Positions 1 through 64,000 of a stretch of DNA of 64,000 nt are shown here, one piece after another. Source of the stretch: Serinicoccus profundi (GTDB lineage Bacteria > Actinomycetota > Actinomycetes > Actinomycetales > Dermatophilaceae); the NCBI RefSeq assembly GCF_008001015.1, contig NZ_CP042862.1, forward strand, positions 2,418,001-2,482,000, read 5' to 3'. The first letter of the stretch is position 1, and every line of letters begins with the position of its first letter. The notes under the pieces are model-generated. The model was not told the origin of the DNA and did not search any database. It saw nothing but the letters and a program-made list of their open reading frames with translations. Position numbers and translations under genes: made by a program.

Positions 1-1730
<1,730 letters not shown>

Positions 1731-1793
1731 GCCCCCAGTGTCTCACCCTCCGGGCCCCGGACCGCATCTCACGGCCCGCGGGGGCGGGCACCC

Positions 1794-2198
1794 TCAGCGG
1801 TGGAGGAGGCCGGCGACGAGGCGGGCGATGGGCACGTCGTGCTCCAACCAGGCCAGGTCGGCCAGCTCCCCGACGCCCAGCCACCGCAGCTCGCTGTGGT
1901 CCTCCAGGGGCCGAGGTCCGGGCTGGTCGGCCACCGGCACCGCCCACCACAGCCGCATGGCCCACGGGTGCTGGAGCGGCCAGTCGTCCCCGATCCGCGG
2001 GCCAAGCCGCACGAGGACGCCCAGCTCCTCCCGGGCCTCACGCACGGCGGCGTCCGCCGGCTCCTCGCCGGGCTCGACCTTGCCGCCCGGGAACTCCCAC
2101 CGGCCCGCGAGGTGGGCGGGCGAGCTCCGACGGCCCGCGAGCACGCGGGTCGGGTGCTGCAGGTCGTCGCAGAGCGCGACGGCGGCGATGAGTCGCAT
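1794..2198 (-). CDS. NUDIX hydrolase, MutT-like (8-oxo-dGTP diphosphatase type)
   Basis: Small 134-residue NUDIX protein. The NUDIX box GX5EX7REUXEEXGU is complete at about residues 39-61 ([10 protein letters not shown] then [12 protein letters not shown]), so the Mg2+-binding glutamates are present. The length and the N-terminal [12 protein letters not shown] strand resemble MutT-type enzymes that cleave oxidised nucleoside triphosphates; the actual substrate is inferred only. The ATG at 2198 is preceded by GAGGA at 8 nt spacing. It runs in the same direction as typA, 63 nt upstream of it. Its start faces the divergent peptide-transporter operon across about 160 bp. Specificity for 8-oxo-dGTP rather than another nucleotide cannot be settled from sequence. 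Confidence 0.88.
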
Positions 2199-2240
2199 GA
2201 CACCATCCTCGCAGCGCCGCCGAGGCTGCCGTAGGGGCAG

Positions 2241-2259
2241 GTCACGAACACGTCACGAA
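2241..2259 (+). promoter_or_regulatory. 11-bp-spaced direct repeat upstream of peptide ABC operon
   Basis: GTCACGAA occurs at 2241-2248 and again at 2252-2259, one helical turn apart, in the divergent gap between the NUDIX gene and the peptide-transporter operon. An 11-nt repeat unit with a TCA core is the layout used by some OmpR-family regulators, such as actinobacterial PhoP boxes. The match is partial and the regulator is unknown. Confidence 0.25.
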
Positions 2260-2356
2260 GCGTCTGTCGCCCTTCCCAACAGCCCACCGGTGTGGTGAGG
2301 TCACCCCCTATACCGGGTCGATCCGCCGTCCCGGCCATGACGCTGTAGGAGGAACG

Positions 2357-4045
2357 ATGAAGAACCGCAGGGTCGCGATAGCCGCGACCGGTGCAGCTCT
2401 CGCCCTGGTGCTGAGCTCGTGTGCCGAGTCCGAGCGAGAGCCCGATGCCGGTGGGGGCGACGACGCCTCCGAGTCCGGCGGCGCCGGTGGCGAAGCCTCG
2501 GACGCCACCTTCGTCTTCGGCGCCGCGGGCGCCCCGACGACCTTCGACCCGTTCTACGCCAGCGACGGCGAGACCTTCCGCGTGACCCGGCAGATCTTCC
2601 AGAACCTCGTCGGCATCGAGCCCGGCGGCACGGAGTTCGTGCCCGAGCTCGCCACGGAGTGGGAGTCCTCCGAGGACGGCCTGATCTGGACCTTCCAGCT
2701 CCAGGACGGCGTGACCTTCCACGACGGCGAGCCCTTCGACGCGGAGGCGGTCTGCTACAACTTCGAGCGCTGGGCCGACCAGAACGAGGCCGGCCAGAAC
2801 CCGTCGGCCGCCTACTACTACGGCAACGACTTCGGCTTCGGCGAGGACTCGCTCTACGACAGCTGCACCGCCACCGACGAGATGACCGCCGAGGTCGTGC
2901 TGACGCGCGCGACCGGCAAGTTCCCCGGCGTGCTCTCGCAGAGCTCCTACGGCATCTCCTCCCCCGCTGCCCTTGAGGAGTACGACGCGAACGGCATCGA
3001 GGTGCAGGGCGAGGGCTTCACCTTCCCCGAGTACGCCACGGACCACCCCACCGGGACCGGCCCGTTCATGTTCGACTCCTTCGACGGCACCAGCAACGTC
3101 ACGCTGACGCGCAACGACGACTTCTGGGGCGAGACCGCCGGGGTCCAGGAGATCATCTTCCGGATCATCAGCGATGAGACCGCCCGCCGCCAGGAGCTGG
3201 AGTCCGGGACGATCAACGGCTACGACCTGCCGAACCCGGTCGACTGGGCCGGGCTCGAGGAGGCCGGCAACCAGGTCCTCATCCGTGACCCGTTCAACGT
3301 CCTCTACCTCGCGCTCAACCCGGTCGCGGACCCCCAGCTGGAGGACCCGCTGATCCGCCAGGCGCTCTACCACGCGATCAACCGTGACGAGCTCGTCGCC
3401 AGCCAGCTGCCCGACGGCGCCGAGGTGGCGACGCAGTTCATCCCGCCGACGGTCGCGGGCTACAACGAGTCCATCGAGCCGTACGCCTACGACCCGGAGA
3501 TGGCCGAGCAGCTGCTCGAGGAGGCCGGCGCGTCCGACCTCACCATCGACCTCTGGTACCCCACCGAGGTGACGCGTCCCTACATGCCGAACCCGCAGGC
3601 CATCTACGACGCGGTCGCCGCCGACTGGGAGGCCGTCGGGGTCACGATCAACCCCGTCGCCCGCCCGTGGGCCGGTGGCTACATCGACGGCACGCAGCAG
3701 AGCCAGGCGCCCGCCTTCTTCCTGGGCTGGACCGGCGACCTGAACTCCGCGGACAACTTCCTCTGCGCGTTCTTCTGCGGCGAGGACAACCAGTTCGGCA
3801 CCAGCGCCCTGCCCTTCCAGGAGGACCTCCAGGAGGCCCTGCGCGAGGGTGACGCCGAGCCCGACGAGGCCGCCCGCACGGCGCTCTACGAGGAGCTCAA
3901 CGCCCAGATCATGTCCGAGGAGTGGCTGCCCGGCCTGCCGCTGAGCCACTCCCCGCCCGCGATCGTGGTCGGCCCCAACGTCGAGGGCCTCGTGCCCAGC
4001 CCGCTCACGGCCGAGGACTTCTCCACCATCACCCTCACCGAGTGA
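2357..4045 (+). CDS. ABC transporter substrate-binding lipoprotein, oligopeptide/dipeptide (SBP_bac_5)
   Basis: Extracytoplasmic receptor of a peptide-type ABC importer, 562 residues, the usual size for this family. The N-terminus is a lipoprotein signal (KNRR, hydrophobic core, lipobox LSSC with Cys near residue 22), followed by an acidic Gly/Ser-rich linker of about 25 residues typical of actinobacterial lipoproteins. The mature part shows the family sequence FDPFYASDGETFRVTRQIFQ and the later DPLIRQALYHAINRDEL block that marks peptide/nickel binding proteins. The ATG at 2357 has a strong AGGAGG at 2347-2352. It is the first gene of a five-gene cluster with two permeases and two ATPases. 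The exact ligand (di-, oligopeptide or another solute) cannot be read from sequence. Confidence 0.92.
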   Translation: MKNRRVAIAATGAALALVLSSCAESEREPDAGGGDDASESGGAGGEASDATFVFGAAGAPTTFDPFYASDGETFRVTRQIFQNLVGIEPGGTEFVPELATEWESSEDGLIWTFQLQDGVTFHDGEPFDAEAVCYNFERWADQNEAGQNPSAAYYYGNDFGFGEDSLYDSCTATDEMTAEVVLTRATGKFPGVLSQSSYGISSPAALEEYDANGIEVQGEGFTFPEYATDHPTGTGPFMFDSFDGTSNVTLTRNDDFWGETAGVQEIIFRIISDETARRQELESGTINGYDLPNPVDWAGLEEAGNQVLIRDPFNVLYLALNPVADPQLEDPLIRQALYHAINRDELVASQLPDGAEVATQFIPPTVAGYNESIEPYAYDPEMAEQLLEEAGASDLTIDLWYPTEVTRPYMPNPQAIYDAVAADWEAVGVTINPVARPWAGGYIDGTQQSQAPAFFLGWTGDLNSADNFLCAFFCGEDNQFGTSALPFQEDLQEALREGDAEPDEAARTALYEELNAQIMSEEWLPGLPLSHSPPAIVVGPNVEGLVPSPLTAEDFSTITLTE

Positions 4046-4051
4046 GCGCAC

Positions 4052-4126
4052 CGGGGCCGGGACGATCCGTCCCGGCCCCGTCGCCGTGAGTGACGACGGG
4101 TCGGCCTCCCCGGTCGGCCCGTCGTC
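4052..4126 (+). other. Two tandem GC-rich hairpins between binding protein and permease
   Basis: Arms 4052-4063 and 4069-4080 pair over 12 bp around a 5-nt loop. Arms 4092-4106 and 4112-4126 pair over 15 bp with two G-U pairs. Neither is followed by a T-tract. Lying inside the operon just after the binding-protein gene, they could act as a partial terminator or as a 3' mRNA stabiliser that keeps binding protein above permease level. That is a known theme in ABC operons but inferred here. Confidence 0.55.
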
Positions 4127-4172
4127 ATCATGGTCCTGACCCATCCCGTTCCCTGGGCCGAGGAGTACCCCC

Positions 4173-5183
4173 GTGCTGAAGTTCATCATCCGCCGCATCC
4201 TCCAGATGGGGCTGGCGCTGTTCATGCTGAGTGTCCTGCTCTTCGCCTGGCTGCGCGCGCTGCCCGGTGGACCGGTCAGCGCGCTGCTCGGGGAGCGCGG
4301 CTCGCCCGAGGCCGCCGCGGACCTACGGGCCCAGCTGGGTCTCGACCAGCCGCTGCCCGTGCAGTACGTCAAGTTCGTCCAGCGCGCCCTGGAAGGCGAC
4401 TTCGGCATCTCCACCGGGGTGTTCCGGGGCCAGCCGGCGATGGACATCTTCCTGGCCCGGCTCCCCGCGACGATCGAGCTGAGCGTCTTCGCCCTCATCA
4501 TCGCCCTCACGCTGGCGGTCCCCCTGGGCTACATCGCCGCCCGCCGCCGCGGCGGCTTCCTGGACACCGGGCTCGTCATCAGCTCGCTCGTCGGGGTCGC
4601 CGTCCCGGTGTTCTTCCTGGCCTTCGTGCTGAAGTACCTCTTCGCCGTGCGCTGGGGGCTGCTGCCCCCCTCCGGCTACCAGACCGCCGGGATCAACGCC
4701 ACCAGCGTGACCGGCTTCGCCCTGCTCGACGGGATCCTCACGCGCGAGTGGGACGCCTCCTGGGACGCCTTCCGGCACCTGCTGCTGCCGGCGATCGCGT
4801 TGTCCTCCATCCCCTTCGCGGTCATCTTCCGGATCACCCGCGCCTCGGTCCTCGACGTCATGGACGAGGACTACGTCCGCACGGCTCGCGCCAAGGGGCT
4901 GCGGTCCCCGACGATCCGCGTGCGGCACATCATGCGTAACGCGCTGATCCCGGTCATCACGATCATCGGTCTGCAGGTGGGCGCCCTCCTCGCCGGAGCG
5001 GTGCTCACCGAGAAGGTCTTCGCCTTCCCCGGGATCGGCCAGGCGCTGGCGCTGGGCTTCGAGACCCGCGACTACCCCGTCCTGCAGGTCCTCATCATGA
5101 TGGCCGCGCTCATCTACATCGTCGTCAACCTCATGGTCGACATCGCCTATGCCCTGATCGACCCGCGCGTGCGGACCAAGTGA
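4173..5183 (+). CDS. Peptide ABC transporter permease, DppB/OppB type
   Basis: Integral membrane subunit, 336 residues, about six transmembrane helices. The first helix starts at residue 9 (ILQMGLALFMLSVLLFAWL), followed by the long periplasmic loop typical of DppB with the ALPGGP and LDQPLPVQYVKFV sequences. The cytoplasmic EAA loop that docks on the ATPases is present (DEDYVRTARAKGL, about residues 229-241). The GTG at 4173 begins MLKFIIRRILQMG, the standard start of the family, with AGGAG 8 nt upstream. It follows the binding-protein gene after two hairpins and precedes the DppC-type partner by only about 10 nt. Confidence 0.93.
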   Translation: MLKFIIRRILQMGLALFMLSVLLFAWLRALPGGPVSALLGERGSPEAAADLRAQLGLDQPLPVQYVKFVQRALEGDFGISTGVFRGQPAMDIFLARLPATIELSVFALIIALTLAVPLGYIAARRRGGFLDTGLVISSLVGVAVPVFFLAFVLKYLFAVRWGLLPPSGYQTAGINATSVTGFALLDGILTREWDASWDAFRHLLLPAIALSSIPFAVIFRITRASVLDVMDEDYVRTARAKGLRSPTIRVRHIMRNALIPVITIIGLQVGALLAGAVLTEKVFAFPGIGQALALGFETRDYPVLQVLIMMAALIYIVVNLMVDIAYALIDPRVRTK

Positions 5184-5193
5184 GGACGTGGAC

Positions 5194-6135
5194 ATGACCT
5201 CCTACGGAGACACCAAGAAGAAGCGCATCGACTCCTTGGCCGAGGCCGGCTCCCTCAGCGACGAGCAGGGAGTCAGCTTGTGGCGCTCGGCCTGGTTGCG
5301 GCTGCGCACCAACCCGGTCTTCCTCGTCGGGGCCGGGATCATCACCCTCTTCGTCATCCTCGCGATCATCGCGCCGTGGCTCGCCCCCCACGACCCGGCC
5401 GAGCGACTGCTCATCGGCGAGGTGAGCCGGCAGTCCAACCCCGTCCCCGAGCCACGGCCCGGCTTCCCGCTGGGTGCCGACGACCGCGGTCGCGACCTGC
5501 TCTCCCGGCTCATCGTCGGCTCCCAGCAGACGCTCATCGTCGGCGTGCTGGCCACGCTCGGGGGCCTCCTCGGCGGCCTGACCCTCGGGACCCTCGCGGG
5601 CGGGATCGGCGGCTGGGTGGACGCCGCCGTCATGCGCGTCGTCGACGTCATGCTCTCGATCCCGTCCCTGCTCATGGCCTTCTCGATCGCCGCGATCCTG
5701 GAGCCGTCGCAGTGGAGCGTCATCGCGGCGATCGCGATCATCCAGGTCCCGATCTTCGCCCGGCTCCTGCGCGGCTCCATGCTCAGCCAGCGTCACAGCG
5801 ACCACGTGCTGGCGGCACGGGCCCTCGGCGTCAAGCCGATCCCGATCGTCTTCCGGCACATGCTGCCGAACGCCATCGGCCCGGTCATCGTCCAGGCCAC
5901 CCTCGTGCTGGCGGTGTCCATCATCGACGCGGCCGCCCTGTCCTTCCTCGGCCTGGGCAACCCCGATGACACCCGCCCCGAGTGGGGTCAGATGCTCGGC
6001 GCCGCCCAGCCCTATTTCAACAGCTTCCCGCACCTCGCCTTCTACCCGGCGATCTGCATCGTGACCGTCGCCCTGGGGTTCACCCTCATGGGTGAGTCAC
6101 TGCGCGAAGCCCTCGACCCCAAGTCCCGTCGCTGA
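5194..6135 (+). CDS. Peptide ABC transporter permease, DppC/OppC type
   Basis: Second permease subunit, about 313 residues. The N-terminal cytoplasmic segment carries the SLWRSAWLRLRTNPVFLVG motif typical of DppC, then six predicted helices and an EAA loop near residues 202-214 (SDHVLAARALGVK). The ending MGESLREALDPK is also diagnostic. I place the start at the ATG of 5194, because GAGGA at 5182-5186 sits 7 nt upstream of it; a GTG at 5188 would lie too close to that ribosome site. The gene follows the DppB-type gene directly and is followed by the ATPase gene at 6149. Confidence 0.92.
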   Translation: MTSYGDTKKKRIDSLAEAGSLSDEQGVSLWRSAWLRLRTNPVFLVGAGIITLFVILAIIAPWLAPHDPAERLLIGEVSRQSNPVPEPRPGFPLGADDRGRDLLSRLIVGSQQTLIVGVLATLGGLLGGLTLGTLAGGIGGWVDAAVMRVVDVMLSIPSLLMAFSIAAILEPSQWSVIAAIAIIQVPIFARLLRGSMLSQRHSDHVLAARALGVKPIPIVFRHMLPNAIGPVIVQATLVLAVSIIDAAALSFLGLGNPDDTRPEWGQMLGAAQPYFNSFPHLAFYPAICIVTVALGFTLMGESLREALDPKSRR

Positions 6136-6148
6136 GGAGACCGTTGCG

Positions 6149-7228
6149 ATGACCGAGCACTCTGTGTCCCGCCCCTCCGCCGCTGCTCGCGGGGACGCCC
6201 CGCTCCTGTCCGTGAAGGACCTCACCGTCACCTTCGGTCGGGGCGCTAAGGCCTTCACTGCGGTCGACCGGGTCAGCTTCGAGGTCCGTCCGGGCCAGAC
6301 CGTGGGTCTGGTCGGGGAGTCCGGCTGTGGCAAGTCGGTGACCTCGCTCGCCATCATGGGCCTGCTCCCCTCCCGGGGCAACACCGTCTCCGGGGAGGTC
6401 CGCTACGACGGGGAGGACCTGCTCACCCTGCGCCAGGACGAGCTGCGCGACCGCCGTGGCCGGGACCTCGCCATGATCTTCCAGGACCCCCTGTCCTCCC
6501 TCAACCCCGTGGTCCCCCTCGGGGTGCAGGTGGCCGAGGTGCTGGAACGGCACCGCGGGATGCGCCGCCCCGCCGCCCACCGGCGCGCTGCGGAGCTGCT
6601 GGAGAAGGTCGGCATACCCGACCCGACCCGTCGCCTCAAGGAGTACCCGCACCAGCTCTCCGGCGGGATGCGCCAGCGCGCGCTCATCTCGATGGCCCTG
6701 GCCTGCGAGCCCCGCCTGCTCATCGCCGACGAGCCCACGACCGCCCTCGACGTCACGATCCAGGCACAGATCCTGGCGCTGCTGCGCGAGCTGGTGACCG
6801 AGTCCGGCACCGCGCTCATCATGATCACCCACGACCTGGGCGTCGTCGCCGGCCTGTGCGACGAGGTCAACGTCCTCTACGGCGGCAAGATCGTCGAGCG
6901 CGCCGAGCGGCACGACCTCTTCGCCCGCCCCCGCCACCCGTATACCGGCGGCCTGCTCGCCTCCATCCCGCGCCTCACCGAGGAGCGGGGACGACGCCTC
7001 AACCCGGTCCCCGGCTCCGTGGCCGACAACATCCCGTGGGAGGGCGGGTGCGCCTTCGCTCCCCGCTGCGCCTCCGAGATCGCCGAGTGCCGCACCACGA
7101 CCCCGCAGCTGGTCCCCGACGACCGCGGCCTGGGGACCGGCCGACTGCTGCGCTGCCACCACCCGCTGGAGGAGAACCCGTTGGACGACATCCGCCCGCA
7201 GGAGCACGCCGAGGAGGAGCAGGCATGA
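6149..7228 (+). CDS. Peptide ABC transporter ATP-binding protein, DppD/OppD type
   Basis: Cytoplasmic ATPase of the peptide importer, 359 residues. Walker A is GESGCGKS (about residues 56-63), the Q-loop is IFQDP, the ABC signature is LSGGMRQR, Walker B is [12 protein letters not shown], and the switch His is in ITHDLGVV. The C-terminal extension contains the oligopeptide/dipeptide signature with the cysteine-containing GGCAFAPRC segment, seen only in peptide/nickel ATPases, where it can bind an iron-sulfur cluster in some members. The ATG at 6149 has GAGGAGA 8 nt upstream. The stop overlaps the next ATG (ATGA), so translation of the two ATPases is probably coupled. Confidence 0.93.
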
Positions 7229-8403
7229 GCACGACCGCCGAGTCGCCCGCGCCCCGGACCGAGGAGACGCAGGAGGACCTCCTGCTCGACGTGCGCGGGC
7301 TCAAGGTGCACTTCCCCATCAAGAAGGGCGTGATCTTCGACCGCACGGTCGGCCACGTCTACGCCGTCGACGGCATGGACGTGCAGATCCGGCGTGGCGA
7401 GACCTACGGTCTCGTCGGGGAGTCGGGATGCGGCAAGTCCACCTTCGGGCGCGCGGTTCTCCAGCTCGAGCCGGTCACCGAGGGGGAGGTCCGCTTCGAC
7501 GGTGTCGACCTGGCCACCCTCAAGGGCGAGAAGCTGCGCACCCACCGGCGCCACATGCAGATGGTCTTCCAGGATCCCCTGGGCAGCCTCGACCCCCGTC
7601 AGACTGTGGAGCAGCTGCTGCTCGAGGGGATGCGCGCCCACGGCATGACCAAGGACGGCAAGGCCGCCCGCGGCCGGCTCACCGAGCTGCTGACCGCGGT
7701 CGGACTGCCGCCGGCAGCGCTGTCGAAGTACCCGCACGAGTTCTCCGGCGGGCAGCGCCAGCGTGTCGGCATCGCGCGCGCCCTCTCCGTCGACCCCCAG
7801 CTCATCATCGCCGACGAGCCGGTCAGCGCCCTCGACGTCTCGGTGCAGGCCCAGGTCATCAACCTGCTTGGAGACCTGCAGGAAGAGTTCGGGCTCACCT
7901 ATCTCGTCATCGCGCACGACCTCGCGGTCGTGCGCCACATCAGCGACCGGATCGGGGTGATGTACCTCGGCTCCCTCGTGGAGGAGGCCGACGCCCAGGA
8001 CCTCTACGACACCCCCCTCCACCCCTACACCCGCGCGCTGCTCTCGGCCGTCCCCGTCCCGGACCCGACGATCGAGGACTCCCGCGAGCAGATCCTGCTC
8101 ACCGGCGACCTCCCCTCCCCCGCGAACCCTCCCACCGGCTGCCGGTTCCACACCCGGTGCCCGTGGCGCCAGGAGACCCGCTGCGACGAGGAGCGGCCCC
8201 AGTTGCGGGTCGTGGAGATCGACGGCGTCGACCCCGGCCACCGGGTGGCCTGCCACTGGGCAGAGCAGATCGCCAGCGGCGAGCTGCAGCCGCACGCCGT
8301 GGAGGCGGCCGACGACGAGCCCTACTGGGCCGGCCCTGACCAGGACGAGGACGTCAACAGCGCGGCCTTCGAGGCGCGCGACCTGCCGGACACCGGCGGC
8401 TGA
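7225..8403 (+). CDS. Peptide ABC transporter ATP-binding protein, DppF/OppF type
   Basis: Second ATPase of the importer, 392 residues, forming a heterodimer with the product of the overlapping upstream gene. Walker A is [10 protein letters not shown]-loop [12 protein letters not shown], signature FSGGQRQR, Walker [13 protein letters not shown], switch IAHDLAVV. The C-terminal peptide-transporter extension is present with the [11 protein letters not shown] cysteines. An acidic tail of about 50 residues ([17 protein letters not shown] and onward) extends past the usual family end. The start at 7225 shares 4 nt with the upstream stop. The family normally pairs one DppD and one DppF, as here, so the cluster is a complete five-component system. 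Confidence 0.93.
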
Positions 8404-8443
8404 CCAGCGGCGCGGTCGGTGTCCGCCCTGGTCCGACCGGGTC

Positions 8444-8449
8444 TAGCCT
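8444..8449 (+). promoter_or_regulatory. Leaderless-type -10 element TAGCCT
   Basis: TAGCCT is followed by 6 nt and then the ATG at 8456. This spacing puts the transcription start on or next to the start codon, as in actinobacterial leaderless mRNAs. No ribosome site lies between. Confidence 0.6.
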
Positions 8450-8455
8450 GGGGCC

Positions 8456-9160
8456 ATGACCCCGAGGGTGCTGGTGATCCAGCACGAGGACAAGGCACCC
8501 CCCGGACTGCTGCTGCCCTGGGTGGAACGCGCCGGCCTGACCTGCGACCTCCTCCCCGCCCACGAGGGGTATGCCGTGCCCGCCGACCTCGGCGACCACG
8601 CCGCTCTCGTGGTGCTCGGGGGCTCGATGGACGCCTGGGACGACGCGGCATACCGCTGGCTGCTGCCGACCCGGGCGCTCATCGCCGGGACGGTCGCCGC
8701 CGGCCGCCCCTTCCTCGGGGTGTGCCTCGGCCACCAGCTGGCCGCCCTGGCGCTCGGGGGCGAGGTGGGACGGCTGCCGCAGGGGCAGACGGTCGGTCTG
8801 CGGGCGTGGGTGCCGACGTCCGAGGGACTCGCCGACCCGCTCACGCGCGCGCTCAGTCCGGGCACGGAGGTGCTGCACTGGAACTCCGACACCGTCACCG
8901 CGCTGCCGCCGGGCGCGACACTGCTCGCGAGCGCCGGCGACGGCAGCGTCCAGGCGGCCCGCCTCGGCCCGCTGGCGTGGGGGGTGCAGTTCCACCCGGA
9001 GGTGGATGCCGGCCTCGTCGCGGGATGGACGACGGGCCGCCCGACCGACGCGGAGGTGGGTGCGCTGCAGGCCCTGCGGGAGCGCCAGCACGAGCTGCAC
9101 CCCGCCTGGGAGCAGCTGGTGCGGCGGTTCGTGGCCCTCGCGGCCGCCCACCCCGGCTGA
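8456..9160 (+). CDS. Class I glutamine amidotransferase-like protein (GMP synthase-type GATase domain)
   Basis: Stand-alone GATase of 234 residues. The catalytic Cys sits in the nucleophile elbow GVCLGHQLAA (about residue 88), and the His-Glu pair is in GVQFHPEVD (about residues 175-181), so the triad is complete. There is no synthetase domain, which places it with the GuaA-type amidotransferase-like proteins whose substrates include gamma-glutamyl compounds or unknown partners. The start at 8456 is chosen from the leaderless -10 six bases upstream and the family-like MTPRVLVIQHEDKAPPG. It is monocistronic between the peptide transporter and the antiporter. The substrate is not predictable. 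Confidence 0.85.
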   Translation: MTPRVLVIQHEDKAPPGLLLPWVERAGLTCDLLPAHEGYAVPADLGDHAALVVLGGSMDAWDDAAYRWLLPTRALIAGTVAAGRPFLGVCLGHQLAALALGGEVGRLPQGQTVGLRAWVPTSEGLADPLTRALSPGTEVLHWNSDTVTALPPGATLLASAGDGSVQAARLGPLAWGVQFHPEVDAGLVAGWTTGRPTDAEVGALQALRERQHELHPAWEQLVRRFVALAAAHPG

Positions 9161-9271
9161 CCTGCCGCAGCACGAGCGGCCCGGCATACCCCATCGATGC
9201 GGGGCGGCCCCCGGGACCGCCCGTGCGAGGATGAGCCCACCACCCGTGGGGCGCGCCTCGAGGAGCCAGCC

Positions 9272-10858
9272 ATGAGCGACGCAGCGATCTTCATCGCCGC
9301 GACCTTCGCCGCGGGCCTGCTCGCCACCACCCTGCGACTGCCGGCGCTGCTGGGCTTCCTGCTGGTCGGCTTCGCGCTCAACTGGCTGGGCGTCGAGGAG
9401 CTGCCCTATCTCGACTTCGTCGCCGACCTGGGCGTGACCCTGCTGCTCTTCGGCATCGGCCTCAAGCTCAACGTCCGCAGCCTGCTCTCCCGCGAGGTGT
9501 GGGCGACCACGGTGGGCCACATGGCCCTGTCGGTGGCGGTGGGCACCGGCTTCCTCTGGGTGGTGGCGCTGCTCGGCTACCCCCTGCTGCAGGGCCTGGA
9601 CCTCCAGACCCTGGCGCTCGTCGGGTTCGCGCTGTCCTTCTCCTCCACCGTCTTCGTCGTCAAGGTGCTCGAGGAGCACTCCGAGCTCCAGTCCTTCTAC
9701 GGCCGGGTCGCCATCGGCATCCTCGTCATGCAGGACCTCGCGGCCGTGATCTTCATGACCGTCTCCGGCGGACGCATCCCGAGCATCTGGGCCATCCCCG
9801 TCGTGCTCGGCCTCGTCCCGGTGGCCTGGCTCGGCCGGTGGCTGTGGGACCGCATCCCGCACGGGGAGATGCAGGCGCTCTTCGGGCTCGCGATGGCGCT
9901 CGGGCCGGGGTATGCCGCGTTCGACGCCGTCGGGCTCAAGGGCGACCTCGGGGCGCTGGTCGTCGGCATGCTGCTGGCCGGGCACAAGGCGGCCGGCGAC
10001 CTGTCGCACACGCTCTTCCTCCTCAAGGACCTGCTGCTCATCGGGTTCTTCATCTCGATCGGTTTCATCGGGACCCCGACCACCTCCTCGGCCGTGCTCG
10101 GCCTGCTCCTCCTGCTCCTGCTGCCGGCCCAGATCGCCCTCTACATCTTCCTCCTCGACCGGCAGAAGCTGCGCCGCCGCACCTCCGTCAAGGCCGGCGT
10201 GCTCCTCGGCAACTACTCCGAGTTCGGCCTCATCGTCACCTCGGTCGCGGTGGCGAGCGCCATGCTCGACGAGGAATGGCTGGTCGTCATGTCGGTCGCG
10301 GTGGCCACGAGCTTCGTCGCCGCGACCCTCATCAACGAGAAGTCGGACGCGATCCTGCGCTGGGCCCGCCAGATCATGCCGATGCACCCCCCGACCGACG
10401 TCCACCCGCACGAGCTGCCGATCTCCTTCGGCGACGCCCGGGCGGTCATCATGGGGATGGGCCGGATCGGTCGCAGCGCCTATGCCGAGCTCTCCGACGT
10501 CTACGGCCTGGCGGTCCTCGGGGTGGAGAACCTCCCCAACCGCGTCATCCGGCTGCGCGAGCAGGGCCTCACCGTCGTGGAGGCAGACGCGGCGGACGGC
10601 GACTTCTGGAACCGGCTGGAGTCGACCCGGCAGGTCGAGATCGTCGTGCTCGCCATGCCCTTCCACGGCGCCAACCGGGTCGCCCTGGACCAGCTGACGG
10701 CCAGCGACTACGACGGCGTCATCGCGGTCGTCGCGCAGTACGACGACGAGGTCGGCGACCTCGAGGCGCGCGGCGCCGACGTCGTGGTCAACCTCTACGA
10801 GGGTGCGGGTGCCACGATCGCCGAGCGGGCCGCCGAGGCCACCAGCGGGGGCCTGTAG
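9272..10858 (+). CDS. CPA2-family cation:proton antiporter with TrkA-N (RCK) domain
   Basis: Membrane antiporter of the KefB/YbaL type, 528 residues. About twelve hydrophobic helices fill residues 1-385, with the conserved family segments ADLGVTLLLFGIGLKL and GFALSFSSTVFVVKVLEE. A cytoplasmic nucleotide-binding Rossmann domain follows from about residue 395 (AVIMGMGRIGRSAYAELSD), gating transport by NAD(H) or ligand binding in relatives. The ATG at 9272 is preceded by AGGAG at 7 nt; an upstream in-frame start would add residues unlike the family. The transported ion (K+ or Na+) is unknown. It converges with the universal stress protein gene, whose stop is 27 nt away, with no clear terminator hairpin between them. 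Confidence 0.88.
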   Translation: MSDAAIFIAATFAAGLLATTLRLPALLGFLLVGFALNWLGVEELPYLDFVADLGVTLLLFGIGLKLNVRSLLSREVWATTVGHMALSVAVGTGFLWVVALLGYPLLQGLDLQTLALVGFALSFSSTVFVVKVLEEHSELQSFYGRVAIGILVMQDLAAVIFMTVSGGRIPSIWAIPVVLGLVPVAWLGRWLWDRIPHGEMQALFGLAMALGPGYAAFDAVGLKGDLGALVVGMLLAGHKAAGDLSHTLFLLKDLLLIGFFISIGFIGTPTTSSAVLGLLLLLLLPAQIALYIFLLDRQKLRRRTSVKAGVLLGNYSEFGLIVTSVAVASAMLDEEWLVVMSVAVATSFVAATLINEKSDAILRWARQIMPMHPPTDVHPHELPISFGDARAVIMGMGRIGRSAYAELSDVYGLAVLGVENLPNRVIRLREQGLTVVEADAADGDFWNRLESTRQVEIVVLAMPFHGANRVALDQLTASDYDGVIAVVAQYDDEVGDLEARGADVVVNLYEGAGATIAERAAEATSGGL

Positions 10859-10885
10859 TCCCGCTGCGGTCCAGGTCCGCGCAGC

Positions 10886-11779
10886 TCAGGGCGCTCGGGA
10901 GACGATGACCGGGCAGGGCGCCGCGCGCATGAGCCGCTGGCTCACCGAGCCGAGGAGCCGGCCCCGGACGGCGCCACGGCCGCGGCTGCCGACGACGAGG
11001 GCGTCCCACTCCTGTGCCGCCTCGAGCAGGGTGGGCACGACCGGACCACGGCGCACCTCCCAGTCGACCGGCACGTGGGGGTATGCCTCGATCGCCGGCT
11101 CCAGCACCCGCACGAGAGTCTCGGCGTGACGGCGCTCCACGGCGGCCCACTCCGGGCTGTCGGGCTCGGTCACGACATACCCGTCCACGACCTCGAGGAA
11201 CCACGTGCTGAGCGCGGTCACCGAGGCGCCGGTGAGGTCGGCGAGCGCGAGGGCGGCCCGGGCGGCGCGGGCGCTGTCGCCGCTGCCGTCCACCCCGAGG
11301 CCGACCCGGCCGTGGACGAGCGCGTCGACGTCGACGCCGGCGTTGACGACCGCGACCGGTCGGCGGGCGTGCGCGGCCACGCCGAGGGAGGTGCTGCCGA
11401 GCAGGAACTCCTCGACCGCGCTGCGGCGCCCCGTGCCGACGACGAGCAGGGCGGCGTCGTCCTGGTGGGCGAGCAGGGCGCTGACGGGGGATCCGCGTGA
11501 GGTGTCGAGGCGGGCCGTGGCGTCGAGCCGCTCGCCCAGCGCCGCGACATACTCCTCCAGCTCGGCGACGACCTCCTCCTCGGCCTCCAGCACCGAGGTG
11601 ATCGCGATCGCCTCCCCACCGGCCATCCGGGCCGCCAACGCCTCGGGCTCGCTCGCGTGGACGACGACGAGGTCGGCCCCGGTGCGGGCAGCGGTCCGGG
11701 CCGCCCACTCCAGGGCGACGTCGTGCTCCCCCGGGCCTGCCGTCCCGACCACGATCGGGTGCTCCAGCCGTGCCGTCAT
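10886..11779 (-). CDS. Universal stress protein, two tandem UspA domains
   Basis: 297 residues, forming two UspA-fold repeats of about 145 residues each. The first starts at HPIVVGTAGPGEHDVALEWA and ends with LLVVGTGRRSAVEEFLLGST; the second starts at GRVGLGVDGSGDSARAARAA and ends with ALVVGSRGRGAVRGRLLGSV. Both repeats keep a G2xG9G(S/T)-like ATP-binding segment, so nucleotide binding is likely. The ATG at 11779 is chosen over two GTG codons upstream because GGAGG ends 8 nt before it. Such tandem Usp proteins respond to starvation and hypoxia in other actinobacteria; the role here is inferred. The gene is divergent from icd. Confidence 0.88.
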   Translation of the reverse strand: MTARLEHPIVVGTAGPGEHDVALEWAARTAARTGADLVVVHASEPEALAARMAGGEAIAITSVLEAEEEVVAELEEYVAALGERLDATARLDTSRGSPVSALLAHQDDAALLVVGTGRRSAVEEFLLGSTSLGVAAHARRPVAVVNAGVDVDALVHGRVGLGVDGSGDSARAARAALALADLTGASVTALSTWFLEVVDGYVVTEPDSPEWAAVERRHAETLVRVLEPAIEAYPHVPVDWEVRRGPVVPTLLEAAQEWDALVVGSRGRGAVRGRLLGSVSQRLMRAAPCPVIVSRAP

Positions 11780-11836
11780 CGCCACCACCTCCAGCGCCTC
11801 GTGAAGAGTGCCTCAAGCGTACCGCTGATCCGCCCG

Positions 11837-11842
11837 TAGACT
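11837..11842 (+). promoter_or_regulatory. -10 element TAGACT for icd
   Basis: TAGACT lies 41 bp before the icd start, with TCAAGC at 11813-11818 as a weak -35 at 18 bp spacing. The implied transcript has a leader of about 35 nt carrying AGGGAGAGG before the ATG. Confidence 0.4.
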
Positions 11843-11883
11843 CGGCCTCGAAACGTCCCGACCGCGACTGACCAGGGAGAGGC

Positions 11884-14103
<2,220 letters not shown>

Positions 14104-14117
14104 CACCCCACCCCGCC

Positions 14118-14160
14118 CCCAGGAGGAGCACGTGCTCTCGGTGCTGATGCTCCTCCTGGG
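14118..14160 (+). repeat. Perfect 13-bp inverted repeat after icd, overlapping a ribosome site
   Basis: Arms CCCAGGAGGAGCA (14118-14130) and TGCTCCTCCTGGG (14148-14160) pair perfectly around a 17-nt loop. The left arm contains the AGGAGG that would serve the small reading frame starting at 14132. There is no T-tract. It may be an icd terminator of the T-less actinobacterial kind, or a translational lock on the small frame. Confidence 0.6.
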
Positions 14161-14323
14161 AGCGAGCCTCGGCTTCCTCATCGGGGCCTCCGCGGCCGGC
14201 GTCGTGGCGGTGGTGATGACCTGGTGGGTCCTCGTCGGACACAGATTGATCCTCGGCATCGTGACGGTTACGGTCAGGTGTCTCGTGAGTGGCCCCAGGG
14301 CCCCATCCCCGCACCGCGGGTGA
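14132..14323 (+). CDS. Possible 63-residue membrane peptide
   Basis: GTG-started frame with AGGAGG five bases upstream. The first 36 residues are strongly hydrophobic (MLSVLMLLLGASLGFLIG, then AAGVVAVVMTWWVLVG), enough for one long or two short membrane segments, and they keep the local high G/C third positions. The remaining 27 residues are basic and proline-rich with less biased codons, so the true end of function is unclear. It lies between icd and the PiT gene, and its ribosome site is buried in a 13-bp hairpin. No family recognised. It may instead be an accident of the terminator region. Confidence 0.35.
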   Translation: MLSVLMLLLGASLGFLIGASAAGVVAVVMTWWVLVGHRLILGIVTVTVRCLVSGPRAPSPHRG

Positions 14324-14328
14324 AAGGT

Positions 14329-15912
14329 ATGGCCCCGGTGAAGTTGACGGAGTACCGCCAGGTCGAGCAGATCTCCACCCGAGGTCCCGCGCAGTTCAGA
14401 CGGTTGGCCCTGGCAGCGGTCTTCCTCGCCGTCATCCTCATCGCGACCCGCTCGGCGTTCGGGCACCTCGAGCATGCCTGGCTGCTCGTGGCCGCAGCGC
14501 TCATCGGTGGCTACATGGCGATGAACATCGGCGCCAACGACGTCGCCAACAATGTCGGTCCTGCGGTGGGCTCCAAGGCCATGACGCTGGGCACGGCGAT
14601 CCTCATCGCGGCCGTCTTCGAGGCGGCCGGGGCGATCATCGCCGGTGGTGACGTCGTCAGCACCGTGAAGAACGGCATCATCGACCCTGCGGACATCGGC
14701 GACCCGATGGTCTTCGTGTGGGTGATGATCGGGGCGCTGCTCGGTGCCGCGATCTGGCTCAACATCGCCACCTGGCTCGGCGCCCCGGTGTCGACCACGC
14801 ACTCGATCGTGGGGGGCGTCATGGGCAGCGGCATCGCCGCCGCCGGCTTCGCGATCGTCAACTGGCCGGTCATGGGTGCGATCGTGGCCAGCTGGGTCAT
14901 CTCGCCCGTGGCCGGCGGTCTGCTCGCCGCCGGGCTGCTCTACGTCCTGGAACGCAAGGTCCTGTGGCAGGCCGACCCCGTGCAGGCAGCCATCCGCTAC
15001 GTGCCCTACCTCCTCGGCCTCATGGCCTGGACGTTCACGACCTACCTCGCCCTCAAGGGGGTCCAGAACGTCGTCGAGGTGAGCACACCCCTGGCGTTCG
15101 CCCTCGGCCTGGTGGCGGGAGTCCTCACCTTCACGCTGAGCCGGCCCCGGATCGCCCGCCGGTCCCCGTCGCTGCGGCAGTCGCGGGAAGGCGTCAACTC
15201 CCTCTTCACCATCCCGCTGGTGGCGGCGGCCGCGCTGCTGTCCTTCGCGCACGGCGCCAACGACGTCGCGAATGCCGTCGGCCCGCTCGCCGGGGTGGTC
15301 GAGGCCCTGACCAGCACCGGGCTCGACGACGACGGCACCGCCGGCATACCTCTCTGGGTGCTGGTGATCGGCGCCGTCGGCATCTCCCTCGGCCTCGCGC
15401 TCTTCGGGCCACGTCTCATCCGGACGGTGGGCTCGGAGATCACCCAGCTCGACCGCTCCCGCGCCTTCTGCGTCGGCCTCAGCGCGGCCATGACGGTCAT
15501 CGTCGCCAGTCAGCTCGGGCTGCCCGTGAGCTCCACGCACGTCGCGCTCGGCGGGATCTTCGGGGTGGGTTTCCTGCGGGAGTACTTCGACCAGCGGATG
15601 GCCAAGGCCGTCGAGGACGTGCTGCACAGCCACCAGGGCGATGAGCACATCGCGGAGGTCGAGCGGATGCTCTACACCTTCGTCAACGCCGATGCCGAGA
15701 CCAAGCGCGACATGCTGCACCAGCTCAGCGACATGGGCCACGAGGCCGTCATCACCGCCGCCCAGCGGCGCAAGCTCAAGAAGGCGCTCAAGCGCCAGCA
15801 GGTCCGTCGCGAGCACCTGTTCCGGATCGTCTCGGCGTGGATCATCACCGTACCCGCCTCGGCGCTCCTCTCCGCGCTGTTCTACTTCGCCCTGCGCGGG
15901 ATGATGATCTGA
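14329..15912 (+). CDS. Inorganic phosphate transporter, PiT family
   Basis: Low-affinity phosphate (metal-phosphate:H+) symporter, 527 residues. The two PiT signature repeats are clear: GANDVANNVGPAVGSKAMT near residue 64 and GANDVANAVGPLAGVV near residue 312, each within about five hydrophobic helices; the paired SSTHVALGG / STTHSIVGG loops are also present. A charged cytoplasmic segment between residues 430 and 500 (QGDEHIAEVERMLYTF, then RRKLKKALKRQQVRR) precedes the last helix, as in the larger actinobacterial members. I chose the ATG at 14329 (gtgaaaggtATG) because the longer frame adds an arginine/proline-rich, non-family N-terminus. Upstream lies icd. Confidence 0.92.
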   Translation: MAPVKLTEYRQVEQISTRGPAQFRRLALAAVFLAVILIATRSAFGHLEHAWLLVAAALIGGYMAMNIGANDVANNVGPAVGSKAMTLGTAILIAAVFEAAGAIIAGGDVVSTVKNGIIDPADIGDPMVFVWVMIGALLGAAIWLNIATWLGAPVSTTHSIVGGVMGSGIAAAGFAIVNWPVMGAIVASWVISPVAGGLLAAGLLYVLERKVLWQADPVQAAIRYVPYLLGLMAWTFTTYLALKGVQNVVEVSTPLAFALGLVAGVLTFTLSRPRIARRSPSLRQSREGVNSLFTIPLVAAAALLSFAHGANDVANAVGPLAGVVEALTSTGLDDDGTAGIPLWVLVIGAVGISLGLALFGPRLIRTVGSEITQLDRSRAFCVGLSAAMTVIVASQLGLPVSSTHVALGGIFGVGFLREYFDQRMAKAVEDVLHSHQGDEHIAEVERMLYTFVNADAETKRDMLHQLSDMGHEAVITAAQRRKLKKALKRQQVRREHLFRIVSAWIITVPASALLSALFYFALRGMMI

Positions 15913-15981
15913 CCCACCACGCGGTGGGTACCGCGACCGGCGCGCCTACCGTCAACCGCCCCCCATCTCGAGAAGGACACG

Positions 15982-16380
15982 ATGCAGAACTCGTCCATGC
16001 CCCGCACCACCGTCATCCTCGGCTCGCTGCTCATCGCCGTGGGGGTGATCGGCTACCTCGCGAGCGACACGTCCAGCTGGACGGCCCTCATCCCCGCCAT
16101 CCTCGGTGCGGTGCTCGCGGTGTGCGGCGTGCTCGGCCGGAGCAACCCCAAGGTCTGGATCCACGCGGCCCTCGTCGTCGCGCTCGTCGGCGCCCTCGGC
16201 ACGCTGCGCAACGTCCTCGGGCTCGGCGACCTCATCGCCGGTGAGGCCGATCGGCCGCTGGCCGTGATCTCGGGGACCATCACCTTCGTCCTGCTGGTGG
16301 GGTATGTCGTGCTGGGGGTCCGCTCCTTCATCGCCGTGCGCCGTGCACGCCGCGCGGGTGGCGGGCAGCTCAGCAGCTGA
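15982..16380 (+). CDS. Small four-helix membrane protein of unknown function
   Basis: 132 residues with four evident hydrophobic helices: TTVILGSLLIAVGVIGYLA, ALIPAILGAVLAVCGVLG, WIHAALVVALVGALGTL and SGTITFVLLVGYVVLGV. It has a basic C-terminal tail (RRARRAGGGQ). The ATG at 15982 has GAAGGA upstream. I do not recognise a named family beyond small actinobacterial membrane proteins. It lies 69 nt after the PiT gene and 73 nt before yjbQ, all on one strand, so co-transcription is possible. Real coding is supported by codon bias throughout. Confidence 0.75.
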   Translation: MQNSSMPRTTVILGSLLIAVGVIGYLASDTSSWTALIPAILGAVLAVCGVLGRSNPKVWIHAALVVALVGALGTLRNVLGLGDLIAGEADRPLAVISGTITFVLLVGYVVLGVRSFIAVRRARRAGGGQLSS

Positions 16381-16453
16381 GGGTCGGTCGACGACCCGTC
16401 GAGCGGCCCGCCCGCGCTGACAGGTGGCGGCCGGGTCGGTCATGCTGGGAGGT

Positions 16454-16879
16454 ATGCAGACACTCACGCTGGACGTGCGCACGGGAGGGGACGAGGTCGT
16501 CCTGGACCTGACCCGGGAGTGCGCGAGCTTCGTCGAGGGGCGGGGAGACGGACTGCTGCACGTCTTCGTCCCCCACGCCACGGCCGGGCTGGCGATCATC
16601 GAGACCGGCGCCGGCTCGGACGACGACCTGCTCGCCGCGCTGGGCGACCTGCTGCCGGCCGACGACCGGTGGCGGCATGCGCACGGCAGCCGCGGTCACG
16701 GTCGCTCGCACGTCATGCCCGCCGTCGTCCCGCCCTACGCGACCGTCCCGGTGGACGCGGGACGGTTGGCGCTGGGCACCTGGCAGAGCATCTGCCTGGT
16801 CGACCTCAACGTCGACAACGCCGACCGCACGGTGCGCCTCGACTTCCTCGCCTCGCCGGACGACCCGCGGGGCGGGTGA
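16454..16879 (+). CDS. YjbQ / UPF0047 family protein
   Basis: 141-residue single-domain protein of the YjbQ beta-barrel family. The family core GLLHVFVPHATAGLAIIETGAG and the histidine-rich stretch WRHAHGSRGHGRSHVMPAVV are both present; these histidines form the conserved putative active site. Members complement thiamin-phosphate synthase defects in E. coli, hence the common label secondary thiamine-phosphate synthase, but the physiological role is uncertain. The ATG at 16454 gives the family-like start MQTLTLDVRT. GGAGG abuts it too closely for a normal ribosome site, so a leaderless or GTG/ATG start slightly upstream (16442) is possible. Confidence 0.85.
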   Translation: MQTLTLDVRTGGDEVVLDLTRECASFVEGRGDGLLHVFVPHATAGLAIIETGAGSDDDLLAALGDLLPADDRWRHAHGSRGHGRSHVMPAVVPPYATVPVDAGRLALGTWQSICLVDLNVDNADRTVRLDFLASPDDPRGG

Positions 16880-16927
16880 CCGGCCCGTCGCTCACGACGG
16901 GCATACCCCGGCCGTGGCCGGCGTCGC

Positions 16928-17842
16928 TCAGCCTCGGTCGGGCAGCGCCAGGTCGACGTCACCCAGCCACGGCTCGGTGATCTCCTCGTAGGTGCCGTCG
17001 TTGAGCGCCATCGTCAGCCACTGGTCGACGTAATGCTTGAGCACGACGTCGCCCCGGGGCAGCAGGAAGGCCTTCTCGAAGTAGTCGAACGGCTCGTCGG
17101 GGTTGGTCGCGCACAGTTCGTCGTACTCCTGGGCGATGTAGAGCACCTCCGAGCGGTCGGTCGTCATGACATCGGCCCGCCCCTCGACGATCTCGTCGAA
17201 GATCGTGAGGTTGTCGTGGGTGACGAGGTCGCCCTCCGGGTAGTTCTCCTGGGCGAAGACCTCGTTGGTGCCGCCCTTGGGCATGATCGAGGTGACGTCC
17301 GGGTCGTTGATCTGGTCGACGGTGCGGTACTTGTCGACGTCCTCGCAGCGCGCGATCGGGGTCTTGCCGTCGGCCATGACCGCGGCCGAGAAGAAGGCCT
17401 GCTCGGCACGTGCGGTGTTGATGGAGATGCCGCCCACGGCGATGTCGCAGTCGGCGAGGAAGTCCTCCATGAGCGTCTCCCAGCTCGTCTGGACGAACTC
17501 GACCTCGACGCCCAGCGTGTCGCCGAGGTCGCGCGCCATGTCGACGTCGATGCCGCTGAACTCCCCGCTGTCCTCGTCGAGCTCGGTGAAGGGCCGTTAG
17601 TCCCCGGTGGTGCACACCTGCATCGCGCCCTCGGCCAGGATCGTGTCGAGGGTGGACCCCGCGGCGCCCTCGGCCGCCGCGGACGAGGCGTCGGCTGCGT
17701 CCTGCGTCGTCGTGGAGGTCTCCGGGGAGGTGTCGGGGTCGGCCGCGTCGGCCTCTCCTGCGGGGTCGTCGCCGGTGCAGCCGGTGAGAGCCAGGGCGGC
17801 GATCGCGCCCACGACGAGGTGCCTTCGGTGCTGGTGAGTCAT
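16928..17842 (-). pseudogene. Cyclohexadienyl dehydratase-like (PheC/SBP_bac_3) lipoprotein gene with in-frame stop
   Basis: One open frame is interrupted by a single TAA at 17599-17597. The first part is a lipoprotein signal (ALALTGC lipobox, Cys near residue 22), an acidic Thr/Ser linker, and LDTILAEGAMQVCTTGD. After the stop it continues without frame change as RPFTELDEDSGEFSGIDVDMA. Homologues read TGDYRP/KPY at this point, so one C-to-A change in a Tyr codon explains it. The rest keeps the PheC hallmarks: FVQTSWETLMEDF, DIAVGGISI, PKGGTNEVFA, DEIVEGRADVMTTDRSE, and ends DGTYEEITEPW. PheC-type enzymes convert prephenate or arogenate to phenylpyruvate or phenylalanine outside the membrane; a solute-binding role is the alternative. 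The start overlaps the stop of the upstream dehydrogenase (ATGA). A base-calling error or readthrough is not excluded. Confidence 0.8.
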
Positions 17843-18618
17843 GCCTCGATCCTCACACGGTCTGACAGCGCCGGCACGAGGTCCTCGTCGCCGACCAGCC
17901 GGGAGTCGTGGTCGAGCTCGTCGTGCTCCTCGACGGTCCAGGAGTGGCCGGTGAGCCGCGCGACATACCGGACGATCTCGGGGAAGGTCCACGCGTCGAC
18001 GGCATTGCTGTCGAGGTGGACGGTGCCCGCGCGCCCGGACGTCGCGAGGTCCACGAGCGCCGCCGCGGTGTCGTCCATCCAGGAGGTGGCGGGGCGCCAG
18101 AGCCGGCTCGCGCGGACCACTCCCCCTGCGGCCTGCGCCTGGGCGGCGAGCTGGGCGACCATGTTGTTGCCGCGGCCGTCGGGGTGGGCCTGCCACCCGA
18201 TGCGTGCGATGACGGCGTCGGGGTGGGCGGCGCGGACGGCGTCCTCGCACCGGGCCTTGTAGCTGCCGTAGTCGTCCTGGGCGGTTGGGGTGTCCGCGGG
18301 GCGGAACGGTCCGTCCGGGTCACCCGGCGCGTCACCGAAGACGGAGACCGAGCTCGCGACGACGAACGGCAGTTCGTGCGCGCGGGCGTGGGCGGCGAGT
18401 CTCCCCGCCCACGCCTCGGCACCCATGCCGAGGTGGAGGATGCCGCTCGGTCGCAGGTCCGCGAGGTATGCCGCGCCCGCCGCGACGTCGTCGGGCGGCA
18501 CGGCCTCCCGGTCCCAGCCGACGACCTCACCGCCAAGGCCGAGGATCCGCGCCGCGACCTTCGGCGCGAGGGTGCCGCGCAGTCCGGTGATGAGCCAGGT
18601 TCCGTTCAGGGTGGGCAT
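17839..18618 (-). CDS. NAD(P)-dependent epimerase/dehydratase-like protein (extended SDR, RmlD-like)
   Basis: 259 residues with a Rossmann fold. The nucleotide loop is degenerate (WLITGLRGTLAPKVAARI against TGxxGxxG), the catalytic-type YGSYKARCE motif (YxxxK) is at about residues 129-137, and the preceding Ser is in VVASSVSVFG. The rest resembles dTDP-4-dehydrorhamnose reductase-like proteins (IARIGWQAHPDGRGNNMV). Substrate unknown. The ATG at 18618 is fixed by a leaderless -10 seven bases upstream. The gene ends in an ATGA overlap with the cyclohexadienyl-dehydratase-like pseudogene, so the two were translated together and probably served one pathway. Confidence 0.78.
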   Translation of the reverse strand: MPTLNGTWLITGLRGTLAPKVAARILGLGGEVVGWDREAVPPDDVAAGAAYLADLRPSGILHLGMGAEAWAGRLAAHARAHELPFVVASSVSVFGDAPGDPDGPFRPADTPTAQDDYGSYKARCEDAVRAAHPDAVIARIGWQAHPDGRGNNMVAQLAAQAQAAGGVVRASRLWRPATSWMDDTAAALVDLATSGRAGTVHLDSNAVDAWTFPEIVRYVARLTGHSWTVEEHDELDHDSRLVGDEDLVPALSDRVRIEA

Positions 18619-18625
18619 GAACGCG

Positions 18626-18631
18626 ACGCTA
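18626..18631 (-). promoter_or_regulatory. Leaderless-type -10 element TAGCGT (minus strand)
   Basis: On the minus strand TAGCGT is followed by 7 nt and then the ATG at 18618, the same arrangement as at 8444, 41995, 42856 and 45247. Confidence 0.55.
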
Positions 18632-18654
18632 ACCCGAGTCGGGGGGTCGAGTGG

Positions 18655-20121
18655 CTAGGAAGTCGGGGCGCGTCGCCGGGCGCCGTGGACCGCGGCGGCG
18701 AGCGCCATACCGAGGATGAGCAGGGCAGTCACGATCGCGGCGCGCAGACCTCCGGAGGCGCCACCGGCCGCGACGCCGAGCTGGTAGGCCGTCACCATGA
18801 CCGCCGCGCCGATCGCCGTGCCGACGCGCTGCCCCGTCTGCAGGGCACCGCTGGCCGCGCCGCCCATGCGGGGAGGCACGTCAGCCAGGGTGAGGGTGTA
18901 GTTGGGCGAGATGACCGCCCCGCCACCGAGCCCGGCGAGGAAGAGGGGGATCGCGAGCGCCGCCCACAGCCAGGACTTCTCCTCGGCGACCCACGCCATC
19001 AGCCCGAGCAGCACCAGTCCGCTCATCATGAAGACCAGCGCCGAGGCGACCAGTCGGGGACCGCAGCTGCTGACCGCCTTGCCCGCCCACGGCGAGGACA
19101 GTGCGGAGCCGACCGCGAATGGCGTGAGCAGCAGCCCGGTCGCCAGGGTGGAGTAACCGAGGCCGTCCTGGAGGTAGACGGACAGCACGAGGAAGACGCC
19201 GGTGAACCCAGTGAAGTAGAGGGAGCCGACGACGATGCCGTTGGCATACCCCGGCGTGCGCCGCAGCAGGTCGACCTCGAGCAGCGGGGCGCCGCCGGTG
19301 CGGCCCAGACGGCGCTCCCACGCGACGAAGGCCCAGCCGAGGACGGGCACCAGGGCCAGGAGCAGCAGGGTGCTGGTCCGGCCGGACTCCAGCGCGACAA
19401 CGGGCAGCAGCAGACACAGCACGGCCACCCCCAGGAGGGCTGCGCCGACCAGGTCCAGGCTCGGGCGCGTGGGTCGCGGGTCGGCGCTGCGCCGAGGGGT
19501 ATGCCGTTGCTCTGGTCTTGCTCCCGGCACCATCTTCGCGATGGCCACGAGCAGGACGAGCCCGATGGGCACGTTGACGAGGAAGATCCACCGCCACCCG
19601 CCGTCCTCCCCCGCGAGCGCGATGATGAGGCCGCCGAGCACCGGGCCGATGGCGGAGGCCACCGACACGACGAGCCCGAAGATGCCGAAGGCTCGGCCGC
19701 GCTCGGGTCCGGTGAAGAGCTCCTGGATGAGGCCGGTGTTCTGCGGGGAGAGCAGCCCGGCCGAGACGCCTTGGGCCAGCCGGGCCAGGATGAGGACCTC
19801 GGCACTCGGCGCCAGCCCGCAGGCGGCGCTGGACAGGACGAAGCCGGACAGCCCGATGAGCATGAGCCGGCGCCGGCCGAAGGCATCGCCCAGCCGTCCA
19901 CCGGTGACGAGGACGAGGCCGAACGCCAGGGCATACCCGGAGACGACCCACTGGATGGTGGCCGCGGAGGTGTCCAGACCGTTGCGCATCGAGGGGATCG
20001 CGACATTGACGATCGTCACGTCGAGCAGCGACATAAAGCCGACGGCCAGGGTGACCGCGAGGATCCGCCAGCGGGCGGGGTCGGGAGCGGGTGCGGTCCG
20101 ACCGCTGGTCTCAGTGGTCAC
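18655..20121 (-). CDS. MFS drug:H+ antiporter, DHA2 (14-TMS, EmrB/QacA-like)
   Basis: 488 residues with about fourteen hydrophobic helices. Motif A after helix 2 is intact (GGRLGDAFGRRRLMLIG), motif D1 is in helix 1 (LDVTIVNVAIPSM), and motif C sits in helix 5 (GIFGLVVSVASAIGPVLGGLI), the antiporter signature. This supports efflux of organic compounds driven by protons; the substrate is unknown. The GTG at 20121 begins MTTETSGRTAP. A -10 TAGGCT at 20149-20144 lies 22 bp upstream, so the leader is very short and no good ribosome site is seen. The gene is convergent with nothing and runs in the same direction as the dehydrogenase, 36 nt upstream of it. Confidence 0.9.
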   Translation of the reverse strand: MTTETSGRTAPAPDPARWRILAVTLAVGFMSLLDVTIVNVAIPSMRNGLDTSAATIQWVVSGYALAFGLVLVTGGRLGDAFGRRRLMLIGLSGFVLSSAACGLAPSAEVLILARLAQGVSAGLLSPQNTGLIQELFTGPERGRAFGIFGLVVSVASAIGPVLGGLIIALAGEDGGWRWIFLVNVPIGLVLLVAIAKMVPGARPEQRHTPRRSADPRPTRPSLDLVGAALLGVAVLCLLLPVVALESGRTSTLLLLALVPVLGWAFVAWERRLGRTGGAPLLEVDLLRRTPGYANGIVVGSLYFTGFTGVFLVLSVYLQDGLGYSTLATGLLLTPFAVGSALSSPWAGKAVSSCGPRLVASALVFMMSGLVLLGLMAWVAEEKSWLWAALAIPLFLAGLGGGAVISPNYTLTLADVPPRMGGAASGALQTGQRVGTAIGAAVMVTAYQLGVAAGGASGGLRAAIVTALLILGMALAAAVHGARRRAPTS

Positions 20122-20146
20122 GTCGTCGCCCGGTCACCCGCTCAGC

Positions 20147-20290
20147 CTAGGAGGCACCCGCCGTCGACGGATCGATGAGGTCGATGCCGGTCTCAGCGAA
20201 GTCTTTGACGTTCCGCGTCGCGCAGCGCCCTGGTGGACCCGACAGCTGGCGGCGGTCTGCGCGTCCGCCGTGCTGATCGACATACCAGCG
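20147..20290 (-). pseudogene. vapC: Remnant of a VapC (PIN-domain) toxin, C-terminal fragment with frameshift
   Basis: Read on the minus strand, one frame gives MSISTADAQTAASCRVHQGA and, after a shift near 20225, another frame gives ATRNVKDFAETGIDLIDP then a stop at 20147. Together these match the end of FitB/VapC PIN toxins (DAQIAA..., ATRNVKDF...DLIDP), including the acidic Asp of ADAQ. No N-terminal PIN half or antitoxin is present. The fragment lies between the MFS gene and the island edge, so it is old chromosomal debris rather than island cargo. It is distinct from the intact VapBC at 45637. Confidence 0.6.
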
Positions 20291-20337
20291 CCCTCCCAAC
20301 AACCCCACCTCCCATCGTGACCAGCTGCGATGCTCGG

Positions 20338-20366
20338 TCAGACGTTGAAGCGGAACTCCACCACGT
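20338..20366 (-). pseudogene. ychF: Displaced native 3' end of ychF (left island junction, attL-like)
   Basis: The minus strand reads GTG GTG GAG TTC CGC TTC AAC GTC TGA, that is VVEFRFNV-stop, the conserved ending of bacterial YchF. The real ychF gene at 25623-26705 instead ends VVEFRHS. The 16 bp cggaactccaccacgt (20351-20366) recur at 25633-25648. This is what remains of the original gene end after an element inserted at this sequence. Confidence 0.75.
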
Positions 20367-20420
20367 TTTGGACGGTCAAGTCTGGTGGAGTGGTGTACGA
20401 GGTGATCCCTCGTTGAGGGG

Positions 20421-21690
20421 TTAGGCGGTTAGGGCGGGGACGAGGGTGGTGCTCATCTCCTTGACGGGCTCCGTCGGCTCGATGAGGGCGGTGCGGCAGC
20501 GGGTGAGGGCGTCGAGGCCGATGTAGCGGCGTTGCTCGGCCCAGGCGTCGTACTGCTCGGCCAGGACGGCACCGACGAGGCGGATGATGGACTCGCGGTT
20601 AGGGAAGATGCCGACGACGTCGGTGCGCCGGCGGATCTCGCGGTTGAGCCGCTCGTTGGGGTTGTTCGACCAGATCTGGCGCCACACCTCCTTGGGGAAG
20701 GCGGTGAACGCCAGGATGTCGGCCCGGGCGTCCTCCAGGTGGCCCGCGACCGCGGGCAGCTTCTCGGTGAGCGCGTCGATGACCCGGTCGAACTGGGCGT
20801 GCACCCCCGGGGCGTCGGGCTAGTCGTACACCGAGTGCAGCAGCGCCTTGACCCACGGCCAGGAGGACTTGGGCGTGGCGGCCATCACGTTGGCGGCGTA
20901 GTGGGTGCGGCACAGCTGCCACGCCGTCCCCGACAACGTGGCACCGATGGCCTCGACCAGGCCGGCGTGCGCATCAGAGGTCACCAGGCCCACCCTGCCC
21001 GCGCCGGTCAGGCCGCGGGCCACGAGGTCGCGGAAGAAGGCGAGCCAGGACGCGGTGCTCTCGCCGGTGGCGACCTGGATGCCCAGGATCTCCCGGTAGC
21101 CCTCGGCGTTGATCCCGGTCGCGACCAGGGCGGAGACCTTGACCACGCGGCCGCCCTCGCGGACCTTCAACACCAGGGCGTCGGCAGCCACGAAGGTGTA
21201 GGGGCCGCCGTCCAGGGGCGGGTGCGGAAGGACTCCACGTGCTCGTCCAGGTCGGCCGCCATCGTCGACACCTGGGACTTGGACAGGCCGGTGATGTCCA
21301 GGGCCGTGACAAGCTTGTCCATCCGCCGCGTGGACACCCCGAGCAGGTAGCAGGTCGCCACCACCGTGGTCAGCGCCGCCTCGGCGCGACGGCGCCGCTG
21401 CAGCAGCCAGTCAGGGAAGAAGCTCCCTTCGCGCAACTTGGGGATCGCCACGTCCAGGGTGCCGACGCGGGTGTCCAGGTCCCGGTGCCGGTACCCGTTA
21501 CGCCGGTTCGTGCGCTCGGTAGTGCGGGCGCCGAACTCGGCGCCGCACACCGCTGTCGGCCTGCGCCGAGACCAAGCTGTTGATGAACGTGCCCAGCAGC
21601 TCACGCATCAGGTCAGGACTGGCCTGGGCCAGCTGCTCGTGCAGGAACTGCTCAGGGTCGATAATGGGGCCAGCGGCCAACGTGGTGCAT
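20421..21690 (-). pseudogene. IS256-family transposase, broken by two frameshifts and one stop
   Basis: Four fragments add up to one Mutator/IS256-type DDE transposase of about 420 residues. Reading from 21690: DPEQFLHEQLAQASPDLMRE to SLVSAQAD; then a one-base insertion near 21555; VCGAEFGARTTERTNRRNGY onward with VAIPKLREGSFFPDWLL; a one-base deletion near 21226; YTFVAADALVLKVREGGRVV through SVYD; a TAG at 20822-20820 where CAG (Gln) is expected; then PDAPGVHAQFDRVIDAL to the end at 20421. The DDE catalytic blocks (first Asp in the DALVLKVREGG region, VTSDAHAG, and NPNERLNREIRRRTDVVGIFP with the Glu) are recognisable. Terminal inverted repeats could not be assigned; GGATCAC-containing stretches near 20393 and 21725 are candidates. 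It is inactive as read. Confidence 0.85.
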
Positions 21691-21799
21691 CCTTCTCGAG
21701 TCGGTTGCGAGAGATCACTCGAAGGATCACACCGGTGGCCGCGGCTACCCCAGCAGGACACGCTCACCCGGTGCTCGTACACAGAGATAATAGATTCGG

Positions 21800-22005
21800 C
21801 TCCGGCGCCGGCGTGACCCGAAATTACACGGACGCCGTTCGCGGCTGTCTTTTTGTGGATCTGTCCGTCGACGCCGGGGTCGCTGCGGGCCGGGCGGGTA
21901 CATGACTTGATAGGAGCCTGACCGGGAAGTCGTCTCACCTTTGTGCTGTCTGCACTCACCCGACCCGCGGTGACGTTCACCCACCGTTGGAAGGGATTCC
22001 CGTCA
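21800..22005 (+). ncRNA. Probable bridge-RNA region in the left end of the IS110-type element
   Basis: About 200 nt without a convincing reading frame precede the IS110-type recombinase gene. IS110-group elements encode their target-choosing bridge RNA (seekRNA) in exactly this 5' non-coding end. The stretch is GC-rich and can fold locally. It contains ATAGGAGC at 21910-21917, repeated just after the transposase stop (23283-23290). The exact RNA ends and guide loops are not resolved; the assignment is by position. Confidence 0.4.
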
Positions 22006-23277
22006 ATGACGAGCATGACACTCGACGCGCCGCTCACCAACCCGCTACCGCCACCGGCCGGGCTGGTCGCAGGCGTCGACACGCACAAGAACACGCATCA
22101 CGTCGCAATCCTCGATCTCGTTGGCAGACCTGTCGCCGACCGAGAGTTCCGCGCAGACGGCCGCGGCTACGCGCAGGTCATCGCGTTCCTCCACGAGCAC
22201 GGCGATGTCGCACGTGTTGGTGTTGAGGGGACTGGTTCCTACGGGGCCGGTCTCGTCCGAGCGCTGAACGCCGCCGGTCTGACCGTCATTGAAGTCGCAC
22301 GCCAGGACCGGCAAACACGACGGCGTCGAGGCAAGTCCGACCCGCTCGACGCGCACCAGGCAGCCGTCGCGGTCCTAGCCGGTACCGACACCGCGATCCC
22401 GAAGTCTGGTGACGGAGCAGTCGAGTCGATGCGGATCCTGCTGGCAGAGCGACGCTCCGCAGCGAAGGCGCGAGCACAGGTAATGAACCAGATCCATGCA
22501 CTGCTGATCACCGCGCCCGAGCTGGTGCGACAAGCGTTCCGACACCTCAGCGGGCAGCGACTGGTGAACACGCTCGCAAAGACCAGGCCCGGGACGATCC
22601 CGTCTCCTGACCCGGACGTGGTCGCCCGGCAGACACTGCGGCGGTTCGCGCTTCGCTACCTCACGATGCAAGCTGAGATCGACCTCATTGAACAGCAGCT
22701 GGACTTCCTCGCCCGGCAGGTCAACCCCACGCTGCTGTCACTGAGCGGAGTCGGCCCGGTCACCGCCGCGACGCTCCTGGTCGCCGCCGGCGACAACCCC
22801 GAGCGGCTGCGCACCCGGGCGAGCTTCGCCGCTCTCGCCGGCGTCGCCCCGATCCCCGCCTCGTCCGGGCAACGCACACGGCACCGGCTCTGTCGCGGCG
22901 GGAACCGGCACGCGAACGCCGCCCTGCACCGCATCGTGCTGCTGCGCATGCGGCACCGCGAGCCGCGCACGACGGTCTACTTCGAACGGCGTCGCGCAGA
23001 GCAACTCACGGACCGCGACATCATGCGGTGCCTGAAACGACATGTCGCGAACGAGGTCTACGCCGCCCTGCTCAACCCTGCCAAGGACCACCCGGCCGGA
23101 CACGAGCTCCGAGCCCGGCGACAGGCGATCGGCACCCCGATCAGCGTCCTGGCTCAAAGCCTTGGCGTCCCCTACCAGCGCCTACGGCGACTCGAGATCG
23201 GCACCCGCGCCGACCCCGAACTCGAACGCCTCGCCACCCTCGCTCTGGACAAGATCAGCCCACCACAGGACGCTTGA
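22006..23277 (+). CDS. IS110-family transposase (DEDD recombinase) with C-terminal HTH extension
   Basis: Intact 423-residue recombinase. The RuvC-like DEDD domain has D25 (GVDTHKNTH), E74 (GVEGTGSYG), D112 and D115 (KSDPLDAHQAA). A linker of about 120 residues follows. The C-terminal Tnp (transposase_20) domain has the helix-hairpin-helix LSLSGVGPVTAATLL and the serine-containing segment VAPIPASSGQ that supplies the nucleophile in this family. Residues from about 365 to 420 (ELRARRQAIGTPISVLAQSL to RRLEIGTRADPELERL) look like an added Xre-type helix-turn-helix, not part of the usual IS110 fold. The ATG at 22006 has AAGGGA 9 nt upstream. Right end: ATAGGAGC six bases after the stop. Probably still mobile. 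Confidence 0.9.
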   Translation: MTSMTLDAPLTNPLPPPAGLVAGVDTHKNTHHVAILDLVGRPVADREFRADGRGYAQVIAFLHEHGDVARVGVEGTGSYGAGLVRALNAAGLTVIEVARQDRQTRRRRGKSDPLDAHQAAVAVLAGTDTAIPKSGDGAVESMRILLAERRSAAKARAQVMNQIHALLITAPELVRQAFRHLSGQRLVNTLAKTRPGTIPSPDPDVVARQTLRRFALRYLTMQAEIDLIEQQLDFLARQVNPTLLSLSGVGPVTAATLLVAAGDNPERLRTRASFAALAGVAPIPASSGQRTRHRLCRGGNRHANAALHRIVLLRMRHREPRTTVYFERRRAEQLTDRDIMRCLKRHVANEVYAALLNPAKDHPAGHELRARRQAIGTPISVLAQSLGVPYQRLRRLEIGTRADPELERLATLALDKISPPQDA

Positions 23278-23282
23278 CAGCA

Positions 23283-23290
23283 ATAGGAGC
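23283..23290 (+). repeat. ATAGGAGC at IS110 right end, matching 21910-21917
   Basis: The octamer ATAGGAGC follows the transposase stop by 5 nt and also occurs 88 nt before its start. Such shared short sequences near both ends fit IS110 end/core recognition; the exact termini are not defined. Confidence 0.4.
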
Positions 23291-23315
23291 ATCCACTCTG
23301 CAGGACTCCACTTCG

Positions 23316-23521
23316 TCTTCACGGGGTCATCTGCCGGTCCGATGCCCTCGACGTCGGGAAAGCTCAGTCCAAAGCGGTCGTTGGACACCCAGCCGTCCTG
23401 GTCCTGGGTCCAGCCGATCTCGCTGGCCAACTCCGCGGCCTCCCGCTCGGTCATCAGCCAGTTCGTGTCCACCCAGAACTGCAGCATGTCGAGCGCTTCA
23501 TCGACGGGAATCGACTGCCAG
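23316..23521 (-). repeat. 206-bp direct repeat, copy 1 (copy 2 at 25054-25259)
   Basis: 206 bp align with 25054-25259 without gaps and with about five mismatches (near 98% identity). The repeat spans the first two thirds of the DUF6301 reading frame. The 5' limits differ (start region CTGCCAG versus CTTCCAG), and the 3' limit coincides with foreign DNA at 23315. It marks a recent tandem duplication or gene conversion of the immunity gene. Confidence 0.85.
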
Positions 23522-23534
23522 ATGGACCGCACCG

Positions 23535-24233
23535 TCAATGAGGTAGCTCGTCCAGCCCGTTCAGCTCGAGCGTTTTCTGAGTGGCATCGACAACCTGTTG
23601 GGCAGACCAGTCGCCGGGCAGGGTCAGCAGGGTGCCGGTCTCTACTCGCTCTGCCTGAACCCCGTCGGCGACGTGATCGATTCTGCCGACGGCGTCAGCG
23701 AGCCAGAGCCGATACCCGGGAGTGATCTTCCAGTTTCCACGGCGCGCCAGACGCTGCACTTCGATCGTTCCGAGCCGGACCATCAGGGGATCCCACCCCT
23801 CGACCGCTGAACTGACGACAGCATCGGTGAAGGCCCCCAGGATATGTTCACCGTCGACCGCGGTGACCTCGATGTGAGCGCGTTGAGCCGGGATGCGTCC
23901 CCCCGTGTGATCCTGACCCGCGCTGACATGCGCGACTGCCATTGCCTCACTGGTGAAGCCTCGCACCCAGAACGCGTAACCGTCCCAATCGCCCTGCCGC
24001 GCCAGCCCTTCGGTCGACTTCATCTGCGAGACCAGTTCCGCTTGTTCTGCCTGGCCCTTGGGCCACGGCGTGCGTTCTGTCCCCAGGGTCCACACCGAGA
24101 TACCGGTACGTTCTCGCATTCCGTGCATGAACAGATCGACCTGACGGACGATCTCCTCGGGGGTTTCCTGCGGCCGCGCCCAGACGACGCGGACGCTGAC
24201 CTCTCCGACCGGCGCGGTGGTGGTCGTGTTCAT
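23535..24233 (-). CDS. Putative immunity protein, Imm52-like
   Basis: 232 residues, soluble, acidic, no signal peptide or membrane segment. The N-terminal VRVVWARPQETPEEIVRQVDLFM and the C-terminal VSSAVEGWDPLMVRLGTIEVQRL with later WKITPGYRLWLADAVGRID resemble the layout of Imm52-type immunity proteins of polymorphic toxin systems. The resemblance is weak, and this is an inference helped by the neighbours (TY-Chap, DUF6301). The ATG at 24233 has GGAGG 9 nt upstream. It sits 48 nt after the TY-Chap gene, and its stop overlaps the start of the truncated DUF6301 copy, so all four are one operon. No cognate toxin gene is visible. Confidence 0.5.
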   Translation of the reverse strand: MNTTTTAPVGEVSVRVVWARPQETPEEIVRQVDLFMHGMRERTGISVWTLGTERTPWPKGQAEQAELVSQMKSTEGLARQGDWDGYAFWVRGFTSEAMAVAHVSAGQDHTGGRIPAQRAHIEVTAVDGEHILGAFTDAVVSSAVEGWDPLMVRLGTIEVQRLARRGNWKITPGYRLWLADAVGRIDHVADGVQAERVETGTLLTLPGDWSAQQVVDATQKTLELNGLDELPH

Positions 24234-24281
24234 CTGCTCAGACCTCCAGTGTTGAACGACACCGACTTCGGGACGACTTCG

Positions 24282-24791
24282 TCACCCACGCGTCATCGGA
24301 ATGGTGAGGCTCTCGACCGGCAGGGGGTTCTGCCCCGCATCGAGGGAAGAGATCTCCTCGTCGGTGTAGGTCCGGCCTGAGTGCATGACTTCCGGCTCAC
24401 GCCATGCGGTGTAGCTGAGTTGCTCGGGGGCCGAGGTCACGTACACATCGCGCAAGGCGACGATACAGCTGTGCGCGAGCTGGTCGAACCGTGCTGTGAT
24501 CGCCGAAAAGTCGAGGCGAAACGTCCAGTTCGGCCGGGCATGGGAGTAAAGCGTCCAACCTGATTCTGCGAGCCGCTGCTCACCGTTGTCGTCGGCAGGG
24601 TGAGTGAGTTGTTGATTGCTGTTACTGGTGCACTCCGCTGCGACTGCGTCGTCATCGGCGGCGAACTGCACATGGGCAGGAGTCGCTCCGTCCTGGACGA
24701 CGAGGAATCCTCGATCCGGAAGTTCACGAATGGCACGCGCCAGTTGTGTCGCGAACTCCTCCCAGCCCAGTCTCGCCTGCTGCACGCTCAC
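24282..24791 (-). CDS. TY-Chap domain protein (putative T7SS/secretion-associated peptide-binding chaperone)
   Basis: 169 residues. The N-terminal half reads WEEFATQLARAIRELPDRGF, LVVQDG, HVQFAADDDAVAAECTSNS, then LAESGWTLYSHARPNWTF and a long helix ending LRDVYVTSAPEQLSYTAWRE. This order (WxxFAxxLA, VQFA, AExxSN, LGW, NW, LxxVF) is that of TY-Chap domains, which share a fold with YbjN and type III chaperones and occur beside WXG100 or polymorphic-toxin genes. The GTG at 24791 overlaps the upstream DUF6301 stop as GTGA, so translation is coupled. Binding partner unknown. Confidence 0.65.
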   Translation of the reverse strand: MSVQQARLGWEEFATQLARAIRELPDRGFLVVQDGATPAHVQFAADDDAVAAECTSNSNQQLTHPADDNGEQRLAESGWTLYSHARPNWTFRLDFSAITARFDQLAHSCIVALRDVYVTSAPEQLSYTAWREPEVMHSGRTYTDEEISSLDAGQNPLPVESLTIPMTRG

Positions 24792-25267
24792 GCGGCCCAC
24801 TCCTTGTTCGCCTTCCGCAGGTCGACCTCGGGTTGAGTGAGGTACAGCGCCTCCACAACTTTCGAGCGGACGATCATGACACCGCCCCGTGACTCCAGAT
24901 CGAAGTAGGCGCGATCAACCTCGCCGCGACGCAATGCGCCTTTACCCCAACGCTTTTCGGCCCCGTCGACGTACTCCGCGAAGCGGCCGGCGATGAATCG
25001 AGCAAAGTCGTCGGTGATGTGCTTCTCGTGATCGGTGAGGGTCAGCAAGATCCTCTTCACGGGGTCATCTGCCGGTCCGATGCCCTCGACGTCGGGAAAG
25101 CTCAGTCCAAAGCGGTCGTTGGACACCCAGCCGTCCTGGTCCTGGGTCCAGCCGATCTCGCTGGACAACTCCGCGGCCTCCCGCTCGGTCATCGGCCAGT
25201 TCGCGTCCACCCAGAACTGCAGCATGTCGAGCGCTTCATCGACCGGAATCGACTTCCAGTTGCTCAT
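24788..25267 (-). CDS. DUF6301 family protein (intact copy; probable immunity/T7SS-associated)
   Basis: 159 residues, soluble. It begins SNWKSIPVDEALDMLQFWVD, then MTEREAAELSSEIGW, GWVSNDRFGLSFPDVE, a strand-rich middle (RILLTLTDHEKHITDDFAR), a helix AGRFAEYVDGAEKRWGKG and a DLESRGGVMIVRSKVVEALY strand pair. This is the general plan of DUF6301 proteins of actinobacteria, which lie in toxin/immunity neighbourhoods; function is not established. ATG codons at 25270 and 25267 are adjacent; AAAGGA at 25278-25273 favours 25267. Its first 206 bp exist again at 23316-23521. It is the head of the four-gene immunity-type operon. Confidence 0.65.
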   Translation of the reverse strand: MSNWKSIPVDEALDMLQFWVDANWPMTEREAAELSSEIGWTQDQDGWVSNDRFGLSFPDVEGIGPADDPVKRILLTLTDHEKHITDDFARFIAGRFAEYVDGAEKRWGKGALRRGEVDRAYFDLESRGGVMIVRSKVVEALYLTQPEVDLRKANKEWAA

Positions 25268-25620
25268 CATTGTCCTTTCATCGCAGTCGGCAGGTCCAAC
25301 CTGCCCGGATCGAGTCGGAGCTTGGTAACGCTGACGGAGCCTTCCGGTTTTGCCTGGCCGACATCGTACGGCGCCGTTGCGGATGCCCTCTGCGAGTTCG
25401 GGACGGCTACGCATCGCGTCGGCGAATCGCGGGTCGGATCGAGCGACGTCGCTAGGTCGCCACCGAGCGTGCGGCTGTTTCGCCCATGCTCTCGGACTTC
25501 ATCAGCACACGTCACGATCGAGCGAACGTTCGTCCCTGGTGGCATCCTTGCCCGGCGTGGCCATGTCACCGCCGGACAGCGCGCGGGCAGGGGTACCCAT
25601 GTTCCCCACCGTACCGTCAT
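25267..25620 (-). CDS. Doubtful 117-residue frame upstream of DUF6301
   Basis: Open frame whose stop TGA overlaps the first ATG of the DUF6301 gene. The C-terminal third (VGQAKPEGSVSVTKLRLDPG, then RLDLPTAMKGQ) looks like a genuine protein end, while the N-terminal part is Arg/Pro-rich and unconvincing. It may be the tail of a deleted upstream gene, possibly the lost toxin or a secretion component, re-fused near the right island junction. No family recognised. The rest of this 350-bp stretch shows no other feature. Confidence 0.25.
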   Translation of the reverse strand: MTVRWGTWVPLPARCPAVTWPRRARMPPGTNVRSIVTCADEVREHGRNSRTLGGDLATSLDPTRDSPTRCVAVPNSQRASATAPYDVGQAKPEGSVSVTKLRLDPGRLDLPTAMKGQ

Positions 25621-25622
25621 GG

Positions 25623-26705
25623 TTACGAGTGTCGGAACTCCACCACGTCGCCGTCCGCCATCACGTAGTCCTTGCCCTCGATCCGCACCCGGCCGGCCTC
25701 CTTGGCCTTGGCCATCGAGCCGGCGGTGTCCAGGTCGGCGAAGGAGACGACCTCGGCCTTAATGAAGCCGCGCTCGAAGTCGGTGTGGATGACCCCGGCG
25801 GCCTGCGGCGCGGTCCAGCCCTGACGGATGGTCCAGGCGCGAGACTCCTTGGGGCCGGCGGTGAGGTAGGTCTGCAGCCCGAGGGTGGCGAAGCCGACCC
25901 GGGCCAGCTGGTCCAGGCCGGGCTCCTCCACGCCGACGGACTCCAGCAGCTCGCGGGCCTCCTCGTCCTCCAGCTCGGCCAGGTCGGACTCCAGCTTGGC
26001 ATTGAGGTAGATCGCCTCGGCGGGCGCGACCAGGGCCGCCAGCTCGTCGTGCAGCGCGTCGTCGGTCAGGCCGTCCTCGTCGAGGTTGAAGACGTAGAGG
26101 AACGGCTTGGTGGTGAGCAGGCCCAGCGACCGCGCGATCGCCATATCCACCCCCGCGGCCGGGCCTGCGGCGTACAGGGTGTCCCCGACCTCGAGCACCT
26201 TCTGGGCGGCCAGCGCGGTGTCGAGAACCTCCTTGTCGGCCCGCTTGCCCTTGACCTCCTTCTCCAGCCGCGGCACGGCGTTCTCGAGGGTCTGCAGGTC
26301 GGCGAGCACCAGCTCGGTGTTAATCGTCTCGATGTCGTCGCGCGGGCTGACCTTGCCGTCGACGTGCACGACGTCGTCGTCCCGGAAGGCGCGCACCACC
26401 TGGCAGATCGCGTCGGCCTCGCGGATGTTGGCGAGGAACTTGTTGCCCAGCCCCTCCCCCTCGCTGGCGCCGCGGACGATCCCGGCGATGTCGACGAAGC
26501 TCACGGTCGCCGGCAGGATCTTCGCCGACCCGTGGATCTCGGCCAGCCGGCCCAGCCGGGCGTCCTTGAGCGGCACCACCCCGATGTTGGGCTCGATCGT
26601 CGCGAACGGGTAGTTCGCGGCGAGCACGTTGTTCTTGGTCAGCGCGTTGAAGAGCGTGGACTTGCCCACGTTGGGCAGGCCGACGATTCCGATGGTGAGT
26701 GCCAC
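25623..26705 (-). CDS. ychF: Redox-regulated ATPase YchF (Obg-family), island-altered C-terminus
   Basis: OLA1/YchF P-loop ATPase, 360 residues, ribosome- and proteasome-associated in other organisms. G1 is GLPNVGKST (residues 8-16), the switch and G3 region is VSFVDIAGIVRGASEGEGLG, the G4-like position is NLDED, which gives the ATP rather than GTP preference typical of YchF, and the C-terminal TGS domain ends the protein. The natural ending EFRFNV is replaced by EFRHS because the island at 20351-25648 begins inside the last codons; the change is only a few residues, so function is probably kept. The start is a GTG at 26705 (MALTIGIVGLPNVGKS), 9 nt after TAGACT. Confidence 0.95.
   Translation of the reverse strand: MALTIGIVGLPNVGKSTLFNALTKNNVLAANYPFATIEPNIGVVPLKDARLGRLAEIHGSAKILPATVSFVDIAGIVRGASEGEGLGNKFLANIREADAICQVVRAFRDDDVVHVDGKVSPRDDIETINTELVLADLQTLENAVPRLEKEVKGKRADKEVLDTALAAQKVLEVGDTLYAAGPAAGVDMAIARSLGLLTTKPFLYVFNLDEDGLTDDALHDELAALVAPAEAIYLNAKLESDLAELEDEEARELLESVGVEEPGLDQLARVGFATLGLQTYLTAGPKESRAWTIRQGWTAPQAAGVIHTDFERGFIKAEVVSFADLDTAGSMAKAKEAGRVRIEGKDYVMADGDVVEFRHS
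25633..25648 (-). repeat. Right island junction repeat (attR-like), 16 bp
   Basis: cggaactccaccacgt here is identical to 20351-20366. It covers the codons for VVEFR of ychF. Everything to its left up to 20351 is absent from a normal ychF 3' region. Confidence 0.7.
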
Positions 26706-26714
26706 GGGGTCAGC

Positions 26715-26720
26715 AGTCTA
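26715..26720 (-). promoter_or_regulatory. -10 element TAGACT for ychF
   Basis: On the minus strand TAGACT lies 9 nt before the GTG of ychF, giving a leaderless or almost leaderless transcript. Confidence 0.5.
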
Positions 26721-26758
26721 GTCGGCCCGGCGGGTACCGCGGACCGAGCCCGTCCACC

Positions 26759-27199
26759 TCACTCCGCACCAGGGCGTCGGCGCTGCGCCTTGATCTGGGA
26801 GCGCCGCGACTTGGCCTCGATGCGGCGACGCTGGGATCCCCTCGTCGGGCGCGTGGGACGGCGAGGGGTATGCGGCACAACCGCCTCGCGCAGCAGCTCG
26901 GCCAGGCGGCGGCGGGCGGCGGCGCGGTTGCGCAGCTGGGTGCGGTGCTCGCTCGCGCTGATCGTGAGCACCGTGCCCGACAGCCGGGGCGCCAGCCGCG
27001 CCAGCACGCGAGCCCGCAGGCCCTCGCTCAGCGCCGTGGTCGTGGCGAGGTCCAGGCTGAGCTGGACCCGCGTGTCGGCGGTGTTGACCCCCTGCCCACC
27101 CGGCCCCGAGGAGCGGGAGAACTGCTCGACCAGCTCGGCGGCGGGCACCCGCAGACCACCCGGCGCACCGGGCCCCGGGGGCACGTCGAGGTCGTCCAC
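26759..27199 (-). CDS. arfB: Alternative ribosome-rescue factor ArfB (YaeJ-type peptidyl-tRNA hydrolase)
   Basis: 146 residues. It has the RF-like catalytic GGQ motif in SRSSGPGGQGVNTADTRVQL (about residues 28-47), followed by the small domain and a long basic C-terminal tail (RRPTRPTRGSQRRRIEAKSR) that in ArfB enters the empty mRNA channel of stalled ribosomes. It lacks the codon-recognition domain of RF1/RF2, and its length is typical of ArfB. The start is a GTG at 27199 (MDDLDVPPGPG); no better one is seen. It runs with ychF on the minus strand, 53 nt upstream of it. Confidence 0.9.
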   Translation of the reverse strand: MDDLDVPPGPGAPGGLRVPAAELVEQFSRSSGPGGQGVNTADTRVQLSLDLATTTALSEGLRARVLARLAPRLSGTVLTISASEHRTQLRNRAAARRRLAELLREAVVPHTPRRPTRPTRGSQRRRIEAKSRRSQIKAQRRRPGAE

Positions 27200-27319
27200 C
27201 CCGTCAGTCTGCCGCAGGGAGCGACCTCAGAAGGCGCCGAAGACGGACCCCAGCGCCACCACGACCGCCAGCGCCGCGACCGGGATGACCACCGCGACCC
27301 TGCGGAGGTTGGCTGTCGA

Positions 27320-28276
27320 TCAGCCCGATCGTCCGAGGTCCTCCTCCAGGTGCGGCAGCAGCTGCTGCACGCCGCGCTCACCGAGCACGATGGTGTAGTG
27401 GTTGACGTCCTCGACCGGGACCACGCGCATCTGGGGCAGGCGCCGGGTCCACAGGTCGCGGGCCGCGTCAGCGTAGAGCGGCGGCACCTCGTCGAGCAAC
27501 CCGCGGGGAGCGAGGAACCACGTGGCCGGTCGCGACGGCAGGCTCTCCAGGGCACGCTGCACCGACGCGCCGTCGACCAGCTCGCGGATGTCCTCCTCGA
27601 GCGCCGCGGGCCGAGTCGCCGGGCAGAGCTGCGGCTCCTCCCCCACCAGGTCGTAGTCGACGTAGGCGGTCACGACGTCGTCCCACTCCCTGCCGATGGC
27701 CGGGTGGGCGCGCCAGAAGTCGCGGTAGGCCTCCCGGCTCGGGAAGGTCCTGCGCAGCCGGTCCGCGGCGGGCCCGAGCACCGCGGCCGCGACGTCCTGC
27801 GGCGCGACGCCCGGGGGCGGGAGCAACGGCATACCTCCGTCGACGAGGTGCAGGCTGCGCACCAGGTGCGGGTGCCGGTCGGCGAGGACGATCGAGACGA
27901 AGGCCCCCATCGAGTGACCGACGGCGACGGCCTCGCGCACCCCGAGGTGCTCGAGGACCGCGGCGACGTCGTCGGCGTGGCGGGGCATGCCGTAGGGCCC
28001 GGGCAGGTCGCGAGAGCGCCCGCGACCCCGCAGGTCGGGGGCGATGAGCCGCACCCCGGGCAGGGCCCGGGCGAGCGCGGCGAAGGAGACGTGCGAGGCG
28101 GTGATCCCGTGGACCAGGACCGCCGTGTGGACCTCGGCGTCGGCGGGAGCCCCGTCGACATCCGGCTCCCACACGCCGACGTGGAGCTCGCCCCCCTCCA
28201 CCGGCACGGCCACCTCGCGGTAGCGCGGGCCGACGACGGCGAGCACGGACTCGGGCAGGGTCGTGGTGGTGGTCAT
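27320..28276 (-). CDS. Alpha/beta hydrolase at the end of the liv-bdh operon
   Basis: 318 residues. Oxyanion HG motif at TAVLVHGITASHVSF (about residue 54), nucleophile elbow VGHSMGAFVS (Ser near residue 118), a late acidic residue and the His in EDVNHYTIVLGERG (about residue 292), so the triad is complete. No signal peptide; cytoplasmic. The start overlaps the 3-hydroxybutyrate dehydrogenase stop (ATGA). Context suggests hydrolysis of an ester or oligomer related to hydroxybutyrate; that is inferred. It is the last of nine genes. Downstream there is about 120 bp with only a 21-codon hydrophobic frame of doubtful reality. Confidence 0.82.
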   Translation of the reverse strand: MTTTTTLPESVLAVVGPRYREVAVPVEGGELHVGVWEPDVDGAPADAEVHTAVLVHGITASHVSFAALARALPGVRLIAPDLRGRGRSRDLPGPYGMPRHADDVAAVLEHLGVREAVAVGHSMGAFVSIVLADRHPHLVRSLHLVDGGMPLLPPPGVAPQDVAAAVLGPAADRLRRTFPSREAYRDFWRAHPAIGREWDDVVTAYVDYDLVGEEPQLCPATRPAALEEDIRELVDGASVQRALESLPSRPATWFLAPRGLLDEVPPLYADAARDLWTRRLPQMRVVPVEDVNHYTIVLGERGVQQLLPHLEEDLGRSG

Positions 28277-29007
28277 TGGGCCGTCCACCCACCGTCCATC
28301 GTGTATGACGTGCCCGTCACCATCCCGGCGCCGTCGGAGGCGAGGAAGGCCACCAGCCCGGCGACCTCGTCGGGCTCGATGAGCCGCTTCACCGCCGAGC
28401 GGGTCAGCATGACCTTCTCCACGACCTCCTCCTCTCCGATCCCGTGCGTCGCGGCCTGGTCGGCGATCTGAGCCTCGACGAGCGGAGTCCGGACGTACCC
28501 CGGGTTGACGCAGTTGCTCGTCACGCCCTGCTGGGCGCCCTCCAGGGCGATGACCTTGGACAACCCCTCCAGCCCGTGCTTGGCCGACACGTAGGCCGAC
28601 TTGAAGGCCGAGGCGCGCAGCCCGTGCGCCGAGGAGACGTTGACGATGCGCCCCCACCCGCGGGCGTACATCCCCGGCAGCGCGGCCCGCGCCAGCAGGA
28701 ACGGCGCCTCGAGCATGAGCCGGTGGATCAGCCGGAAGTCCTCCGGCACGAACTCGTGCACCGGGGCGACCCGCTGCACCCCCGCGTTGTTGACGAGCAC
28801 GTCGCAGTCCACCGACGCCGTCTCCAGCGCCGGGGTGTCCGACAGGTCCACCACCCAGGGTCGGCCGTCGATCTCCTCAGCCAGGTCGGTGGCGGCCCGC
28901 TCGTCGCGGTCGGCCACCACGACCGTCAACCCGTCGGCCGCCAACCTGCGGCTGACGGCGGCGCCGATGCCGCTCGCCCCACCCGTCACGATCGCCGTGC
29001 GCGTCAT
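28273..29007 (-). CDS. bdhA: 3-hydroxybutyrate dehydrogenase (SDR)
   Basis: Interconverts (R)-3-hydroxybutyrate and acetoacetate with NAD+. The 244 residues carry TGGASGIG (residues 8-15), NNAGV, catalytic Ser in NVSSAHG and YVSAKHG (YxxxK). The HBDH-specific blocks are present: QRVAPVHEFVPEDFRLI, LMLEAPFLLARAALPGMYA, NPGYVRTPLVEAQIADQA and the ending MDGGWTAQ. These make the substrate call more specific than for most SDRs. The ATG at 29007 overlaps the TetR stop (ATGA), and its own stop overlaps the hydrolase start. Fits a pathway feeding acetoacetate to central metabolism. Confidence 0.9.
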   Translation of the reverse strand: MTRTAIVTGGASGIGAAVSRRLAADGLTVVVADRDERAATDLAEEIDGRPWVVDLSDTPALETASVDCDVLVNNAGVQRVAPVHEFVPEDFRLIHRLMLEAPFLLARAALPGMYARGWGRIVNVSSAHGLRASAFKSAYVSAKHGLEGLSKVIALEGAQQGVTSNCVNPGYVRTPLVEAQIADQAATHGIGEEEVVEKVMLTRSAVKRLIEPDEVAGLVAFLASDGAGMVTGTSYTMDGGWTAQ

Positions 29008-29639
29008 GTCTGCTCTCCATCCGTCGTCGTGGTGGGCGCCAGGGCGCCCTCGATCAGGGCCATCAGCTGCTCGAAGACCGGCTCGGGGATCTGGCCCTCC
29101 TGCTCCCACAGGACCCAGCGCATCCCGATGAGCTCACCGGCGCCCATGAGGGCCCAGGCCGCCACCATGGGGTCCAGCGTGCGGATCTCACCGCGCCCCA
29201 TGGCGGCGTCCAGGCCGGCGGCATACCCCGAGCAGATGTCGTCGTAGTGCGAGCGCATCACCTCGGGCGAGACGAACTCGGCCTGGCGGATGATGCGGTA
29301 GAGCGCGGGGTGCTCGGCGGTGAAGGCGAAGAAGGCGCGGAAGCCCTCCCGCTCGGCCTGAAGGCGGTCCGGTGCGGTCGAGGAGGCCTCGCTCATGGCC
29401 TGCCGCACCCGCCGCGACAGGTCGCGCACGACCTCGTCGAAGATCTCCTTCTTGCCGGTGAAGTGGACGTAGAACGTGCCGAGCGCCACCCCCGCGAGCT
29501 CGGTGATGCGCACGATCGAGGCGTCGGGGTAGCCGACGGTCGCGAAGACGTCCTCGGCCGCCTGCAGCAGCCGGGCCCTGGTGCGGGCGCCCCGGGCGGT
29601 GCGCGGTGCCGGGCGGGCGGTGCTCCCCTCCACGCTCAT
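29004..29639 (-). CDS. TetR-family regulator inside the liv-bdh operon
   Basis: 211 residues. The N-terminal TetR helix-turn-helix is clear (TRARLLQAAEDVFATVGYPD, then ITELAGVALGTFYVHFTGKK), followed by an all-helical ligand domain (FFAFTAEHPALYRIIRQAEF and AWALMGAGELIGMRWVLW). Regulators of this kind, next to acyl-CoA ligases and dehydrogenases, commonly sense acyl-CoA; here this is inferred. It is placed mid-operon between the ligase (TGATG overlap) and the dehydrogenase (ATGA overlap), so it is likely an autoregulator of the whole unit. A candidate operator is the palindrome at 36085-36093 before livJ. Confidence 0.88.
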   Translation of the reverse strand: MSVEGSTARPAPRTARGARTRARLLQAAEDVFATVGYPDASIVRITELAGVALGTFYVHFTGKKEIFDEVVRDLSRRVRQAMSEASSTAPDRLQAEREGFRAFFAFTAEHPALYRIIRQAEFVSPEVMRSHYDDICSGYAAGLDAAMGRGEIRTLDPMVAAWALMGAGELIGMRWVLWEQEGQIPEPVFEQLMALIEGALAPTTTTDGEQT

Positions 29640-31207
29640 CACTGCTCCTGACCCTGGACGGCCCTCGCGACGAGCTCCCGCACGGCGCCCTGGTCGATCT
29701 TGCCGATGCCGACGACCGGCAGCTCGGCGACGGTGATGATCCGCTCGGGCACCTTGAAGGCCGCCAGGAGCGACCGGCAGTGCTCGAGCAGGTCGCGCTC
29801 GTCGGTCGCCACCCCCGGTCGCAGGACGACCACGGCCACGCCCACCTCTCCCCACCGCTCGTGCGGTATGCCGACGACCGCGACCTGCGCGACCGCCGGG
29901 TGCCGGCGCAGGGTGGCCTCGACCTCGGCGGGCGCGACGTTCTCCCCTCCGCTGATGAAGATGTTGCGCAGCCGGTCCACGATGCGCAGGTAGCCCTGCT
30001 CGTCGCGGGTGGCGACGTCGCCGGTCCACAGCCACCCGTCGTGGAGCACGGCGGCGGTGGCCTCCTCGTCGTGCAGGTAGCCGGTGAACAGCCCCGGCCC
30101 GGAGACGAGCAGCTCGCCGGTCCCGGCACCCTCCACCCGCTCACCCGTGGCCGGGTCCGCGAGCGCCACCTCGACGTGCGGGTAGGGCACGCCGGCCCAG
30201 CCGGCCCGCTGGGTCGCCTCGTGCGGAGGCAGGCAGAGCACGTTGGGGCCGGCCTCGGTGAGGCCGTAGCCCTGGGTCAGGGCCACGCCGCGGGCGTGGA
30301 AGGTGCGCAGCAGCGGCGGCGGCATCGGCGCACCGCCCACCACCGCGCTGCGCAGGCTGGTGAGGTCGGCGTCGGCGAAGGCCGGGTGCTCGGCGAGCAG
30401 GAGGTAGTGCGTCGGCACCCCCATCATCGTGCTCACGCCGTGCTCGGGGATGAGGCTCAGCACGCGGCCGGGGTCGAAGGTGCGCTCCAGCACGACGGTC
30501 GCTCCGGTCCACCAGGCCAGCAACGGCTGGATGTTCCACCCGCCGGCGTGGAACTGCGGGAGCACCGAGAGCACGACGTCGCGCTCGGTGAGCTCCAGGG
30601 TGCGCGACAGCGAGAGGTTGGTCCACCAGCAGGTGCGGTGCGACAGGACCGCGGCCTTGGGCGCGCTCGAGCTCCCGGAGGTGAGCACGATGAGCAGCGG
30701 GTCCTCGTCGTGCACCGGGGCGACCGGCGCGGGCGGGCGTCGGGTGATGCCCCCGAGCACCCCGGGACGCCCCAGCTCGGTGAGGTATGCCGTCGGCACC
30801 GGGTGGACGAGCAGCGCACCCAGCTCGCGGGTCAGGGACCCCGTCTCCTCCTCGACGACGAGCAGCACCGGGTCGAGCAGCCGCACCTGCCGGGCGAGCT
30901 CGGCCGGGGCCAGCCGCCACGACAGCGGTGCGAGGGCGGCACCCACCCGGGCGCAGGCGAAGAAGAGCACGACGTGGTCGGCGCTGTTGCCCACGAGCGT
31001 GGCCACCCGCATACCGGAGCCGATGCCGGCGCCACGCAGCACCGTCGCCAGCACCTCGACCCGCCGCTCCACCTCGCCGTAGCTCAGCACGACGCCGCGG
31101 TCGACGATCGCCGCGTGGGAGGGGGCGATGCGGGCGCGGTCGGCGGGCCAGCGGCCCAGGGTGTGCTGCCCGTCGGCCACCGCGCCGCCGCTCGTCGTCG
31201 TGCTCAT
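29639..31207 (-). CDS. AMP-forming acyl-CoA synthetase (ANL superfamily)
   Basis: 522 residues. The P-loop-like AMP-binding motif is present but modified (IVLTSGSSSAPKAAVLSHR, about residues 172-190), the A5 motif is QGYGLTEAGPNV, A7 is GWLWTGDVAT, A8 is DRLRNIFISGGENVAPAEVE, and the A10 lysine sits in PVVGIGKIDQGAVREL. It activates a carboxylic acid to an acyl-CoA via an acyl-adenylate. Acid identity is not readable; neighbours (branched-chain-type importer, 3-hydroxybutyrate dehydrogenase) suggest a short-chain, hydroxy or aromatic acid. It overlaps LivM upstream (ATGA) and TetR downstream (TGATG). Confidence 0.88.
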   Translation of the reverse strand: MSTTTSGGAVADGQHTLGRWPADRARIAPSHAAIVDRGVVLSYGEVERRVEVLATVLRGAGIGSGMRVATLVGNSADHVVLFFACARVGAALAPLSWRLAPAELARQVRLLDPVLLVVEEETGSLTRELGALLVHPVPTAYLTELGRPGVLGGITRRPPAPVAPVHDEDPLLIVLTSGSSSAPKAAVLSHRTCWWTNLSLSRTLELTERDVVLSVLPQFHAGGWNIQPLLAWWTGATVVLERTFDPGRVLSLIPEHGVSTMMGVPTHYLLLAEHPAFADADLTSLRSAVVGGAPMPPPLLRTFHARGVALTQGYGLTEAGPNVLCLPPHEATQRAGWAGVPYPHVEVALADPATGERVEGAGTGELLVSGPGLFTGYLHDEEATAAVLHDGWLWTGDVATRDEQGYLRIVDRLRNIFISGGENVAPAEVEATLRRHPAVAQVAVVGIPHERWGEVGVAVVVLRPGVATDERDLLEHCRSLLAAFKVPERIITVAELPVVGIGKIDQGAVRELVARAVQGQEQ

Positions 31208-32358
31208 GGTCGGGCGCCGCCCACCGGAGCGGCCTGCTGGTCGTCGTCCACGTCCTCCAGCCTCTCAGCACCGGGCCGCTGGTCGCCAGAGCCGCGGTGC
31301 CGCGCGCCCCGCAGCCGGGTCACTGTGCCCGCCAGACCACCGGGCAGGAACATCACCACGAGCACGAACAACGTGCCGAGGATGAACATCGGCTCCGACA
31401 GCGGGATCCGCAACGGGGCCGGCAGGTCGTGCACCCACTCCGCCTGGGCGAGGACGGTGAGCCGCTGGTTGAGCAGGACGTAGAGCACCGCCCCCGCCAC
31501 CGCACCCCACCGGGACCCGACACCGCCGATGACGACCATGAGCAGCAGCGAGATGGTCAGCTCCGCGCTGACGATGTGGGGCACCGCGCCGGAGTTGAGG
31601 AGCAGGTGCACCATCCCCATCCCGATCGCGATGACCGACGCCGCGACGAAGATCGCCAGCTTGACGAGGAAGGGGCGCATGCCGAGCACGCGGACCCGCA
31701 GCTCGTTCTCGCGCACCGCCTCGGCGACGTGGCCGGCCCGGCTGCCCTGCACCCACGACACGAGCAGGAAGGTCAGGACGAGCGCGGCGAGCGCCAGCCA
31801 GTAGAGGTTGCGCGTGTCGGCGACGCCCACGAGGGCGGCGGGGACGTAGTCGGTCGGGAGCCGCAGCCCCTCCTCCCCGCCGGTCACCCGGCCCGGGTCG
31901 CGGCGCACGAGCACCGAGCCCGCCTGGGCGAAGGCCAGGGTCACCATGGCGAACGGGATCCCGGTCACCCGCAGGCTGACGGCGCCCAGGGCCAGGGAGA
32001 AGGCGACACCGGCGAGGAGCACCAGCAGCACCGAGGGCACGAGCCCCAGCTCCAGCTCGGACATGACGATGCCGAGCAGGTAGGCGCCGAAGCCGAAGTA
32101 GAGCGCGTGCCCGAAGGACAGGAGGCCGGCGACCCCGAGGAGCAGGTGGTAGGAGAGCGCCAGCGCGGCCATGACCATGGCGAGCGCGAGCAGGTGCAGG
32201 GTGCCGGGGGTGTAGGTCGGCCCCGGCAGCACCCCGGGCAGGTGCAGGTTGAGCAGCGGCAGGCAGGCGAGCAGCACCACGAGGGCGAGCGGCACCAGCC
32301 GGCCGACCCAGGCGCGGGCGCCCTGCGGGTATGCCGTGTCGGTCGCGGACGTGCTCAT
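31204..32358 (-). CDS. livM: Branched-chain amino acid-type ABC permease LivM
   Basis: 384 residues, about ten hydrophobic helices. LivM/LivH-type signatures include LSYHLLLGVAGLLSFGHALY and the later AVRENELRVRVLGMRPFLVK cytoplasmic loop with the EAA-like segment. It has an unusually long polar C-terminal tail of about 50 residues (HRGSGDQRPGAERLEDVDDD and on) with no known role. The start overlaps the LivH stop and the stop overlaps the ligase start, both as ATGA. With LivH it forms the channel; the substrate of HAAT systems ranges from amino acids to amides, urea and aromatic acids. Confidence 0.9.
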   Translation of the reverse strand: MSTSATDTAYPQGARAWVGRLVPLALVVLLACLPLLNLHLPGVLPGPTYTPGTLHLLALAMVMAALALSYHLLLGVAGLLSFGHALYFGFGAYLLGIVMSELELGLVPSVLLVLLAGVAFSLALGAVSLRVTGIPFAMVTLAFAQAGSVLVRRDPGRVTGGEEGLRLPTDYVPAALVGVADTRNLYWLALAALVLTFLLVSWVQGSRAGHVAEAVRENELRVRVLGMRPFLVKLAIFVAASVIAIGMGMVHLLLNSGAVPHIVSAELTISLLLMVVIGGVGSRWGAVAGAVLYVLLNQRLTVLAQAEWVHDLPAPLRIPLSEPMFILGTLFVLVVMFLPGGLAGTVTRLRGARHRGSGDQRPGAERLEDVDDDQQAAPVGGARP

Positions 32359-33230
32359 GCGCGCCTCCCCATCAGGCCGGAGGGCCGGGTGAGGAGCACC
32401 ACGGCCAGCAGCACCACGACCGCGAGGTCCCCGGTGCCCCAGAGGTAGTAGTTGGCGAACTGCTGCAGGAGGGCGACGAGCACCGAGGCGATGGCCGCCC
32501 CGGTGAGGCTGCCCAGTCCGCCGATGACGGTGACGATGAAGGCGAAGATGAGCAGCGTCTGCCCGAGCAACGGCGAGACGTAGCCGAAGTAGTGGCTGGC
32601 CAGCACCCCGCCCAGCCCCGCGGCGATCCCGCCGATGGTGAAGACGAGGGTGAAGGCGGTGCGGACGTCGATGCCGAGCGCGGTGACCATGGCGCGGTTC
32701 TCCACCCCGGCGCGGATGATCATGCCGTAGCGCGTGCGCTGCAGGAAGAGCACCATACCCAGCAGGACCAGCCCGGCGACGAGGATCGCGACGAAGCGGT
32801 CGTTGGGCACGTTGGCGCCGAGGATGTGCGTCGTGCGGCCCATCCAGGGCGGCCCGGAGATGAACTTCGGGTCGGTGCCCCAGATGCCGTCGAAGAGGGC
32901 GACCGCGGCCAGCCCGAGACCGACGGTGACGAGCACCTGCTCGATGTGCCGCTCGTAGAGCCGCTGGACGAGGAGCCGCTCGGTGAGCGCGGCGAAGACC
33001 GCGCCTGCGAGCGCCCCGACCAGCAGGGACGCGGCGAAGCCGGTCCAGGTCGTGGCGCCGAGTCGCGAGGCCACCTCGAAGCCGAGGAAGGCGCCGAGGG
33101 AGAGGAAGACGCCATGGGCGAAGTTGAGGACGTGCATGAGCCCGTAGATGAGGGACAGGCCCGAGGCGACGAGGAAGTAGATCGCCCCCAGCCCGACCCC
33201 GGTGAAGAGCAGCAGGATGACGGTGCTCAT
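32355..33230 (-). CDS. livH: Branched-chain amino acid-type ABC permease LivH
   Basis: 291 residues, about eight helices. The family start GVGLGAIYFLVASGLSLIYG and the first-helix sequence HVLNFAHGVFLSLGAFLGFE are diagnostic of LivH; the cytoplasmic coupling loop YGMIIRAGVENRAMVTALGID carries the EAA-like contact. Start and stop overlap livF and livM by ATGA. The operon supplies one LivH, one LivM, two ATPases and one receptor, a complete importer. Confidence 0.92.
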   Translation of the reverse strand: MSTVILLLFTGVGLGAIYFLVASGLSLIYGLMHVLNFAHGVFLSLGAFLGFEVASRLGATTWTGFAASLLVGALAGAVFAALTERLLVQRLYERHIEQVLVTVGLGLAAVALFDGIWGTDPKFISGPPWMGRTTHILGANVPNDRFVAILVAGLVLLGMVLFLQRTRYGMIIRAGVENRAMVTALGIDVRTAFTLVFTIGGIAAGLGGVLASHYFGYVSPLLGQTLLIFAFIVTVIGGLGSLTGAAIASVLVALLQQFANYYLWGTGDLAVVVLLAVVLLTRPSGLMGRRA

Positions 33231-34030
33231 GCGTGGTCCTCCCGGTCGGTGGTGGTGGCCGCCGCGCCGGGGGTGCCCGTGTCCCCGTGCACCCCGAGGA
33301 GCCGCTGGGTGAGGGCGTCGTCGGCGAGGAAGTCGGCCGCGGGCCCGTGGTGGACGCTGCGCCCGTCGGTGAGCACGACGGCGTGCTGCGCCAGGTCGCG
33401 CACGACCTGGAGGTTCTGCTCGACGAGCAGGACGGGCGCCACCTGCGCGGCGCGGGCCAGGACCCGGCTGACCTCCTGCACCAGCCGGGGCGCCAGGCCC
33501 TTGGTCGGCTCGTCGATGAGCAGGACCGTGTTGTCGTTGAGGAGGGCGCGGGCGAGGGAGACCATCTGCTGCTGGCCGCCGGAGAGGGTGCCCGCCGCCT
33601 GACCGCCGCGCTGCTTCAGCTCGGGGAAGAGGTCGTAGACGAGGTCGTAGCGGTGCTCGCTGCCGCGGCGCTCGGCGAGGCGGAGGTTGTCGGTGACGGT
33701 GAGGCCCGCGAAGACCTCCCGGTCCTCCGGCACGTAGCCCACGCCGCGCTGGACGATGACGTGGGTCTGCAGACCCACCAGGTCCGTGCCCTCGAGCTCG
33801 ATCGTGCCCGAACGTCCGATGAGGCCGAGGATCGCCTTGATGGTCGAGGTCTTGCCGACACCGTTGCGGCCGAGCAGCGCCGTCACGCCCACGGGGGCGA
33901 CGTCGAGGTCGACGTGCTCGACGACCTGCTGACCGGCGACGTGGGCCTGCAGGCCGCGGACCCGCAGCACGGGGTCGCCGACCGGGGGCTGCTCGGGGCG
34001 GACGGTTCCGCCCGGCTGTGTGCGCGTCAT
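33227..34030 (-). CDS. livF: Branched-chain amino acid-type ABC ATPase LivF
   Basis: 267 residues. Walker A GRNGVGKTST, Q-loop-region GVGYVPEDREVFAGLTV (the LivF-specific PEDR/VF sequence), signature LSGGQQQMVSLARAL, Walker B VLLIDEPTKGLAP and switch LVEQNL. An N-terminal extension of about 20 residues and a C-terminal tail of about 20 (GDTGTPGAAATTTDREDHA) exceed the E. coli protein. The starts and stops overlap livG and livH by 4 nt, which argues for tightly coupled translation. Confidence 0.92.
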   Translation of the reverse strand: MTRTQPGGTVRPEQPPVGDPVLRVRGLQAHVAGQQVVEHVDLDVAPVGVTALLGRNGVGKTSTIKAILGLIGRSGTIELEGTDLVGLQTHVIVQRGVGYVPEDREVFAGLTVTDNLRLAERRGSEHRYDLVYDLFPELKQRGGQAAGTLSGGQQQMVSLARALLNDNTVLLIDEPTKGLAPRLVQEVSRVLARAAQVAPVLLVEQNLQVVRDLAQHAVVLTDGRSVHHGPAADFLADDALTQRLLGVHGDTGTPGAAATTTDREDHA

Positions 34031-34830
34031 ACCGACTCTCCCAGGTAGGCGCTCTGCACGGTCGGGTCGGCCATGACGGCCTCCGGGGTGTCCAGGGCGA
34101 GGAGGTGACCGAAGTGGAGGACGGCCACCCGCTCGACGAGTCCGAGCAGGACCTCCATGTGGTGCTCGACCATGAGCACGGTGCAGCCGTGGTCGCGGTG
34201 CAGGCCGCGGATCACCTCGGTGAGGCTCGGGACGTCGCCCGAGGCGACGCCGGCCATCGGCTCGTCCAGGAGGACCACCTGCGGGTCGGTGGCCAGCAGC
34301 ATGGCGATCTCGAGCTTGCGCTTGTCACCGTGCGGCAGGTCGCCGGCACGGTGCTGCGAGCGGTGGGCCAGTCCCACCTCCTCGAGCAGCTCCCCGGCCC
34401 GCGTCGAGGCGGCATCGGTGCGGCGCGGCCGGGTGAACAGCGAGATGGCGTGGCCCTGGGTCACCTGGGCGGCCAGTCGGGCGTTCTCGTGCACGGTGAG
34501 ACCGGGGAAGAGCGAGGACGTCTGGAAGGTGCGGCCCAGGCCGGCGACCGCGCGCTGCGTGATACTGGCGCGGGTGACGTCGCGCCCGGCCAGGAGCACC
34601 TGCCCGGACGTCGGCTGGTGCACCCCGGAGACGAGGTTGAACAACGTCGTCTTGCCGGCGCCGTTAGGGCCGATGACCCCGACGATCTGACCGGTGGGGA
34701 CGGTGAAGGAGATGTCCTCCAGGATCTGCGCCCCGCCGATGCGCAGCGCGAGATCCCGGACCTCCAGGGCGGGGGCGGACGGCGCGCCGCCCGCCCCTCG
34801 TGCCTGGTCCGGTGGGGCGTATGCCGTCAC
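34027..34830 (-). CDS. livG: Branched-chain amino acid-type ABC ATPase LivG
   Basis: 267 residues. Walker A GPNGAGKTTLFNLVSG, the LivG sequence GLGRTFQTSSLFPGLTV, a signature region that is divergent (LPHGDKRKLEIAMLLA, in place of LSGGQQ), Walker B VVLLDEPMAGVASGD, switch VEHHMEVLLGL. The altered signature LPHGDKR is common in LivG. Start overlaps the livJ stop, and stop overlaps livF. Cytoplasmic energiser of the importer. Confidence 0.92.
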   Translation of the reverse strand: MTAYAPPDQARGAGGAPSAPALEVRDLALRIGGAQILEDISFTVPTGQIVGVIGPNGAGKTTLFNLVSGVHQPTSGQVLLAGRDVTRASITQRAVAGLGRTFQTSSLFPGLTVHENARLAAQVTQGHAISLFTRPRRTDAASTRAGELLEEVGLAHRSQHRAGDLPHGDKRKLEIAMLLATDPQVVLLDEPMAGVASGDVPSLTEVIRGLHRDHGCTVLMVEHHMEVLLGLVERVAVLHFGHLLALDTPEAVMADPTVQSAYLGESV

Positions 34831-36050
34831 TCGCCCGCGGCCTCCGGCGGCGCGACCTCGTCGGCGGGGACGGTGTCGATGACCTCGGGGACCCAGGCGT
34901 CACCGTCCTGCACGAGCTGGGCGGTGAACATGTCCTGGACGAGGGCGTGGTCGCCCTCGCGGATGGTCGTCGTGCCCTTGGGCCCCTCGAACTCCCAGCC
35001 CTCGAGCGCGTCGATCATCGCCGGGACGTCGTCGCCGCCACCCTCGGCCACGGCGTGGGCGATCATCTGGCCCGCGACGAAGCCGTCGACGGTGAACAGG
35101 TCGGGGGTGCCGCCCTCCTCGGTGACCGAGTCGACGAGCGCCTGGTTGACCTCGTTGTCCGGTGCGGTCGGGAAGTAGTGGGACAGGAAGGAGATCTGCT
35201 CGCCCGCGTCGCCGTAGGCCGCGAAGGTGGCGGAGTCGGCGAGGCCGGTGACGACCGGTGCCGCGTCGAAGACGTTCTGCTGGCTGAGGGACTGCCACAT
35301 GTTGCCCGCCGTCGCACCGGCCCACGCCACGAAGATGAGGTCGGGGTCCTCGTCGACGACCTGACGGGCGAAGCCGGTGAACTCGGTGGCGTCCTCGGGG
35401 ACGAGCACGCTCGCCACCTCGGCCCCCTCGCTGCCCAGGACCGCCTCGACCGCGGCGAGGTTGCCCTGGCCGAAGGCGTTGTCCTGGGCCAGCACGACGA
35501 CCTTGCCGGACTTGTCCTCCAGCATGGCCCCGGCCGTGGCGACGTCCTGGAAGCTCTGCCGGCCGGAGCGGAAGGTGAACTCGTTGACGCCGGTGACCGC
35601 GTCGGTCGCGGCCGGGCCGGAGATGTAGAGGACCTCGTTCTGGGCCGCCTGCTCGGCCATCGCCGTGGCGATGCCGGAGACGACGGTGCCGCCGAGGATC
35701 GAGTAGTCCTGGCCGATGAGGTCCTTGGCCGCGGCCACGGCGGTGTCGGGGTTGCCCGCGTCGTCGCGGTACTCCACCTCGATCGTCGTGCCGTCCACCT
35801 CACCGGTGCCGTCGGTGGCATAGTCGATCCCGGCCTCGAGGCCCTGCTTGTACTGCTCGCCGTAGGCCGCCAGCGGCCCGGTCTCGGAGTAGATGATGCC
35901 GACCTTGGCGGTGCCGCCCTGCGACTCCTCACCACCGTCGGCAGAGCCACCTCCCTCACCTCCGCCCGACGTCGAGGGGGCGCATCCGGCCACCGCGAGA
36001 GCTGCGGTGGCGGACATCAGGGCGATCAGGCGGATGGGGCGTGCGGACAC
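34827..36050 (-). CDS. Branched-chain amino acid-type substrate-binding lipoprotein LivJ-like
   Basis: 407 residues. Lipoprotein signal with lipobox VAGC (Cys near 23) and a Gly/Ser linker, then a type I periplasmic-binding fold: KVGIIYSETGPLAAYGEQYK, the VVSGIATAMAEQAAQNEVLY block, VLAQDNAFGQGNLAAVEAVL and a late VDGFVAGQMIAHAV. It is closer to receptors for amides or aromatic/short acids than to LivJ for leucine in the sense that it lacks the classic LivJ N-terminal sequence; the ligand is inferred from the operon only. GTG start at 36050 with AAGGAG at 9 nt. First gene of the nine-gene operon; promoter candidates lie at 36083-36106. Confidence 0.88.
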   Translation of the reverse strand: MSARPIRLIALMSATAALAVAGCAPSTSGGGEGGGSADGGEESQGGTAKVGIIYSETGPLAAYGEQYKQGLEAGIDYATDGTGEVDGTTIEVEYRDDAGNPDTAVAAAKDLIGQDYSILGGTVVSGIATAMAEQAAQNEVLYISGPAATDAVTGVNEFTFRSGRQSFQDVATAGAMLEDKSGKVVVLAQDNAFGQGNLAAVEAVLGSEGAEVASVLVPEDATEFTGFARQVVDEDPDLIFVAWAGATAGNMWQSLSQQNVFDAAPVVTGLADSATFAAYGDAGEQISFLSHYFPTAPDNEVNQALVDSVTEEGGTPDLFTVDGFVAGQMIAHAVAEGGGDDVPAMIDALEGWEFEGPKGTTTIREGDHALVQDMFTAQLVQDGDAWVPEVIDTVPADEVAPPEAAGE

Positions 36051-36084
36051 CTGGAGACACTCCTTCGTGCGTCGAACATGAAAG

Positions 36085-36093
36085 GTGATTCAC
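36085..36093 (-). promoter_or_regulatory. Palindrome GTGATTCAC between candidate -35 and -10 of the liv operon
   Basis: On the minus strand CTGACA (near 36105-36100) and TTTCAT or TTCATG 17 bp later form a plausible promoter about 30 nt before the livJ GTG. The perfect odd palindrome GTGAATCAC/GTGATTCAC sits between them, and ACGTT-N9-AACGT overlaps its edge. It is a fitting position for repression by the operon's own TetR. Not proven. Confidence 0.35.
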
Positions 36094-36208
36094 GTTTCGT
36101 GTCAGAACGTACGGCAGGCCGGGCAGGGTGTCAACGAGGGCAGGGCGTCGTGACCGGATCGTGACCGGCTCCCGAGGTATGTCGGTGCCGCGTGCCACGG
36201 TGTCGCCC

Positions 36209-37480
36209 ATGAGCACCACTGCACAGGCCGTCCTCCCCCTGGCCCTGGCCCTCCTCGTGGGCGTGGCCCTCGGGTGGGCGATCGGGCGTTCGGGCCTGCG
36301 CGCGCGGCTGGCCCGGGCCGACACCGAGGTGGCCCTCGCGCGGGCCGACCGCGATCGTGAGCGGTCGCGGGCCGAGGAGCTCCAGCAGGTGCTCGAGGAG
36401 ACCGACCAGGAGGAGGAGAGCGACCGGCGCACGGCGGCCGAGCTGGCCCCCCTGCGCGCGTCCCTGGAGCGTGTCGAGCGCCAGGTCCGCACCCTGGAGC
36501 GGGACCGCGTCGAGCAGTTCGGGCAGGTCGGGGAGCACCTCGACCAGGTGGTGGCGCAGACCCGCGCGCTGCAGGAGCAGACGGCCGCCCTCTCGGGCGC
36601 GCTCTCCGCCTCGGGCACGCGTGGGACGTGGGGGGAGGTGCAGCTGCGCCGGGTCATGGAGCACGCCGGCATGCTGGCCCGGTGCGACTTCGACGAGCAG
36701 GTCGGGGCGGTCAGCCGGCACGACGCGCGGGTGCGCCCCGACGCCGTGGTGCGCCTGCCCGGCGACAAGGTGCTCGTCGTGGACAGCAAGGCACCGCTGT
36801 CCGCTTTCCTGCGCGCCCAGGCGCCGGAGCGCTCCCCCGCTCAGGTCGACGACCTGCTGCGCGACCACGCTGCGGCGCTCCGTGGCCACGTCGACGCGCT
36901 GGCGGCCAAGGACTACTGGTCGGCCTTCACGGTCTCCCCCGAGCTGGTCATCTGCTTCGTGCCCAGCGACGCGGTGCTGGCCGCCGCCCTGCGCGCGGCC
37001 CCCGACCTCTACGACCACGCGCAGTCCCGCAAGGTCGTGCTGGCCTCCCCGGCCACGCTGCTCGCGGTCCTGCGCGCGACCGCCCTGGCCTGGCAGCAGG
37101 ACTCCCTGGCCGGCAACGCCCGCGAGCTGCTCGCGCTCGGCACCGAGCTGCACCAGCGGTTGGGCACCGTCGGGCGGCACACCCGGGCCATGGGCTCGGC
37201 ACTGCGCCGCTCGGTCGAGGCCTACAACCAGCTGGTCGGCACCTTGGAGTCGCGGGTCATGGTGACCTCCCGGCGGATGAGCGAGCTCGGTCTCGCCGAG
37301 GACGAGCACCCGGTGCTGGCGCCGCTGGAGGTGGCGCCCCGACCCACCGGCCCCGACTGGCTGGCCGCCGAGCTGGCCGACGGGACGCCGCAGCGCACCC
37401 TCGGCGGGGAGCTCGAGTCGGGGGACGACAGCACCCCGGACGAGGCGTCAGGCCGTGACGGACGGCGCCGGACGGGTTAA
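36209..37480 (+). CDS. rmuC: RmuC family DNA recombination protein
   Basis: 423 residues. One N-terminal membrane anchor (LPLALALLVGVALGWAIG), a coiled coil of about 110 residues rich in Arg/Glu, then the RmuC nuclease-like domain: GTRGTWGEVQLRRVMEHAGM, then RPDAVVRLPGDKVLVVDSKA with the PD-(D/E)XK-type residues, SPELVICFVPSDAVLAAAL and the C-terminal QDSLAGNARELLALG. RmuC limits DNA inversion and is thought to cleave or process DNA structures. The ATG at 36209 gives MSTTAQAVLPLALAL; the longer frame would add a non-family leader. The last 26 bp overlap the start of the protease remnant in another frame. Confidence 0.9.
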   Translation: MSTTAQAVLPLALALLVGVALGWAIGRSGLRARLARADTEVALARADRDRERSRAEELQQVLEETDQEEESDRRTAAELAPLRASLERVERQVRTLERDRVEQFGQVGEHLDQVVAQTRALQEQTAALSGALSASGTRGTWGEVQLRRVMEHAGMLARCDFDEQVGAVSRHDARVRPDAVVRLPGDKVLVVDSKAPLSAFLRAQAPERSPAQVDDLLRDHAAALRGHVDALAAKDYWSAFTVSPELVICFVPSDAVLAAALRAAPDLYDHAQSRKVVLASPATLLAVLRATALAWQQDSLAGNARELLALGTELHQRLGTVGRHTRAMGSALRRSVEAYNQLVGTLESRVMVTSRRMSELGLAEDEHPVLAPLEVAPRPTGPDWLAAELADGTPQRTLGGELESGDDSTPDEASGRDGRRRTG

Positions 37481-38183
37481 CACCGCCCTGCGGGCCGCGT
37501 GGCGCTGCACCGGCACCATGCTCGACGAGTCCACCTTCCTCACCGCCGGCCACTGCACCTACGGCGCGGAGGCCGTCAGCCTCTGGTTCGACGAGGACGT
37601 CGACCAGCTGACCTGGGCCGACTTCGGCTTCTTCTCCGACGCCCAGGTCAACGCCGACGCGTGGAGCACCACGGCCCTGTCCCACCCCGACTACGACGAC
37701 TCGGCGTTCTACCTGCCCTACGTCGGCGTGGTGGACGACGTCGTCCTCAACCCCGGCACGACCTTCGAGGCCTACGGCGAGCTGCCCGAGCTCGGCTACT
37801 GGGACGAGCAGCTGGCGACCCGCAAGCGGGACCGCGACAGCTACACCACGGTCGGTTACGGCTTGCAGCGCAGCCTCCCCGACCAGGGCGCCGCGACCTT
37901 GACCGAGGCCCTGTGGGTCCGGCTCAAGGCGCACGGTGAGCTGCTCGGCAACCGCCAGTTCGACGGCGGCAAGACCAACGACGCCTATGTCGTGCTCACC
38001 AACAACGCCAACACCGGAGGCACCTGCTCGGGGGACTCCGGCGGTCCGACCTTCATCGAGGACACCACCACGGTGGTGGGGGTCACCTCCTTCGGCGTCA
38101 ACACGACGTGCACCGGCACCGGTGGCGTCTACCGCATCGACACCGTCGACGACCTGGCCTGGATCAGCAGCTTCGTGGGCTGA
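37455..38183 (+). pseudogene. Trypsin-like (S1) serine protease, N-terminally truncated and probably inactive
   Basis: 242 residues remain. The His site is complete (DESTFLTAGHCTYG) and so is the Ser site (GGTCSGDSGGPTFI), with the conserved ending GVYRIDTVDDLAWISSFV. The signal peptide and the first strands are missing: the frame starts only about 15 residues before the CTGT that normally lies deep in the domain, and the start codon is inside rmuC. The region that should give the catalytic Asp (usually NDVGVVVL after the HPDY segment) reads LPYVGVVDDVVL, as if residues were lost. I therefore read it as a decayed secreted protease left after a deletion that joined it to rmuC. A functional cytoplasmic form is the less likely alternative. 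Confidence 0.6.
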
Positions 38184-38209
38184 GACAGCTCCAGGACAGC
38201 AGGGCAGAC

Positions 38210-38243
38210 GTCCGGGCGGGGTCGCGTGCGACCCCGCCCGGAC
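38210..38243. terminator. 16-bp perfect hairpin between convergent genes
   Basis: Arms 38210-38225 and 38228-38243 are perfect complements (GTCCGGGCGGGGTCGC on the left) with two bases at the centre. It lies 27 nt after the protease stop and 7 nt beyond the stop of the convergent ABC ATPase, so it can serve both strands. No T-tract on either side. Confidence 0.7.
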
Positions 38244-38249
38244 CTGTCC

Positions 38250-39017
38250 TCAGTGCTGGCCGAGCTCGGCCAGGAAGGCGCGTCCGCGCTCGCTGCTCGG
38301 GCGTCCCAGGACGTTCTCGGGGGGCCCTTGCTCAGCGATGCCGCCGTCGGCGAGCAGGACCACCCGGTCGGCCGCGTCGCGCGCGAAGCGCATCTCGTGG
38401 GTCACCACGACCATGGTCATCCCCTCGGAGGCCAGGTCCTTCATCACCTTGAGGACCTCCCCCACCAGCTCGGGGTCCAGCGCCGAGGTGGGCTCGTCGA
38501 AGAGCATCAACGCCGGATCCATCGCCAGCGCCCGGGCGATCGCCACCCGCTGCTGCTGGCCACCGGAGAGGTTGTCCGGGTAGGCGTCGGCCTTGTGGTC
38601 CAGGCCCACCCGCTCGAGCAGGGTGTGCGCCCGATCCTTGGCCTCGGCGGCACTGCGGCCCAGGACCTCACGCTGCGCGACGCAGATGTTCTCCCGCACG
38701 GTCATGTGGGGGAACAGGTTGAACGACTGGAAGACCATCCCGATGCGCGACCGGATGCCGTTGAGGTGCTTCTCGTCGTAGTTGAGCCGCTCGCCACCGA
38801 CGTCCGTCGTACCATCGGTGATGCGCTCCAACCCGTTGATGCAGCGCAGCAGGGTGGACTTGCCGGCCCCGGAGGGCCCGATGAGACAGACCACCTCGCC
38901 CCGCGCCACGTCCAGGTCGATCCCGTCCAGCACCGTCGTGGACCCGAAGGCCTTGACGATGCCACGGAGGCGGACGACCGGCTCACCGCTCGTCGCCGTG
39001 CTGTCCTCGATCGCCAT
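38250..39017 (-). CDS. Polar amino acid ABC transporter ATPase (GlnQ-type)
   Basis: 255 residues. Walker [19 protein letters not shown] (the RCIN sequence is typical of the PAAT family), Q-loop [17 protein letters not shown], signature [19 protein letters not shown], Walker [15 protein letters not shown], switch [10 protein letters not shown]. It energises uptake of a polar amino acid, probably glutamine, glutamate or a basic residue; the ligand is inferred by family only. ATG at 39017 overlaps the permease stop as TGATG, so the three genes 40543 to 38250 are one operon ending at the hairpin 38210-38243. Confidence 0.93.
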
Positions 39018-39715
39018 CAGAACACTCCTTCGCTCTTGGCCTTGGCCTTCGCCTGCACCTCGGGCCGCCGGTGCTTGCTCAGGCGCGACTCCAGCCTATT
39101 GACCAGCAGCGTCAGCACCAGCACGATGGCGAGGTAGTAGATCGCCACCACCACGTAGGACGTGAGCGGCTGATAGGTGGAGGCGGCCATGTTCTGCGAG
39201 GTGCGGAACAGCTCGGTCATCCCGATGAAGGCGACCAGCGAGGAGTCCTTCACCGCGATGATGTACTGGTTGCCCAGCACCGGGAGGGTGGTGCGCAGCG
39301 CCAACGGCGCCTGCACCCGCTTGAGGGTCTTGAGCCGGGACATCCCCAACGACCGTGCCGCCTCGGTGAGGCCCTTCGGCACCGCCTGGAAGCCCGAGCG
39401 GATGATCTCCGCGATGTAGGCCGAGTTGTGGAACGCCAGCGCAAGCGCCCCGGCCCAGAACGCGGGCAGGGTCACGACGTAGGCCAGACCGAAGTAGATG
39501 ATGAAGATCTGCGTGATGAGCGGGGTCCCGCGGACCAGCCCGATGTAGGCGGTCGCGAGCCATCGCAGCGGGCGCACCGCACTCATCGCCATCCAGGCGA
39601 CGACCGCACCGGCCACCATCGCCAGCACCAGGGACACCGCGGTCAGGCTGAGGGTGACCCAGGTGGCCTCCAGGAACAGCGGCGCATACTCCGCGAAGAG
39701 GGAGACGAAGTCCAC
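39017..39715 (-). CDS. Polar amino acid ABC transporter permease (HisM/GlnP type)
   Basis: 232 residues, five hydrophobic helices. The N-terminal [23 protein letters not shown] helix, the [18 protein letters not shown] segment and the EAA loop [20 protein letters not shown] are characteristic of the His/Glu/Gln permease family. Start GTG at 39715 ([12 protein letters not shown]). A basic C-terminal tail ([19 protein letters not shown]) follows the last helix. The receptor gene ends 9 nt upstream, and the ATPase start overlaps its stop. Only one permease is encoded, so it probably acts as a homodimer. Confidence 0.93.
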
Positions 39716-39724
39716 GGTCCTGCC

Positions 39725-40543
39725 TCAGTCGTCGGTCGAGCCGGCGACGTCGCCCGAGATGTCCTGACCGAAGTAGCGCTCGCTGATCTCCGCGTAGGTG
39801 CCGTCCTCGATGATCGCCTGCAGCGCCTCGTCGAGGTCCTCCACCAGGGCGGCGTTGCCCTTCTTGACGGCGAAGGCAGGCTCCTCGGTGTAGAGCGGGT
39901 CGCCGCACTCCACGACGTCCAGCCCGGCCTCCTCGATCTGGTGCAGCCCGACGAGCCGGTCGGTCATCACCGCGTCCAGCCGACCGGTGCCCAGGTCGCG
40001 CAGCGCCACCACGTCGGAGTCGAAGGTGCGCACCTCCCCGACCCAGTCGCCGCCCTCCTCATCGAGGTAGTCCTGGTAGGTCGTGCCGGTCGCGACCCCG
40101 ACCGTGGGGGCGTCCAGCTCGGTGATGTCGGTGCACTCGGTGCCGGCCTGGACGAAGGCCTGGGCGCCGGAGCTGTAGTAGCCATCGGTGAAGTCGACCG
40201 CCTCGGCGCGCTCCTCGGTAGGCGTCATCGAGGCGATGAGCACGTCGTAGCGGTTGGCCTGGACGCCACCGATGAGCGAGGCGAAGGCGGCCGTCTCCGA
40301 CTGCATCTCCAGGCCCAGCTCCTCGGCGACCGCGGCGCCGATGTCGTAGTCGAAGCCGGTGAGCTCGTTGCCCTCGAAGTAGCTGAACGGCTGGAACTCC
40401 CCGCTCATCGCGACGACCAGGGTGCCGTCCTCGACCAGCTGGGGCTCTCCTCCGGCCTCGGACCCGCCGCCGTTGCCGCAGGCGGACAAGGCGAGGGCGC
40501 TGACGGCGAGCGCGCCGAGGAGAGTGGTGCGGGATGCGGTCAT
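39725..40543 (-). CDS. Polar amino acid ABC transporter substrate-binding lipoprotein
   Basis: 272 residues. Lipobox LSAC (Cys near 22) after a short basic start, a GNGGGSEAGGEP linker, then the SBP_bac_3 fold: LVVAMSGEFQPFSYFEGNEL, TGFDYDIGAAVAEELGLEM, DVLIASMTPTEERAEAVDFT, GVATGTTYQDYL and the ending DGTYAEISERYFGQD. The start codon 40543 has GAGGAG upstream, within the CGATGA/TCATCG hairpin loop. A -10 TATGGT at 40650-40645 implies a leader of about 95 nt that can fold a GC-rich hairpin (about 40603-40635). The leader could be regulatory; no known riboswitch is recognised. Confidence 0.92.
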   Translation of the reverse strand: MTASRTTLLGALAVSALALSACGNGGGSEAGGEPQLVEDGTLVVAMSGEFQPFSYFEGNELTGFDYDIGAAVAEELGLEMQSETAAFASLIGGVQANRYDVLIASMTPTEERAEAVDFTDGYYSSGAQAFVQAGTECTDITELDAPTVGVATGTTYQDYLDEEGGDWVGEVRTFDSDVVALRDLGTGRLDAVMTDRLVGLHQIEEAGLDVVECGDPLYTEEPAFAVKKGNAALVEDLDEALQAIIEDGTYAEISERYFGQDISGDVAGSTDD

Positions 40544-40799
40544 GACGATGAACTCCTCATCGATTCAGCGGGAGCCGCCGGTCTGCGCGCTCCCTCGGGA
40601 CGCCAGGCCCTCCGTCTCCCCCGACGGGACCTGGGCACCCGACCACCATAGACACGGCCCGCGGACCCGAGGGACGCTGCGGGCAGGGGTTGCCCTCCCG
40701 CCCGGGGGCTGTTACGCACGCGCGCGTTGGGCTACCCCGACCATCAGCGGGCGGCACGGCATACCGTGATCGAACCGTGACCTGCGATCCCCACCCGGA

Positions 40800-40867
40800 C
40801 TGACCACGGCCTAGCACGACCTCCATGAAGAAATACCCCGATGAGGGTCGTGCTAGGCCGTGGTCAG
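40800..40867. repeat. Perfect 22-bp inverted repeat with 24-nt loop
   Basis: Arms 40800-40821 and 40846-40867 are exact complements; each arm contains GGCCTAGCACGACC or its complement. The loop is AT-richer (CATGAAGAAATACCCCGATG). It lies 35 nt beyond the ispH stop, in the 358-bp gap before the amino acid transporter. It may be a T-less ispH terminator or a small palindromic repeat element. The rest of the gap holds the transporter promoter, its leader and one GGCATACC octamer at 40756. Confidence 0.75.
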
Positions 40868-40901
40868 TTGTCGCGGAGCGGGCGGCCACGCCCCCTGGGG
40901 C

Positions 40902-41987
40902 TCAGCGCAGCGAGCCGTCGCGGCCGCTGGGTATGGCGCCCGGGTCGTGCTGAAGCTTCTTGACATCGTGACCTGCGGCCTTGAGGTCGCGGCGGATCTC
41001 GGTCGGCAGGGCGAAGAGCAGGGACTCCTCTGCGGCGGTGACCGCCTGGACGTCCTCGAAGCCGCGCTCGGCGAGCCAGTCCAGCACGTCGCGGACGAGC
41101 ACCTCGGGCACGCTCGCCCCGCTGGTCACCCCCACCGTGCGGACGCCCTCCAGCCAGGCCTCGTCGATCTCGTCGGCGTAGTCGACGAGGTGGCCGTCGC
41201 GGGAGCCGTACTCCAGCGCCACCTCCACGAGCCGCTTGGAGTTGGAGGAGTTCTGGGAGCCGACGACGATCATGAGGTCGCAGTCGGTGGCCATCTGCTT
41301 GACCGCGACCTGACGGTTCTGGGTGGCGTAGCAGATGTCGTCGCTGGGCGGGTCCTGCAGCTTGGGGAACTTCTCGCGCAGCCGGCGGACCGTCTCCATC
41401 GTCTCATCGACGCTCAGCGTCGTCTGGGACAGCCAGACCACCTTGTCGGGGTCGCGCACCTCGATGGCGTCCACGTGGTCCGGGCTCTCCACGAGGGTGA
41501 TGTGCTCGGGCGCCTCCCCCGCGGTGCCCTCGACCTCCTCGTGCCCGGCGTGCCCGACGAGCAGGATGTCGAAGTCGTCGTCGGCGAAGCGGACCGCCTC
41601 CCGGTGCACCTTGGTCACGAGCGGGCACGTGGCGTCGATGGTCTTCAGCGACAGCTGACGCGCCTCCTCGTGCACCGCCGGGCTCACCCCGTGCGCCGAG
41701 AAGATCACCCGGGCACCCTCGGGCACCTCGTCGGTCTCCTCCACGAAGATCGCGCCCCGCTTCTCCAGGGTCCGGACGACGTGCTTGTTGTGGACGATCT
41801 CCTTGCGCACGTAGACCGGGGGGCCGTAGAGCTCCAGGGCCTTCTCCACGGTGACGACGGCCCGGTCCACCCCCGCGCAGTAGCCGCGCGGCGCCGCGAG
41901 CAGGACCCGCTTGCCGCTCTCGGAGGGGTCGCCGGTCGGCACGTCGATCGCCTCGGTCGGTCGGGTGGACGGCGTTGCAGAAGTCAC
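40902..41987 (-). CDS. ispH: 4-hydroxy-3-methylbut-2-enyl diphosphate reductase
   Basis: Last enzyme of the MEP isoprenoid pathway; a [4Fe-4S] protein that makes IPP and DMAPP from HMBPP. The 361 residues keep all three cluster-ligand cysteines: C37 ([11 protein letters not shown]), C121 ([12 protein letters not shown]) and C219 ([11 protein letters not shown]). The HVNKHVV-type substrate His region reads [12 protein letters not shown]. The GTG at 41987 is 7 nt after a -10 TAAACT, so translation is leaderless and the first 25 or so residues are an actinobacterial extension. It is transcribed away from xseA and the upstream hydrolase, whose stop codon overlaps the promoter. Confidence 0.96.
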
Positions 41988-41994
41988 GCTGCCC

Positions 41995-42000
41995 AGTTTA
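41995..42000 (-). promoter_or_regulatory. Leaderless-type -10 element TAAACT for ispH
   Basis: On the minus strand TAAACT is followed by 7 nt and the GTG of ispH. Its TAA is at the same time the stop codon of the upstream alpha/beta hydrolase gene, so coding and promoter overlap by three bases. Confidence 0.6.
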
Positions 42001-42798
42001 GGCGCTGCCCCTGGACACTCCCCGAACGCCGCCTTCCCCGGGCCCTCCCGCGCCCACGGCGGCGCGCAGCACCGCCGCCACCTGCTCGGGGTGGGTGGCC
42101 GGCATGAGGTGGGAGGCGCGAGGGATGGTCACCACCTCCACCTCCTGGCACGCGGCGGCATACCGCTGCACGTGGAGCCGCATCTGGTCGAACTGGCCGT
42201 TGACGAGGATCACCGGGGCGTCCACCGACCGCAGGAGGTCCGGACTCGCGTGCGTCATCACGAGCTCCCAGGCGGCCGGGAGCGCAGCGTATGCCGCACC
42301 GCCCGGCAGGACGAGGGCGTGCTCGCCCCGCGCCCCCAGGCCCCGCATGACGGCATTCGCCACCCGGGCCATCCGGTCGGGACCGACCACGGGGAGCAGC
42401 CGGGCGAACCCGCGGTAGACGCCGGACAAGCGGGTCCGGGGATCCGCCGTCGCACCGATGAGCACCAGGTGCGCGAGGCTCCCCGGGTGCTCGGCGGCCC
42501 ACATCATGGCGACGTAGCCCCCGAGGCTGTGCCCGCACAGGACCGGAGCAGGCCCTCCCTCACCCCGGGCGCGACGCACCGCCTCGGTGATCGTGTCGAG
42601 GGCCGCGTCGGCGGTGAACTCCTCCCCCACCCGCTCGCCGTGACCCGGCAGGTCGACCGTGACCAGCTCGACGTCCGGAAGAAGTGCCCGGTACGGCCCC
42701 CACTGCGCCGCGCTCATCCGGGTCCCGTGGACGAGCACGAGGCGTGGCCGGGTCGCCCCCCGCCCCGTCCCGGTGTCGCTGCCCGTGCCCGCGCCCAT
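41998..42798 (-). CDS. Alpha/beta hydrolase
   Basis: 266 residues. HG oxyanion motif [20 protein letters not shown], nucleophile elbow [17 protein letters not shown] (Ser near 92), acidic residue in the NGQFDQMR region and His in [15 protein letters not shown], so the catalytic set is present. No signal peptide. The Thr/Gly-rich N-terminus ([14 protein letters not shown]) is variable; the true start could be a little downstream. Substrate unknown; resembles the large group of esterases or lactonases. It ends within the ispH promoter and diverges from xseA across about 70 bp. Confidence 0.8.
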
Positions 42799-42855
42799 CT
42801 GCGCAGTCTCCCAGGGCGCCGCGCGGCGGGGGGAGGCCGGCCCCGACGCACGGCA

Positions 42856-42861
42856 TACCCT
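42856..42861 (+). promoter_or_regulatory. Leaderless-type -10 element TACCCT for xseA
   Basis: TACCCT, 6 nt, then the GTG at 42868. The -10 forms part of a GGCATACC octamer (42853-42860), one of several non-coding copies of this repeated word. Confidence 0.55.
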
Positions 42862-42867
42862 GAGCGG

Positions 42868-44103
42868 GTGCCGTCACCGCAGCTGCCACCGACCGCCCGG
42901 GAGACCACCGCCGCCTCCCCGTGGCCGGTGCGCACCCTGTCGATGAAGATCAGCGACTACGTCGACAAGATGTCGCCGCTGTGGGTCGAGGGGCAGATCG
43001 TCCAGCTCAACCGGCGCCCCGGGATGTCGACCGCCTTCCTCACCCTGCGCGACACCGACGTCGACATGTCCCTCTCGGTCGCCATCCCCACCGGTGCGCT
43101 GGACGCCATGCCGGCACCGCCGGAGACGGGCGCCCGGGTCGTCGTCCACGCCAAACCGACCTTCTGGACCAAGCGCGGCACCCTGCAGCTCGAGGCGCGC
43201 CAGATGCGCCACGTGGGCGTCGGTGAGCTGCTGGCCCGGCTCGAGCACCTGCGTCAGCTGCTGCGCAGCGAGGGGATCTTCGACGCCGCCCGCAAGCGAC
43301 CGTTGCCCTTCCTCCCCCGCCGGGTCGGCCTCATCACCGGCCGGGCCACCGCCGCCGAACGCGACGTGCTGGCCGGGGTGGCGCGCCGCTGGCCCGCCGC
43401 CGTCGTCGAGGTCCGCCAGGTCCCGGTGCAGGGCACCGAGACAGTCACCGCCGTGACCGCCGCGCTGCGCGAGCTCGACGCGCATCCCGAGGTCGAGGTC
43501 ATCGTCATCGCCCGGGGCGGCGGCTCCTTCGAGGACCTCCTCCCCTTCTCCAACGAGGCCCTGGTCCGGGCGGTGTCCTCGGCCGGCACCCCGGTGGTGT
43601 CGGCGATCGGGCACGAGAGCGACACCCCCCTGCTGGACTTCGTCGCCGACCTGCGGGCCTCAACCCCCACCCACGCCGCCGCGGCGGTGGTCCCGGACGT
43701 GGCCGATGAGCTCGCGGGGCTGCGCACGGTGGCCGCGCGCTCGCGCCGCGCCCTCACGACCCGCATCGCCCGGGAGCGCGAGCGGCTCGTGGACCTCATG
43801 GCGCGTCCGGTCATGGCTGACCGGGCCGCCATCGTGGCCCAGCACCGCCGAGACATCGGCGACCTGCACGGCCGCGGCCGGTCGGCCCTGGACACCCGCC
43901 TGGACCGCGAGCGCGACCGCAGCGACCAGCTGCGGCGTCACCTGCGCGCCGTCTCGCCCCAGCACACGCTCGAGCGGGGGTATGCCGTCGTGCGACACGC
44001 CGACGGCGCCATCGTCCGCGACCAAGAGGAGGTCGAGGCCAAGGAGCTCCTGCGCGTCACCGTCGCGCACGGCGACTTCGCGGTGCGGCCGGTCACCCGG
44101 TAG
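42868..44103 (+). CDS. xseA: Exodeoxyribonuclease VII large subunit
   Basis: 411 residues. Single-strand-specific exonuclease VII catalytic subunit. The N-terminal OB-fold reads SPLWVEGQIVQLNRRPGMST, the catalytic domain has the conserved IARGGGSFEDLLPFSNEALVRA and GHESDTPLLDFVADLRASTPTHAA segments, a long coiled coil follows (RIARERERLVDLMARPVMAD), and the C-terminal strand block ends LERGYAVVRHADG. The GTG at 42868 is fixed by the leaderless promoter; an upstream in-frame extension is Arg/Pro-rich and not family-like. XseA normally sits directly before xseB; here a MerR-type gene on the other strand separates them. Confidence 0.95.
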   Translation: MPSPQLPPTARETTAASPWPVRTLSMKISDYVDKMSPLWVEGQIVQLNRRPGMSTAFLTLRDTDVDMSLSVAIPTGALDAMPAPPETGARVVVHAKPTFWTKRGTLQLEARQMRHVGVGELLARLEHLRQLLRSEGIFDAARKRPLPFLPRRVGLITGRATAAERDVLAGVARRWPAAVVEVRQVPVQGTETVTAVTAALRELDAHPEVEVIVIARGGGSFEDLLPFSNEALVRAVSSAGTPVVSAIGHESDTPLLDFVADLRASTPTHAAAAVVPDVADELAGLRTVAARSRRALTTRIARERERLVDLMARPVMADRAAIVAQHRRDIGDLHGRGRSALDTRLDRERDRSDQLRRHLRAVSPQHTLERGYAVVRHADGAIVRDQEEVEAKELLRVTVAHGDFAVRPVTR

Positions 44104-44151
44104 GGCCCAGGCCGTCTCCGCCGCAGGTCCGGCACAGGTGCAGCAGGAGAC

Positions 44152-45180
44152 TCACGGTGCCTCGCGCGGCGCGATCGGCATGAGCAGGGCGAGCCGCTCG
44201 CCGTCGTCGGCGCTGAGCACGAGAGGGCCGACCCCGCTGGGCAGCCGGAGCTGACCACCCGGGCCGACACCCTCGAGCGCCTCCAGCAGGAAGGGCCGGG
44301 AGACGAGGTGCCCTCCAGGCAGCTCGACGACGTCGTCGGCCTCCGCGTGCCTCACCCCCTCCCCGGTCGTGCGCGCCACCACGTCCTCGATCTCCTCGAC
44401 GCCCTGCGACAGCGTGTCCTGACCGACGGCCTGCTCGATGACGACGCGGTAGTCAGGGAAGGCGGCGTCCATCCCGGCCACCGCGAGGTCACTGCTCGCG
44501 CCGCGCACCTCCAGCCCGGCATGCGCCAGGCCGACCTCGACGACCCCCGCGTCCTGGGCGAGGTGTGCCACCACCGCATCCAGCGCCGGAGCCTCCAGCA
44601 GCACGCCGGGGCCGCCCCCACCCGGCCCTGCGCTCCCGGCCGTCACGGTCTTCCCGGCGACGGCGACCTTCGCCATGGCGAGCCGGTAGCGGTCCGTCGC
44701 CACGACGTGCAGACCGTCCTCGTCGCCCTCGAGCAGGACCGCCCCCAGCGCGGGGAGCTCGGGGTCCCGCGCCACGGCATACCGGACGCGGGTCAGGGCC
44801 TGCAGCAGCCGGGCGCCGTCCACCCGCACCCGGGCACACCCGTCGACGGCGAGCGCCATGAGGCGTCCGACCTCCGACCGCGCCTGTCGCAGGCCCGTCT
44901 CCAGCCGGCGCAGGTGGGACTGAAGGAGGTCGTCGACGGTCTCGGCGTCCGGGCCCGCGTCCAGCACCGCCGCCATCTCCGCCAGCGGCAGCTCGATGCG
45001 GCGCATCCCTGCGAGCAGCCTGGCCTGCCGCACCTGGGTCGCGTGGTAGCGGCGGTAACCCGTGAAAGGGTCCACGGACGTGGCGGGCAGCAGGCCCTGA
45101 CGGTCGTAGAAGCGCAGCGCGCTGACGGTGAGGCCGCTACGTCGCGAGATCTCGCCGATCGACAGGAGGTCATCAGACAT
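44152..45180 (-). CDS. MerR-family regulator fused to DNA polymerase III beta-clamp-like domains
   Basis: 342 residues in one frame. Residues 5-75 are a MerR winged helix (SIGEISRRSGLTVSALRFYD, GYRRYHATQVRQARLL), followed by the MerR dimerisation coil (to about 112). Residues 120-250 match the second domain of bacterial beta clamps (DnaN): LLQALTRVRYAVARDPELPA, GAVLLEGDEDGLHVVATDRY with the ATDRYRL sequence, a GVLLEAPALDAVVAHL strand-helix, and AAFPDYRVVIEQ. Residues 282-338 resemble the third clamp domain, ending SADDGERLALLMPI, as DnaN ends in LMPMRL. Clamp domain 1 is absent. The ATG at 45180 has GAGGG 7 nt upstream. A canonical MerR operator lies at 45193-45217. The gene lies between xseA and xseB. 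MerR/DnaN fusions are seen sporadically in actinobacteria; the function is unknown. Ligand sensing by a clamp fold or a link to DNA repair are both inference. Confidence 0.82.
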   Translation of the reverse strand: MSDDLLSIGEISRRSGLTVSALRFYDRQGLLPATSVDPFTGYRRYHATQVRQARLLAGMRRIELPLAEMAAVLDAGPDAETVDDLLQSHLRRLETGLRQARSEVGRLMALAVDGCARVRVDGARLLQALTRVRYAVARDPELPALGAVLLEGDEDGLHVVATDRYRLAMAKVAVAGKTVTAGSAGPGGGGPGVLLEAPALDAVVAHLAQDAGVVEVGLAHAGLEVRGASSDLAVAGMDAAFPDYRVVIEQAVGQDTLSQGVEEIEDVVARTTGEGVRHAEADDVVELPGGHLVSRPFLLEALEGVGPGGQLRLPSGVGPLVLSADDGERLALLMPIAPREAP

Positions 45181-45192
45181 GTGCACACCCTC

Positions 45193-45217
45193 GACCCTCG
45201 ACCAGGGTGAGGGTCAA
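45193..45217 (-). promoter_or_regulatory. MerR-type operator: GACCCTC-N9-GAGGGTC overlapping TTGACC -35
   Basis: The inverted repeat has arms 45193-45199 and 45209-45215. On the minus strand TTGACC (45217-45212) forms a -35 running into the repeat, the standard layout of MerR-controlled promoters. It starts 13 nt before the MerR/clamp ATG, so autoregulation is likely. It is also about 44-66 bp upstream of the xseB start, so xseB could be co-regulated. Confidence 0.65.
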
Positions 45218-45246
45218 CCGACACCCTCACCCGAGCGGCTTCGGCG

Positions 45247-45252
45247 TACGGT
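45247..45252 (+). promoter_or_regulatory. Leaderless-type -10 element TACGGT for xseB
   Basis: TACGGT, 6 nt, then the GTG at 45259. xseB therefore has its own promoter and no longer depends on xseA transcription. Confidence 0.6.
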
Positions 45253-45258
45253 GGAGCG

Positions 45259-45576
45259 GTGACCTCAGCACCTGATGCCAGCACGACCAGCGCCGACCTC
45301 ACCCCGGTCGCAGACCTCAGCTATGAGCAGGCACGGGACGAGCTCGTCGCGCTCGTGTCCAGGATCGAGTCCGGCCAGGTGCCGCTCGAGGAGGCCATGG
45401 CGCTGTGGGAGCGAGGCGAGGACCTGGCCGCCCACTGCCAGCACAAGCTGGACGTCGCGCAGGAGACGCTGGACCGCGCGACCGAGCGGGGTCAGACCCC
45501 CGGCTCCCCCAGCACGGACGACACGGGCGCCGACGAGGACACCACGATCGACGACGAGCCGACCGCGCAGGACTGA
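45259..45576 (+). CDS. xseB: Exodeoxyribonuclease VII small subunit
   Basis: 105 residues. The conserved XseB helical core is present at about residues 18-75: LSYEQARDELVALVSRIESG, VPLEEAMALWERGEDLAAHC and LDVAQETLDRA. It wraps the XseA coiled coil to complete the enzyme. The N-terminal 15 residues and the acidic tail (STDDTGADEDTTIDDEPTAQ) are variable additions. The GTG at 45259 follows a leaderless promoter. Its stop codon begins the 13-bp sequence that is repeated on the far side of the inserted VapBC module. Confidence 0.93.
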   Translation: MTSAPDASTTSADLTPVADLSYEQARDELVALVSRIESGQVPLEEAMALWERGEDLAAHCQHKLDVAQETLDRATERGQTPGSPSTDDTGADEDTTIDDEPTAQD

Positions 45577-45586
45577 GCGATCCGCT
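45574..45586. repeat. 13-bp direct repeat TGAGCGATCCGCT flanking vapBC (other copy 46426-46438)
   Basis: TGAGCGATCCGCT at 45574-45586 recurs at 46426-46438. The left copy starts with the xseB stop; the right copy runs into the DUF4245 stop. Deleting one copy plus the 839 bp between would place the convergent xseB and DUF4245 stops about 10 bp apart, the likely ancestral state. Confidence 0.7.
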
Positions 45587-45636
45587 CGCGAGTTCGGCGC
45601 CGCCGATCTCGCGCAGCACTGCCGCGGCCGGAGGGG

Positions 45637-46071
45637 TCAACCGGTCAGCGGATTGCGGACCCGGAGCTGGGGGAACCAGGAGAAGTCTCGGTCTGACGAC
45701 CACAACGCACCGACGCCGTGACCAAGGCAGATCGCCGCGATCCGCGCGTCGTTCACCTTGGGGCCGGCCACCCCGGGCACGCGCAGGAGCCCCGCCAGGA
45801 TCGACCCGTGGTCGGCCGTCTCCGACAGCACCCGCAGGGCGGGCAGCGCGAGCAAGGACTCGACGGCCTCGAGCGCTGCGGTAGGTGACGTCGGGGGGCG
45901 GTAGATGCGCGGGTGCGTCACCACCGCCAAGAACTCGTGCAGGCACGGCCAGGGGATCGCCCAGGCGCCGCGCCCGGTGGCGAGCCCCCGCAGTGCCTGG
46001 GCCGCCCGCTCGTGGTGGGGGCTGTCTGTGCGGTGCGCGTAGACGAGGACGTTGGTGTCGACCGCGATCAC
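45637..46071 (-). CDS. vapC: VapC-type toxin, PIN-domain ribonuclease
   Basis: 144 residues. PIN-domain acidic residues: the first Asp in MIAVDTNVLVYAHR (residue 5), the Glu in CLHEFLAVVTHP (near 45), Asp in KVNDARIAAICL (near 108) and the last in SSDRDFSWFPQL (near 127), so the metal site is complete. PIN toxins cleave RNA, often tRNA or rRNA; the target is not predictable. The GTG at 46071 overlaps the antitoxin stop as GTGA, the usual antitoxin-first coupling. Part of an insertion bounded by a 13-bp direct repeat. Confidence 0.88.
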   Translation of the reverse strand: MIAVDTNVLVYAHRTDSPHHERAAQALRGLATGRGAWAIPWPCLHEFLAVVTHPRIYRPPTSPTAALEAVESLLALPALRVLSETADHGSILAGLLRVPGVAGPKVNDARIAAICLGHGVGALWSSDRDFSWFPQLRVRNPLTG

Positions 46072-46301
46072 GAGGGGAACCCGTAGGACCGGTCCACCAC
46101 GTCCTCGGGTGCCAGCGCGGCGACCAGCCCCTGCCCATCCATCGTGGGGAAGTGGAAGTCGACCTCGACGGCGGCACCGCGCCGATCGACCTCCGCCCGA
46201 AGGCCGGCCACGACGAGTTCCCGGAGCGTCGCTCCCGAGCGCGCGGCGACTCCCTTCGCCTCGAGCGCCAAGGCGTCGGGGATATCGATCGTCGTCTTCA
46301 T
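46068..46301 (-). CDS. vapB: VapB-type antitoxin
   Basis: 77 residues. The N-terminus MKTTIDIPDALALEAKGVAA and RSGATLRELVVAGLRAEVDR is a ribbon-helix-helix DNA-binding fold, and the C-terminal part (AVEVDFHFPTMDGQGLVAAL, DVVDRSYGF) is the toxin-binding tail. The ATG at 46301 is selected because the strand MKTTIDIP is the standard RHH start; the longer frame upstream is not family-like. Its stop overlaps the vapC GTG. The 125 bp upstream contain TACGGG repeated at about 10-bp spacing (around 46316-46331), a possible RHH operator. Confidence 0.85.
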   Translation of the reverse strand: MKTTIDIPDALALEAKGVAARSGATLRELVVAGLRAEVDRRGAAVEVDFHFPTMDGQGLVAALAPEDVVDRSYGFPS

Positions 46302-46436
46302 ACGGGTGACCGCATCACCAGACCCGTACTCCCGTATCGCAAGGCCGGTCACTCGCCGCCACGGCTCAGCCTGGACGCACCACCAGACCTCGGCGACGGC
46401 GGCCACCCGGCGACTGCTCAGGGATTGAGCGATCCG

Positions 46437-47045
46437 CTAGTCGCGGACCTCGATCGAGGCGAGGAGCTCGGCGGCCTCGGCCTCACTCGCCGTGCCGTGG
46501 ACGACCACGGTGGTGCCGTCGGTCTCCTCGGGCCCGAGCAGCCAGGCGTTCTCGGCGTTGCCGGACTCCGCCTCCCACACGGTCCAGGAGTGATCACCCG
46601 TGGGCCCGGACAACGGGGTCGCGCCGGTCTCCTGCGCCCCCGTCAGCACGGCGTCCCGCCAGGCGGTACCGACGTCCGCGCCCTGGTGGATGGCGAGGTA
46701 CTCCCCCTGCGGCGTGACGTAGGAGACGTGCCAGGTCGGCGCCTGCTCCAGCGGCTCGTACCACGCGACGGTAGGTGTCCACCCCTCGCCCGGGTCGGGC
46801 ACCCACACCGGCCACTCCGCCTGCGCCGCGGCATACGAGGCGGTCGTCCCGACCTCGACCCTGCGCGGCGTCTGCTCGGTCGGGTTGTAGGTCAGCGACC
46901 ACCAGACGAGGACGATCGCGAGCACCAGCAGGGTGGAGTAGACCATGTTGCGCACTGTGTAGGACGCCAGCCGCGCCCGCCGACGGTCGGGGGCGGGGCC
47001 GGGGCCGGCCGCCTGCCCGGGGGTGGTCTGCGATGTGGTGCTCAC
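46437..47045 (-). CDS. DUF4245 family membrane-anchored protein
   Basis: 202 residues. One transmembrane segment after a basic stretch ([20 protein letters not shown], then [14 protein letters not shown]), then an extracytoplasmic domain with the family sequence [20 protein letters not shown] and GEYLAIHQG. The gene stands next to and divergent from glpX, the usual actinobacterial arrangement for DUF4245. Function unknown. The GTG at 47045 gives [11 protein letters not shown]. Its stop lies in the right copy of the 13-bp repeat that marks the VapBC insertion. Confidence 0.85.
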
Positions 47046-47133
47046 CCCTCTATGGTCGCACCTCGACGCCCCGGCGCGGAGCGGAGCGCACCCGCTAGGG
47101 TGGCTACAGCACCGTCTCGACCCAGGAGGGCCC

Positions 47134-48156
47134 ATGGCCGACCGCTCACCGAAGACCACCGACCAGGTCCTCCCGGATCGCAACCTCGCGCTCGAGCTCG
47201 TGCGGGTCACCGAGGCCGCAGCCCTGGCCGCCGGTCGCTGGGTGGGGCGCGGCGACAAGATCCTTGCTGACAACGCCGCCGTCGAGGCCATGCGCAAGGT
47301 CATCTCCAAGGTCGCCATGGATGGCGTCGTCGTCATCGGGGAGGGGGAGAAGGACGAGGCCCCGATGCTCTTCAACGGCGAGCAGGTCGGCGACGGCACC
47401 GGGCCCGCGGTGGACGTCGCGGTGGACCCGATCGACGGCACCACCCCCACCGCCAAGGGCATGGACAACTCGATCGCCGTGATGGCGGTGTCCGAGCGAG
47501 GCACGATGTACGACCCGTCCGCGGTGTTCTACATGGACAAGCTCGTCGTCGGTGCCGACGTGGCCGACCGCGTCGACATCCGGCTGCCGGTCGGCGAGAA
47601 CCTCCGCCGCATCGCGCGCGCCAAGAAGAGGTATGTCGAGGACCTCACCGTCATCATGCTGGACCGGCCGCGGCACGACCGTTACACCCAGGAGGTGCGT
47701 GAGGCGGGCGCCCGGCTGCGCTTCATCACCGACGGTGACGTCGCCGCCGCCATCGCCGCCGCCCGCGAGGACTCCTCCGTCGACATGCTCATCGGCATCG
47801 GCGGGACCCCCGAGGGCATCATCACCGCGTGCGCCATGAAGGCCATGGGCGGTGTCATCCAGGGCCGCCTCTGGCCCAAGGACGACGACGAGCGGCAGAA
47901 GGCGATCGACGCCGGCCACGACCTGGACCGCGTCCTGTCCACCGACGACCTCGTCACCGGCGACAACTGCTTCTTCGTCGCCACCGGCATCACCACCGGC
48001 GAGCTCCTGCGCGGCGTGCGCTACGGCTCCGGCACCGCGGTCACCCAGTCGCTGGTCATGCGCTCGCGCTCGGGCACCATCCGCGAGATCACCTCCCACC
48101 ACCGCCTCGACAAGGTGGCCTCCATCGCCGACGCCCTGTCTCCGGACGCGCTCTGA
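47134..48156 (+). CDS. glpX: Class II fructose-1,6-bisphosphatase
   Basis: Gluconeogenic phosphatase, 340 residues; the main FBPase of actinobacteria. The catalytic metal-binding block [20 protein letters not shown] and the N-terminal [20 protein letters not shown] with its acidic residues are intact, and [20 protein letters not shown] is the substrate/AMP-site region. The ATG at 47134 has AGGAGG 5 nt upstream; a -10 TAGGGT lies at 47096-47101. Its last base overlaps the first base of the next kinase gene (TGATG). Confidence 0.95.
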
Positions 48157-49088
48157 TGGCGGCCGTGCTCACGGTCGGCGAGGCCCTCATCGACATCGTC
48201 GTCCCGCACGGCGACGCCGAGCGCAGCGAGCACGTCGGCGGATCCCCCGCCAACGTCGCCATCGGCGTCGCGGCGCTCGGTCACGAGAGCCGCCTCACGG
48301 CATACCTTGGCGAGGACGAGCACGGCGACCGGGTCCGCGAGCACGTCGAGAGGTATGGCGTGACCCTCACCGAGGGTTCGACCGCGGCAACGCGCACCTC
48401 CACCGCGACCGCGCACCTCGACGCCGACGCCGTCGCGACCTACGACTTCGACCTCTCCTGGGAGGTCGGACCCCAGGACCTCACGGGCACCGGGCATGTC
48501 CACACCGGCTCCATCGCCGCCACCCTCGAGCCCGGCGGGTCGGCCGTCGTCGAGCTCATCGAGCGCGCTCGTTCCCAGGCCACCGTGTCCTACGACCCCA
48601 ACGCACGCCCCTCCATCATGGGCAGTCCCGAGGACGCCCGCGGGCGCATCGAGGAGTGCATCGGCCGCAGCGACGTCGTCAAGGCCAGCCTCGAGGACGT
48701 CGAGTGGCTCTACGGCGGCGGCGAGGAGGCCGACGTGGTCGAGATCGTCCACCGGTGGGGCCAGCTCGGCCCCCACCTGGTGGTCGTCACCCGCGGTGGC
48801 GAGGGTGCCGTCGTGCACCTCTCCCGCGACGACACCACGCTGGAGCTGCCCTCGCTCACCGTCCAGGTCATCGACACCGTCGGCGCCGGAGACTCCTTCA
48901 TGTCCGGGCTGGTCAGCGGCCTGCTCGACGCCCAGCTCCTGGGGTCGCCGGAGGCCCGGCTGCGGCTCGCCCGCGCCGAGCTGGAGGACATCGCCCCGGC
49001 TCTCGAGCGCGCCGTCGCCTGCGCCGGGTGGACGGTGGCCCGCGCCGGTGCAGCGGCACCCACCCGCCGGGACCTCGGCATCGCCTGA
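48156..49088 (+). CDS. PfkB-family carbohydrate kinase (fructokinase-like)
   Basis: 310 residues of the ribokinase/PfkB family. N-terminal signature region VGGSPANVAIGVAALGHESR (substrate GG and NVA motif), late catalytic signature DTVGAGDSFMSGLVSGL (Asp base near residue 250), and SYDPNARPSIM typical of fructokinase-like members. It probably phosphorylates fructose or a related sugar; with glpX next door, sugar-phosphate metabolism is a sensible context, but specificity is inferred. ATG at 48156 overlaps the glpX stop by one base, so translation is coupled. Confidence 0.88.
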   Translation: MAAVLTVGEALIDIVVPHGDAERSEHVGGSPANVAIGVAALGHESRLTAYLGEDEHGDRVREHVERYGVTLTEGSTAATRTSTATAHLDADAVATYDFDLSWEVGPQDLTGTGHVHTGSIAATLEPGGSAVVELIERARSQATVSYDPNARPSIMGSPEDARGRIEECIGRSDVVKASLEDVEWLYGGGEEADVVEIVHRWGQLGPHLVVVTRGGEGAVVHLSRDDTTLELPSLTVQVIDTVGAGDSFMSGLVSGLLDAQLLGSPEARLRLARAELEDIAPALERAVACAGWTVARAGAAAPTRRDLGIA

Positions 49089-49127
49089 GCCTCGGCCGGA
49101 CCTTCCGTCCTCGCGGGCCTCACCCAC

Positions 49128-49133
49128 TAGGCT
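49128..49133 (+). promoter_or_regulatory. -10 element TAGGCT close to the carbonic anhydrase start
   Basis: TAGGCT, 8 nt, then the ATG at 49142, without a ribosome site; a near-leaderless transcript. Confidence 0.5.
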
Positions 49134-49141
49134 GCAGAGCC

Positions 49142-49681
49142 ATGGACCGCACCACCTCCACCCCCGTCCCGACCGCGACCTCCACCGCCTTCGACGACCT
49201 CCTGGACGCCAACGAGTCCTTCGCCACCGAGCACGCGGCGGAGCTCGAGGGCTTCGACGGCGTCGCGCGGGCCGGGGTCGCGATCGTCACCTGCATGGAC
49301 TCCCGCATCCAGCCGCTGCAGATGCTCGGGCTGACCCACGGTGACGCCAAGATCTTCCGCAACCCGGGCGGCCGGGTCACCGACGCCGCCCTGGAGGCCC
49401 TCGTGCTCGGGGTCCATCTCCTCGGCGTCGAGCGGATCCTCGTCATCCCCCACACCCGCTGCGCCATGACCCTCAAGACCGAGAACGAGCTGCGCGAGAC
49501 CATCTCCGAGCTCTCCGGCATCGACGCGTGGTTCCAGCGCTTCCACGTGGTCACCGACCAGGAGGCTGCGCTGGCCGAGGACGTCCACCGCGTCACCAGC
49601 CACCCGCTCATCCAGGGCCGTGCCGAGGTCGGTGGCTTCCGCTACGACGTCGACACGGGGCGCCTCACGCGACTGGTCTAG
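49142..49681 (+). CDS. Beta-class carbonic anhydrase
   Basis: 179 residues. Zinc ligands and the Asp-Arg pair are present: C51 and D53-S-R in VTCMDSRIQ, H104 and C107 in PHTRCAMT. The length and the GDAKIFRNPGGRVTDAALEAL segment place it in the short type II (EcCA-unlike) branch of actinobacterial beta-CAs. It hydrates CO2 to bicarbonate. The N-terminal 15 residues are Thr/Pro-rich and variable. The next gene, a MauE-thioredoxin protein, starts 7 nt after the stop, suggesting co-transcription. Confidence 0.92.
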   Translation: MDRTTSTPVPTATSTAFDDLLDANESFATEHAAELEGFDGVARAGVAIVTCMDSRIQPLQMLGLTHGDAKIFRNPGGRVTDAALEALVLGVHLLGVERILVIPHTRCAMTLKTENELRETISELSGIDAWFQRFHVVTDQEAALAEDVHRVTSHPLIQGRAEVGGFRYDVDTGRLTRLV

Positions 49682-49688
49682 CCGCGCC

Positions 49689-50627
49689 GTGCCCGCCGCG
49701 CTCTCCCTGGCCCCGCTCGCCCTGGCGGTCGTGCTCGGCCTCTCGGGCCTGGCGAAGCTGCCGGCCCCCGACGCCACCGCCGACATGGTGCGAGCCCTGC
49801 GGCTGCCCCGCCTGCTCGGGCCGCGAGCCGTCGCCCGGGCCCTCCCCTGGGTCGAGATCGCCACCGCCGTGCTCCTCCTGTCACCGTGGCCCTGGTCGTA
49901 TGCCGTCGGTGCCGGGTCGGCGCTGCTGCTCTGCCTCGCCTTCACGGCCGTGGTCGCCCACGCGCTGCGGCTGGACCCGCGCCCGGACTGCGCCTGCTTC
50001 GGCGCGGTCGGCGACCACCGCATCAGCGCCCGCACCCTCGCCCGCAACCTCCTGCTGGCCGCGCTGGCACTCGGCGCAGGTCTGGTCGCGCTGGGCGGGG
50101 GAAGCCTCTGGACGCTGGTGGGCGACTACACAGCCCGGGACCGGTGGTGGCTGGCGCTCGCCCTCGTGACGGCCGCGGCACTCGTCCTCGTCCTCGCGCG
50201 CTCGGGCCGGCGCCCCTCGCCCCAGGGCACGGTGAGCCTCCCGGACGCGCCCCTGGTCGACCGGGACCTCGACACGCTGACCCTGCGCACGCTCGGGATC
50301 ATCCGTCCCCAGGTCGTGGTGCTCGTGAACTGCTGGTGCGGGCCGACCTTCGAGGTCCTCGAGCGGCTCCCCCGCTGGCGCGCGCAGCACCCCGATCTCG
50401 GCGTGCACCTCGTCCACACGCACCCGCCGTGGTCCGAGCCGCGCGCGGCCGACCTACCGGACCTCTGGTGGGACCCCGGGGCCCAGCTGCACGAGGCGCT
50501 GAGCGCCGGGTGGCAGCCCACCGGGGTGCTGCTCGACGCGGACGGTCTGCTCGCCGGCCCGGTGTCGGGCATCGAGGCGATCGAGGGTCTGCTGGACTAC
50601 AACGAGAGCCGGTCGCGGACGACCTGA
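49689..50627 (+). CDS. MauE-type redox membrane protein fused to a thioredoxin-like domain
   Basis: 312 residues. The N-terminal half is MauE/DoxX-like with about five helices, including [20 protein letters not shown] and the conserved cysteine segment [11 protein letters not shown] after helix 3. The C-terminal half, from about residue 180, has a thioredoxin-like fold ([20 protein letters not shown]), where the usual CxxC appears as CWC followed by GPT, so a standard dithiol active site is lacking. MauE proteins help form disulfides in the periplasm. The GTG at 49689 is next to the carbonic anhydrase stop. Its last 31 bp overlap the 3' end of convergent glmM. Confidence 0.8.
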
Positions 50628-51943
50628 GCCAGCCGCTCGGCGCAGGATGCCGCCCGCTCGGATGTGTCCGCCTCGACCATCACCCGCACGACGGGCTCGG
50701 TGCCGGACTTGCGCAGCAGCACCCGGCCGGCCTCGCCGAGCTCGGCCTCGATGGCGGCGACCTCACGGGCCACGCCCTCGTCCTGCCCGACGCGGTCCTT
50801 GTCGACACCCTTGACATTGACGAGCACCTGCGGCATCCGGGTCATGACCGAGGCGAGCTCGTGCAGGGGCCGACCGGAGGAGACCACCCGCTGGGCCAGC
50901 GCCAGCGCGGTGAGCACGCCGTCGCCGGTGGTCCCGTGCTCGAGCATGATGACGTGGCCGGACTGCTCCCCGCCCAGGGAGTAGGAGTGCGCGCGCATCT
51001 CCTCCAGGACGTACCGGTCCCCGACCGAGGTCTGGACGACCCGAACCCCTTCGCGCTCCATGGCCTGCAGCAGACCGAGGTTGCTCATGACGGTCGCCAC
51101 GAGCGTGCCGTCGCGCAGCTCGCCCCGCTCGTGCATGCTCACGGCGAGGATGGCCATGATCTGGTCGCCGTCGACCTGCTCCCCCCGGGCGTCGACCGCC
51201 AGGCACCGGTCCGCGTCACCGTCGAAGGCCACACCCATGTCGGCCCCACGGAGCCGCACGGCCTCCTGCAGCTGGTCGAGGTAGGTCGAGCCGGCCCCGT
51301 CGTTGATGTTGAGGCCGTTGGGGTCGGCGCCGATGACGTCCACCGTCGCCCCGGCCCGACGGAAGACCTCGGGCCCGACCTCTGCGGCGGCACCGTTGGC
51401 CGCGTCGATGACGATCCGCAGGCCGTCCAACCGCCCGGGCGCGGCATCCAGCAGGTGCTCGATGTAGAACTCCGCCCCCCGCTGGAACGGCCGGATGCGG
51501 CCGACACCGGCGCCCGTGGGCCGCTCCCACTCCACGCCCATCCGCTCGGAGATGCGGTCCTCGATCTCGTCGGCGAGCTTGTGGCCGCCGCTGGCGAAGA
51601 ACTTCAGGCCGTTGTCCGGCATGGCGTTGTGCGAGGCCGAGAGCATCGCCCCCATCTCGGCGTTCATCCGATGGGTGAGGAAGGCGATCGCCGGTGTGGG
51701 CAGGACCCCGGCGTCGAGCACGTCCACACCGGCCGACGCGAGCCCGGCCATGACGGCGGCCGACAGGAACTCTCCCGAGGCCCGGGGGTCGCGGCCCACG
51801 ACCGCGGTGGCGCGGTTGCCACCGAAGACGCTGTGCCCGCCCAGCTCGTGCGCCACCGCCACCGAGAGGTCCAGAGCCAGCTCTGCGGTGATGTCCTTGT
51901 TGGCCAGGCCACGCACCCCGTCGGTGCCGAAGAGCCGTCCCAT
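50597..51943 (-). CDS. glmM: Phosphoglucosamine mutase
   Basis: 448 residues. Converts glucosamine-6-phosphate to glucosamine-1-phosphate for UDP-GlcNAc and peptidoglycan synthesis. Start [20 protein letters not shown] is diagnostic; the phosphoserine loop is [11 protein letters not shown] (Ser near 104), the metal loop is [12 protein letters not shown], the sugar loop [10 protein letters not shown] and the phosphate-binding loop [14 protein letters not shown]. The ATG at 51943 is the family start; the longer upstream frame is not conserved. In actinobacteria it follows rpsI/rplM, but here a subtilisin gene separates them; the 256-bp gap to that gene holds a GTATGCC octamer and no other clear feature. 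Confidence 0.96.
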
Positions 51944-52199
51944 GCTCGTCCTTGTCGTCGTGCGATCCCCAACGGGGCTGACAGGGCAGTATGCCGCACC
52001 TCCTCCCGCCGCGTGGCCTCGCCGTCCGTCCGGGGCGAGGGTCAAGAGGTGGTCTGGGACCGGTCAAGGACTGGTCAGGATCAGGTACAGGTTTGGTCTG
52101 GCGGGCACGGTCGGCGCGCTGCCGCGACTCTCCACGCGGCACTCTGGGCCGCGGCGGTCGCAACGGTGCGGCCACCATCCATGTCCTGAAGGAGAACTC

Positions 52200-53927
<1,728 letters not shown>

Positions 53928-53942
53928 CCCTGCCACACACGC

Positions 53943-53980
53943 GACAGGGGCCCGACACCGTGAGGTGTTGGGCCCCTGTC
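53943..53980. terminator. 17-bp hairpin with GTGA tetraloop between convergent genes
   Basis: Arms 53943-53959 and 53964-53980 pair over 17 bp with one G-U pair, around GTGA, a GNRA-type tetraloop. It starts 16 nt after the subtilisin stop and ends 59 nt beyond the rpsI stop, so it can end both transcripts. No T-tract. Confidence 0.75.
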
Positions 53981-54039
53981 GGGCTCTCGATGCCCGGTGT
54001 GCTCGCGCCCCCGAGGGAGACGCGGCCGCCGGGACCGGA

Positions 54040-54546
54040 TCAGCGCTTGCTGTACTGCGGCGCCTTGCGGGCCTTCTTGAGGCCGGCCTTCTTGCGCTCG
54101 GGCACACGGGCGTCACGGGTGAGCAGACCGGCCTTCTTCAGCGCGGGACGGTTGAGCTCGGCGTCCACGCCGTTGAGCGAGCGGGCCACACCGAGGCGGA
54201 CCGCACCGGCCTGGCCGGAGGGGCCACCACCGTGCACGCGGACGAGCACGTCGTAGGCGCCGTCCAGCTCCAGCAGGGTCAGGGCCTCGGCCGCGATCTG
54301 CTGGTGCACCTTGTTGGGGAAGTACTCGGCGAGGGTGCGCCCGTTGACGCGCCACTGGCCGGTGCCGGGCACGATGCGCACGCGAGCGACGGCCTGCTTG
54401 CGGCGACCGGTCCCGGCGCCCGGGGCGGAGGCCGAGGGCCGCTGCGCGGCAGCCTCGGGCGCCGCGCTGGACTCCGTGGTGTATTCGGAGACGGCGTTCT
54501 CGTCGAAGTCTGCGCCGTCGGCGGTGTCGATGTCGTTGACAGTCAT
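54040..54546 (-). CDS. rpsI: 30S ribosomal protein S9
   Basis: 168 residues, longer than the usual 130 because of an acidic actinobacterial N-terminal extension of about 45 residues ([20 protein letters not shown] and on). The S9 core runs from [17 protein letters not shown] to the end RKAPQYSKR, the tail that reaches the P-site t[22 protein letters not shown] is the family signature. The ATG at 54546 is chosen for the actinobacterial family start. It is 16 nt downstream of rplM in the standard L13-S9 operon. Confidence 0.97.
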
Positions 54547-54562
54547 AGGTGCTTCGGCTTCC

Positions 54563-55006
54563 TTACTGGGCGACCTGGGAGATGACGTACGGGACAGGCT
54601 GCTGGGCCGCGTGCGGGTGGGTCTCACCTGCGTAGACCTTGAGCTTGGAGAGCATCTGGCGCCCGAGCGAGTTCTTGGGGAGCATGCCGCGGACGGCCTT
54701 CTCCACGGCGCGGGTCGGGTGCTTCTCGAGCAGCTGCTCGTAGCTGTCGGCGCGGAGGCCGCCCGGGTAGCCGGAGTGGCGGTAGGCCTTCTTCTGCTCC
54801 AGCTTGGAGCCGGTCAGGGCCACCTTGTCGGCGTTGATGATGATGACGAAGTCGCCGGTGTCGACGTGGGGGGCGAAGATCGTCTTGTGCTTGCCGCGAA
54901 GCAGGATCGCGGTCTGGGACGCCAGGCGACCCAGGACGATGTCCCTGGCGTCGATGACGTGCCAGGCGCGGGTGACCTCGCTGGCCTTCGGGGAGTAGGT
55001 GCGCAT
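54563..55006 (-). CDS. rplM: 50S ribosomal protein L13
   Basis: 147 residues, normal length. Start [20 protein letters not shown], signature [19 protein letters not shown] and [20 protein letters not shown] are all present. AAGGTAGG ribosome site in front of the ATG at 55006. It is first in the L13-S9 operon and is driven by the promoter at 55048-55076. L13 autoregulation through its own leader is known in some bacteria; the 35-nt leader here shows nothing striking. Confidence 0.97.
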
Positions 55007-55047
55007 TCGCCTACCTTCTTCGAGAGTTGGTGATGGGCAACTGTTCA

Positions 55048-55076
55048 AGTCTACCGGCCGACCTGGACCCACCCAA
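55048..55076 (-). promoter_or_regulatory. rplM-rpsI promoter: TTGGGT, 17 bp, TAGACT
   Basis: On the minus strand TTGGGT (55076-55071) and TAGACT (55053-55048) are 17 bp apart, placing the start point near 55041, about 35 nt before the ribosome-site-bearing leader of rplM ends. Confidence 0.6.
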
Positions 55077-55134
55077 ACTCCTCGAACCTGCAGGTCAGAC
55101 CAGGTTTTCGGGGCTCTACGAGGCCGCTGCGGCG

Positions 55135-55181
55135 AGTTGTATGCACAACTATTGTGCACTGATCCGGGCCTGCCGTAGCCT
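55135..55181 (+). promoter_or_regulatory. Promoter with overlapping palindromic operators before the AI-2E-type permease
   Basis: AGTTGT-ATGC-ACAACT (55135-55150) and TGCACAA-CTA-TTGTGCA (55142-55158) interlock. The right arm covers a -35-like TTGTGC (55152-55157), followed 18 bp later by the -10 TAGCCT (55176-55181). Palindromes of this type are bound by MarR-like regulators; which protein acts here is unknown. The ArsR gene at 56371 is one candidate by linkage. Confidence 0.5.
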
Positions 55182-55205
55182 TGCTGACGTCGAAAGGAGC
55201 ACGCC

Positions 55206-56369
55206 GTGCCCATCCTCCCCTCCCTGCGTCGCCGCCCGGTCGATCGCCGCGTCCCGGCGGAGAGCACGCCCCCGGCTCCGGTGGCGTCCGAGCCCTGGCC
55301 CCGCGCGGTCCTCGTGCTGCTCGGCATCGCCCTCGCTTTCGCCGTGCTCCTCGGCCTGCACCAGCTGCGGGACTACATCGCGCCGATCTTCCTGGCCCTC
55401 AACCTCGTCCTGGCCGCCGCACCCCTGCAGCGGTGGCTGGTCCGGATCGGTGTCCCCGGCGCCCTTGCCGCGCTGCTGACCGGGACCGCGATCTTCGCCT
55501 TCCTCATCGGCTTCTTCACGGCCCTGGGGTGGGCGGCCGCCGCGATGGTCGAGGAGCTGAGCTCACGGGAGTACCGCCAGCGCTACTCCGAGCTCTACGA
55601 CCAGTCGGTGGCCTTCCTCGAGGGCTACGGGCTGCAGCAGGACACCCTGACCGCCCAGCTCGAGTCGGCCCTTGACCCCAGCCGGATCATCGCCGCCCTG
55701 GGCGGCGTGCTCGGCAACCTCACCGGCATCCTCGGACTGCTCACGACCACGGTCATCGTCATCTTCTTCCTCATGATCGACTCCATGAGCGCCGGTCGGC
55801 GGATGGCGCTGGTCAAGGACCAGCACCCCAACGTGGCCCACGCCCTCGTGAGCTTCGCCCAGGGCGTCCGTCGCTACTGGGTCGTCACCACGCTGTTCGG
55901 CCTCATCGTCGCGGTGCTGGACGTCATCGCCCTCGCCTGGCTGGGCGTCCCGCTGGCGCTGGCCTGGGGTGTGCTGTCCTTCCTCACCAACTACATCCCC
56001 AACATCGGCTTCGTCATCGGTCTCGTCCCTCCGGCGGTCGTCGCGCTGCTGGCCAACGGACCCGTCAACGCCCTGCTCGTCGTCGTGGTCTACAGCGTCC
56101 TGAACTTCTGCGTGCAGAGCCTCATCCAGCCGAAGTTCACCGGTGACGCCGTGGGGGTCACCCCGACCGTCACCTTCATCTCCCTCATCGTCTGGGCCTG
56201 GGTGCTCGGCCCGGTCGGCGCTCTCCTGGCCCTGCCGGCGACGCTCCTGGTCAAGGCGGTGCTCATCGACGCCGACCCGCAGGCCCGCTGGGTCAACGCC
56301 TTCCTGGCCTCCAAGCCGGAGACGGCCCGGGCAGGGACGACCACCGAGAGCTTCGCCCAGGAGACGTGA
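55206..56369 (+). CDS. AI-2E family transporter (YdiK/TqsA type permease)
   Basis: 387 residues, seven to eight helices. The family features are the paired N-terminal helices ([40 protein letters not shown]), a cytoplasmic helical segment, [38 protein letters not shown] (the conserved YIPNIG segment) and [20 protein letters not shown]. Some members export autoinducer-2, others are Na+/H+ exchangers, so the label is structural. GTG at 55206 with AAGGAG at 7 nt. It is followed after 1 nt by an ArsR-like gene, an apparent regulator-transporter pair, and preceded by a palindromic operator. Confidence 0.88.
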
Positions 56370-56370
56370 G

Positions 56371-56937
56371 GTGACCGACCGCTCCGCCCTCCGGGCCCTG
56401 GCCCACCCGCTGCGCAGTCGGCTGCTCGCCGAGCTGCGGGTGCACGGTCGCGCGACGGCGAGCGATCTGGCCCGGGCCCTGGGCACCCACACCGGCGCAA
56501 CGTCATACCACTTGCGCAAGCTGGCCGAGGTCGGCCTGGTGGAGGACACCGGGACCGGGACCGGTCGGCGTCGGGTATGGCGGGCGCTGGGGCTGGCTCC
56601 CGCCGCCGGTGTCGAGGAGGAGCCGCTCGACGACGACGACGCGCAGGCGGCCGACTGGCTGGCCCTGGACTACCTCGCCCACTTCGACGAGCGCGCCCGC
56701 GGCTGGCTCGCGGAGCGGAGCACGCACGACCCCGTCTGGAGGGAGGCGTGCGGGTTGGAGGACCACACGGTGCAGGTCACGGCCGAGCAGGTCACCGCGC
56801 TGCGCGCCGAGCTGCTCGAGGTGCTGGAGCGTTATCGACGGGTGGGGCAGGGCAACCCCGCGGCCAGGCGGGTCGTGGTCTACACCTGCGCGCTGCCCCT
56901 GCCGTCCGCCCTCACCGGACCAGGACGGCGGCCGTGA
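56371..56937 (+). CDS. ArsR-type helix-turn-helix regulator
   Basis: 188 residues. The first 80 form a winged helix of the HTH_20/ArsR kind: ALRALAHPLRSRLLAELRVH, RATASDLARALGTHTGATSY and HLRKLAEVGLVEDTGTGTGR. The C-terminal half is helical (AADWLALDYLAHFDERARGW, QVTALRAELLEVLERYRR). No metal-binding Cys pair is seen, so it is likely not a metal sensor. The GTG at 56371 lies one base after the permease stop. Its last 26 bp overlap the 3' end of the convergent pullulanase gene. It may control the upstream permease. Confidence 0.83.
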   Translation: MTDRSALRALAHPLRSRLLAELRVHGRATASDLARALGTHTGATSYHLRKLAEVGLVEDTGTGTGRRRVWRALGLAPAAGVEEEPLDDDDAQAADWLALDYLAHFDERARGWLAERSTHDPVWREACGLEDHTVQVTAEQVTALRAELLEVLERYRRVGQGNPAARRVVVYTCALPLPSALTGPGRRP

Positions 56938-59575
56938 GCCCGGGCACCTGCACCTGACCCTCCGCGAGGCGCCACCTGGTGGCCTTGACCTGCTCGTCGG
57001 CGCCCTCACGCTGCACCGGGGAGAGCGCCCAGCGCTGGCCCGCGAGCCCGGGCACCGTCACCGTCCGCGCGTCCGTCGAGGCGTTGAGCACCACCATCAG
57101 CCCGTCCTCCTGCGACGGCGCGTCGACGACCCGTCCGTCGACGACCATGACGACGAGGTCCGGCGCCCCGTGCTCGGTGCCGGACACCGGGAAGGTCACG
57201 GAGTCGAGGATCGCCTCGGCCGACCCGAGCCGCAGCAGCGGGTGCGCCGCCCGCAGGCGCAGCAGGTCGAGGGCGCACCCGCGCGCCAGCGCCATCGCCT
57301 CCCTCGAGGGCACGAGGGCAGGATCGGCCAGCAGCGGCGCCATGAGCTCCCACCGGGGACCGTTGTCCGGCTCCGGTGGAAGACCCCGGGCGAAGCCGTT
57401 GTCGCGCAACGCCGGGTCGTAGTGGTTGAACCAGTCGCCCGAGGCGTAGCTGTTGCGGTCCAGGCTCTTGCTGCGCAGGATCTCCGCTCCGGCGTGCCAG
57501 AAGCTGATCCCCTGCGAGAGGGTGACGGCCGCGAGCGCGAGCGTGTTGCGGCGCACGCGTTCAGCCATCGGGGTCTGCGGCGGCAGCTTGAGGAGCAGGG
57601 TGTCCCACAACGTCTCGTTGTCGTGCGCGTCGACGTAGTTGACGACCTCCTCCGGGCTCGCGGCATACCCTCCGGCGGAGCCGACGTAGTCGACCTGCTC
57701 AGCCCGGACCTGCGTCCCTGACTCCTGGGAGCGCAACCGCAGGTCCCGCAGCCCGCCCGCGAGCCCGACCTGCAGCAGGTCGGTATGCCGGGGGTCACGA
57801 CCCCCGGTGGCGAAACCGAGGCCGGCGCGGGGGTCGGCGTCGTGCACACTGCCGCCGCGCACGGCGTCGCGCAGCCGGTCGTTGAAGGTGCCGATGCCGG
57901 TGCCGTCCAGCTCGCCCTGACGGGCCTGCCGGAACCGGCTTCCGCGGGCGACCTCCCCGAAGTCCCAGCCCTCGCCGTAGAGGTGGACGGCGCTGCCGTC
58001 CACGCCGTGCTCGTCCGGCGTGAGGGCGTCGAGCGCGGCGCGGACGGCTTCGAGGTCGGCGCGCGAGTGGTGCCCCATGAGGTCGAAGCGGAAACCGTCG
58101 ACCCGGTAGTGCCGCACCCAGAGCACGCACCCGTCGACCATGAGCCGTTGCCCCATCGCGTGCTCGGTCGCGAGGTTCTGGCAGCAGGTGGACGTCTCGA
58201 CGTGCCCTTCGGCGTCGAGGCGGTGGTAGTACCCGGGCACGACCCGGTCGAGCACCGAGGCCCGGTGCAGGCCCGAGTCGGTCGTGTGGTTGTAGACCTG
58301 GTCGAGCACGACGCGCAGCCCCAGCTCGTGCAACCCCGCCACCATGGTGCGGAACTGCGCCGTGCGAGCGCCGCCATGCGCCTGGCCGGGGCTGCTGGCG
58401 TAGGAGCCCTCGGGCGCGAGGAAGTGCCACGGATCGTATCCCCAGTTGAAGGCGTCGCGCAGGGCATGGGCCCGCACCCGGCGCTGCTGCTCGCTGCTGT
58501 CCGGAGGCAGGGCCGCGAGTTCCTCGACCGCCTCGTGGGCCTGGTGCGCCGGGTCCTCCGGGACCGAGGTGAGGTCGTAGGTCGGCAGGAGGTGGACGCT
58601 GGTCAGACCTGCGTCGGCGAGCGCCCGGAGGTGGCGCCGCCCGTGCCCCTCCGTGGCGAAGGCGAGGTAGGAGCCGCGCTCCTGCGGCGCGACCTGCTCG
58701 TCGTCCCGCGAGAAGTCACGCACGTGCAGCTCGTAGATCGCCTGGTCGACCGCGCGGATCGGTCGCGGCGCAGGAGCCTCGACCCACCGGCGGGGCGCGT
58801 GCCGTGGGTCGTCCAGGTCGACGAGCACCGAGTGGCGGGAGTCCAGCGACAGCCCCACCGACCAGGGATCGGTGGACCGGACCCGGCGGCGCTCCCCCGT
58901 CCGCGGCAGGACGTGGTCCAGCTCGAGCAGGTAGCAGCGGTCCGCCCAGGCCGGGGTCCCGGTCACGGTCCACGCACCGTCGGCACCGCGCTCCATGGGC
59001 ACCGGCAGCGGCTCCCCGTGCGGCCCCCACGCAGCGTCACGGTCGGCTTCGGGCCGTCCGTCCCAGAGCAGTAGCTCCACCGACCGCGCGGTCGGGGCCC
59101 ACACCGTGACGGTCGGTCGGCGGCGCCCCGACTCCCCCACCCACGTCACGCCGTAGGTCCGCCGAGTGGCTTCTCGCGCGTAGAGGTCGTCCAGCACCCC
59201 GGCCACCTGCAGCGAGGTCGCCACCCGGAGCCTCCCGTCGGAGCCCCGTCCGAGCAGGGCCACCTGGCCGGTGAGGAGGGTGCCCGCCCGCTGGGCTCCC
59301 TCGGGGGTGAGCCGCAGCGGGTGGTATGCCGCCAGGTGCGGCCAGCGGGCCGCGACGGTCGCCGGGAGGGCCCCGTCGGCGAGGGTCAGGGGCAGCTCCT
59401 CGGCCGCCCCGTCGCCCCTCCTGCCGAGCCCGCCGTCCGGCGCCGCCGCGAGGCCCCACGAGAGGTCCTCGGCGGCGGTGCCGGAGGGCAGTGCGGTCGC
59501 CGGGACGGCGAGGAGATCGGCGGTCAGCCAGTGGGCGCGGGCACGGAGCAGGTCGAGGGAGTCCACCCGACCCAT
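56912..59575 (-). CDS. pulA: Pullulanase-type alpha-1,6-glucosidase (GH13), cytoplasmic form
   Basis: 887 residues without a signal peptide. A DUF3372-like N-terminal part and a CBM48-like beta domain (VTVWAPTARSVELLLWDG) lead to the GH13 pullulanase barrel: YNWGYDP-type block FNWGYDPWHFLAPEGSYAS, nucleophile Asp in YRVDGFRFDLMGHH, acid/base Glu in HLYGEGWDFGEV and the third carboxylate in VDAHDNET. It debranches alpha-1,6 links of glycogen-type maltodextrins. The ATG at 59575 (MGRVDSLDLLRARAHWL) lies 13 nt after the stop of the secreted homologue, so the two are one operon. The 3' end overlaps the ArsR gene. Confidence 0.93.
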   Translation of the reverse strand: MGRVDSLDLLRARAHWLTADLLAVPATALPSGTAAEDLSWGLAAAPDGGLGRRGDGAAEELPLTLADGALPATVAARWPHLAAYHPLRLTPEGAQRAGTLLTGQVALLGRGSDGRLRVATSLQVAGVLDDLYAREATRRTYGVTWVGESGRRRPTVTVWAPTARSVELLLWDGRPEADRDAAWGPHGEPLPVPMERGADGAWTVTGTPAWADRCYLLELDHVLPRTGERRRVRSTDPWSVGLSLDSRHSVLVDLDDPRHAPRRWVEAPAPRPIRAVDQAIYELHVRDFSRDDEQVAPQERGSYLAFATEGHGRRHLRALADAGLTSVHLLPTYDLTSVPEDPAHQAHEAVEELAALPPDSSEQQRRVRAHALRDAFNWGYDPWHFLAPEGSYASSPGQAHGGARTAQFRTMVAGLHELGLRVVLDQVYNHTTDSGLHRASVLDRVVPGYYHRLDAEGHVETSTCCQNLATEHAMGQRLMVDGCVLWVRHYRVDGFRFDLMGHHSRADLEAVRAALDALTPDEHGVDGSAVHLYGEGWDFGEVARGSRFRQARQGELDGTGIGTFNDRLRDAVRGGSVHDADPRAGLGFATGGRDPRHTDLLQVGLAGGLRDLRLRSQESGTQVRAEQVDYVGSAGGYAASPEEVVNYVDAHDNETLWDTLLLKLPPQTPMAERVRRNTLALAAVTLSQGISFWHAGAEILRSKSLDRNSYASGDWFNHYDPALRDNGFARGLPPEPDNGPRWELMAPLLADPALVPSREAMALARGCALDLLRLRAAHPLLRLGSAEAILDSVTFPVSGTEHGAPDLVVMVVDGRVVDAPSQEDGLMVVLNASTDARTVTVPGLAGQRWALSPVQREGADEQVKATRWRLAEGQVQVPGLTAAVLVR

Positions 59576-59588
59576 CCTGCCTCGCACC

Positions 59589-62500
59589 TCACGGCTGGAC
59601 GAAGACCGCCACGGTGCGTGCCGGCACCTGGGCGGTGCCGCTCGCGGCGTCCCAGGTCGATCCCTTGACGACCTCGTCGGCGCCGGCGGTCTGGACCGGC
59701 GACAGCCGCAGCTGCGCACCCTCCAGGCCGGGCACGGCCTGCTCGACCGGCTCCTCGCCGGCGTTGAAGACGACCACGACGCCGTCCAGCTCCGGGTCGA
59801 CATCCGCCCCGACGGTGTCGTCGATGCGCATGACGATCACCTGGGGGTCACCGGCCTCGGTCCCGGACACCGGGAAGGACACCTTGTCCTCGACGAGCTC
59901 GGGGTCCCCGAGCCGGAAAAGGTCGGTGGAGAAGCGCAGCCGCAGCAGGTCGGCCGCCATGGCGGAGGCCTGCTCGATGTCGGCCGGCTCCGGCGCGAGC
60001 GACGGGTCGGCGAGCAGCGGGCGCATGAGGTCCCACTTGTCCTCGTTGTCCGCGGCCGGGGGCAGCCCGCGACCGAAGCCGTTCTCAGTCATGGTGAAGT
60101 CGAGCAGGTTGAACCAGTCGCCGCTGTTGTAGGAGTTGCGGTCCAGGCTCTTGCTGCGCAGCAGGTCGGCGCCACCGTGCCAGAAGCTGATCGACTGCGA
60201 CAGCGTCGTGGTGGACAGGGCGAGGGTGTTCATCCGCACCCGGTCCGCCATCGGCAGGTCCTGCGGCAGCTTGAAGGTGAGGGCGTCGAAGATCGTCTCG
60301 TTGTCGTGGGCGTCCACGTAGTTGACGACCTCGTCCGGGTCCTCCGCGTAGCCGGCGGCCGAGCCGTTGTAGTCGACCTGCTCGCCGGTCACCACCTCAC
60401 CGGTCTCCTGGCTGCGCAGCTCGAAGCCCCGCAGGTTGCCGGCGAGGCCGACCTGCACCAGGTCGGTGTCGTTGCCGCTGGTGCCACCCGTCGCGAAGCC
60501 CTTCTCCGCACCCGGGTCCTCGTCGAAGGGTCCGCCACCGCGGACGCCGTCGCGCAGCCGGTCGTTGAAGGTGCCGATCGAGGTGCCGTCGAGCTGACCC
60601 TGCGTGGCCTGGTAGAACCGGGCGTTGTCGGCCACCTCGCCGAAGTTCCACCCCTCGCCGTAGAGCGTGACCTGCGAGCCGTCGACGCCGTCGCGGCGGA
60701 CGGTGAGCTCGTCCAGCGCGGCACGCACCGCCTGCATGTTGTCCCGGCTGTGGTGACCCATGAGGTCGAAGCGGAAGCCGTCGACCTTGTAGTCCCGCGC
60801 CCAGACGACCACCGCGTCCACCATGAGCTTCTCGGCCATGGCGTGCTCGGTCGCGATGTTCTCGCAGCAGGTCGAGGTCTCCACGTCACCGACGGCATTG
60901 AGCCGGTGGTAGTAGCCGGGCACGACCTTGTCGAGGACGCTCTTGCTCCCCTGGCCCGACTGGGCGGTGTGGTTGAACACCTTGTCCAGGACGACGCGGA
61001 GACCGGACTCGTGCAGCCCGCCGACCATCGTCCGGAACTCGGCCACCCGGGCACCGCCCTGGGCCGCCTGCGTCGTCGAGGCGTAGGAGCCCTCGGGCGC
61101 CATGAAGTGCCACGGGTCGTAGCCCCAGTTGAAGGCGTCCGCGTCGGCCTGCGCCATGACGCACTCCTGCTGCTCGGCGCTGTCCGGCGGGAGCGAGTCG
61201 AGGTCGCAGTCCGGCTGCGGCACCGCCTCCGCGTCGGCGGTCGTCTCCGGGATCGAGGCGATGTCGAAGGTCGGGAGCAGGTGCACGGTGTTCATCCCCG
61301 CCTCGGCGAGCGCCTCCAGGTGGCGGCGGCCGTAGCCGTCCTCGGCGAAGGCCAGGTAGGAGCCGCGCAGCTCGGCCGGCACGTCCGGGTCGGCCATCGA
61401 GAAGTCGCGCACGTGCAGCTCGTAGATCGTCTGGTCCACCTCGTCCTCGAGCGCCGGCGCCTCCGCCCGCTGCCAGACCCGCGGCTGCCACTGCCGGTCG
61501 TCCAGGTCGACCAGCACCGAGCGCTCGCTGTCGAGGGTGAGGGCGACCGAGTACGGGTCGGTGACCCGGTTGGTCTCCACCGCCCCGGTCTCCGGCACGA
61601 AGACGTCGACCTCGAAGAGGTACTCGCGACCCGTCCAGGACCTCTTCCCCTTGATCTCCCAGCTGCCGTCCTTGAGCCGGCGCAGGGACGACTCCTGGGG
61701 GTCACCCTGGCCGCCCTCGGGCCAGGTCAGCAGCCGCACGTCCTGGGCGGTCGGGGCCCACAGCCGCAGGGTCGGGTTCGGGCCACGCCAGCTCACGCCG
61801 AGCGCGGTGTCGGCGGCCCGCTCGGCATACAGGTCGTCGAGGACACCCGGGACCTGGACCCCGGTCGCGTCGGCCAGCCGGCCGAGGTCGTCGTACATCG
61901 CGACGGCCACCTGTCCGGTGAGGATGTCCCCGGCGGCCCGGGCGCTGCGCCGGTCCAGCCGCAGGGCGAGGTAGCCCTCGAGGTGCGGGAAGTCCTCGAG
62001 CACCTCCTCAGGAAGCCCGTCCGGGTCCAGGGTCAGCGGCGAGGAGTCACCTCCGGTGACGGCCTCGGCATCGATCCCCAGCCCGCCGTCGGCGGACCAG
62101 TGGAGCCGCCAGTCGCGCAGCACGGCGTCCTCGACCCCCTCTGCGGGCCACGCCACCAGGTCCTCGCGCACCCAGTAGGCGCGCTGCGAGCCGAGGTCCG
62201 GCGCCACGCCCGCCTCGGACGTCGTCACGCTCAGCACGTGCGTCTCCAGGTCGTAGCTGAAGGTCGTCCGCACCCCGTCGGAGGGCACGGAGAAGCCGAT
62301 GTTGGCGCCGTCCCGCTCGCCGCCCTCGCCGTAGTTCTCGTCCCAGGACAGGCCGTGCGCCACCTTGAGCTCGTAGGTGCCGGCCGGGATCGCGGTGGTG
62401 GCATAGGTATACGTGCCGTCGCCGTCCGGGTCGATGAGCCAGGGGGCCATGCAGGAGGGGTCCCAGTCGCCGGGGCAGCCCAGCTCGCTCTGCATGGAGC

Positions 62501-64000
62501 CGGGAGCGGTGATGATCGGGCCCTCCGCGTCGGAGGTCACGTAGTGGCGGGCGTGCTCGTAGTAGAAGCTCACCGGCCCGCCATCGGCGGTGTAGCCGAT
62601 GTTGGCACCTCCGGGTGCTCCGCCGGCGCCGTAGCTCTCGTCCCAGGAGCGGTCGATCGCAGCCTTGTACTCGTAGTCGCCGGCCGGGATCGTGCCGGCG
62701 TCGTAGGTCCCCTTCCAGACGGTGTCCTTCGCGTCCAGCGTGAGCTGCGCCTGGTCGCAGTCCGGCTGCCAGTCGCCCGAGCAGCCCATGGCGGGGTTGT
62801 GGCTACCGGGCACGCTGACCGCGTCCGGCTGCTCGACCGGGCCGATGGGGTCCACCCCACCACCGCCGCCCCCGCCGCTGCCGGCCTCGCCGACGATGCC
62901 GTAGCTGGAGGAGGCCGAGACGTTGCCGGAGTGGTCCTGCAGGATCGCCCGGTACTCCAGCAGGGTGCCGTCCGGCAGACCGGTGACGTCGTGGAAGACA
63001 CGGTAGGGCGCGTTGTCGTCGGTGCCGAGCACCGACCACTCCTGCACACCGACGGGGCGGTAGGCGAAGGTCACCTGCGCGAAGACGTTCTCCGGCACCG
63101 CGGCACCGATCTCGGCGCGCCCGCCCACGACCCCGCCGGCCGCCGGGCTGGTCAGCGCGACCGACGGTGCCTCACGACGCCCGCGCAGGTCTTTCTCGGC
63201 CCGGTAGACCTCGACGGACAGCGGGTCCACGTCGACGGTGAGACGGCCTTCGGACCCGGTGATGAACCGGCCCCGCTCGCCGTAGATGGCGCGGAACATC
63301 GTGCGGGAGCCGTAGGTCGACAGGGATGCCTGCTGGGGCTCGTCGGAGTTGTTGGCCACGACGAGGTACTCGACCTGCTCCTCGGCGTCGATCCGGGAGA
63401 AGGCGTAGATCCCGGCCTCGTTGCTCGCGTAGCGGTGGATCTGCGCCCCGTCGGCGAGCGCGGGGTTGGCCTCGACGAGGTCGCTGAGCGCCGCGATCTG
63501 CCGGTACAGCGGGTGCCCGGTGTCGTAGCGGTCCCGCGCACCGGAGGGAGCGCCGATGACCGGCTCGTCGGCATACTGCTGCACCTGGGTCGCGAACATG
63601 TCCTGCCGCGCGTCCTTGTCGCCGCCGGCTCCGATGAAGCCCTGCTCGTCGCCGTAGTAGACGACCGGCTGCCCGCGGGTGAGGAACATCAGCGCGTTGG
63701 TCAGCTCGACCCGCCGCTGCAGGTCCTCCCCAGAGTGGTCCCCGGCCAGCATCATCGCCGCCCGGCCCATGTCGTGGTTGCCGGTGAAGGTCGGCAGCTG
63801 GTAGGCGTTGGAGTCGGTGTCGGTGTAGTAGTCGTCCTGCGCGTAGAACGTCCGCAGATCGGTGGTGGCGGCACCCCGCGCGAAGGCGACCGAGCGCGCC
63901 TGGAAGCCGAAGTCGATGACGGCCTGGAGCTCACCCTCGGTGGGGAAGGTGGAGAGGTACTCCGGGTTGGAGTCGTAGACCTCGCCGAACATGAAGAAGT
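59589..64000 (-). CDS. Secreted multidomain amylopullulanase (alpha-amylase + X25 repeats + pullulanase), N-terminus beyond window
   Basis: 1470 residues are visible. Order from the right edge: the end of a GH13 alpha-amylase barrel with the acid Glu in FMFGEVYDS and the third Asp in FTGNHDMGR; its C-domain; a spacer with a Gly-rich linker (residues about 375-385 of the visible part); two SusE/X25-type starch-binding modules (VPGSHNPAMGCSGDWQPDC with TVWKGTYDAGTIPAGDYEYK, and a second copy with CPGDWDPSC); then a complete pullulanase unit ending at 59589. That unit has VDGFRFDLMGHH, LYGEGWNFGEV and VDAHDNET. The amylase nucleophile and signal peptide lie right of 64000. Such proteins cut both alpha-1,4 and alpha-1,6 bonds outside the cell. 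The cytoplasmic pullulanase follows in the same operon. Confidence 0.92.
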   Translation of the reverse strand, partial: FFMFGEVYDSNPEYLSTFPTEGELQAVIDFGFQARSVAFARGAATTDLRTFYAQDDYYTDTDSNAYQLPTFTGNHDMGRAAMMLAGDHSGEDLQRRVELTNALMFLTRGQPVVYYGDEQGFIGAGGDKDARQDMFATQVQQYADEPVIGAPSGARDRYDTGHPLYRQIAALSDLVEANPALADGAQIHRYASNEAGIYAFSRIDAEEQVEYLVVANNSDEPQQASLSTYGSRTMFRAIYGERGRFITGSEGRLTVDVDPLSVEVYRAEKDLRGRREAPSVALTSPAAGGVVGGRAEIGAAVPENVFAQVTFAYRPVGVQEWSVLGTDDNAPYRVFHDVTGLPDGTLLEYRAILQDHSGNVSASSSYGIVGEAGSGGGGGGGVDPIGPVEQPDAVSVPGSHNPAMGCSGDWQPDCDQAQLTLDAKDTVWKGTYDAGTIPAGDYEYKAAIDRSWDESYGAGGAPGGANIGYTADGGPVSFYYEHARHYVTSDAEGPIITAPGSMQSELGCPGDWDPSCMAPWLIDPDGDGTYTYATTAIPAGTYELKVAHGLSWDENYGEGGERDGANIGFSVPSDGVRTTFSYDLETHVLSVTTSEAGVAPDLGSQRAYWVREDLVAWPAEGVEDAVLRDWRLHWSADGGLGIDAEAVTGGDSSPLTLDPDGLPEEVLEDFPHLEGYLALRLDRRSARAAGDILTGQVAVAMYDDLGRLADATGVQVPGVLDDLYAERAADTALGVSWRGPNPTLRLWAPTAQDVRLLTWPEGGQGDPQESSLRRLKDGSWEIKGKRSWTGREYLFEVDVFVPETGAVETNRVTDPYSVALTLDSERSVLVDLDDRQWQPRVWQRAEAPALEDEVDQTIYELHVRDFSMADPDVPAELRGSYLAFAEDGYGRRHLEALAEAGMNTVHLLPTFDIASIPETTADAEAVPQPDCDLDSLPPDSAEQQECVMAQADADAFNWGYDPWHFMAPEGSYASTTQAAQGGARVAEFRTMVGGLHESGLRVVLDKVFNHTAQSGQGSKSVLDKVVPGYYHRLNAVGDVETSTCCENIATEHAMAEKLMVDAVVVWARDYKVDGFRFDLMGHHSRDNMQAVRAALDELTVRRDGVDGSQVTLYGEGWNFGEVADNARFYQATQGQLDGTSIGTFNDRLRDGVRGGGPFDEDPGAEKGFATGGTSGNDTDLVQVGLAGNLRGFELRSQETGEVVTGEQVDYNGSAAGYAEDPDEVVNYVDAHDNETIFDALTFKLPQDLPMADRVRMNTLALSTTTLSQSISFWHGGADLLRSKSLDRNSYNSGDWFNLLDFTMTENGFGRGLPPAADNEDKWDLMRPLLADPSLAPEPADIEQASAMAADLLRLRFSTDLFRLGDPELVEDKVSFPVSGTEAGDPQVIVMRIDDTVGADVDPELDGVVVVFNAGEEPVEQAVPGLEGAQLRLSPVQTAGADEVVKGSTWDAASGTAQVPARTVAVFVQP

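Follow-up and report, generated by a model that had tools for sequence, protein, structure and literature searches.

The minus-strand gene lying between two neighbors presumed to be xseA and xseB encodes a regulator in which a MerR head is followed by a long helix and then by domains 2 and 3 of the sliding clamp; clamp domain 1 is missing. Considered together, the clamp fragment, its pocket, the promoter, an internal start and neighboring exporters fit best with a ligand-induced trap for compounds that bind the clamp pocket. Whether the protein is an autoregulated MerR sensor of clamp-pocket ligands, most likely of a clamp-targeting antibiotic, with a drug-sponge response, we consider evenly balanced. 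The broader proposition, that this is a widespread form of actinomycete self-defense in which an antibiotic target was cut down to its drug pocket to become the sensor, with a sponge made through an internal start and sometimes an exporter, we hold more tentatively, at somewhat less than an even prospect. Table 1 gives the positions within the window, that is, the whole 64-kb stretch of DNA that was analyzed; no Rfam family (at the gathering threshold) and no tRNA gene was found within it.

The mechanism that we propose starts from the computed architecture, fold and pocket-biased conservation: the clamp fragment (domains 2 and 3), probably having lost the ring, would keep much of the clamp ligand pocket and serve as the effector module. 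A pocket ligand, most likely a clamp antibiotic of the griselimycin/mycoplanecin type, would bind the clamp half, and the MerR half would then activate its own promoter over the 19-bp spacer. The response would be more clamp-pocket protein acting as a drug sponge. Much of the main subfamily would also supply it as a free clamp fragment translated from an internal start, and some lineages would add an MFS exporter under the same control. The self-operator, the operator copies at exporters and the internal Shine-Dalgarno (SD) start of the relatives were computed; ring loss, activation by ligand, ligand identity and sequestration are the steps that we infer. The architecture, fold, pocket core and operator are seen in the window copy itself, and the second product and the exporter are features of its relatives.

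Table 1. Features of the MerR-clamp gene and its surroundings (window coordinates)
Feature	Position	Strand	Remarks
xseA, exonuclease VII large subunit (presumed)	42868..44103	+	convergent neighbor
MerR-clamp gene	44152..45180	-	342 aa + stop, start ATG 45180
Sliding-clamp domain 3, residues ~248-337	44170..44439	-	profile comparison, PDB-sequence profile, AlphaFold2, Foldseek
Sliding-clamp domain 2, residues ~114-247	44440..44841	-	Pfam, profile comparison, AlphaFold2, Foldseek
Long helix, residues 79-112	44845..44946	-	AlphaFold2 secondary structure
Candidate internal start ATG (M108)	44857..44859	-	in-frame, just 5' of clamp half, GGAGG 11 nt upstream
MerR winged-helix DNA-binding domain	44959..45162	-	Pfam MerR_1, residues 7-74 of 342
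Predicted MerR-type promoter/operator	45187..45217	-	-35 TTGACC 45212-45217, 19-bp spacer, -10 GAGGGT 45187-45192
Dyad GACCCTCACCCTGGTCGAGGGTC	45193-45215	-	within promoter/operator of MerR-clamp gene
xseB, exonuclease VII small subunit (presumed)	45259..45576	+	divergent neighbor
Pocket residues, domain 2		-	L145, T162, R164, Y165, R166, L167, P242, V247 (342 numbering)
Pocket residues, domain 3		-	L332, M334, P335 (342 numbering)

The original prediction had described a single unbroken frame of 342 residues with a MerR head joined to clamp domains 2 and 3, domain 1 being absent, and this description holds. The open reading frame (44152-45186, minus strand) is intact and has 344 codons when counted from GTG 45186; this in-frame GTG touches the -10 element, and since the promoter geometry is common to the family, we favor ATG 45180 as the start, which gives the 342 residues. 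A Pfam scan of the window protein placed both MerR (PF00376, E 3.7e-12, 46.3 bits against a cut-off of 28.2) and MerR_1 (PF13411, E 2.8e-10, 40.6 bits against 21.6) above their cut-offs, as it did DNA_pol3_beta_2 (E 4.8e-7); DNA_pol3_beta appeared below its cut-off only. In this single-sequence scan DNA_pol3_beta_3 gave no match to the window protein, and among seven relatives scanned with Pfam it was sub-threshold in three and absent in four. Domain 3, invisible to that scan, was seen by profile comparison, by a profile search of PDB sequences and by AlphaFold2 and Foldseek. When a family alignment of 57 rows, the window among them, was compared profile against profile with 17 DnaN rows (one from E. 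coli, one from the window genome itself and 15 others), the probability was 99.9 and the E value 2e-36, and window residues 116-339 (344 numbering) aligned with E. coli beta 124-365, which is domains 2 and 3; the place of domain 1 is taken by the MerR part. The A3 profile searched against PDB sequences had a best E value of 3.7e-38 spanning both clamp domains. An AlphaFold2 model built from 65 sequences had a pLDDT of 90.5 and a pTM of 0.81, and all 50 of the PDB matches listed by Foldseek came from sliding-clamp entries or clamp-containing complexes (best E 2.4e-12), their TM-scores of 0.46-0.53 of the query and rmsd of 4.2-7.1 A reflecting a MerR half that has no counterpart in DnaN. The clamp assignment thus survived comparison at the level of both profile and predicted structure. 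By analogy, the helix at residues 79-112 may be the MerR-type dimerization coiled coil. The closest solved structure to the MerR head is the multidrug-efflux transporter 1 regulator, presumably BmrR.

The available text of PMC11139829 defines 18 positions of the clamp pocket, which binds clamp-binding motifs and to which griselimycin variants also bind. Among 56 relatives, these positions were less variable than the rest of the clamp half (median entropy 1.22 for the 18 pocket positions vs 2.42 for 191 others, p 3e-5), and where DnaN is conserved its residue was retained more in the pocket (mean 0.63, n=16) than elsewhere (0.39, n=81; p 0.011); both p values are guides only, the sequences being related by descent. 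Eleven of the 18 positions carried the DnaN consensus in at least 62% of relatives: Leu155, Thr172, Tyr175, Arg176, Pro242, Met362 and Pro363 in 80-100%, and positions 177, 360, 364 and 365 in 62-73%. Position 247 did so in 47%, and the remaining six (152, 174, 246, 320, 323 and 344) in 25% or fewer. These six poorly retained positions count against a drug trap, as does the Ala that the window copy has where the E. coli clamp pocket has Arg365; given the six and position 247, the ligand of the clamp half may differ from the canonical one. At position 174, all 56 relatives have Arg, as does the DnaN that the window genome itself encodes (TDRYR); 15 of the 17 DnaN rows have Ser there, and E. coli has Gly. 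Since Arg174 is common to the relatives and to this DnaN, the clamp half may descend from DnaN of the window genome's class.

Conservation of the pocket would also be expected of a sensor of the cell's own state. The clamp half could bind proteins with clamp-binding motifs (e.g. damage-induced polymerases), which in the available text of PMC11139829 use the same pocket, and so read the state of replication or repair, as had been proposed originally. We consider this unlikely, though deserving of serious weight: such proteins stand as one possible class of ligand, and the patchy distribution, the exporter partner, which in two genomes carries a separate copy of the operator, and a TipA-like internal start (68/111 main-subfamily genes, lax count) favor a foreign small molecule instead.

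Near full-length matches were present in 12 of the 31 genomes of the genus, a patchiness that argues against an endogenous sensor. They were found in 31 of 149 genomes of the bacterial family, with one more cut by a contig end, and in at least 15 of 396 genomes sampled across the phylum; these 15 all belong to the window's class, and the other rows of that sample are DnaN or MerR parts. A search of genome contigs with an alignment as the query yielded at least 480 tblastn-related stretches among 595 pattern matches; the 80 best stretches were retained, and a long frame matching the family profile was found in 79 of these; the same kind of search with a single protein as query returned no matches. 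By record title the relatives belong to Ornithinimicrobium, Streptomyces, Micromonospora, Blastococcus and others, and the MerR-clamp proteins are a sizeable actinomycete family. The last round of gene calling left 5 of 141 loci (L115, L117, L121, L132 and L134) without a family gene above threshold, and the 136 genes were reduced to 130 once near-identical copies and genes with a short upstream stretch had been dropped. In a quick tree, 96 rows were divided into 76, the window among them, and 20 others; the labels subfamily I and II rest on this tree, with off-tree loci (about half of those from the contig search) counted as subfamily I. The window copy grouped with its genus (support 90) on a long branch, a further point against reading this copy as a drug trap.

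Eight plasmid records also contained relatives, and each of the five annotated ones names the product "MerR family transcriptional regulator". Two plasmids from different genera had in common a 2.3-kb stretch that includes the fusion gene and a downstream TPR-like ORF, which on one of them is flanked by transposase genes. Occurrence on plasmids, in one case between transposases, likewise speaks against an endogenous sensor. On the chromosomes of Micromonospora and of clades of Streptomyces the neighborhoods are conserved.

The position between xseA and xseB had been thought meaningful. Both genes do flank the fusion, which shares an intergenic region with xseB (78 bp from ATG 45180 to the xseB start), and in the genus the two are neighbors, as had been stated, with a variable spacer. 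xseB was found in 30 of the 31 genus genomes, and only in the window's does the fusion lie there (0/29 stretches from the others). xseA fell within the fetched stretch in 27 of these 29, and the estimated xseA-xseB spacer ranged from -6 to 1407 nt, apart from a value of -416 that was treated as an alignment artefact. Given the variable spacer and the location of relatives elsewhere, we reject a meaning for the xseA-MerR-xseB order; the site is local and is probably the result of insertion or relocation. Several genus-mate copies lie near genes that resemble ftsK, miaB, recX or recA. The proximity to presumed recA-, recX- and miaB-like genes would suit a monitor of repair, though it reflects shared synteny. 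Directly 5' of the xseB start (45244-45254) is a GCGTACGGTGG motif that is kept in four near relatives (L251, L252, L253 and L255), which suggests a separate promoter for xseB near the beginning of the gene. Beside xseB are two overlapping small genes (45637-46301, minus strand) that by eye resemble a VapBC-type pair, with a PIN-domain toxin and an antitoxin.

MerR regulators act on promoters with a 19-20 bp spacer that carries a dyad. The upstream regions of the 130 family genes had TTGACC, a 19-bp spacer with a CTCGACCTGGTCGAGGG-type dyad, and a CAGGGT-type -10 that sits a few bases 5' of the start codon in most genes. The -35 plus dyad pattern, which was fitted to sites already seen beforehand, matched 127 of 130 family genes; among 2600 shuffles it matched 5, and among the 1278 other genes of the same loci it matched 3. 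Among family genes having a letter there, the A of the -10 was kept in 124/126 and the T in 124/124. Two of the three non-family matches were MFS genes beside the fusion, each carrying a separate operator, and the third was a divergent neighbor read in the opposite direction. A stricter site, allowed up to two mismatches in 14 chosen fusion genomes, gave 15 rows (control 0). In 10 genomes the promoter of the fusion itself accounted for 11 of them (one palindrome being counted twice), two were at an MFS gene and two lay elsewhere; at the fusion's own promoter the strict pattern found no match in four of the 14 (G250, G416, G620 and G665). That 13 of the 15 strict sites precede the fusion or an MFS gene argues further against a sensor of replication or repair.

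The only zero-mismatch site in the window genome is the gene's own, which is also the only one within one mismatch, and therefore the predicted product of induction there is the MerR-clamp protein itself. At up to three mismatches the 12 rows are near background (control 6). The sole other site within two mismatches lies 5' of a HEAT-repeat gene (L165, G000:C1:3268740), which we rejected as a second target. A relative of this gene exists in 17 of the 31 genus genomes, including close species without the fusion, and a similar site was present in six of eight checked; since the site recurs in close species that lack the fusion, the HEAT-repeat promoter probably answers to another MerR. A perfect 10-bp inverted repeat, GGGTGAGGGT-8nt-ACCCTCACCC (45205-45232), overlaps the operator between the divergent genes and could be a second binding site. 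The best reading of the predicted operator at its own promoter is that the MerR-clamp protein is an autoregulator.

In two genomes an MFS gene beside the fusion has its own operator copy with identical geometry, and at four loci (L116, L119, L134 and L149) the last 4 nt of the fusion are shared with an MFS gene. Across 131 distinct loci, with L134 added back by hand, MFS-like genes occupied 14 of 260 neighbor places vs 16 of 1146 further places (p 3e-4), a count limited by a profile seeded with those same MFS genes, by related loci and by some doubtful gene models. Partners of this kind are ill-suited to a core replication monitor; the link is confined to about 10 of 131 loci (8 in one subfamily and one separate pair), which in turn counts against the drug trap. 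When three of the MFS proteins were scanned, two showed a likeness to drug exporters, Tet(V) for example, at scores far under the cut-off. Other partners (the TPR-like ORF, a Cys-rich ORF, a serS-like gene and DUF4132) are uninformative about drugs. ORFs of 169-217 aa lie directly 3' of subfamily II fusions (L136, L142, L146, L148, L302 and L303, two plasmids included); those on the plasmids have weak TPR-repeat matches and the remainder look alike by eye. In genus-mates (L094-L096, L098-L100 and L103) the Cys-rich ORF, 90-123 aa long, overlaps the fusion end by 4 nt, and the one at L094 had no Pfam or NCBIfam match.

Many members of subfamily I have an ATG at the MerR/clamp joint with a GGAG-type sequence about 6 nt upstream. 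SD-like sequences preceded 69 of 79 linker ATGs vs 38 of 485 other internal ATGs. At 69 ATGs of the joint, codon -3 was GAG in 64 and the nucleotide immediately preceding that codon was G in 67, where 41% would be expected, and Arg at codon -4 was encoded by AGG in 27 of 33, AGG being 3.5% of Arg codons in the family; this choice of nucleotides suggests that the signal is not only an amino-acid effect. By a lax count the internal start is present in 68 of 111 subfamily I genes, the window included through its GGAGG 11 nt away, and missing in 43, among them all 11 genus-mates and 18 genes that are Micromonospora by name or tree; none of the 19 subfamily II genes counted had it. Four loci (L143, L213, L215 and L232) have a GTG with an SD-like sequence in place of the joint ATG. 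M108 of the window copy passes the lax test and fails the strict one, and is a weak candidate for an internal start; its failure under the strict test is one more point against the drug trap in this copy.

A clamp fragment freed by such a start in those 68 genes might act on the host rather than on a drug, as a decoy for clamp-binding proteins that throttles replication or a competing mobile element, with the MerR half only autoregulating. The mostly self-directed operator and the plasmid copies are compatible with this; the lack of the start in all 19 subfamily II genes and all 11 genus-mate copies is not easily reconciled with it, and the conserved chromosomal neighborhoods in Micromonospora and Streptomyces clades speak against a toxic decoy. 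We judge interference with the host clamp to be improbable.

The clamp fold might also only dimerize or stabilize the protein, the true ligand site being elsewhere, and outside the pocket several of the clamp positions that are retained best do look like core residues. MerR proteins dimerize through the long helix, which we count against this idea. The residues that would hold a ring together are also replaced: by alignment, the interface core I272/L273 is substituted, mostly by V/A/T and R/P. Of 16 basic positions conserved in DnaN, 10 hold R/K in 20% or fewer of 80 sequences (by alignment, with the channel lining not assigned), position 152 being both one of these ten and a pocket position; the other six hold R/K in at least 62%, including R176 (99%) and R365 (93%). 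The fragment therefore probably no longer forms a DNA-encircling ring, and a ring or PCNA-like trimer was rejected on account of the replaced interface. The clamp half had been suggested to be a sensor or an oligomerization module: with the interface core replaced and pocket conservation favored, oligomerization through the clamp becomes less likely; the role of effector module is supported. We give purely structural reuse of the fold a low probability, slightly below that of a host decoy. A non-functional or chance fusion in the window genome, which the long branch and a site not common to genus-mates might suggest, is barely credible given 130 distinct family genes with a common promoter, an intact frame, an operator at zero mismatches and a high-confidence AlphaFold2 model.

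If the pocket is the sensor, MerR-clamp proteins would be ready-made biosensors for blockers of the replication clamp, which the abstract of PMC10817943 describes as a validated target against tuberculosis. Being so widespread among soil actinomycetes, they would then indicate that clamp-blocking compounds are common. The self-defense reading, if true, predicts that the natural antibiotics aimed at the clamp extend far beyond griselimycin and mycoplanecin, and would provide a clean example of the fold of a drug target recruited as a drug sensor. Our search of the open literature (titles and abstract openings) found no description of a MerR-clamp protein.

Four known systems invite comparison. 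The available texts of PMC7762955 and PMC6078987 present TipA and AlbA as MerR drug traps, with two in-frame products for TipA and, by the authors' assumption, likewise for AlbA. The MerR-clamp proteins are like them (TipAL/TipAS, AlbAL/AlbAS) in having a MerR head with a C-terminal ligand domain, a self-directed promoter and a trap-like logic, and, as in TipA, more than half of the main-subfamily genes (lax count) are predicted to yield two in-frame products. Unlike them, the effector is a sliding-clamp fragment without a TipAS domain (PF07739 was not among the five Pfam families listed up to E 10 for the window protein), and the internal start of the window copy is weak. MerR multidrug regulators of the BmrR type resemble the MerR-clamp proteins in the head, which is their best solved match, and in the MFS exporter link of some lineages; the clamp domains stand in place of the GyrI-like domain described in the available text of PMC7762955. 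With DnaN itself are shared domains 2 and 3, motifs of the ATDRYRLA, FPDYR and LMPVR type and, judged by conservation, probably much of the partner pocket; domain 1 is missing, the ring-interface and many basic residues are replaced, and a DNA-binding head is fused. According to the available texts of PMC10817943 and PMC11139829, griselimycin and mycoplanecin bind DnaN and their gene clusters carry a spare DnaN gene; these copies, GriR and MypR, are tied to self-resistance in the producers (PMC10817943). Like GriR and MypR, the MerR-clamp protein would be a second copy of an antibiotic's target linked to self-resistance; unlike these DnaN genes, it is a truncated clamp joined to a transcription factor.
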